Source: Methanomassiliicoccales archaeon
GTDB taxonomy: Archaea; Thermoplasmatota; Thermoplasmata; Methanomassiliicoccales; UBA472
Reading direction: 5' to 3'
DNA: 35,123 bases
Assembly: GCA_036504055.1 (NCBI GenBank)
Contig: DASXVU010000006.1
Span: 1 to 35,123, forward strand
Part shown: piece by piece, positions 1 through 35,123 of the stretch
How the letters are laid out: every line of letters starts with the position of its first letter
Position numbering within the stretch: the stretch's first letter is position 1
The notes under the pieces: model-generated
Seen by the model: only the letters and a program-made list of their open reading frames with translations
Databases searched by the model: none
Told to the model about the DNA's origin: nothing
Made by a program: the position numbers and the translations under genes

Positions 1-406
1 TCTTTTTCGATTCCCTCAGCATAATCGTGGCCAATATGCCGTTCAAGGAGGTGGCTCCCAGGGAGATGATGATGCCAAGGTTCACGTCCTCGAAACCCAC
101 CGGATCGAATATGCGGCCTACCGAAGCTTCGATGATCAGGACGGCTGCCACAATGATAAGCACGCCCTCCACCAGGGCGGATATGTTCTCCGCCTTCTGG
201 TGGCCATACTTGTGACCCTCATCCTCGGCCTTGGCAGCAATGGACAGTGCGGCGAACATCATGATGGAGGCCACGATGTTGATGATCGACTCCAGAGCGT
301 CGGAGAGCAATGCCACTGAGTTGGAGGTGAAATATGCCGCGAGCTTCAGCAGGAAAATGAAGATGCCTACCACGATGGCTAGCATCGCTATCCGGGTCTT
401 GTGCAC
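1..406 (-). CDS. Cation diffusion facilitator (CDF) transporter, N-terminal part, cut by the window edge
   Basis: This is the N-terminal part of an integral-membrane metal-ion/proton antiporter of the CDF family; the 3' part lies outside the window. Read on the minus strand from a GTG at 406-404, the protein opens with a short basic segment (MHKTR), then a hydrophobic helix and the CDF signature around residues 27-38 (NSVALLSDALES), where the family places a metal-binding Asp. A cytoplasmic loop with the typical HKYGHQKAE motif follows, then two more hydrophobic segments. An in-frame TAA upstream of the GTG, with no ATG between, decides the start; an ATG seven codons further in is the alternative. 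It is divergent from the FN3 gene. The transported metal cannot be told from this part. The family call is firm; the start is moderately sure. Confidence 0.85.
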   Translation of the reverse strand, partial: MHKTRIAMLAIVVGIFIFLLKLAAYFTSNSVALLSDALESIINIVASIMMFAALSIAAKAEDEGHKYGHQKAENISALVEGVLIIVAAVLIIEASVGRIFDPVGFEDVNLGIIISLGATSLNGILATIMLRESKK

Positions 407-525
407 ATGTGAGTCAAAGTAGGTTGGATATTAACGTTTTACTGGCTCTCAAATATATCAGAATGGGGATCGAAAGGCCGGAATCTTACATTCCTATTTG
501 AATCACCCGGTCTGATATCGGATGC

Positions 526-535
526 GATAATTATC
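526..535. promoter_or_regulatory. Perfect palindrome GATAATTATC in the CDF/FN3 divergent promoter region
   Basis: A 10-bp perfect palindrome lies in the 295-bp spacer between the divergent CDF and FN3 genes. The rest of the spacer shows AT-rich patches near 425-460 that could be TATA elements for the CDF gene, and no ORF worth calling. A regulatory role is only inferred from position and symmetry. Confidence 0.3.
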
Positions 536-701
536 ACAGGTCGTAGCCAGTCGCTCAGGTTCATAAGCGATTCCTCATCTTATCATGTGTTTCATCCGTC
601 TCGATGTGCCAGATCGATCGCTCACCGCTGAGCAGCAGTCTGCGTAAGGCTAGGCAGTCTTTGGTCGGTCAGTCGGATCGAACAGGTCCTGAGGTTAAGA
701 T

Positions 702-3700
702 ATGAAGAAGATCGCCATATTATTGCTGAGCCTAGCGTTGTTGCTAACTGGATTGTCCTTGATATCGGAGGAGGCGGACGCCGCCGAGGTCGGACCTCCC
801 GGAACACCGACGGGGGTTGGCGGCGTAGGATATATCGACGTCAGTTGGACGGCGGCACCGGGTACTCCGCTCTATTATTACATTTACAGCAACGTGGTCA
901 TGGGTACCGGTCCCGGCGAGGGGTCTTATATGAGCGGCTCGGCCCAAGGGAACCAACTGACCTATCAGCAGACACACAGATGCGAACCCGGCACACCCTC
1001 CCCCCTCACACCAGGCTATTCGATGTATTTCCAGGTCTCCGCATATTATGGCGGTTCGGAATTCCAGTATTCGGCCTGGGTGGGCCCGTTCACTTCGGTC
1101 GGTTATCCCGGCGCCCCCACGGCCCTGGCGTGCTCCAACGACGCTGGAAATGTCTCCCTTTCCTGGAGTGCACCTGCCTCTCTGGGCGGAGGCACCATAA
1201 GCAACTATACCATCTACCGTTCCACGACTTCGGGGACGGAGGTCGAGCTAGCAACCACTTCAGGCTCCGCCACATCCTTCACTGATCTCACGGTCGGAGG
1301 CGGCCAGACCTATTTCTACAAGGTCGCCGCCTTCAATGGCTACATAGGACCGAAATCCAATGAGGGTTCCGTCACAGTGCCCCCGGGAAAGCCTGCAGAG
1401 ACACAGAACCTAGTGTGCACTCCAGGAGAGAACAGCATCATGCTGACCTGGGACGCCCCAGGGAACAATGGCGGTTCGGTCATAACCCACTATAACATCT
1501 ATCGGTCGACCACTTCCGGGTCGGAATCGCTGATCGGCTCCACCACGGATGCCGGCCTGTTATATGAGGACGATACCGTCGAACTCGGTGAGACCTATTA
1601 CTATCAGGTGGCCGCCGTGAACTCCAATGGCGTTGGCCACAAATGTCCGGAGATATCGATAACCTTCGCCACCTTCCCAAGCGCCCCGCTAAACCTTCAG
1701 GGTGTCATGGGATCGGGGAAGATCACATTGACCTGGGAAGCCCCCGTCAGTGACGGAGGTATTCCCATCACATACTATGATATAAACCGTCTCAACGAGT
1801 CGGATGGATTGGGATGGGTAGAGCAATTCGACTACGTGGAGGGCGGAATACATAGCTATAACGATACCTATGTCCAGCTAGGCAACCGATACCAATATTC
1901 CGTTATGGCCTGCAACAACGTCACTTACCCATATATCGACGGGCCGAAGTCGAACACCATCACCGTCAATTATGCCCTGGCCCCATCCGAGCCGTTCACC
2001 GTGAACCTAGCCCCCGGAGCGGGCACGATACTGGTCTCATGGAACGCCCCCAACTCCACCGGCGGTTCCCCGATCGAGGCATACTGGATCTTCTGGGGGA
2101 CCTCCCCGGGGGCCCATACCAATTCTGCAAGCTCAGGATTGCTGACCAGCTACACCATCACGGGACTGGCCCGGAACACCACATACTACATCGCCGTCGC
2201 CGCCAACAATTCCGATGCACGGGGGCCATACAGTTCAGAGGTCCATGCGCAGACCCCCACCGTCCCGGGAGCGGTCGAGGACCTGATGATCATTTCGGAC
2301 GATGGGCAAACGACGCTGTCTTGGACACCGCCCTCATCCAATGGACGTAGCGGAATCACGTACTACTGCATCTACCGTGGCATCTCGGCCGGGAGCGAGA
2401 CCTATCTGGTCGGCAACACCGGCGCAAACTGCACCTGGATCGACCGTCCCCTGATCAACGGACACACGTACTATTACTCCGTTCATGCGCATAACGCCGT
2501 GGGAGCCGGATCGAACGTCACGTACTCGATCGTCCCGGCCACCACGCCTGGTTCCCCGACCAACATCCATGCCATCGGTGGTCTTTTCAAGATCACCGTC
2601 ACCTGGAACCAACCGGTTGCCATCGGCGGAGGCATTCTCAACTACCAGGTCTACCGCGGATCGACCTGGGGTGACGCAACTCTGCACACCACCGTAGGCA
2701 ATGTCACCACATACGACGATACCGTCGGCATGAATGAGACCTGGTCCTACTGGGTCCTCGGTCAGAACTGGGCCGGAGTGGGTTCGCGGTCAGGCCAGGC
2801 AATGGCAACCTCTTTCTCCCTTCCGAACGCACCGGCCATATCGGCGGTGACGTCCGGCAACGGATACGTGAACCTCGTCTGGTCGGCACCGTCATTCACC
2901 GGTAACACGCCTTTGACCGGCTACCAAGTGTACCGGTCCGCGTCCCCCGGGGCCGAATCGCTCCTATCCGATGCCGGCCTGGTACTTTCATATAATGACA
3001 CCACGGCGATAAATGGCAACACCTATTACTACGTCTTGAAAGCGGTCAACGTGGTCGGAGAAGGACTGCCATCGGACGAGGTCTCGGCGACCCTGCCCGG
3101 CTTGCCGACCGCTCCGCTCGATATTTGGGTCAACGGCGGGATAGGGCAGATATCACTGCAATGGAGCGCCCCTCTATACATGGGCGGCGGGATCCAGCAT
3201 TACCTGGTCTACCGTTCCCTGGACGGTGATGAGCGCCTCCTCGACACCATCGGCAACGTCACAAATTACGTCGATACGACCGCTGAGATCGGGGTCGTCT
3301 ACGGATACCGGATCGCAGCCTCAAATCTGGCGGGCGAAGGTCCGTTGTCAGTCCAGGTGCAGGAGTCCACCATTTACCAGCCTAACGCCCCCTGGATGTT
3401 CACCGCCACCCCAGAGCTCGGATATGTGCACCTGGCATGGGCCAGTTCCACCAATGATGGCAACTCGGTCCTTCTGGGATACCGTATCTACCGCGCCGTC
3501 GATGACGGGTCGAAAACACTCCTGAAGGAGGTGGCCGCGGAAAGGCCACGGGGCGGCTCTCTCATGTCCAGGCTGCTGACGTATGACGACCGCGCCGTGG
3601 TCAACGGCACAAATTACTCCTATGCGATCACATCGTTCAACGTCGGCTATGAAAGCCCGTTATCGGGGAACGCGACGGCAATTCCGTACAACACGCCCTC

Positions 3701-5198
3701 GGCGCCCACCGGAGTCACGGTTACTGGCGGGTTGAGGAACGTTACGATATCCTGGTCCGCACCGGCACACGACAACGGCGCCAGCGTCACCGGATACTGG
3801 ATCTCGTTCCAGGCGTATGCGGGCGGCGAGACATCGTACATCGATGCAGGGCTGGCCATGAGCCATCTGTTCCTCGGCCTGGAGAATGCCACAGCCTACT
3901 CTGTCAGGGTGCTGGCCTACAACATTGCCGGGAACGGATCGTACAGCGATATCATCTCGGGAATGACGTTCGGTCCGCCGTACGCTCCTACGATAAGCCT
4001 AACCTCGGGGGATGGATGGGTCAATGTATCGTGGTCGACTCCGTCCTCGGACTCCACTGTGCTGGGATACAAACTGTACCGCGGCATTGCAACCGGGGAG
4101 CTGACCCCGTACCAGACGCTCGGACCGCTCACGTTCTTCAATGATTCCTCATTGGTGAACGGTCTAGGATACATCTACAAGGTCCAGGCGATCAGTTCGT
4201 TGGGCCTCGGCGAAATGAGCGGAGAGCTCTCTGCCACTCCCTCTGCGGCTCCGACAGCGCCGACCGGCGTTATCGCGATCAGAGGGAACAGCAACGTCTC
4301 CCTGAGCTGGACCGCTCCGTCCAATGATGGCGGTTCTGTGATATCTGGCTATGCGTTGTATTGCGGCTCTGCGGAAGGGTCCGAGACATACCGTATTGCC
4401 GTGTCGGGCACAAAGTTCACCTTTGACGGTCTGACGAACGGCCTGCCCTACTTCTTCCGGGTGGCCGCGGTCAACGTCCGCGGAAACGGAACCTTGAGCT
4501 CGGTGGCGACCGCTACCCCTGCGACCGTCCCTGGGTTACCGGCCGATATTACGGCCACCCCGGCAGTGGGCAAAGTGGCGCTATCCTGGTCAGCTCCATT
4601 AGGCAATGGTGGCCTGACGATCGAAGGATACAACGTTTACCGCGGGACGACCGCAGGAACGATGGTTAAGATCGCGAATGTCACTCTGCTCAAGTATACG
4701 GATGAATCGGGTGTCCAGGGCATCGAATACTGGTATAAGGTCTCCTGCAGCAATGCCGAGGGTGAAGGTGCCGGTATCTCCGTGTCGGCCACCTCGTTGT
4801 ATCCGCCACCAGCCCCGACCAGCGTGAATATTGAGCGCAGCGGCAGCAGTGCGGTCATCAAATGGGACATGCCTGTCGCGAACGCCACGAGCGGTCCGGT
4901 GTCCAGCTTCGCCATCTACCGTATCGATGCGTCCGGCAATGAGGTCCTGATCGCCATGGTTAACGACAGTGAGGCAAGGACGTATACGGACACGACCGCT
5001 CCGGATGGAACTGCCAACTATAGGGTGCAGGCGGTCTACGGCGACCTGGCCGGGTTCGAAGCGTCCCAAAGCACCGGGGTCACGCTTCCGGCGAAGGCGG
5101 CAGGAACGGACCTGTTCCTTCCGATCGCGGCATTGTTGGCGTTCGCAGCGATCTTGGTGTTGTTCCTGGTAGCAAGGAGAAGGAAGAAGGAACAGTAA
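702..5198 (+). CDS. Secreted, membrane-anchored protein with about 15 fibronectin type III domains
   Basis: A 1498-residue surface protein. Residues 1-27 form a Sec signal peptide (MKKIAILLLSLALLL core, cleavage near ADA-A). The rest is a tandem array of about 15 FN3 domains of roughly 90 residues. Each has the pattern [V/I]xLxWxAP at strand B, YxVYR at strand C and YYYxVxAxNxxG at strands F/G, with Pro-rich linkers such as PGAPT or PSAPT. Many N-x-S/T sequons (NVT, NVS, NDT) suggest N-glycosylation. Residues about 1472-1491 are a transmembrane helix followed by RRRKKEQ, a stop-transfer anchor that leaves the array outside. A GAGGT Shine-Dalgarno 6 nt before the ATG supports the start. There is no enzyme domain, so adhesion or cell-surface matrix is the likely role; the ligand is unknown. 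The gene is monocistronic, with a T-tract terminator. Confidence 0.9.
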   Translation: MKKIAILLLSLALLLTGLSLISEEADAAEVGPPGTPTGVGGVGYIDVSWTAAPGTPLYYYIYSNVVMGTGPGEGSYMSGSAQGNQLTYQQTHRCEPGTPSPLTPGYSMYFQVSAYYGGSEFQYSAWVGPFTSVGYPGAPTALACSNDAGNVSLSWSAPASLGGGTISNYTIYRSTTSGTEVELATTSGSATSFTDLTVGGGQTYFYKVAAFNGYIGPKSNEGSVTVPPGKPAETQNLVCTPGENSIMLTWDAPGNNGGSVITHYNIYRSTTSGSESLIGSTTDAGLLYEDDTVELGETYYYQVAAVNSNGVGHKCPEISITFATFPSAPLNLQGVMGSGKITLTWEAPVSDGGIPITYYDINRLNESDGLGWVEQFDYVEGGIHSYNDTYVQLGNRYQYSVMACNNVTYPYIDGPKSNTITVNYALAPSEPFTVNLAPGAGTILVSWNAPNSTGGSPIEAYWIFWGTSPGAHTNSASSGLLTSYTITGLARNTTYYIAVAANNSDARGPYSSEVHAQTPTVPGAVEDLMIISDDGQTTLSWTPPSSNGRSGITYYCIYRGISAGSETYLVGNTGANCTWIDRPLINGHTYYYSVHAHNAVGAGSNVTYSIVPATTPGSPTNIHAIGGLFKITVTWNQPVAIGGGILNYQVYRGSTWGDATLHTTVGNVTTYDDTVGMNETWSYWVLGQNWAGVGSRSGQAMATSFSLPNAPAISAVTSGNGYVNLVWSAPSFTGNTPLTGYQVYRSASPGAESLLSDAGLVLSYNDTTAINGNTYYYVLKAVNVVGEGLPSDEVSATLPGLPTAPLDIWVNGGIGQISLQWSAPLYMGGGIQHYLVYRSLDGDERLLDTIGNVTNYVDTTAEIGVVYGYRIAASNLAGEGPLSVQVQESTIYQPNAPWMFTATPELGYVHLAWASSTNDGNSVLLGYRIYRAVDDGSKTLLKEVAAERPRGGSLMSRLLTYDDRAVVNGTNYSYAITSFNVGYESPLSGNATAIPYNTPSAPTGVTVTGGLRNVTISWSAPAHDNGASVTGYWISFQAYAGGETSYIDAGLAMSHLFLGLENATAYSVRVLAYNIAGNGSYSDIISGMTFGPPYAPTISLTSGDGWVNVSWSTPSSDSTVLGYKLYRGIATGELTPYQTLGPLTFFNDSSLVNGLGYIYKVQAISSLGLGEMSGELSATPSAAPTAPTGVIAIRGNSNVSLSWTAPSNDGGSVISGYALYCGSAEGSETYRIAVSGTKFTFDGLTNGLPYFFRVAAVNVRGNGTLSSVATATPATVPGLPADITATPAVGKVALSWSAPLGNGGLTIEGYNVYRGTTAGTMVKIANVTLLKYTDESGVQGIEYWYKVSCSNAEGEGAGISVSATSLYPPPAPTSVNIERSGSSAVIKWDMPVANATSGPVSSFAIYRIDASGNEVLIAMVNDSEARTYTDTTAPDGTANYRVQAVYGDLAGFEASQSTGVTLPAKAAGTDLFLPIAALLAFAAILVLFLVARRRKKEQ

Positions 5199-5213
5199 GA
5201 GATTCTCCAAACC

Positions 5214-5232
5214 TTTTTTTTCAACTTTTTTT
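5214..5232 (+). terminator. Double oligo-T terminator after the FN3 gene
   Basis: An 8-T and a 7-T tract separated by CAAC start 16 bp after the FN3 stop codon. Archaeal RNA polymerase terminates at such U-runs without needing a hairpin. Confidence 0.7.
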
Positions 5233-5770
5233 ATCTCTTCATGCTCAATCAATATCCACCAGTTGTAAAAATCAAGTCGGTAGAATAGAACATTTCCTGG
5301 CAGAATCATGAATCGAAAGCAGGTCTGTCCGTATCCGTCAATAACCAGTAGCCTTGCTCATCATTTGTAGAAATATGGTGTATGGTCACTGCACGGCATT
5401 AGGAAGAACGCCGTTAACAGCCGCATTCGATAGACACCTACCAACGCATGGTCCACGCCTAGCGACCTTCGGCACGTTCAGTGACCGCTTCGGCTACCTA
5501 CTTCGATCAGGTCCCCAAGGGTGGCCGAAAGGTCTCTGACATGACATCGGATGCTGGCTTGGAAATGACATCGATGCCAGACTAGGTTAAGGCAATTAGT
5601 CTATTATGAATAATGTTAACAATTGTTTACTTATATTGAAAAAAGATAGCGCAGCATCTGACATGGGAATACGTCCAATCTCGGGACATGTGTTCCGGCG
5701 ATATGAATATTCATAAAAGAATAATAATTAGACAATCCAAATCATAATTTCAAATCATGGAGGGACAAAA
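5233..5770. other. Long intergenic region before the nitrogenase-like operon
   Basis: No convincing gene. 5375-5590 has higher GC than normal spacer but no ORF with protein-like composition; two copies of ATGACATCG occur near 5540-5575. 5591-5756 is AT-rich and likely holds the operon promoter, with TATA-like stretches near 5630-5637 and 5717-5731. A Shine-Dalgarno (GGAGGGA, 5759-5765) precedes the ATG at 5771 and decides that start against the ATG at 5757. Confidence 0.5.
5615..5630. promoter_or_regulatory. Near-perfect 16-bp palindrome upstream of the nitrogenase-like operon
   Basis: GTTAACAATTGTTTAC contains a perfect 10-bp core (AACAATTGTT, 5618-5627). It lies about 140 bp upstream of the alpha-subunit start, next to a TATA-like stretch. 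It does not look like the GGAA-N8-TTCC site known for the methanogen nitrogen regulator NrpR. An operator role is inferred. Confidence 0.35.
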
Positions 5771-7297
5771 ATGTCAAAGATCAATTTGGACACGACGACA
5801 GTGGAAAGTCGAGAGCAGCGGTTGGGCACAGTTATTAGTTGGAGCGGATCGGCATCTGACCTTGTCAAGGAATCGCGCCGTTCACAAAAGTGTGATGGGA
5901 ATGGAAAGAGGTGCAGCCTCTGCGATTACAAAGGACCGTTCACTCAAGGTTCGACATGCAGCGAACAGATGGTCGAGTGCCAGGCGGGGAATGTAAGAGG
6001 GGCTGTGCTGATACAGCATGCGCCGATAGGGTGCGCCACCTCACAAAGCGTGTTCAACTCGATCTACAGAAATGGTCTGGCAATAAGAGGGTTGCCAGTT
6101 GAGAACGTGAATATCGTCTGTACCAACATGGACGAGGGCGATGTCGTATTTGGAGGATCGGCTAAGCTCCGGGGAACGGTCGAGGATGTATGGGACCACT
6201 ATCACCCAAAAGCGATATTCATCGGGACCTCATGTGCCTCTGGCATTATCGGAGACGATGTGGATAGCGTCGCATCGGAATACACGAAAAGTCTTGGAAT
6301 CCCGGTTATGCCCCTCTATTGCGAAGGATTCAGGTCCAAACACTGGAGCACAGGCTTCGATGCCACGCAGCACGGGATATTGAGGCAGATCGTGACCAGA
6401 GATCCGAAGAGGAAGCAGGAGGACCTAGTCAACGTGATCAACCTTTGGGGGTCGGACGTTTTCTCACCCATGCTCAAGAACCTCAACCTGCGCGTCAATT
6501 ACGTGGTGGATATGGCGACCGTCGAGGAACTTGCCCAAATGTCAGAGGCAGCCGCCACGGTGGGATTCTGCAACACGCTTGGCACATATCTTGGGGAGGG
6601 CCTCGAACAGAGCTTTGGGATTCCATATCTCAAGTCACCTCAACCCTACGGCATAGCCGGAACGGATGCCTGGATCAGAGGTCTTGCCGAGCTGACGCAC
6701 CGGGAGAAATTGGCCGAGGAGTACATCGCGAGAGAACATGAGCGGGTGAAACCCAAGATTGCCGAATTGAAGAAGAAGCTGGTGGATGTCAAGGGATTGG
6801 TCGCCACGGGGTCCGCGTATTCCCATGGCCTCATCTCCGTCCTGAAGGAACTTGACATACAGGTCGACGGCTCCTTGGTGTTCCATCATGATCCGATATA
6901 CGACAGCGGCGATCCACAACAGGATTCCTTGGCACAGCTGGTGAAAAATTACGGCGACGTGCCGAACTTCCTGGTGAGCCTGAGGCAGCCGTATCAGTTC
7001 TATACGCTCCTAAAGAAGGTCAACCCCGATTTCATTTTGATCAGGCACAACGGATTGGCGCCCACGGCCTCCCGCTTGGGGATACCGGCCGCACCATTGG
7101 GAGACGAGCATGTAGCGGTCGGCTATGAAGGCATCCTGAATCTGGGAAACATCGTGCTAGAGATATTGAAACGGAAGACCTTCCATAAGGACGTTGCCAA
7201 ACATACGATCTCTCCCTATTCGAAATGGTGGCTGGAGCAGACGGACCCGAACATCATGGCAAAACATCCGGAGATAATCTGGGAGGGGTCACAGTGA
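5771..7297 (+). CDS. Nitrogenase-like oxidoreductase, alpha (NifD-like) subunit
   Basis: A 508-residue member of the nitrogenase component 1 superfamily. Cys63, Cys88 (HAPIGC) and Cys155 (GTSCASGIIGDD) sit almost exactly where NifD has its P-cluster ligands (62, 88, 154). Cys267 (GFCNTLGTYLGEG) and His447 (GDEHVAVGYEG) fit the two NifD cofactor ligands (275, 442). The stretch after CEGFR (residues 184-188) differs: NifD has a Gln and a His (191, 195) over the cofactor, here it reads SKHWSTGFDATQHG with an insertion. This argues against an ordinary N2-fixing enzyme. Extra cysteines at 41, 48 and 51 lie before the first ligand. It is too long for CfbD of F430 synthesis. A reductase such as methylthio-alkane reductase (MarD) is possible but unproven. 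It overlaps the beta gene by 4 nt. No NifH-type reductase gene is in the window. Confidence 0.88.
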   Translation: MSKINLDTTTVESREQRLGTVISWSGSASDLVKESRRSQKCDGNGKRCSLCDYKGPFTQGSTCSEQMVECQAGNVRGAVLIQHAPIGCATSQSVFNSIYRNGLAIRGLPVENVNIVCTNMDEGDVVFGGSAKLRGTVEDVWDHYHPKAIFIGTSCASGIIGDDVDSVASEYTKSLGIPVMPLYCEGFRSKHWSTGFDATQHGILRQIVTRDPKRKQEDLVNVINLWGSDVFSPMLKNLNLRVNYVVDMATVEELAQMSEAAATVGFCNTLGTYLGEGLEQSFGIPYLKSPQPYGIAGTDAWIRGLAELTHREKLAEEYIAREHERVKPKIAELKKKLVDVKGLVATGSAYSHGLISVLKELDIQVDGSLVFHHDPIYDSGDPQQDSLAQLVKNYGDVPNFLVSLRQPYQFYTLLKKVNPDFILIRHNGLAPTASRLGIPAAPLGDEHVAVGYEGILNLGNIVLEILKRKTFHKDVAKHTISPYSKWWLEQTDPNIMAKHPEIIWEGSQ

Positions 7298-8637
7298 CCA
7301 AGTAGCCGAACGCAAGGTCGGATTCGATAAGCCAGGTCAGATACGGATGTGCATTGGGAGCGATGTATTCCGTGGTGGCTATCCCCGGGGTGGTGCCCAT
7401 AGCGGACTCCGGTCCCGGATGCGCTGACAAACAGTATACCAGTCTCGCGCACATGAGCGGGTACCAGGGGAGCGGGCGCTTCGGCGGGGCCATTCCACCG
7501 AGCGTTAACGCGACGCAGGAGGAGGTCGTCTTCGGAGGTGCGGAGAAACTAAGGCAATTGATCCAGGCATCCGTCAAGGTATTGGACGGAGATCTCTACG
7601 TCGTTACCACCGGGTGCATCGCCGACATCGTCGGTGATGATGTCGGGGCAGTGGTCGAGAAGTTCCAGAAAAAAGGAGTTCCGGTGGTATATGCGGCGAC
7701 AGGCGGATTCAAAGGGAACAACTTCATCGGCCACGAGTCGATAGCAAAGGCCATCATCGACCAGTATGTCGGAGACTATAGTGGGGAGAGAGAACAGGGA
7801 CTTGTCAATGTGTGGGCGGTGTTGCCCTATCAGGATGTGCACTGGAGAGGGGACCTCGCAGAGATAAAGAGGATACTGGAAGGTATCGGGCTCAAGGTCA
7901 ACATTTTGTTCGGCAACAGCTGCAATGGCGTTTCCGAATGGAGGTCGATACCACGCGCCCAGTTCAACCTGGTGATATCCTCCTGGTATGGGCTCTCGGT
8001 GGCGGAGCACCTCAATGAGAAATATGGACAGCCATATCTGCACATCCCATCGATACCGATCGGGTCGTTGGAGTCAAGGAAATTCCTGGAGACGGTCTCC
8101 GAGTTCGCTGGTCTTGACCCGAAACGGACCGAGGAGTTCGTCACCTCCGAGGAAACTGAGTTCTACAAGTACCTGGAGCAGTTCTCCGATTTCTATTCGG
8201 AGTACTGGTGGGGAATCCCGTCCAGATTTGCCGTGGTCACGGACAGCTCATATGGATTGGCCATAACCAGGTTCGCGGTCAATCAGCTCGGCCTCATACC
8301 ATCTTTGGTCATCGCCACGGAAAATCCCCCGGAGGAATACCGTGAGATGATCAGCAATGAATTCAGACACATCTCGGATGACATCTCCCTGGACCTCAAG
8401 TTCATCGAGGACGGTTATCACATATCGAGTGAACTGAAGAACTCGGCTGAGAAACCGGCCATGATCTTCGGAACGACCTGGGACAGGTACGTAGCAAAGG
8501 AGCTGAAGGCCACCGTGGTGGAGGTCAGCTTCCCCGCTTCATATGAGGTGGTACTGTCCGGTTCGTACGTTGGATACCGAGGCGCGTTGCTGTTCATGGA
8601 GAAGATATTCACAACTGCCATAAGTGGGAGCGCGTGA
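7294..8637 (+). CDS. Nitrogenase-like oxidoreductase, beta (NifK-like) subunit, with in-frame TAG at codon 4
   Basis: The partner of the alpha subunit, 447 codons if read from GTG 7294. P-cluster-type cysteines are Cys19 (RYGCALGAM), Cys43 (SGPGCADK) and Cys108 (VTTGCIADIVGDD), spaced much like Cys70/95/153 of NifK. The start is a puzzle. The only canonical start after the TAG at 7303-7305 is a TTG at 7354; it would remove Cys19 (codon 7348-7350) and has no good Shine-Dalgarno. The GTG at 7294 overlaps the alpha stop as GTGA and follows GGGAGGGG (7281-7288) at ideal spacing, but reads GTG ACC AAG TAG CCG. Either the TAG is decoded (pyrrolysine or a suppressor), or a rare codon such as ATA 7327 starts translation, or the sequence has a mutation or error here. 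The family is firm; the first 20 codons are uncertain. Confidence 0.8.
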
Positions 8638-9002
8638 AACCGGAGCAATTGGCTGGAACAAACGGCAGGAAGGACACGCCCTTTCAAACTATTTTCATAC
8701 CCCTTTTCATTCGTGGGATTCGAATAACATTCATTCGAGGTGACTGGCTTTGAAGAATGGAACTTGTGCTGTCAAGATAGGCGGATACAATCGACTGATC
8801 TGCCCACATGACGGTCAGTTAGGACAACATTGTTTTTCTCAAGGATGCCGTTGAGCAGATCCAGAGCGGACGCAGCAACGACGATGAGTATGACCTGTTT
8901 ACTCGAGAGAGGCCATCTAGCGTATTAATCACAGTATCCTGAACACATCCAGATGGGATAATAATCCTAGTTCTGGAGAATAAGGGTACTGGATAGGAAA
9001 AG
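8638..9002. other. Intergenic region between the nitrogenase-like operon and tRNA-Pro
   Basis: T-rich stretches near 8690-8710 could terminate the operon. No gene has a supported start. A 40-codon open stretch (8823-8942) is preceded in frame by ATG ACG GTC AGT TAG at 8808; its translation looks protein-like (DNIVFLKDAVEQIQSG) but was not recognised and may be a gene remnant. Confidence 0.4.
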
Positions 9003-9078
9003 TGGTGGGTCTGCCCGGATTTGAACCGGGGGCTATAGGTCCCGAACCTACAATGTTACCAAGCTACACCACAGACCC
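9003..9078 (-). tRNA. tRNA-Pro (anticodon CGG), CCA encoded
   Basis: A full cloverleaf on the minus strand. The acceptor GGGTCTG pairs with CAGACCC; the D arm is GTGT/ACAT; the anticodon arm GTAGG-TTCGGGA-CCTAT gives anticodon CGG, reading CCG proline codons; the T arm is CCCGG-TTCAAAT-CCGGG; the discriminator is A. The 3' CCA is part of the gene. There is no intron. Confidence 0.95.
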
Positions 9079-9105
9079 AGTGGGATAATGGGGAATAGAT
9101 ACGAG

Positions 9106-9114
9106 TATTAAAAA
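9106..9114 (-). promoter_or_regulatory. TATA box of tRNA-Pro, overlapping the tnpB stop codon
   Basis: TTTTTAATA on the minus strand is centred about 32 bp upstream of the tRNA 5' end, suited to a TATA element with a short 5' leader. The tnpB TAA (9110-9108) lies inside it. Confidence 0.55.
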
Positions 9115-10445
9115 CCTATCTGCCTCTCCTCCATTTCCCTCTTGCTTGGTTTATATCCTCCGAGCCTTGTTCCCGTCCAACCACACTCAAGTGTGAAAGC
9201 TAAGGTTGATCCAAAGGATTTTCCTTTCAACGAGTGCCAGTTGTCTGCCGTGGCGATTGCCCGAGTTTCAGGTGGCATTACAGACTTGCAACTAAGCTCC
9301 TCCTCTTCCTCGGGTCCCCGAATAGACCCGGATTCACCGCTTGTCGCATTTGGCTTACTGGCTTGTAGCCTACCCAATTCAGATATACCGATTTGGGCGA
9401 TGTTCCTGGCTGCATTCAGATCCGCATCCATCTGAAAGCTGCACTCAACGCACTTGAAGTTAGGGCCTTTTCGACTCTTACGGTTGGTATTTCCGCATTT
9501 TGAACATTTCTGGGATGTGAACATTCCGTTCACCACTAGAACTTCTTTACCCAGCTCCTCGGCCTTATACTCAATATCTTTCTGTAACTCCCAATATGGC
9601 CATACCGTCAGATCGCGGCGTACTTGCCATATTGGGGAACGTTTAGATCTTATGCCGGTCAAGTCTTCCAGCACGAATGTTCCAAAGGGCATCGATACTA
9701 TCTGCTTTGCGACGCGGTGGTTCTCACAAGCAACGAACCGTCTTTCTCTTCCTGCCATTTTCTTGAGTTTTCTCTTTGCAGAATGAGTGCCTATTGCTTG
9801 CAATTTCGCCCTCAGATAGGCGAATTTTCCTTTGACCCGTTTGACTTCGCTGGAGTTGAAAAACTTGTTATTCGAACATACGGCCAGGTTACGAAGGCCT
9901 CTGTCGATTCCTAAGACTCCTTGTTCCGTTGCCTCCGGAATTTCATTGTTCTCGAGGACTACGTGGAGGTAGAAGTTATTGGATTTATTTTCGAACCTCA
10001 GATAGGTACACCTAACCTGCCAACCAAGGTATCTTGCAAAATGTTTTGGGACCTTGAAAGAAGCCAAGACCCGAAATTCAAATGCCTGAATAGAAGCGTA
10101 TCCGCTCTCCAGATAGACGCTTGCCCCCCTCCACGGGTACCTAATTGAGGACAGGGGGGATTTCTTTGGTAAGACCTCGAATTTCGTGCTCTTCAATGCT
10201 TCGGTGGCCATGAAGCAAGCTGTCTGGACCATTGAAGCAGGCAGGCCAGGAAGGTTCTCCCTTATTTTGCTATACATAGCCATCGAGTTACCGATCTTGC
10301 TAGCTTCCTTATTTTCGAACCCATATTCCGCAGACATGTTGTAGGCCTGGGCGAACATCTGCATCGTTTTCAGCAACCTCGCCTTGTCCTCCTCGAAGCG
10401 AGGGTTGATCCGCAAAGTTATGGTCCGATACACTTCCAACCTCAA
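9108..10445 (-). CDS. tnpB: TnpB RNA-guided endonuclease of an IS200/IS605-family element
   Basis: A 445-residue TnpB (OrfB), the RNA-guided DNA nuclease ancestral to Cas12, which cuts sites matching the guide of its omega RNA. The RuvC-like site looks intact: Asp in GIDRG, Glu in LEDLTGI and Asp in DADLNAARNI. A four-cysteine zinc finger (CSKCG...CVEC) lies before the last Asp. The start is TTG at 10445; no ATG occurs near the N-terminus. No TnpA transposase is adjacent, so the element is a stand-alone TnpB unit, moved in trans or retained for another role. The last 95 residues are low-complexity and unlike the nuclease core, as expected where coding sequence overlaps the omega RNA. The gene ends 30 bp upstream of tRNA-Pro. 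GC is lower than in its neighbours, consistent with transfer. Confidence 0.92.
   Translation of the reverse strand: MRLEVYRTITLRINPRFEEDKARLLKTMQMFAQAYNMSAEYGFENKEASKIGNSMAMYSKIRENLPGLPASMVQTACFMATEALKSTKFEVLPKKSPLSSIRYPWRGASVYLESGYASIQAFEFRVLASFKVPKHFARYLGWQVRCTYLRFENKSNNFYLHVVLENNEIPEATEQGVLGIDRGLRNLAVCSNNKFFNSSEVKRVKGKFAYLRAKLQAIGTHSAKRKLKKMAGRERRFVACENHRVAKQIVSMPFGTFVLEDLTGIRSKRSPIWQVRRDLTVWPYWELQKDIEYKAEELGKEVLVVNGMFTSQKCSKCGNTNRKSRKGPNFKCVECSFQMDADLNAARNIAQIGISELGRLQASKPNATSGESGSIRGPEEEEELSCKSVMPPETRAIATADNWHSLKGKSFGSTLAFTLECGWTGTRLGGYKPSKREMEERQIGF
9110..9240 (-). ncRNA. Candidate omega RNA (reRNA) region overlapping the 3' end of tnpB
   Basis: In IS200/IS605 elements the guide RNA scaffold overlaps the tnpB 3' end. 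Two compact hairpins lie here: CACAC/GTGTG with a 4-nt loop (9182-9195) and AAAGGA/TCCTTT with a 3-nt loop (9213-9227). The exact ends and the guide cannot be fixed from this copy alone. Confidence 0.3.
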
Positions 10446-10736
10446 ACACCAAGGGATCGATCGAGGTCTTTACTCTGACGGTGAGAGGTGACCGAAACTA
10501 TGATTCCTCTGGGAACTCTGGGCTAGCTTTTTCCCCCGCTCTCAGAATGCCTGGCTAATTAATATCCTAAAAAAAGTAATTATGTGGCATTTTTCGGACT
10601 CTGAAACTGCCCTCGTATCAACCAAAAGCCTACATATGGAATCGTCGTAACCGGCAAACGGTGCTTAGTCGACCGGCATTTCATTATTATCCACATAGTT
10701 CGAACTTCTCATATTGTCGTACCTCACCTACGTCAA
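10446..10736. other. Intergenic region between divergent tnpB and HTH regulator genes
   Basis: No gene seen. The region presumably holds the left end of the TnpB element and the tnpB promoter; AT-rich patches lie near 10555-10595. Two CCGGCA copies occur near 10649 and 10672. No clear terminal repeat was identified. Confidence 0.4.
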
Positions 10737-10745
10737 TTATAAATA
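10737..10745 (+). promoter_or_regulatory. TATA box of the mevalonate-block operon
   Basis: TTATAAATA is centred about 29 bp before the ATG at 10770. Transcription should therefore start at or within a few bases of the start codon, giving a leaderless mRNA. Confidence 0.7.
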
Positions 10746-10769
10746 CCGACCAAGAATTAACCGGCCTCC

Positions 10770-11453
10770 ATGCGGGAGCAGCTCAGGGAAAAAATGGCTG
10801 GCGAGATCGTCCTGTCCGTGGATGCGGGCAAAACGATCAGGAAGTGGAGGGAGGAGTTCGGGGTCTCCCAGCAGGAGCTGGCAAAGTACATGGGCGTTTC
10901 CCCGTCGGTCATCAGCGATTACGAATCGGGAAGGCGCAGATCTCCCGGGATCGTCATCGTCAGAAGACTGGTCGATGGTCTGATCGCGCTCGATGAAGCG
11001 TCAGGCGGCAAGATTCTGAAGAAATACGACCTGGCCGAGAAGAGCGATTGCATCATCAGCATAAAGGAGTTCAAGTCGTCCTTAAAGGCATCGGACTTCG
11101 TCCAGACGATCGAGGGCGAGCCGCTCACCAAGAGCGTCAGCCTGGATATGGACATTCACGGGTTCACGATCATCGATTCGATGAAGGCCATCACCGCGCT
11201 GAGCTCGATGGACTACCTGAAGATCTACGGTTGGAGCAGCGAAAGGGCACTGATCTTCACTGGGGTCAAGTTCGGCCGTTCTCCAATGATCGCGATACGG
11301 GCGCATCCGATGAAACCGGCCTTGGTAGTGTACCACCGCCCGGAACACGTGGACGACCTGGCCATACGCCTGGCGACGCTGGAAGGATTACCGCTGATCA
11401 AGACTACGTTACCGATCCAGACCCTCGTGGAGAGGTTGGAACGGATAGAGTAA
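10770..11453 (+). CDS. XRE-type HTH transcriptional regulator of the HMG-CoA synthase operon
   Basis: A 227-residue DNA-binding protein. Residues about 19-60 form a Cro/CI-type helix-turn-helix ([34 protein letters not shown]). The remaining 160 residues are an archaeal-specific region that could sense a ligand. An ATG at 10770 placed for leaderless expression is preferred; an ATG eight codons later (MAGEIVLS) is possible. Its stop is 13 bp before the HMG-CoA synthase gene, so it probably heads that operon. Regulation of isoprenoid precursor synthesis is inferred from this position, not from the sequence itself. Confidence 0.8.
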
Positions 11454-11466
11454 GGAGGAATATTCA

Positions 11467-12525
11467 ATGGATGTGGGTATTGTAAGCTACGGAGCGTACG
11501 TGCCAAGGTACAGGATCGGGCCACAGGAGATCGGCCGGGTCTGGGGTGCGGATGGGGAAATGATGTCGAAGAACCTTCTGATCTTTTCCAAGTCCGTCCC
11601 GGCCCCCGATGAGGATGTTATAACCATCTCTGTGGAGGCGGCACGCGCCATGATGCGCCGGACCAATGTGAACCCGCAGGAAATCGGGGCTTTGTATGTC
11701 GGCTCGGAATCCCACCCCTACGCGGTGAAACCGACCGGGACCATAGTCGCCGAGGCCATCGAAGCCTCGCCGAACCTTACAGTGGCCGATTTCGAGTTCG
11801 CCTGCAAAGCGGGAACGGCAGCCATCCAGGTGTGCATGGGACTGGTTGGTTCAGGAATGATAAAGTACGGTGTGGCCATCGGGGCCGACACTTCCCAGGG
11901 AGCGCCCGGGGATGCCTTGGAGTACTCCGCTTCGGCCGGCGGCGCGGCCTATCTGATCGGTTCCAGCGAGATCATCGCCAGGATCAATTCGACCTTTTCA
12001 TACACCACTGACACCCCGGACTTCTGGAGGAGGGAGGGCCAGCCCTATCCGTCCCACGGCGGGAGGTTCACCGGCGAGCCTGCCTATTTCAAGCATATCA
12101 CATCAGCGGCCAAGGGCCTGCTGGCCAAGGTTGGTTCCAAACCGACCGACTATCAGTACGCCATCTTCCACCAGCCGAACGGCAAGTTCCCCATGCGGGT
12201 GGCCAAGCAGCTGGGCTTCACGGAGAAGCAGATCGAGACAGGACTGTTGACCCCGGTCATCGGCAACACCTACTCCGGAGCCGTCCCATTGGGACTGGCA
12301 TCGGTGCTGGACGTGGCGAGCCCGGGCGACCGCATCTTCGTCGTGGCCTATGGGTCCGGCGCCGGCGCGGACGGCTTCGACATCACCGTCACGGACAAGA
12401 TCGCCGCATACCGGCGGGACGAGGCCCCCACGGTCAAGCAGATACTGGAGAACAAGAAGTTCATCGATTACGCCACGTATGCTAAGTTCCGCGGCAAGAT
12501 CAGGCTCAAGGAGGGATCCGAGTGA
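11467..12525 (+). CDS. Hydroxymethylglutaryl-CoA synthase (archaeal type)
   Basis: A 352-residue enzyme that condenses acetyl-CoA with acetoacetyl-CoA to HMG-CoA, the committed precursor of mevalonate and archaeal lipids. The thiolase-fold active site is complete: nucleophile Cys113 in FACKAGTAA, Glu81 in [12 protein letters not shown] and His235 in [11 protein letters not shown]. The length is standard for archaeal HMGCS. A strong AAGGAGG lies 8 nt before the ATG. The stop overlaps the thiolase GTG as GTGA, so the two are translationally coupled. In characterised archaea this protein forms a complex with thiolase and DUF35 partners that channels the intermediate. Confidence 0.95.
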
Positions 12526-13688
12526 GAGAGGTTGCAGTCATTGGAATAGGCGCCACCAAGTTCGGCGAGCTATGGGACCTATCGTTCCGGGAGATCGGCA
12601 TACAGGCAGGATTGGCGGCGGTCTACGATGCCAACCTGTCCGGCGAGGACATCGATGCCCTCTATGTGGGCAATATGTCCGCGGGAAGATACATCCAGCA
12701 GGAGCACGTAGCGGCGTTGATCGCCGATTACTCGGGCATGGCCAGGGACAACATACCGGCGACCCGTGTGGAGGCGGCCGGTGCGTCCGGAGGCCTGGCG
12801 CTGCGCCAGGGATACATGGCGGTGGCATCCGGCATGCACGATATCGTCGTGGTGGGCGGAGCGGAGAAGATGACCGATGTCGGCGACAACGAGTCGAACG
12901 AGATCCAGTCATCAGCGGCCGATGAGCAATGGGAGGTCACTTTCGGAGCGACCTTCCCGTCCCTGCACGCCATGATCGCCCGCCGTCACATGCATGACTT
13001 CGGCACCACTCGCGAGCAAATAGCCCAAGTGGCGGTCAAGAACCACAAGCATGGCTCACTGAACCCGAAGGCCCAGTATCAGAAGGAGATAAGCCTGGAT
13101 ACGGTGCTCAAGTCGCCCGTGGTCTCGGACCCGCTCGGCATGTTCGACTGCGCCCCCAACTCTGACGGGGCGGCGGCAGTGGTGCTGTGCGCGATGGAGA
13201 AGGCCAAGAAATACACCGACACCCCGGTCAAGATACTGGCATCGGGCCAGGCATCGGACACGCTGGCATTGCATCACCGCAGCAGCATCGTCGGGTTCAA
13301 CGCCACCAGGGTCGCGGCGGAACGCGCGTTCAAACAGGCCCGGCTGACGGCCAAGGACGTCAACTTCGCCGAGGTGCACGACAACTTCACCATATCCGAG
13401 ATATTGGCCATCGAGGACCTGGGCTTCTTCCCCAAGGGACAGGGCGGAAAGGCCACCATGGACGGGCAGACGCTGCTCGGCGGCAAGATCGCCATCAACA
13501 CCTCCGGAGGCCTGAAGGCGAGAGGCGATCCGATCGGCGCCACCGGAGTTGCGCAGATCGTCGAGGTCGTCACCCAGCTGCGCGGCCAGGCTGGAAAGCG
13601 CCAGGTGGCCGATGCCAAGGTCGGACTGGCGCAGAACGTGGGCGGGACCGGCGCCACGGCCGTCGTCCATATCCTGGGGGTGGCCTGA
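12522..13688 (+). CDS. Thiolase-family protein of the HMG-CoA synthase complex, lacking standard catalytic residues
   Basis: A 388-residue protein of the archaeal/SCP2-like thiolase family, normally acetoacetyl-CoA thiolase. Its fold and operon place are conserved, but three active-site positions differ. The nucleophile motif (family: ACASGG) reads AAGASGG with Gly87; the HDCF motif reads HDNF with Asn288; the GHP motif reads GDP with Asp336. His286 of HDxF remains. The codons (GGT, AAC, GAT) are clear and the frame is otherwise perfect, so random sequencing error is unlikely. It may be a structural, acyl-binding or regulatory partner of the synthase, or use other chemistry. It starts with GTG overlapping the synthase stop and its TGA shares one base with the next ATG (TGATG). 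The family is firm; enzymatic activity is in doubt. Confidence 0.9.
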
Positions 13689-14092
13689 TGACCACCGCCA
13701 GGTTCTGGAGGGAGAACGCCTCGCGTTACAACATGACCGGCGCCCAGTGCACCGTTTGCGGGAAGGTGCACTTCCCTCCGCGGTCAGTGTGCCCGACCTG
13801 TCACCGTAAGTCCATCGGGAAGATCGTGCCACTGAAGCTGAAGGGTGAGGGAGAGGTCTTCTCCTATACCGTGGTCCATGAGGCTCCGTCCCAGTTCGAG
13901 ATGCAGAAGCCCTACGTCATGGCCATCATCCGGATGAAGGAAGGGGTCATGGTCACGGGCCAACTGATCGACATCGATCAGAACGAGCTTTCGATCGGCA
14001 TGAAGGTCAGGGCGACCATGAGAAAACTGGGATCGGATGGGCCTGATGGAGTGATCCATTATGGCTACAAGTTCGCGCCGGTCAGGCAGTGA
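13688..14092 (+). CDS. DUF35 zinc-ribbon/OB-fold protein, scaffold of the thiolase-HMG-CoA synthase complex
   Basis: A 134-residue protein with a rubredoxin-like zinc ribbon (Cys21, Cys24, Cys35, Cys38) and a C-terminal OB-fold (GEGEVFSYTVVHEAP...VTGQLIDID). In the characterised archaeal complex this subunit bridges thiolase and synthase and helps form the shared CoA-binding channel. It is the last gene of the coupled operon, with TGATG overlap to the thiolase gene. Its intact state suggests that the complex still assembles even if the thiolase is inactive. Confidence 0.92.
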   Translation: MTTARFWRENASRYNMTGAQCTVCGKVHFPPRSVCPTCHRKSIGKIVPLKLKGEGEVFSYTVVHEAPSQFEMQKPYVMAIIRMKEGVMVTGQLIDIDQNELSIGMKVRATMRKLGSDGPDGVIHYGYKFAPVRQ

Positions 14093-14303
14093 ACGGCACC
14101 ATCCCGGCGAAACCTCTTAACCCCTCATCATTTGTTTCGGCCATAAGAACCTGACAGCGTTCCGGGCATTCATGACAGGATCGACAGGGGAACGATCGCA
14201 TGGCCGGTCCATACAGCTCCATGACCGGAGGTTTCATCTCACCCCAACACCTAGAAGGGTATGGCATCCTTCGCCACAGGCATCGGATCCGGGATGGAAC
14301 GAA

Positions 14304-14792
14304 ATGTCCGAGCTGAAGACCGTGGAGCACGTCGACCTCACCAGGTACATGGGAACATGGTACGAGATCGCGAAATTCCCGCAGAGGTTCGAAAAGGGCC
14401 TGGTGGGAGTGACCGCAACCTACTCGCTGCTGCCGAACGGAAAGGTCCAGGTCATCAATGGCGGATATGTCGGGGACCTCAGCGGCAGACACCGGACCGC
14501 CAAGGGCAAGGCTTGGGTGGTCGACACGGGTTCGAATGCCAAGCTGAAGGTAAGCTTCTTCTGGCCCTTCGCTGCCGACTACTGGATCCTGGAACTGGGA
14601 AAGGAATACGAATATGCGGTCGTGGGCGACGGATCGAGGAAATACCTCTGGATCCTTTCACGGACGCCCCGGATGGACGTTGCCGTGTATGACGAACTGC
14701 TCCAGCGCATCGGTGAGAAGGGATTCGACACATCAAGGCTGGAGAAGGATCCTCAGCAGAACGGCCATCGACAGGATGTCGGTTCCGGATGA
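14304..14792 (+). CDS. Lipocalin (Blc-type), without signal peptide
   Basis: A 162-residue beta-barrel lipid-binding protein. The lipocalin signature is clear near the N-terminus: YMGTWYEIAKFPQRFEKG (residues about 15-32), followed by GVTATYSLLPNGKVQVIN and, near residues 110-117, YLWILSRTP, the family's third conserved region. Bacterial Blc proteins are outer-membrane lipoproteins; here there is neither signal peptide nor lipobox, so the protein should be cytoplasmic. The ATG at 14304 is chosen because upstream in-frame sequence does not resemble lipocalin. It stands apart from the mevalonate operon (211 bp). Lipocalins are uncommon in archaea, so transfer from bacteria is possible. Confidence 0.88.
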   Translation: MSELKTVEHVDLTRYMGTWYEIAKFPQRFEKGLVGVTATYSLLPNGKVQVINGGYVGDLSGRHRTAKGKAWVVDTGSNAKLKVSFFWPFAADYWILELGKEYEYAVVGDGSRKYLWILSRTPRMDVAVYDELLQRIGEKGFDTSRLEKDPQQNGHRQDVGSG

Positions 14793-14826
14793 ATGATGTC
14801 GTCGGACCGGTGAGGGACCGTTCGTC

Positions 14827-17800
14827 CTACCCGACCGTCAGTTCGAGCTCGGACTCGAAGCCGACCATCTCCTCAGATACAAGCGGCTTGCAGGACAGCA
14901 TCAGTTTGACCATGATCGAACCGGAGCTTTTCGGGCAGATCGAGACATCGACGGTCCTCTTCTCGCCCTTAGGCAACCGGTCGATGTCGGTCAGCCCCTT
15001 CACCTCGACATCCCCGACGATTTCCAGTTTGATCTCCCGGGCCGCTGCGATGCCGTTATTGGTGACGTGCAGGCGGAATTTGGCCCATTCCCCTCTCTTC
15101 GGCTCGTCCATGAAATCGATGTCGATGCCTATGTCCGGCATCATGAGCTCCTTCTGTTCCTCCACCTTTGCCATCGCCTCACGGAGTAGCGTCATCCCCT
15201 GTTTGGTATCGATGTTGCGAAGCGCGTCCGCCTTCTTCAGAATCTGTTCCGCCGCGACCACGGGCATGTCGGCCGCCCTCAACGTGTCCAGCTCGGCCTT
15301 CAGCTTATTACGGACCTTCTTGAACTCCTCCGTCGCGGCGGTGGCCGCGCCTATCAGGCGTTCGCTCTTCTGCAGGGTCCGGAAGGCCTCGCCGATGTCC
15401 TGCATCAGGAGGACCCCGGTGGCGCTGGTGTACAGCCCTTCACTTGCACTGACGTCCAGGCCGGTCCTTCTGGCCTTCTCTATCCCTTCGGACACCTTCC
15501 TGCGTTTCCGATCGAACTCATCGAGGGTCACCTGACGCAGCGTCCTTACGCCGACCGTCAGCATTTCCAGGTTCTTCGGGCCGAAGGTGCCGATCTTGAT
15601 CTCCTGCAGCTTCAGCACGCTTGGGGAGAGCTTCGAACGGTCGTAACCGATCTCGGATAGAAGCTTGAACAGCTTGGTCATCTCGGCATGGTTACGGCCG
15701 GATTCACGTCGGGCAACATCCTGGAACTGTGCATTTGCCCGGTGCAGGTAAAGGGAAGACCTTTCGAAATCCATGGAAAGCAATGCCTCATCGGTCTGGT
15801 CCAGCAGCATGCCTATGTTCGTCCGATCATCACCTTCGTCCAGGAACTGGAAGTCATGTTTGAGAGATTGCAGCTCCGCCATCCTGGCCTCGAACATCTC
15901 GCGCAATTGGGTAAGTTCGTCGCGGCTCCGGAGGGCCAAAGCGCTGGCCTCTGCGAAGGCCTTATCCTTCAGCTTTTCCTCGGCTTTGGCCATGAGCTGC
16001 CTGAGTTCCTCTGAATAGACCCCGGACGCGGCGGCCTCATCGAACCTGGAACGCACCTCGACGATGGTGCGCTGGACCGAATCCCTGATCTCCTTCACCT
16101 TAAGCAGTTCGTCCTCGTAGTTGCGCACCAGCGGAAGCACGTCACGGAACCGGCGCTGGTTGATGCGCTCGTTGATGTCCTTGCGTATGCGGTCGACGAT
16201 GACCAGGTCCGGCCCTTCCAGTTCCTCCCTTCTCATCTTCACGTCGACCTCGTCGAGCTTTCTGGAGGCCATCATGTCCATCAGGTGGGCCGCCTGGTCC
16301 ACGGCACGCTTGGAAAGCTCCATGGCTAGCGGGTGATTGCCCTGCTTTTGGATGATGCGTGCCTGGTTCAACGTCTCGACGGCCGGCGAGACGTTCACAC
16401 CCAGGTCCTGGATCGCCTTGAGGGTGGCCATGGTCCGTTCGATCTGTTCATTGGCCTTCTGTTCCATGAGCATCAGTTGGTCCAGCTCGCTCCTGGTCAT
16501 CTGTGCCGCCCGTAGTGCTTCCAGATACCGTTTCTCAGCCAGCAGGCTGGCGGCCTTTGTTAGTATCTGTTGCGGTGAGCTGATGTCTATCCCGGCGCTC
16601 CTGGTTCTTTCTAGCAACGATCTGCATACCTCGAGCTCCCGCGAGATACCGGACGCCAGCTGGCCCCTGATCAGTTCGATGCCGCTGTTCATCGTCTTCA
16701 GGGCGGTCAGGTGGCCGTTCTTGCCTTCCAGCTCGGTGGCGGCCTGGATCGATGACATCGCTGACGAAGTGTCCAGACCGAGCGTGTCCATGGCCATCAC
16801 CAATTCCTTGGCCTCCTCGATCCTCCTTGCCGCCATGAACGGGGCCACTATGACCTCGGTCTCGGCGTATGAGGCCGCGGAGGCGGCGCGTGCGTCCCCA
16901 TACTTGCCGCTCTCGAACATGCGCTTGGTCTTCAGGAGCAGGTCCGTGGCCTTCCTGGTATCGATGCCTTTGGAGTCCGCCTCCTCGAGCAGGGTGGAGA
17001 TCTCTACGATCCGGTCGTAGATCTCCACATGGACGCTGGTCAGCTGTTTGAGGCTCGTTCCCGCATCCTTCAGGTTCTCGAACGCCTTCTGGAACGCCCC
17101 CTCCTTCAACGCCCGGCCGGCCTCCTCTAGGAGGTGCTCGGGTTTCATGACCTCGACGCCCTTCTTGCGCTCCAATGAGATGGCGCGGGATGTGGAGGCC
17201 ATCTCCCGGGTGAGCTCGTCAAGGATGATCGAATGGGAGAATTGGACGACGTCGTTGGCGGTGCGGAGGGCCTGCATGGTGCTGTTCTTGGCCCTCATCT
17301 CCTCCGCCTTGGCCATTTTGTCCTTGAGGGTGACGCTCTCGCAATTGAGCTCCTTGAGGATGTCGAGCATGCTACGGGCCTCTCCCAGCCTGGTCTCGAG
17401 GGCCTGCTTCTCCTCGCGGTTCAATGCCTCGGCCGCCTCCGCCGCCAGGTCATAGGCGTCAACGAACTCGTTCTTGTCCATCGCCTTGCGTGCCTGGTCC
17501 AGCATCGCCGAGGCGCTGCTGACGTCCATCGATCCCTTGTATGATTCCAGGTTCGCCCTCCCCTCGTCCAGGGCCTTCTGGACCTGGAACCGCAGCTTGG
17601 AATCCGTGGTCTCGGAGCATTTGGCGAGCAGTTCCGGGGCCACCGTGAACTCGCCCTTCTTGATGAGGTCGACGATCTTATCCAGCATCCCGTTCTCATC
17701 GGTGACGTCCACGCCTATGCGCGCCGCTCCGGCGAACTTGATCTCGATCGCCATCACGTCCTTGGCGTAGTGTTCCTCCAGCTGTTTGTTCAGCTCCGAT

Positions 17801-19161
17801 TGTGCCTCCCGTAGCAATCCGGCTGCACTGACGAACTCATGGGACAGCGTGGCCCTCCTTGCCGAGTCCATGAAGCTCTTCGAAGTGGTGGTGTCCAGTC
17901 CAAGGTCGTCCGCCCTGGACATGGCCGTCCTGGTCCTGGAGAGCTCAGATTCTAGGTCGGCCAGGCCTTTCAGGGCGTTCCCTATCTCTTCCTCGGCGGC
18001 CGCCAACTGCGCCATGGCATCATCGATCTCCGAGGCGGACAGGCCGGCCCTCGCAGCCTCGATCTTCTTCGACGCACCGCCAAGGTCTATGCCAAGGCGC
18101 TTTGCGATGAGCAGTTTCGGGCGGAGCTTCAGCAAGGATTCGGATATCAGTACCGTCTCCTTCTCATGCAGTGCAGCTCTCACGAGTTTCGTGCCGTCGA
18201 GCGCCTCGTTGAACTTGAAATCCTTCAGCAGGTCCTTCTGGATAGAGATAGTGGAGTTGAGGTCCTTTATGTCGACCCCGTGGTCCTTGAGAGCCATCCC
18301 CCTCTTGCGGAGGGATTGGAGCTCAGTGGCGAATCCTTTGGTCAGCGCCTTCTGTTGTTCGCCTTCGGCCGATGACAGGGTGACGAACGCTTCCTCATAC
18401 GAGCCTTGCTCCATCTGCCCCTGGGCCTTCTTTACCGTTCTTTCGACCTTTGACAGGTCCACTGTCACGTCGGGCTGATATCTGGAGACATCCATCAGGC
18501 TGTCAGCCCGGGTCTGGAATTTATCGGTGAGTGCCGACTCCAGCGATTCCAGGCATGATGCCAGCTTTTCCATGGAGGAAGGCACCTGCTCTTTTTCCAG
18601 CAGGTCCCGGGCCTCGGCCAGCCCCTTCCGCTCGGCGTCGACCACGATACCCTGCCCCTCGGCCAGGAGCAGGACAGTTTGAGCTTCCCCAAAGGCGGTG
18701 GCCATGTAGCGGTTGACGAACTTCTCCACCTTGTCCCACAGATCCTTGGACATGGCAAAGGCGTCCTCCAGCAATCCCTTGGCCAATGTAGACCTGGCTT
18801 CCTGAGAGATCTGGGCGAGGTCTTCGGCCTTCGCCCCTCTTTTCTCCACCAGGTTCCTCAGCTCATCGGCGTCCCCGATCATCGATGAGACCCGGTCCCT
18901 CTGGGCCTTATTTGATGTTTCCAGGCTCTTGGTGGACATGCTGACCGATGACCGGTAATCCTTTTCCTTGAAAAATGAGCTGGCCTCGGTCAAGAATTTC
19001 TCAGACTCTGCGGATGGAGCGTCTATCTTCTTGGCGAGCTTCAGGGAGTTCTCTGCTTGTACGAGCTTCTCCTCCGCAGCCTCGCGGCTCTTAGCTGCCT
19101 CCTTCGCTTTCTGCTCAATTTGTTTCTTGAGCTGCAGCTGTTTAATGTAATCTCCAGTCAA
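14827..19161 (-). CDS. Giant alpha-helical repeat protein with C-terminal CARDB-like beta-sandwich
   Basis: A 1444-residue protein, almost wholly helical. About 19 degenerate repeats of roughly 65-75 residues can be followed by a recurring motif: a helix ending in [L/I]G[I/V/L][D/N][V/I/T], then Sxxxxxlxx-A and a turn around KxxYxxAl before the next helix (examples: RLGIDLGGASKK, RSAGIDISSPQQI, DLGVNVSPAVETL, RTGLDVSASEGL). The spacing resembles TPR- or spectrin-like solenoids. Residues about 1342-1444 form a beta-rich domain with FRLHVTNNGIAAAREIKLEI, like CARDB/NEW3 domains. There is no ATPase motif, so it is not SMC or Rad50. The start is TTG; an in-frame TGA just upstream excludes extension. 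The stop is TAG. It lies 132 bp downstream of cgi121. The function is unknown; scaffolding is a guess. Confidence 0.85.
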   Translation of the reverse strand: MTGDYIKQLQLKKQIEQKAKEAAKSREAAEEKLVQAENSLKLAKKIDAPSAESEKFLTEASSFFKEKDYRSSVSMSTKSLETSNKAQRDRVSSMIGDADELRNLVEKRGAKAEDLAQISQEARSTLAKGLLEDAFAMSKDLWDKVEKFVNRYMATAFGEAQTVLLLAEGQGIVVDAERKGLAEARDLLEKEQVPSSMEKLASCLESLESALTDKFQTRADSLMDVSRYQPDVTVDLSKVERTVKKAQGQMEQGSYEEAFVTLSSAEGEQQKALTKGFATELQSLRKRGMALKDHGVDIKDLNSTISIQKDLLKDFKFNEALDGTKLVRAALHEKETVLISESLLKLRPKLLIAKRLGIDLGGASKKIEAARAGLSASEIDDAMAQLAAAEEEIGNALKGLADLESELSRTRTAMSRADDLGLDTTTSKSFMDSARRATLSHEFVSAAGLLREAQSELNKQLEEHYAKDVMAIEIKFAGAARIGVDVTDENGMLDKIVDLIKKGEFTVAPELLAKCSETTDSKLRFQVQKALDEGRANLESYKGSMDVSSASAMLDQARKAMDKNEFVDAYDLAAEAAEALNREEKQALETRLGEARSMLDILKELNCESVTLKDKMAKAEEMRAKNSTMQALRTANDVVQFSHSIILDELTREMASTSRAISLERKKGVEVMKPEHLLEEAGRALKEGAFQKAFENLKDAGTSLKQLTSVHVEIYDRIVEISTLLEEADSKGIDTRKATDLLLKTKRMFESGKYGDARAASAASYAETEVIVAPFMAARRIEEAKELVMAMDTLGLDTSSAMSSIQAATELEGKNGHLTALKTMNSGIELIRGQLASGISRELEVCRSLLERTRSAGIDISSPQQILTKAASLLAEKRYLEALRAAQMTRSELDQLMLMEQKANEQIERTMATLKAIQDLGVNVSPAVETLNQARIIQKQGNHPLAMELSKRAVDQAAHLMDMMASRKLDEVDVKMRREELEGPDLVIVDRIRKDINERINQRRFRDVLPLVRNYEDELLKVKEIRDSVQRTIVEVRSRFDEAAASGVYSEELRQLMAKAEEKLKDKAFAEASALALRSRDELTQLREMFEARMAELQSLKHDFQFLDEGDDRTNIGMLLDQTDEALLSMDFERSSLYLHRANAQFQDVARRESGRNHAEMTKLFKLLSEIGYDRSKLSPSVLKLQEIKIGTFGPKNLEMLTVGVRTLRQVTLDEFDRKRRKVSEGIEKARRTGLDVSASEGLYTSATGVLLMQDIGEAFRTLQKSERLIGAATAATEEFKKVRNKLKAELDTLRAADMPVVAAEQILKKADALRNIDTKQGMTLLREAMAKVEEQKELMMPDIGIDIDFMDEPKRGEWAKFRLHVTNNGIAAAREIKLEIVGDVEVKGLTDIDRLPKGEKRTVDVSICPKSSGSIMVKLMLSCKPLVSEEMVGFESELELTVG

Positions 19162-19199
19162 ACGAGATCAGACCCGAAAGCCGATGCGACCATCCATTC

Positions 19200-19211
19200 C
19201 CCCATATGGGG
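19200..19211. promoter_or_regulatory. Perfect 12-bp palindrome CCCCATATGGGG upstream of the helical-repeat gene
   Basis: It lies 39 bp before the TTG start of the helical-repeat gene and downstream of a TATA-like stretch on the minus strand (about 19240-19255). It could be an operator or a 5'-leader element; function is inferred from symmetry and place. Confidence 0.35.
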
Positions 19212-19293
19212 AAAGGCTGTTGCTTTGCGATTACCCCTGTATCTGATATATCTTTTGCCAGGATTCCATTAAATGGTAATATGTCCAGATAGT

Positions 19294-19782
19294 TCAGCGC
19301 TTCAAAATTTCGACGAAGGCGACCCTTTCCAGAACAAGGTCCGCCCATTGCCCTTCCGGGACCGTTTTGAGCTCGTCCCGGTCGATGCCAAAGGCGACCG
19401 CCTTCTCTTTTGAAGGCAGTAGGACAAGGTCGTCCTTGATCAGTTTCAACCTGCGCAGGACCTCCGAGGGGTCGTCGCAATCGAACAGGACCAGTGCAAA
19501 ATGCCTCATTCCGTCCTTTACCCCCATCTTCTCCTTGGCCTTGGATATCTGGCGTTCGCCAGACGCGAAGAGCATGGTCTCCATGGACACCGTCGTCGAG
19601 GCGTTGGTCCCCTGCTCCATGGCCCTTTTGGCATGGATCACCGCCGCTTCCAGGTGCGCCTTGCCGCAGACCCTGTCCGCGTCCATCGGGAGCACGTCGC
19701 AGGGAAGCGACTGGACCTGCTGCATGAATTCGGCGGCGCCGCACGCTTCCCCTCTCGCCCCCAGTATGAAGACCGAGTTCAT
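19294..19782 (-). CDS. cgi121: KEOPS complex subunit Cgi121
   Basis: A 162-residue Cgi121/TPRKB-family protein. In the KEOPS complex it binds Bud32 and the tRNA CCA end, supporting t6A modification at position 37 of ANN-decoding tRNAs. The family core is visible around residues 40-90: HLEAAVIHAKRAMEQGTN, METMLFASGERQISKAKEKMG. The start ATG (19782) follows a TATA box at leaderless distance. Other KEOPS genes are not in the window. It is in the same orientation as the helical-repeat gene and may be cotranscribed with it, though the 132-bp gap has its own TATA-like site. Confidence 0.88.
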   Translation of the reverse strand: MNSVFILGARGEACGAAEFMQQVQSLPCDVLPMDADRVCGKAHLEAAVIHAKRAMEQGTNASTTVSMETMLFASGERQISKAKEKMGVKDGMRHFALVLFDCDDPSEVLRRLKLIKDDLVLLPSKEKAVAFGIDRDELKTVPEGQWADLVLERVAFVEILKR

Positions 19783-19803
19783 GTCTTGTCCAACGGCAGG
19801 TGC

Positions 19804-19812
19804 GTATATATT
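19804..19812 (-). promoter_or_regulatory. TATA box of cgi121
   Basis: AATATATAC on the minus strand is centred 26 bp before the first base of the cgi121 ATG, which predicts a leaderless transcript. Confidence 0.65.
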
Positions 19813-19947
19813 GGTTTTTCCAGCCCTGTGGCCCTGCTCCAGAACCCCCCCGTCAAGACTCCTTCAGCATCTAGAAAGCATTAATAGGGCAAACGGGTTT
19901 TGTGGGCTCGTCTAGTTCATCGGTTTATTTGATGGAGCGCACCTAAA

Positions 19948-20889
19948 ATGACACTTAACAAGGTCGTGGTAAGATCTCCGGCAACCATAGCGAACCTCGG
20001 TCCGGGCTTCGATGTTTTCGGGATAGCCTTAAAGGAACCGGCTGACCTGATAGAGGTACGCCGCACCAGCGAGCTGGGCGTCCGGGTGGAGAAGATAGAG
20101 GGCATAGGGGCCCACGGGGTCACGATCGACAATTCACGGAACACCGCCGCCGTCGCCGCCCAGAAGGTGTTGGAGATGGGCAACGCGGATTTCGGTCTCA
20201 GGATGAGCATCAAGAAAGGCATCCGCCCGGCCAGCGGGATGGGTTCCTCGGGCGCTTCCGCAGCGGGCGGGGCATACGCCGCCAACCTCATGCTGGAGAA
20301 GCCTTTCCCGGTCGAGAAGCTGGTCCTCTCGGCCGCCCTGGGGGAGGAGGCCTCTTCCGGCAGTCGTCATGCGGACAACGCCGGGCCGGCATTGCTGGGC
20401 GGTTTCACGATCATCCGTTCCTACGATCCTTTGGAGATCGTCCGGGTCGATCCGCCGGCGAACCTCGGCATTGTCGCGATGCTTCCATCCTTCGCTGTTC
20501 CGACCAGGGAGGCAAGGAAGGTTCTTCCCAAGTCCATCGACCTGAAGAGCCTGATATTCCAGGTCGGACACGCAGCATCGCTGGTCGCCGGAATGGCGAA
20601 TAAGGATGTGAACCTGATAGCCCGCAGCATGAAGGACGTGGTCGTCGAACCGGCACGCTCCCAGATGGTGCCGCATCTCAAGGATGCGGAAGCGGCGGCC
20701 CTGAAGGGAGGGGCGCTGGCCTCATTCCTGGGAGGCTCCGGACCATGCATCGGCGCCATCTATGACATCAACGTCAGCGACGGGATCGAGATCGCCCGTT
20801 CGGTCCAATCCTTCTTCGAGAACCATGGCATCGACTGTCTGTCCTGGGTCACAACCTGGGGAGAGGGTTGCAGGCGGGTATCGGAATGA
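19948..20889 (+). CDS. thrB: Homoserine kinase
   Basis: A 313-residue GHMP-superfamily kinase that phosphorylates L-homoserine to O-phosphohomoserine, the next-to-last step of threonine synthesis. The N-terminal VRSPATIANLGPGFDVFG motif and the GHMP ATP loop PASGMGSSGAS (residues 94-104) are typical, as is the C-terminal GGSGPCIGAIYD. A TATA-like TTTATTT (about 19923) lies 25 bp before the ATG, suggesting a leaderless mRNA. The stop overlaps the thrC start as ATGA, so both enzymes are made from one message. Confidence 0.95.
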   Translation: MTLNKVVVRSPATIANLGPGFDVFGIALKEPADLIEVRRTSELGVRVEKIEGIGAHGVTIDNSRNTAAVAAQKVLEMGNADFGLRMSIKKGIRPASGMGSSGASAAGGAYAANLMLEKPFPVEKLVLSAALGEEASSGSRHADNAGPALLGGFTIIRSYDPLEIVRVDPPANLGIVAMLPSFAVPTREARKVLPKSIDLKSLIFQVGHAASLVAGMANKDVNLIARSMKDVVVEPARSQMVPHLKDAEAAALKGGALASFLGGSGPCIGAIYDINVSDGIEIARSVQSFFENHGIDCLSWVTTWGEGCRRVSE

Positions 20890-22106
20890 GCTATTCCATC
20901 AAATGCTTCGAGTGCGGCAAGGTCATAACGGACAACTTCGCTGATGCCTGCCCTCACTGCGGAGGACTGCTGACCGTGGAGATGGACCTGGAAAGGCTCT
21001 CCAATCTGAGACCGGCGGACCTGAGGAAACGTCCGATCGGTGTATGGCGGTACGCACCGCTGCTTCCAGCATGCGAGGCCAAGGCCATCACCCTGAAGGA
21101 AGGGGGCACCCCCCTGTACGATTGCCTTTCGATGGCCGCCAAGGCCAAGCTGAACAAGGTCTATGTCAAGTTCGAGGGGGCGAACCCGACCGGCTCTTTC
21201 AAGGACCGGGGCATGACCGTCGGGGTGACCCGGGCGGTCGAGCTCGGATGCAAGGTGGTGGGATGCGCTTCCACCGGCAATACATCGGCGGCCCTGGCCG
21301 CATACGCTGCCAAGGCCGGGCTGGAGTGTGTCGTACTCCTTCCTTCCGGCAAGGTGGCCGCCGGCAAGCTCGCCCAGGCCATGTTCTATGGTGCCAAGGT
21401 CATCTCGGTCGACGGCAACTTCGACGATGCGCTAAACATCGTGAAGAAGCTGGCGGCGGAGGGCGAACTGTATCTTCTGAACTCGATCAACCCGTTCCGG
21501 CCAGAAGGTCAGAAGACGGTGGCCTTCGAGATCATGGACCAGCTGGACTTCGAACTGCCCGACCGGATCATCCTTCCGGTGGGAAACGCCGCCAACATCT
21601 GGGCGGTGTACAAGGCGTTCACCGAGTACCGGCAGCTGGGCTGGATCGATAGGATCCCCAAGCTCACCGGGGTCCAGGCCGCGGGCTCGGCACCGATCGT
21701 GGACGCATACAGGCACGGGACGCCGGACTTCATACCGGAGGACCACCCGGAGACCATCGCCACTGCCATCCGCATAGGGAACCCGGCTTCGGGAAAGAAA
21801 GCGTTGAAAGCGATCTATACCACCGGAGGCAGCGCCATCGACGTCACTGATGAGGAGATCCTTTCGGCACAGCGCGTGCTCGGCCGTTCTGAGGGAATAG
21901 GTGTGGAACCAGCAAGCGCCGCCTCCATCGCCGGCATGCTCAAACTGGCCGAGATGGGCGAGATCGACAAGGACGAACGGGTCGTCTGCATCTGCACCGG
22001 CCATGTGCTCAAGGATCCTGACACGATCATCAAGTCATTCGGCAAGGTGCATCAGGCCAAGGCCGACCTGGCGTCGGTCAAGGCGTGCATCAACGCCAAG
22101 GACTGA
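20886..22106 (+). CDS. thrC: Threonine synthase
   Basis: A 406-residue PLP enzyme converting O-phosphohomoserine to threonine. It has the archaeal N-terminal zinc-ribbon-like segment (Cys7, Cys10, Cys22, Cys25), then the PLP lysine Lys106 in NPTGSFKDRGM, the phosphate-binding STGNTSAALAAYAAKAG loop and GNAANIWAVYKAF. The ATG at 20886 overlaps the thrB stop and is preferred to a TTG 18 bp upstream. It completes the threonine pathway together with the coupled thrB. Confidence 0.95.
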   Translation: MSYSIKCFECGKVITDNFADACPHCGGLLTVEMDLERLSNLRPADLRKRPIGVWRYAPLLPACEAKAITLKEGGTPLYDCLSMAAKAKLNKVYVKFEGANPTGSFKDRGMTVGVTRAVELGCKVVGCASTGNTSAALAAYAAKAGLECVVLLPSGKVAAGKLAQAMFYGAKVISVDGNFDDALNIVKKLAAEGELYLLNSINPFRPEGQKTVAFEIMDQLDFELPDRIILPVGNAANIWAVYKAFTEYRQLGWIDRIPKLTGVQAAGSAPIVDAYRHGTPDFIPEDHPETIATAIRIGNPASGKKALKAIYTTGGSAIDVTDEEILSAQRVLGRSEGIGVEPASAASIAGMLKLAEMGEIDKDERVVCICTGHVLKDPDTIIKSFGKVHQAKADLASVKACINAKD

Positions 22107-22203
22107 ACGATCGGTCCGTCCTCATGTCCAGCAATTTAATCGCCAACGAAATAACAAAATCTATTAGCATCAGCGCCGATACTCAGCCTCATCGGGGATT
22201 CCA

Positions 22204-22908
22204 TTGGACCAAAGGCCGAGGTACAGGACGCACGTGCATGGGCTGGACGAGAACATAGGCGGTGGCATCCCGGAGGGAAGCGTGGTGCTCATCTGCGGCA
22301 CCGCTGGAACGATGAAATCCTCCCTCGCCTATTACATGCTTTACACGAACGCCAGGGACGACGCGGTTCCCGGCCTCTATATCTCTCTGGAGCAGTCGCG
22401 GGACAGCCTCCTGCGGCAGATGCATGGTCTTGGATTCGACGGCAAGCTGAAGGCGAACCTGGACATCCTAGACCTGGGCGAACTGCGCATGAAGACCGAA
22501 GGATCGAACTGGCTGGATACGTTCAAGTACGCCATAGAGGAGACCCGTAAGCGTATGAACTACGACCTACTGGTCATCGACTCGCTGGGGGCGTTGACGC
22601 TGATCTCAGAGTTCGAGCGACCCCGGGAGGAGATCTTCCGGCTGTTCGAATGGTTGCGCTCCATGGCCATCACCACCATGGTGATCTCCGAGATGCCGGT
22701 GGGCATGTTCCAGTATTACGGCGGAGAGGATACGGACTTCCTGTCCGATGGGATCCTGCACCTGAGGATGGTGGACGTGGGAGAGACCGACGTGCAGAGA
22801 CGGTTGCGCTGTGTGAAACTGCGGGAGACCGACCATTCCAGCAGCTACTACTCGTTCTATTACAAGGATAAGGGCTTCTTCATCACCCGGGCCATAAGCG
22901 ACCTCTAG
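22204..22908 (+). CDS. RecA/KaiC-like (RAD55-family) ATPase
   Basis: A 234-residue single-domain RecA-fold ATPase. The Walker A is GTAGTMKSS (Lys38), with Met before the Lys as in several archaeal RAD55-type proteins; Walker B is LLVIDSLGAL. The segment YISLEQSRDSLLRQMHGLGFD and the C-terminal VKLRETDHSSSYYSFYYKDKGFFI are KaiC-family traits. A TTG at 22204 is the only start after an upstream TAG. KaiC-like proteins in archaea act as regulators or motility partners; this one's partner is not evident. The TAG stop overlaps the hel308 stop on the other strand within one CTAG. Confidence 0.82.
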   Translation: MDQRPRYRTHVHGLDENIGGGIPEGSVVLICGTAGTMKSSLAYYMLYTNARDDAVPGLYISLEQSRDSLLRQMHGLGFDGKLKANLDILDLGELRMKTEGSNWLDTFKYAIEETRKRMNYDLLVIDSLGALTLISEFERPREEIFRLFEWLRSMAITTMVISEMPVGMFQYYGGEDTDFLSDGILHLRMVDVGETDVQRRLRCVKLRETDHSSSYYSFYYKDKGFFITRAISDL

Positions 22909-25121
22909 AAGTCCAGCAGACTGCTCTGGCCCCGGTCCTTTGCTTTCTTCGGGCTTTCGGGCTCGGCCTCCGCTTCGTTCTCAGCGATCTGCATGGGCGC
23001 CCCGGTAGGTGCTCCGACCTGTTTCTTGATGCTGGCGGCAAGGATATCGCTGATCCCGATGACCTTGGATATCTGTCCAGCATCCGCCTGACGCAACGCC
23101 TCCAGAGTGGTGAAGCCCTTCTTGAAAAGGGAACGCGCTCTTATCCTGCCCACTCCTTTGAGCTTGACCAGGTCGAGCAGTTCCGGTCTGACCCCATAGT
23201 GCAGACGTGTCATGAGCTCCGTCAATGGTGGGTATGCGTCCTTGTTGAAGATGTTGGCCATCTCCCTCATCGAGTAGAGCAGCCATTCCCCTATCTCGAC
23301 CTTGTTCCGAAGGTCCCCGGGACCGATGCCGAGCTTGTCCAGTATCTTGTCCTCCTCGATCTCCATGGTCCAGTCCTCGAGGATGGTGGCGGTCTTCAGT
23401 TCCGCCAGGAAGAACTCATACTCGGTCTCGTCGTCCTCTGGAGGATCGAACACCAGTTCTCCCTCGCGCTTCATGACCAGGTCCTCAAGCCATTCCTTGT
23501 CGTTGCGCCTGATGAACATGGTGCGCATGTCCGGGGTCGAACATACCGCGTGGAAGAGTCCGAACTCCTTTCCCGGTTTATATGCTTCCAACGCCTGACG
23601 CATCCGGACGGCGGACATAGGGTCTATGTACAGGTCGGAGACCCGGCGGCCGAAGAACGTGGCCTTGATCGTCTGGTCCGGACCGGTCTTGATCATGCCT
23701 TCCTTCTCCAGGAATTCCAGGATATTGTTGGCCGCCTCCTCTATGCCGACGATGTTCGCCTGGTGCGCGAAGAAAGTGGAACCAAGGAAGTCCATCAGGC
23801 CCTCCCAGCTGCTGGCCGTGCCGCTGGCGATGGTGGAGAGCACGTGGCTTCGCATGACCGCCTCGTTGCTCAGTTTGGATATCACATCCTCCGGCTCTCC
23901 CAGCAGGTACGTGTCGCGGAGGAACGTCAGTTCATCCTCGGACTTGGCCAGCAGGATCGCCTCTCCGTAAGGGTCATATCTCGGGCGTCCCGCCCTCCCG
24001 CACATCTGCTTTATCTCCATGACCGGGATGGGAACGTTCATCCCATTGTCGAAACGATAAACGTCACGGATCACCACTCGGCGGGCCGGCAGGTTGATCC
24101 CGGCCGCCAGTGTCGGTGTGGCCACTATGCATTTGATCTTGCCCTTCTTGAACGAACCTTCAACCATGCGCCGCTGGTCATTGGTCAGCCCGGCGTTGTG
24201 GAAGGCTATCCCCTTCTTGACGCACGATTTCAAGGTGCGTCCGACCGAGGTGTGCTCCCCTTCCCCGTCGATCATCCTCTCGGTTTCCGGGTCGAGCTCG
24301 ACACCTTCCGCCAGGTCCTTGGTGAGCTTGGAGAACTTGACCGCCAGCGATTCGGTCGACTTGCGGGTGTTGACGAAGACCAAGGCTTGCCCTCCCTCCT
24401 TGATCGCGTCCTTTACCAGGCTCCATACGGGGTCCTCCTCGAAGACCACCTTTCTGGTGCTGTTGTCGATGAAACGTACCGTTCCATCCAGGTACACTCC
24501 TTCCTTAAGCTTGACCGGTCTCCAACGATTAGCGATGTGTACGGCATCAAGCCATTCCGCCAGCTCCCTGGAGTTGTTGACCGTGGCCGAGAGCGCGATG
24601 ATCTGGAGACCCGTGTTGAAGCGCTTGAACTTGGCCAGCGTGACCTCCAGCGTCGGCCCTCGGTCCGGATCGTTGATGAGATGGACCTCGTCAGCGACGA
24701 CCAGGGTCACTTCGCGCAACCAGTCTGACTGGTGCCTAAGCAGAGAGTCAGCCTTCTCCGAGGTGGCCACGATCACATCATAGGATTGCAGGCGGGAATC
24801 CGGTGAGTCGAAGTCGCCCACCGAGATGCCCACTTTAATGCCTAATGGCTCGAACTTCCTCAGATCATCATACTTTTCCGTCGCCAATGCCCTGAGCGGT
24901 ACGATGTAGAGCACCTTGCCATGGCGTTCGAGGATATGCTTCATCGCCGCCAGGTAGGCGATGAGCGACTTTCCCGAGGCGGTGGGGACGGCCACCACCA
25001 GGTTCTTGCCTGCCACCGCCAAGGGGGCGGCCTCTGCCTGAGGTGGATAGAGCTCGGTGATCCCTTCCTTTTCCAGGATCTCGATGACGCCCGCGGGAAG
25101 ATCAAGTTCCTTGACATTCAT
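22905..25121 (-). CDS. hel308: ATP-dependent DNA helicase Hel308 (Hjm), with C-terminal PIP-box
   Basis: A 738-residue superfamily 2 helicase that unwinds lagging strands at stalled forks. Motif I is AVPTASGKS (Lys51), motif II DEVH (143-146), motif III ALSATVNN, and motif VI QMCGRAGRPRYDPYG. The C-terminal winged-helix, ratchet and helix-hairpin-helix parts are present, the last with LVKLKGVGRIRARSLFKKG. A charged tail ends in QSSLLDF, which matches the PCNA-interacting peptide pattern QxxLxxF at the very C-terminus. The length is normal for the family. Nothing essential is missing. The stop is TAG within the CTAG shared with the convergent KaiC-like gene. Confidence 0.95.
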   Translation of the reverse strand: MNVKELDLPAGVIEILEKEGITELYPPQAEAAPLAVAGKNLVVAVPTASGKSLIAYLAAMKHILERHGKVLYIVPLRALATEKYDDLRKFEPLGIKVGISVGDFDSPDSRLQSYDVIVATSEKADSLLRHQSDWLREVTLVVADEVHLINDPDRGPTLEVTLAKFKRFNTGLQIIALSATVNNSRELAEWLDAVHIANRWRPVKLKEGVYLDGTVRFIDNSTRKVVFEEDPVWSLVKDAIKEGGQALVFVNTRKSTESLAVKFSKLTKDLAEGVELDPETERMIDGEGEHTSVGRTLKSCVKKGIAFHNAGLTNDQRRMVEGSFKKGKIKCIVATPTLAAGINLPARRVVIRDVYRFDNGMNVPIPVMEIKQMCGRAGRPRYDPYGEAILLAKSEDELTFLRDTYLLGEPEDVISKLSNEAVMRSHVLSTIASGTASSWEGLMDFLGSTFFAHQANIVGIEEAANNILEFLEKEGMIKTGPDQTIKATFFGRRVSDLYIDPMSAVRMRQALEAYKPGKEFGLFHAVCSTPDMRTMFIRRNDKEWLEDLVMKREGELVFDPPEDDETEYEFFLAELKTATILEDWTMEIEEDKILDKLGIGPGDLRNKVEIGEWLLYSMREMANIFNKDAYPPLTELMTRLHYGVRPELLDLVKLKGVGRIRARSLFKKGFTTLEALRQADAGQISKVIGISDILAASIKKQVGAPTGAPMQIAENEAEAEPESPKKAKDRGQSSLLDF

Positions 25122-25301
25122 TCGCTATTCCGGTCTCCTCGGCCTCTTCTTTCGCAAGGGGAGGTCCGGCATAAAGCGTTGTCGATTGGAGGATTCGTCC
25201 AAGGAAATCCGAGTCCCATGAGACATTCCGATGTGGTCCTCTGAAACCCCGAGAATCGCGTGCTGGATAGTGTCATTATATGATTATTTTTTCAAATAGC
25301 C

Positions 25302-25308
25302 TTATATA
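25302..25308 (+). promoter_or_regulatory. TATA box of lonB
   Basis: TTATATA lies about 43 bp before the lonB ATG, predicting a short 5' leader of about 17 nt. A weak GGTG precedes the start. Confidence 0.6.
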
Positions 25309-25347
25309 GCAGCGCTGTTATGGGATGAATTTGGAAGCCGGTGTAGT

Positions 25348-27315
25348 ATGGTTGAAGAGAACCCAAAGGAAATAGCGAATCTTCCCGACGCAGAGACGTG
25401 GATAGAGACGCAGGATTTCACCACCACAGCGGACATCAAGGTCCCAGACAAGCTAGCCGACCAGGTCATCGGTCAAGAGGCTGCTGTAGAAGTGGTCAAG
25501 AAGGCCGCAGAACAGAAGCGCCACGTGATGCTGATCGGGGAGCCAGGTACCGGGAAGTCGATGCTCGCCAAATCCATGACGGAGTATCTGCCGAAGAGCG
25601 AGCTCCAGGATGTTGTGGCATATCACAATCCAGACGATTCAAACGAGCCGAAGATCAGAGTGGTCCCGGCCGGTAAAGGAAGGGAGATCGTCGCCGCCCA
25701 GAAGCGGGAGGCCATGCAGCGCAAGCAGCAAAAGACCTCCATGGTCACGATCATGGTCTTCATGATCGTCGCACTGACGCTGGTGCTATACATCGCCAGC
25801 GGGATGAAGGACACCAACATCGTCCTGATCGGGATCATTGCCGCGGCGATCATATTCTTCGCGATGCGCTACTCGGGCACCAGGCAAGAGAGCTATATGG
25901 TGCCCAAGCTGCTCATCACGCATGACGACAAGGACACAGCTCCGTTCATCGACGCCACCGGTGCGCACGCAGGTTCATTGCTGGGGGACGTCAAGCACGA
26001 CCCCTTCCAAAGCGGAGGCCTGGAGACCCCTGCCCACGAGAGGCTGGAGGTCGGTGCGATCCACAAGGCATCGAAGGGCGTCCTGTTCATCGATGAGATC
26101 AACATGCTGAGGATGGAATCCCAGCAGTCGCTCCTCACAGCGCTGCAGGAGGGCAAGTTCCCCATAACCGGTCAGAGCGAGCGTTCTTCCGGCGCTATGG
26201 TCAAGAGCGAGGCCGTCCCGTGCGATTTCATCCTGGTATGCGCAGGCAACATGGATGCCATTCAGGGCATGCACCCCGCGCTCAGGTCGAGGATACGCGG
26301 TTACGGTTACGAGGTGTACATGCGTTCCACCATGGACGACACCGACGATAACCGTAAGAAGCTGATCCGGTTCGTGGCCCAGGAAGTGGCCAAGGACAAG
26401 AAGATCCCTCATTTCGACAAGAAGGCGGTTGCCGAGATCATCAAGGAGGCGCAGAGGCGCGCAGGCAGGCGGGGCCAGCTCACCCTCAGACTGAGGGAGC
26501 TCGGCGGTTTGATCCGCGTTTCCGGGGACATAGCCCGGGAAGAGAACAAGCCGGTCGTGACCCAGCAGCACGTGTTCTCGGCCAAGAGGATCGCTCGCAG
26601 CCTAGAGCAGCAGATAGTCGACCGGTATATCCAGGCGAGGAAGGATTACAAGAGCTTCAACGTCGAGGGTGACCTGGTCGGTGTCGTCAATGGCCTGGCC
26701 GCGCTGAACTCCGGCTCAAGCATGACCGAGCTGTCCGGCGTAGTGCTGCCCATCGTGGCAGAGGTGACGCCGGCTCAGATAAAGAACGCTGGAAAGATCA
26801 TCGCCACCGGCAAGCTCGGAGAGATCGCCAAGGAAGCGGTGGAGAACGTCTCCGCGCTGATCAAGAAGTACACCGGCGAGGACATCTACAACCACGACGT
26901 GCACATACAGTTCATCGGAACGTATGAGGGCGTCGAGGGGGACAGCGCCTCGATATCCGTGGCCACTGCCGTCATATCCGCCCTGGAAGAGGTTCCGGTG
27001 GACCAGACGGTAGCTATGACCGGAAGCCTCAGCGTCCGTGGGCAGGTGCTCCCGGTCGGTGGAGTGACCGCCAAGATCGAGGCTGCGGCCGAGTCGGGGA
27101 TAAAGCGGGTTCTCATCCCGCGCGCCAACATGAACGACATCGTGCTCGAGGAGCGCTACGTAGGGAAGATAGAGATCATCCCGGTGACGAACATGGGCGA
27201 GGTCCTGAAGTACGCACTGGTCGGCGGTGTCAAGAAGGAAAGCCTGCTCAAGAAGCTGGCCGAGCTCCTGGAACACAGCGCTCCGGTCATTGCGGCCAAG
27301 CCTAACCTGCATTAA
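25348..27315 (+). CDS. lonB: Archaeal Lon protease, membrane-anchored (LonB)
   Basis: A 655-residue ATP-dependent protease that degrades damaged and regulatory proteins at the inner face of the membrane. The AAA+ module has Walker A GEPGTGKS (64-71) and Walker B VLFIDEI (245-251). Two transmembrane helices (about 131-151 and 157-173) are inserted between them, as is typical for LonB. The C-terminal S16 protease domain has the Ser533/Lys576 dyad (EGDSAS and GVTAK) with the 43-residue spacing known for archaeal Lon. The C-terminus is complete. The gene is monocistronic, with T-rich terminator-like sequence after the stop. Confidence 0.97.
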
Positions 27316-27330
27316 ACCTCAACAAACCCA

Positions 27331-27352
27331 TTCCTTTTTCCTCTTTCTTTTC
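27331..27352 (+). terminator. Pyrimidine/T-rich terminator after lonB
   Basis: Runs of T interrupted by C (CCTTTTTCC, CTTTCTTTTC) follow the lonB stop by about 15 bp, which fits archaeal U-rich termination. Confidence 0.45.
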
Positions 27353-27473
27353 GATATTCCACTGCCCCTTGCATCGTCCACGTTACCTTGGATCGGACGG
27401 CCGGTCGATCCGGCAAGGGTCCTAGCGTTCCATCTTCCGATTTCATTTAATCCAGATCGACCATTGCCTTTCC

Positions 27474-27815
27474 ATGCCGAGAGAAAGCAAGATCATCCGA
27501 TTTTTCCGTATCCTCGCCGACAAGTATGATGCTAAAGTTCAATATGATCCGATGGCGCCCCAGAGATCCGCGTCGGACCTGATCGTCACATTGACGGTAT
27601 ATGGACAGAGGATGACCTTCATTTCCAAAAGTAATGAGTTCCAATCGTTCTGCAACGCCCGTGCACTGGAAGAGCTCGGAGAGAAGTTCACCAAAGCGAA
27701 CATGAACGCCCTGTTCCTTCAATTGGAGACCATAGCGACGAGCGATCGGGCGATCAGGAATGATGTTTCATGTTGTGGATGCGGCGACCTCACTCCCGAA
27801 TTAGACGATGAGTAA
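27474..27815 (+). CDS. Small uncharacterised protein with a C-terminal Cys cluster
   Basis: A 113-residue protein that I do not recognise. It looks soluble and mixed alpha/beta, and ends with DVSCCGCGDLTPELDDE; Cys100, Cys101 and Cys103, with Cys60, could bind a metal. An AT-rich TTTCATTTAA element near 27441-27450 lies about 28 bp before the ATG, consistent with a leaderless transcript, which supports a real gene. It stands alone between lonB and the archaellin gene, whose 3' end faces it. Confidence 0.65.
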   Translation: MPRESKIIRFFRILADKYDAKVQYDPMAPQRSASDLIVTLTVYGQRMTFISKSNEFQSFCNARALEELGEKFTKANMNALFLQLETIATSDRAIRNDVSCCGCGDLTPELDDE

Positions 27816-27891
27816 GTTCGTTATGCAGTAGTAAGAATGGATAATGGCCCCATCCGGGGCCTGGTTTGCATTTCTTGTGTATGGGTCCCGT

Positions 27892-28437
27892 CTAAAGGAG
27901 GACGCAGAACTCATTGCCCAGACTGTCTGGGACAGCGAAGTGCATGCTCAATATCTGACCCATCTCCGGGATCATTTCGACGATGACCTCGTCGCCGGCC
28001 GGTATATCCAGGTCGGAGATCGTCAACATCAGAAGTTCTCCCTTCTGGACGATCGTATCATCCGTTCCCATGTAGGTGACCGTGGTAAACAGATGGGTGC
28101 TGTTCTGGAAAAGGTAAGGCGTCTCACCATATTGAGTGGTCACGAAGATGACGATCTTGGTCAGATCGATCGGGTTGCTGCCAGGTGACAGCTTCATCAT
28201 GAACTGCAATTCTGTGAGATTATTGATTTTGTAGTGACCAGTGGCGTCCACGACCATGAGGCCGTCGCAGAGGTTCCTGACAGTATCTTCAGCCACCGAG
28301 GCTGCCTGGTCTCCGGTGTTGTTGACCGTTCCAAGGATCACCGTGCCCGCAGCTCCGGTTGTCAGTATCGAGGCGATGACGATCATCATCGACCCGGTCG
28401 CCATTGCCCCCCTCTTATTATAAGACGCTTTCGTCAT
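27892..28437 (-). CDS. Archaellin/type IV pilin-like protein
   Basis: A 181-residue secreted filament subunit of the archaellin family. The N-terminus MTKASYNKRG-A is a class III signal peptide, to be cut after Gly10 by the FlaK/PibD peptidase. It is followed by a hydrophobic helix (residues about 11-34) and QAASVAEDTVRNLCDGLMV, matching archaellins. The later motif PGSNPIDLTKIVIFV and the C-terminal DIPAGDEVIVEMIPEMG are also archaellin-like. The ATG at 28437 is chosen because it gives the right signal length. The stop is TAG. No archaellum assembly genes are next to it. It could be an orphan archaellin or an adhesion pilin. Confidence 0.85.
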   Translation of the reverse strand: MTKASYNKRGAMATGSMMIVIASILTTGAAGTVILGTVNNTGDQAASVAEDTVRNLCDGLMVVDATGHYKINNLTELQFMMKLSPGSNPIDLTKIVIFVTTQYGETPYLFQNSTHLFTTVTYMGTDDTIVQKGELLMLTISDLDIPAGDEVIVEMIPEMGQILSMHFAVPDSLGNEFCVLL

Positions 28438-28491
28438 GATTATCAGACCCGGATTTATGAGATATAATCTATGCGGCTCATTTATAGTATT

Positions 28492-28509
28492 ATTATCATT
28501 ATTGATAAT
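28492..28509. promoter_or_regulatory. Inverted repeat ATTATCA-N4-TGATAAT upstream of the archaellin TATA region
   Basis: The 7-bp arms are perfect. The site abuts a TATA-like stretch (about 28481-28490, minus strand), where a regulator could block or recruit the basal factors. It is one of two palindromes here whose centres are 32 bp apart, about three helical turns. Confidence 0.45.
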
Positions 28510-28524
28510 CATTGTGGATTAATT

Positions 28525-28540
28525 GAGTTATCAATAACTC
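28525..28540. promoter_or_regulatory. Inverted repeat GAGTTAT-CA-ATAACTC in the archaellin/nadM divergent region
   Basis: This site has 7-bp perfect arms with a 2-bp centre, 32 bp from the neighbouring inverted repeat on the same face of the helix. Its sequence differs from that repeat, so the two may bind different proteins. Confidence 0.4.
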
Positions 28541-28590
28541 CAACTCAGAATCGGGCTCTGGCATGTATTGTCCGGTCACTATTCTTATAT

Positions 28591-28618
28591 CTTGTCAACC
28601 ATTAATGGCGTTGACAAG
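28591..28618. promoter_or_regulatory. Candidate operator of nadM-pncC between TATA box and start codon
   Basis: Perfect 9-bp arms CTTGTCAAC (28591-28599) and GTTGACAAG (28610-28618) flank a 10-bp spacer that itself contains CCATTAATGG. The site starts at the end of the TATA box (TTATATC, 28585-28591) and ends 3 bp before the nadM ATG. A bound repressor would block transcription initiation. The regulator is not identified. Confidence 0.6.
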
Positions 28619-28621
28619 AAA

Positions 28622-29197
28622 ATGAACAAACCGGAGCATTTCTCGAGCTGCCTGCTGATAGGGCGCTTCCAACCTTTCCATAAGGGGCATTTGGAGGTGG
28701 TGCGGTCGATCGCCAAGAAATGTGATTCGTTGATCATCGGCATCGGCAGCGCACAATATTCACACACCTATGACAACCCGTTCACCGCCGGAGAGCGGCA
28801 CCTGATGATCTCCCGGGCCTTGAAGGAGGAGGGAATGGGGGAATACTTCCTGGTGCCCATCGTGGACATCAATCGTTACGCGGTATGGGTCTCCCACGTG
28901 GTGTCGCTCGTACCGCCTTTCGAAGTGGTGTTCACCAACAACAATCTCACCCGCAGGCTTTTCTCAGAGGCGGAGTACCAGGTCAGGGACTCGCCCATGT
29001 TCAACCGCGAATCGTATTCCGGGACCGAGATAAGACGCAGAATGTCGGAAGGGGATGACTGGAGGGACCTAATTCCAACGGCCGTCGCCAAGGTGATCGA
29101 TGAGATCGACGGCGTCAACCGGATCAGGGACCTTACCCCTAGAACCAGAACGAAGGTGGAAGATGACTCTGGAGCAGGAACTGGGGAATATAGCTAG
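28622..29197 (+). CDS. nadM: Nicotinamide-nucleotide adenylyltransferase (NadM)
   Basis: A 191-residue nucleotidyltransferase that joins NMN or NaMN with ATP to form NAD or its deamido precursor. The (T/H)xGH-type motif GRFQPFHKGH (14-23) and the C-terminal SGTEIRRRM (133-141) are diagnostic. The ATG at 28622 puts the core at the usual distance from the N-terminus. The tail after residue 170 is charged and longer than typical, because the gene runs 35 nt into pncC before a TAG. The promoter carries a strong inverted repeat. Confidence 0.93.
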   Translation: MNKPEHFSSCLLIGRFQPFHKGHLEVVRSIAKKCDSLIIGIGSAQYSHTYDNPFTAGERHLMISRALKEEGMGEYFLVPIVDINRYAVWVSHVVSLVPPFEVVFTNNNLTRRLFSEAEYQVRDSPMFNRESYSGTEIRRRMSEGDDWRDLIPTAVAKVIDEIDGVNRIRDLTPRTRTKVEDDSGAGTGEYS

Positions 29198-29630
29198 GGC
29201 CAAAGGAATTACCGTCTCCCTGGCCGAATCGTGCACTGGTGGGCTAGCCAGTGACCTGGTCACCAACGTTCCGGGGTCCTCGGCATATTTCTTGGGAGCT
29301 TTGATCTGCTACAGCGATCGCTCCAAGATAGAAATGTTAGGGGTAAAGGAAGGCACGATCACCTACCAAGGCGCGGTGAGCGAACAGTGCGCACTGGAGA
29401 TGGCCGTAGGGGTCAGGAACCGGTTCCACTCGGACCTAGGGGTTTCGGTCACCGGTATCGCCGGTCCCGGAGGGGAAAGGCCTGGTAAGCCGGTCGGCCT
29501 GGTCTACTTCGCCGTAGATGATGGGGAAAACGTCTGGACCGAAAGGATGTTGTTCGATGGAGATCGTGCCAGGGTCAAGCGTTCCGCGGCAGACTACCTG
29601 ATAGGTCTGATAATTAGAGCGCTCTCCTGA
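29163..29630 (+). CDS. pncC: Nicotinamide-nucleotide amidohydrolase (CinA C-terminal family, PncC)
   Basis: A 155-residue protein equal to the C-terminal amidase domain of CinA, which deamidates NMN to NaMN. The motifs LAESCTGG (20-27) and SVTGIAGPGG (95-104) are intact. The N-terminal molybdopterin-like COG1058 domain of full CinA is absent, as in stand-alone PncC. Its ATG lies inside the nadM 3' end (35-nt overlap), so both are made from one message and presumably share the NAD salvage role. Confidence 0.9.
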   Translation: MTLEQELGNIARAKGITVSLAESCTGGLASDLVTNVPGSSAYFLGALICYSDRSKIEMLGVKEGTITYQGAVSEQCALEMAVGVRNRFHSDLGVSVTGIAGPGGERPGKPVGLVYFAVDDGENVWTERMLFDGDRARVKRSAADYLIGLIIRALS

Positions 29631-29707
29631 TCGACAGAACGGCAATCCGTAGAATGACGAAACACTTTTAATCCAAGTAGTCATATAATGGTTAAGGATG
29701 GAAGGGT

Positions 29708-30556
29708 ATGGATGCACCAGTGAAACGGATTCCTACGGGAGTGGCTGACTTCGATAATATCATAAGAGGTGGCATGCCCGCTGGTTCCGTGGTCCTACTC
29801 CTAGGTGATCTGGGAGCAGGCCAGCAAGAATATGTGTTGACGTCGGCGGCCAAGATATCACTGATCAAGGAGAACCCGGATTCGGCCGAGTTCTTTCTCG
29901 GCCACAGTGTCAAGGGTCAAATGATGCCGGAAACGATCCATTACATCACGTTCTCGAGATCGAAGGAGGACATCCTGCGGGAGATCGAGATGTCCTTCAA
30001 CGAGGACTTCTATGAATCGTTCCAAAGGAACGTCATTTTCAAGGATTTTTCCTCCAAATACTTCAGGCAGACGCTGGTTCCCAAGAGCTGGTCCGGGGAC
30101 ACATCGTCCGCGCTGTTCTCGAACAACAACGGCGACGACGAGAACGTGCTGGAGGGGCTGGTCAATTACCTGGACCAGAATGCCCCCAGGAGCATGGTGA
30201 TCATCGACTCGCTCACCGATCTGGTCCTTAACCAGAAGATCGACCCCAAAGACCTGGTGGCGGTGCTCCGCGGCATGCAGCGGGTGAGCAAGAAATGGGG
30301 CGGTGTGGTATATTTGCTGCTTACCAAGGACATCATCGATGACCGGATGCAGCGCATGATCACCGACTCAGTGGACGGTGCACTGGTCTTTGAGTGGAGC
30401 CGTTTCGCAACCTCTTCGAAGAGGCAACGCTACCTCTACGTTGAGAAGTTCATGAGCATACTACCGCACCTGGATAGGGCGCGCATTGCGAGGTTCGCGA
30501 CCACGGTCACCGCGCAGAGCGGTCTGGTGGTCATCGATACGGAAAGGATTGGGTGA
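29708..30556 (+). CDS. KaiC-like RecA-fold protein with degenerate Walker A
   Basis: A 282-residue RecA-superfamily protein, clearly related to KaiC-like ATPases (GVADFDNIIRGGMPAGSVVLLLGD). The P-loop reads GDLGAGQQE, so the Walker A Lys (residue 39) and the following Ser/Thr are both Gln. The Walker B segment SMVIIDSLTDLV (Asp167) remains. It should not hydrolyse ATP in the normal way. Compared with its neighbour it has an insertion (about residues 55-80 and 125-150). It overlaps the next gene as GTGA. A TATA-like CATATAATG lies about 22 bp before the ATG. It is probably a non-catalytic partner of the following ATPase. Confidence 0.82.
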   Translation: MDAPVKRIPTGVADFDNIIRGGMPAGSVVLLLGDLGAGQQEYVLTSAAKISLIKENPDSAEFFLGHSVKGQMMPETIHYITFSRSKEDILREIEMSFNEDFYESFQRNVIFKDFSSKYFRQTLVPKSWSGDTSSALFSNNNGDDENVLEGLVNYLDQNAPRSMVIIDSLTDLVLNQKIDPKDLVAVLRGMQRVSKKWGGVVYLLLTKDIIDDRMQRMITDSVDGALVFEWSRFATSSKRQRYLYVEKFMSILPHLDRARIARFATTVTAQSGLVVIDTERIG

Positions 30557-31257
30557 GCAAAATGGACCGAGTAAAGACCGGAATAGACGGACTGGATGAG
30601 CTCCTCGAGGGGGGCGTCCCGAAGTCGCACACATTCGTGGTGATGGGATCGTTCGGTACTGGAAAGACAACGTTCGGACTGCAATTCCTCAATCAGGGTC
30701 TGGCAGGAGGCGAGAAGGGGATCTACATCTCCCTAGAAGAGGACCAGAACTCGATCATCGAGGACGCCAAGTCACATGGCTGGGACCTCAAGCCGTTGAT
30801 CGACTCACAGAAGCTGGTTATAGTCAAATTGGAGCCGAACGACGCCAAGACGACGATCTCGAGGATCAAGAGCGAACTGCCCGATTTCATCTCCAAGTTC
30901 GGGGCCACGCGGATCGTGTTCGATTCAGTGTCATTGCTGAACATGCTGTTCGAGGACGAGCACGAGCGCAGGATCAACATATTCAACCTATCGCAGATGA
31001 TCAAGAAGACGAACGCCACCTGCCTGATGACCGCCGAGACCAAGGACGATAACCCGCTGGCCTCCAGGGATGGACTGGTCGAATATGTGGCTGACGGCGT
31101 AATATCGCTAAGATACGTGGACCGGGTGGAGAGGAGCGAAATGCAGCTTTCTCTCCGTATCATCAAGATGAGGCGGACGTCCCACTCCAGGAAGATCACT
31201 CCCTACGAGATCACCAATAAGGGGATCGTGGTCCACGCCGGCTCGGAAATGATCTGA
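30553..31257 (+). CDS. KaiC-like ATPase with intact Walker A, partner of the preceding protein
   Basis: A 234-residue single-domain KaiC-like ATPase. Walker A GSFGTGKTT (32-40), the GIYISLEEDQNSIIEDAKSHGWDL segment and Walker B ATRIVFDSVSLL are intact. It starts with a GTG overlapping the previous stop (GTGA); an ATG three codons later is the alternative. It is a relative of the lone RAD55-type ATPase at 22204. Archaeal proteins of this type serve in signalling or motility; nothing here fixes the role. The tight coupling suggests a 1:1 complex with the degenerate partner. Confidence 0.85.
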   Translation: MSKMDRVKTGIDGLDELLEGGVPKSHTFVVMGSFGTGKTTFGLQFLNQGLAGGEKGIYISLEEDQNSIIEDAKSHGWDLKPLIDSQKLVIVKLEPNDAKTTISRIKSELPDFISKFGATRIVFDSVSLLNMLFEDEHERRINIFNLSQMIKKTNATCLMTAETKDDNPLASRDGLVEYVADGVISLRYVDRVERSEMQLSLRIIKMRRTSHSRKITPYEITNKGIVVHAGSEMI

Positions 31258-31453
31258 GCCAATTCCACATCCGCATGAAGACCGGGCCAACAGGCAGGCT
31301 TACATCAATGATCCTAGGCCAGCCGTTTAGAAGAATTTTGCCTGAGCTCACAATCCATGGGCAATTCCGTTGCCCTGGTGTGAATTTACCTCGAGACCAA
31401 GATCGGCGGTGCACGCCAGAAAAGAATATTAGTCACGTGCAGATTATTGGCCG

Positions 31454-32368
31454 ATGTCAGACAAGCGGCTCTTTCGCGTGGGCAAGGTCAAGAAGGTCTA
31501 CGAAGTAGACCCCCACACCCTGGAATTCGAGTTCACCAACAATATCTCCGTTTTCGACAAGATCATCCCGACGGACATTCCGTTCAAGGGTGAAACGTTA
31601 TGCCGGACGTCGGCCCATTGGTTCAAGCTGCTGAAGGAGAACGGCATCAATTCCGACTTCATCGAGATGAATGCCCCCGACCGCATGCTTGTGAAACGGG
31701 TGGAGGTAATCCCGGACTATAGCAAGCTGAACCACAGGACCGCCAATTATCTGATCCCGCTGGAGTTCATCTGCCGCCACTACAATGCCGGTTCCCTGAA
31801 CGACCGGGTCAAGGAAGGTCGGGTAACGCCCGAGATGATGGGGTTCCCAAAGGGGCATTCTCCTGCCTACGGTGAGAGGCTCCCCAAGGACTTCATAGAG
31901 ACCACCACCAAACTGGAGGAGACGGATCGCGAACTGACCAGGGAGGAGGCTATCAAGATATCCGGTCTCACCGAGAAGGAGTATGATCATGTCTTCGATG
32001 TCATCGGCAAGATCGACAGCATAATCGCATCGGAAGTAATGAAACGGGGATTGATACACGTCGATGGCAAGAAAGAGTTCGCCTATGACGAGAAGCGCCA
32101 CCTCATGATCGTGGACACGTTCGGGACAGCGGATGAGGACCGCTGGTGGGATGCGGAGCAGTATGCCCAGGGCAAGACCGTCGAGCTTTCAAAGGAGATG
32201 GTCCGTCAATACTACAGGGACATCGGTTATCACGAGAAGTTGTACGCCGCCCGCAAGAACCATGCTCCGGAACCAGACATCCCTGCCCTGCCGCCGGAGA
32301 TGGTGGAGAAGGTCTCTCAGATGTACATCGGTCTTTACGAGCGTCTAACCGGTGAGAAGTTCCGGTAG
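31454..32368 (+). CDS. purC: Phosphoribosylaminoimidazole-succinocarboxamide synthase (SAICAR synthetase)
   Basis: A 304-residue enzyme ligating aspartate to CAIR with ATP in purine synthesis. Family motifs are GKVKKVYEVD, NNISVFDKIIPTDIPFKG, ICRHYNAGSLNDRVKEG, DTFGTADEDRWWD and the C-terminal YERLTGEKFR. The length fits the longer purC form. A TATA-like GAATATTAG lies about 27 bp upstream of the ATG, so the mRNA is probably leaderless. The stop is TAG, 8 bp before the end of the convergent gene. Confidence 0.95.
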   Translation: MSDKRLFRVGKVKKVYEVDPHTLEFEFTNNISVFDKIIPTDIPFKGETLCRTSAHWFKLLKENGINSDFIEMNAPDRMLVKRVEVIPDYSKLNHRTANYLIPLEFICRHYNAGSLNDRVKEGRVTPEMMGFPKGHSPAYGERLPKDFIETTTKLEETDRELTREEAIKISGLTEKEYDHVFDVIGKIDSIIASEVMKRGLIHVDGKKEFAYDEKRHLMIVDTFGTADEDRWWDAEQYAQGKTVELSKEMVRQYYRDIGYHEKLYAARKNHAPEPDIPALPPEMVEKVSQMYIGLYERLTGEKFR

Positions 32369-32376
32369 TTGTTTCT

Positions 32377-32805
32377 TCAAGCGTATCCAGAAAGCGGGCT
32401 TGACGGCCCCGCTTCGCTCCTATCTTCGAAAGGACGGATGATCTTTTTCAGATTGCCCTCCCCATCATAGGAGTAGACCTGATAATAGAACAGCCACATC
32501 TGGTTATACTCAAGCATCCTGAGCCTTGCGCTCATGGCATGCTCCACGGGGACGATCACCTCGAGGCGGCATTTGTTGATCAGGGCAACGTAATATTCCC
32601 GTTTCCGTTTCGGGTCATTCCAGCTCGAACCGGTCTCAACAAATTCCAGGCCGATCACGGAACCCTCTTCCAACATCTTGATGGCCGCCCGCCCATCCTC
32701 AAGAACGGACACCTCAATATTGGCCTGGGGAAAGAGCCGGGAGATCTCGTTCCTGATCATCCCCACACGGATTCCAACGACCTTATCAACCAGAGGATCG
32801 TCCAT
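32377..32805 (-). CDS. Uncharacterised protein, third gene of the egsA operon
   Basis: A 142-residue protein that I do not recognise. It has a mixed alpha/beta pattern (NIEVSVLEDGRAAIKMLEEGSVIGLEFVETG, then KREYYVALINKCRLEVIVPVE) and ends in a polar tail. The ATG at 32805 is chosen because it follows a GAGGT Shine-Dalgarno and lies 20 bp after the UPF0179 stop; upstream in-frame sequence overlaps that gene and has shadow-like composition. Its place suggests cotranscription with egsA and UPF0179. Confidence 0.7.
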   Translation of the reverse strand: MDDPLVDKVVGIRVGMIRNEISRLFPQANIEVSVLEDGRAAIKMLEEGSVIGLEFVETGSSWNDPKRKREYYVALINKCRLEVIVPVEHAMSARLRMLEYNQMWLFYYQVYSYDGEGNLKKIIRPFEDRSEAGPSSPLSGYA

Positions 32806-32825
32806 TAAAACCTCACTGATATGGT

Positions 32826-33251
32826 TTATTCGAAAACGACCTCTACCAGTTTGTTGCCCTCTGTGCAGACCAGGTCTCCCCGGATCTTTGAGATGCGCAT
32901 CTTGGTGTGCTTCTCCAACCCTATTGGATGGCAGATGCGATAGTGAGCGCAACCGAGGGTGCGGCACTTGATGTCCTCGAAGGATATGGTAGACCCTTCC
33001 AGCGCGGCCTTCTTGCTGACCGAGCCTTGGATCTTTACTCTTTCGACCTCTGCGACCCTTACTCCGTCCTCGTGCATCTTGCATTCATGATGCACGTCAC
33101 GGACCGATCTGATGCGGTAGCGTCCTCCCACATCAAGGTTGAAGCATACGGTCTTAAGCTTACATTCCTTGCATTCTGTGAGCGGCCCACGGTAGACAAA
33201 TTCGACGCCTTCCTTTGCCTGTCTCTCTCCTATCAGTGTGACTATGACCAT
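32826..33251 (-). CDS. UPF0179 family Cys-rich protein
   Basis: A 141-residue member of the archaeal UPF0179 family, whose function is unknown. Eight cysteines stand in small groups: Cys27, Cys30, Cys36, Cys57, Cys96, Cys101, Cys107 and Cys129, suitable for two metal or iron-sulfur sites. Typical stretches are VTLIGERQAKEGVEFVYRG and CRTLGCAHYRICHPIGLE. It starts 14 bp after the egsA stop and is followed after 20 bp by another small gene, so the three form an operon. Confidence 0.88.
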   Translation of the reverse strand: MVIVTLIGERQAKEGVEFVYRGPLTECKECKLKTVCFNLDVGGRYRIRSVRDVHHECKMHEDGVRVAEVERVKIQGSVSKKAALEGSTISFEDIKCRTLGCAHYRICHPIGLEKHTKMRISKIRGDLVCTEGNKLVEVVFE

Positions 33252-33265
33252 AAACTCACTCCCAG

Positions 33266-34330
33266 TCAGATAACCTTCGTTATCGTAGCGATCCTCTCGG
33301 CGGCCTCATAGGTCAAACCCATCCCCAGGATTGTGAACCTATCCTTCCTGATCTTGTGGGCCGTCACCAAGGCCTGGATCACCTGTTCTTTGGAGATGCC
33401 CAGCTCCTTTGCCGAGGTGGGTGCCCCGATCTTCATCAGCGCCGTCCTGATGCGGACCCAGTCTCCGCCATGCAGGTACATCATCATTATGCACCCGACG
33501 CCGCATTGCTCTCCATGCAGGGCCTTCCCCGGGGCTATTATGTCCAACGCGTGCGAGAACATGTGCTCTGAACCACTGGTCGGCCTTGAACTGCCCGCCA
33601 CGCTCATCGAGATCCCAGATATGATGATCGGCCTTATGGCGATCCAGACAGATTCTTCCAGGTTCGGTTTGATCAGGTCCGCATTGTCTATGATGGTCTG
33701 CGCGGTATAGTTCGATAGGGCGTAAGCGGACCGGCTGAAGCTCTCGTAGCGCAGCCTTCTGGCGAACTCCCAGTCCATAAGCGCCGTCGAATTGGAGATG
33801 ACGTCCGCACATCCCGATGCCAGAAGACGGTATGGCGATTTCGCGATGATGTTCGTGTCGGCGATCACTCCCAAGGGGACCTTGGCGTCCAACGACATCG
33901 ATCCCTTATCGTTGCGGATCGAGGCACGGCTCGAGGCGATGCCGTCATGCGAGGCCGAGGTCGGAACGGACAGAAACTCACTGTTCGTGTTCTTCGCAGC
34001 CATCTTGGCCAGATCTATCTTGCTTCCGCCACCAACGCCCAATAGGAACCTGGCCTTAGACTCCTTTGCCGCGAGTTCCACTTTCTTGAGGTTATCATCT
34101 GTAGCCTCTCCGACCATGATGCACTGTACATCGTAGCCGTTCTTGAGCAATCCTTCGGATACAATATCCCCTGCGACCTTCATGGTCTTGTCACCGGCCA
34201 CGATCAACGCCGTTCCAGCCAGGCCAAAATCCTTGCACATTTGGGGAATATCATCGATAGCACCGTGCCCCGCAAGAACCTGTCTGGGAAAAAGCATCGA
34301 ACGAGCCTTGGTGAAGTCTCCCTCATCCAT
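33266..34330 (-). CDS. egsA: sn-Glycerol-1-phosphate dehydrogenase
   Basis: A 354-residue NAD(P)H- and metal-dependent enzyme reducing dihydroxyacetone phosphate to sn-glycerol-1-phosphate, the backbone of archaeal membrane lipids. The cofactor-binding GVGGGSKIDLAKM, the TSASHDGIASSRAS segment and metal-binding residues in SGSEHMFSHALD and HGEQCGVG are present, with the iron-dependent alcohol dehydrogenase fold throughout. It is the most direct archaeal marker in the window. A TATA box lies at leaderless distance before the ATG. It heads the operon with UPF0179 and an unknown gene. Confidence 0.96.
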   Translation of the reverse strand: MDEGDFTKARSMLFPRQVLAGHGAIDDIPQMCKDFGLAGTALIVAGDKTMKVAGDIVSEGLLKNGYDVQCIMVGEATDDNLKKVELAAKESKARFLLGVGGGSKIDLAKMAAKNTNSEFLSVPTSASHDGIASSRASIRNDKGSMSLDAKVPLGVIADTNIIAKSPYRLLASGCADVISNSTALMDWEFARRLRYESFSRSAYALSNYTAQTIIDNADLIKPNLEESVWIAIRPIIISGISMSVAGSSRPTSGSEHMFSHALDIIAPGKALHGEQCGVGCIMMMYLHGGDWVRIRTALMKIGAPTSAKELGISKEQVIQALVTAHKIRKDRFTILGMGLTYEAAERIATITKVI

Positions 34331-34348
34331 CCAAGCACCCTGAACGGA

Positions 34349-34357
34349 GGTTTATAC
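34349..34357 (-). promoter_or_regulatory. TATA box of the egsA operon
   Basis: GTATAAACC on the minus strand is centred about 23 bp before the egsA ATG, predicting a leaderless or nearly leaderless transcript. Confidence 0.65.
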
Positions 34358-34909
34358 AGATGCCCTATATTCAAGTTATCGGTACTTGCCACCGCCAGTC
34401 AAGGAAATCCATTCATGGTGATGGTGACAAATGGAGTCTGGGATGTCATAGAGAAAAGAGGCCTCCGGGAAAGCTCTGCAAGGTGGAATTTCAATGCTAT
34501 TCTTAGGAGGAGAATAGGGGGTGAGCCTTCTCCGGACGCCTCTATGCAACTTCTAACTTCATTATAGTATTAGAACCTACTGAATCTTAAGATAATCATA
34601 AGATTATCGGAAAGACTTAATTATTCGAGATAATAGAGTAATGCTGGCTATGAATGATAATAGCTCTGATGTGACTAGATTGTAATTCACAATTATGTAT
34701 AATGATACTCACGGATAAAAATTTTGACGAGAAATGTTTGACAAGGATCGGTGCACCGGTCGCCGTTAGTGATTGGCGGTTCGCCAATATGCAAACCGAG
34801 TAAGTTGTAGGCAGCGTCCAAATGGACCGCCAGACCCATGTCTTATGCAGATCCACAGACCTAATTCGTAAATCGTAATACGGTACATGATTTCCATATC
34901 GATGCTTTC
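34358..34909. other. Long intergenic region rich in inverted repeats
   Basis: No supported gene in about 550 bp. 34560-34720 is very AT-rich. Overlapping inverted repeats lie at 34583-34608, a TATA-like GATAAAAATTTT at about 34714-34725, and three consecutive hairpin-forming units between 34747 and 34831. A PAS-domain gene starts at 34910. Confidence 0.5.
34735..34835 (+). ncRNA. Candidate structured RNA or 5' leader upstream of the PAS gene
   Basis: Three units follow a TATA-like stretch: the palindrome CGGTGCACCG (34749-34758, longer with G-T pairs); the hairpin ATTGGCG-GTT-CGCCAAT (34772-34788); and the hairpin GTCC-AAAT-GGAC (34816-34827), extended by GGC/GCC (34810-34831). It could be a small RNA or a regulatory leader. 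No known RNA family was recognised. Confidence 0.35.
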
Positions 34910-35123
34910 ATGTGCCAGAAGGTGTTTGATGGTCTGATCTCATTGGCGGAACAGGACGAGTCGGGGAAAGACACTGAGCCAAAGGATTTGCCCTCTCTAT
35001 CCGAGAAGAATTATCGCTTCATCGATTCGACGCCAGTGTTGATGTGTTCGCTTGACCGGGAAGGTCTTCTCAAGTACTCTAACAAGGCATTCGAGACCGC
35101 TATCGAATCCACAGACGATCCGG
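34910..35123 (+). CDS. PAS-domain protein, N-terminal part, cut by the window edge
   Basis: The first 71 codons of a protein running out of the window. After a polar N-terminus (residues 1-36) the sequence YRFIDSTPVLMCSLDREGLLKYSNKAFETAIES begins a PAS sensor domain, with the usual sPxxxxxxDxxGxxxxxNxAf pattern. An in-frame TAA upstream with no other start selects the ATG at 34910. The output domain (histidine kinase or other) is beyond the edge. No signal peptide or membrane segment precedes the PAS domain, so the sensor is probably cytoplasmic. Confidence 0.7.
   Translation, partial: MCQKVFDGLISLAEQDESGKDTEPKDLPSLSEKNYRFIDSTPVLMCSLDREGLLKYSNKAFETAIESTDDP

Follow-up and report, generated by a model that had tools for sequence, protein, structure and literature searches.

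An in-frame amber codon at codon 4 of an archaeal methylthio-alkane reductase gene: a probable pyrrolysine site

The marDK locus

The DNA analysed here, referred to as the window, is a stretch of 35,123 nucleotides corresponding to contig 6 of a Methanomassiliicoccales draft genome (2.66 Mb in 49 contigs). The source genome carries mcrA and comes from the same order as Candidatus (Ca.) Methanoplasma. On the plus strand of the window lie two overlapping genes that we identify from their sequences as marD and marK, encoding the alpha and beta subunits of a methylthio-alkane reductase: marD occupies positions 5771-7297 (508 amino acids), and marK positions 7294-8637, with a GTG start, 447 codons including an amber codon, and a TGA stop. 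Directly upstream of marD, positions 702-5198 encode a 1498-residue protein with many fibronectin type III domains and an apparent C-terminal membrane anchor. Directly behind the pair, at 9003-10445, a tRNA-Pro (CGG) gene stands beside a minus-strand TnpB/Cas12f-like gene, possibly a mobile element.

From position 7294 onward the window reads GTG ACC AAG TAG CCG AAC GCA AGG TCG GAT TCG ATA AGC CAG GTC AGA TAC GGA TGT GCA TTG. An earlier, sequence-only reading had placed an in-frame TAG at codon 4 of this frame and had noted that the GTG overlaps the alpha-subunit stop as GTGA; the TAG is indeed found at 7303-7305, and the TGA of marD at 7295-7297. Past the TAG, the frame stays open for 443 codons, down to the TGA at 8635-8637. 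The first standard start after the TAG is, as had been proposed, the TTG at 7354-7356, with no in-frame ATG, GTG or TTG in between. The sole near-standard start located between the TAG and the codon of the first P-cluster cysteine (Cys19, 7348-7350) is the ATA of codon 12 (7327-7329), preceded by a weak AGGT at 7314-7317.

The Shine-Dalgarno sequence of the GTG had been described as near-ideal. A GGAGGGG motif is present at 7282-7288, but the match by itself is not strong: the window holds one GGAGG-spacer-GTG match, where chance alone predicts 0.58. The GTG start is supported by the fact that orthologues begin at the same codon, rather than by the Shine-Dalgarno match. Local RNA folding around the TAG gave a z-score of -2.0. 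A structural model of MarK predicted with 8 sequences had low confidence (mean pLDDT 61, with residues 1-23 below 50) and was not used as evidence.

Identity of the two subunits

The best solved relative of the putative MarK is 9d9u_C (phmmer E-value 5e-185, over residues 5-447), and MarD aligns with 9fmg_A (phmmer E-value 1.9e-230). The chains of 9fmg and 9d9u are titled only 'Nitrogenase'; we read both entries as structures of the Rhodospirillum (R.) rubrum methylthio-alkane reductase, since the residue numbers published for that enzyme (PMC12552129) fit the chains exactly. Both window proteins match the Oxidored_nitro family (PF00148), and none of the NCBIfam nitrogenase models reaches its cut-off for either of them. 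A true NifK was rejected for the beta subunit given its far higher MarK score. The previous label of a nitrogenase-like beta subunit can be made more precise: MarK of methylthio-alkane reductase.

The metal ligands are conserved in both subunits. In R. rubrum numbering (PMC12552129), MarD retains the P-cluster ligands Cys66, Cys91 and Cys158, as well as the [Fe8S9C] ligands Cys270 and His429, aligned as GFC and IRHNGL, the histidine lying in a MarD-specific loop. In MarK, Cys19, Cys43 (codon at 7420-7422) and Cys108 (7615-7617) align with the P-cluster ligands Cys32, Cys56 and Cys121 of 9d9u_C. All eight ligands are therefore kept, and marD and the other 446 codons of marK are intact. From a standard start codon, Cys19, which is invariant in 8 aligned MarK sequences, can be included only if translation passes through codon 4; a start at TTG 7354 would lose this P-cluster ligand, as had been claimed. 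The spacing of 24 residues between Cys19 and Cys43 was also correctly noted, but NifK, with 25, is not the closest reference: the corresponding Cys32 and Cys56 of MarK are also 24 apart. The predicted activity of the MarDK class is the release of methanethiol and a hydrocarbon from methylthio compounds.

Reductase partner and nitrogen genes

The source genome has no separate marH, and none adjoins marDK; a linked marH is usual for such pairs, not defining. The only full-length NifH-family genes in the genome are nifH (contig 30) and cfbC (contig 12). A MarH gene lies upstream of marDK in the four Ca. Methanoplasma loci tested (L059-L062), and its product is 48-49% identical to the NifH of the source genome. 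The mar loci of Clostridium and Selenomonas, on the other hand, hold a NifH that is 77-80% identical to it, which suggests that the genome's own NifH could serve MarDK.

The nif operon (contig 30, 37105-44497) comprises nifH, two nifI-like genes, nifD, nifK, nifE and nifN, followed by ABC transporter genes; nifB and cfbCD are also present in the genome. This apparently complete operon suggests that the organism may fix nitrogen.

Codon 4 in archaeal orthologues

We compared codon 4 with that of five Ca. Methanoplasma MarK genes, L059-L062 (66-67% identity to the window protein) and L098 (63%); L095, L096, L097 and L006 duplicate L059, L062, L060 and L061, respectively. In all five the start aligns with codon 1 of the window gene. 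Their N-termini read MTKQ in four cases and MTQH in one, codon 4 being CAG in three genes, CAA in one and CAT in one (Gln in four, His in one). Over the first four codons, GTG ACC AAG CAG in L060 and GTG ACC AAG TAG in the window are one base apart, and a single C-to-T change would explain the TAG. As glutamine is found in four of the five archaeal orthologues, the direction of change was likely from CAG to TAG. No other species among the orthologues found carries a TAG at codon 4 of marK.

Where the sequence is readable, the orthologous marK starts overlap or abut the end of marD. At codon 7, where the window has GCA, the Ca. Methanoplasma genes possess an additional ATG. Sequence on both sides of the TAG aligns with the orthologues, although ahead of it this amounts to only three codons (MTK), against 443 residues after it. 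Every MarK found, bacterial ones included, has a variable tail ahead of the motif S-I-x-x-x-R-Y/F-x-C, and in no case does the start lie past codon 4 but ahead of the cysteine. Two Ca. Methanoplasma genomes also hold a second, more distant marK copy (L099 and L100, 62% identity).

Pyrrolysine genes and the use of TAG

The sequence-only reading had made its interpretation depend on a pyrrolysine system, and we found one: pylT, pylS, pylB, pylC and pylD stand in a row on contig 31. PylS scores 292 bits (cut-off 178), and PylB, PylC and PylD score 463, 360 and 191 bits, each above its cut-off. Directly upstream of pylS is a CUA tRNA gene with a 7/7 acceptor stem, a 5/5 T-arm, an imperfect anticodon stem, a 3-base D-loop and a CAG variable loop, features that match those described for the tRNA-Pyl of Methanomassiliicoccales (PMC3941956). 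This gene was checked by hand: ARAGORN missed it and Rfam gave a weak tRNA-Sec match, as can be expected from the odd shape of the tRNA. A single in-frame TAG is present in each of two mtmB copies and in mtbB; no mttB was found in the source genome. With a pyl cassette and amber-bearing mtmB and mtbB genes, amber decoding is expected to operate in this cell. In the mtbB gene on contig 31 both meanings of TAG apparently occur together, as pyrrolysine at codon 355 and as the stop at codon 468.

TAG is also an ordinary stop in this organism. Across 755 kb sampled from the genome and processed with a simple codon-usage gene finder, the stops of 566 predicted genes were TGA (65%), TAG (18%, 101 genes) and TAA (17%). 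In the window itself, where 6 of 26 complete genes had been said to end in TAG, the count is similar, with 6 credible cases among about 22 predicted genes. An archaeal flagellin-like gene of the window (PF01917; 27892-28512, minus strand) ends in TAG. Within the 755 kb sample, nearby backup stops are not in excess behind TAG stops, and coding-like extensions behind TAG show no excess over TAA and TGA beyond the known mtmB genes. Full reassignment of TAG to pyrrolysine was rejected in view of the 101 genes that end in it. Archaea that read all TAG codons as pyrrolysine have reportedly been described; the source genome is not of that kind.

Among relatives, TAG makes up 1.6% of stops in Ca. M. 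alvus, which has 16 extra putative pyrrolysine proteins, and 11.3% in M. luminyensis, where no additional pyrrolysine gene was found (PMC4153887). With 18%, the source genome resembles M. luminyensis, which makes the marK case more unusual and a simple nonsense mutation more credible. A TAG share of this size leaves real doubt as to the efficiency of decoding.

Interpretation of the amber codon

The best explanation, to which we assign a probability of roughly 0.6, is that the TAG of marK is read as pyrrolysine at a tolerant, variable N-terminal site. Translation would begin at GTG 7294, an ancestral CAG (Gln) at codon 4 having mutated to TAG in this lineage, and the Pyl-tRNA(CUA) from the contig 31 cassette would insert pyrrolysine at the UAG, so that MarK is made in full and retains its first P-cluster cysteine. 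The residue at codon 4 is probably tolerated and not catalytic, since the site falls in the variable N-terminal tail. As UAG also ends many genes in the organism, some ribosomes would probably still terminate at codon 4, and the amount of MarK may for this reason depend on the supply of pyrrolysine. The earlier proposal of a possibly decoded amber codon, a functional protein seeming to need either read-through of the TAG or a non-standard start, is thus supported, decoding being deduced from the pyl genes, the amber codons of the methylamine methyltransferases, the sequence change and the conserved start. Of the outcomes named in advance as refuting it, neither a genome devoid of pyl genes nor homologues that start past the TAG was observed.

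A different outcome of the same C-to-T change would be a recent nonsense mutation, marK being on its way to a pseudogene and yielding no useful MarK. The TAG is unique to the source genome among the species found and is a common stop there, and a marDK pair standing alone, with neither marH nor marB adjoining, could conceivably be decaying. The rest of marD and marK is however intact, with all metal ligands kept; the dN between the window marK and its orthologues is about 0.26 against a near-saturated dS, a comparison that is blind to very recent change; and the lone pair need not lack a reductase if NifH can serve it, as the Clostridium and Selenomonas loci suggest. We consider such an inactivation unlikely.

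We give still less credence to a consensus or assembly error with CAG as the true codon at 7303-7305. The TAG is a single C/T difference away from the commonest orthologue codon and the assembly is a 49-contig draft, but an error would have had to hit by chance a genome equipped to decode TAG, and few genes acquire a stop through a single-base consensus error. The least probable explanation is that a non-standard codon past the TAG, most plausibly ATA 7327, serves as the start after termination or re-initiation at the TAG: Cys19 would be kept without pyrrolysine, the ATA is in frame with an AGGT nine bases upstream and the N-terminal tail varies among orthologues, but AUA is a very weak start codon, the ancestral GTG and its Shine-Dalgarno are retained, and every orthologue starts well ahead of the cysteine, either at the codon aligned with GTG 7294 or further upstream.

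If the TAG is decoded as pyrrolysine, codon 4 might further act as a switch that restricts MarK synthesis to times of pyrrolysine-system activity. We hold this to be unlikely; if true, it would tie methylated-sulfur reduction and C-S cleavage to methylamine use, TAG otherwise being a normal stop.

Relation to known systems and significance

Pyrrolysine proteins other than methylamine methyltransferases have been proposed in Methanomassiliicoccales: in the rumen strain ISO4-H5, amber codons lie inside 46 genes altogether, one of them a predicted nitrogenase gene, AR505_1289 (PMC5011839). The marK gene shares with these cases an amber codon in an otherwise intact gene and a genome with pylTSBCD and, with several of them, a sense codon at the same site in relatives. 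It differs from the Ca. M. alvus and ISO4-H5 proteins in the position of the amber, at codon 4, and in the gene concerned, and from Ca. M. alvus in a TAG stop share that is far higher and exceeds even that of M. luminyensis. In another genome (L017, minus strand), a 737-codon fused NifH-like/NifD-like frame has one in-frame TAG, at codon 499, with clear homology on both sides.

The window genes resemble R. rubrum MarHDK over the whole length of both subunits and keep every cluster ligand, but here the host is an archaeon, codon 4 is amber, and marDK lacks adjoining marB and marH. The Ca. Methanoplasma genes share the aligned marK start and differ in having CAG, CAA or CAT at codon 4, the spare ATG at codon 7 and, in L059-L062, marH upstream.

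Methylthio-alkane reductase genes thus occur in methanogenic archaea. A gene caller would truncate MarK in such a genome and lose a P-cluster ligand. Placed near the start of a metalloenzyme gene, in a genome in which about 18% of sampled genes end in TAG, the marK amber offers a clean natural test of how a methanogen deals with a codon that can signal either termination or pyrrolysine.
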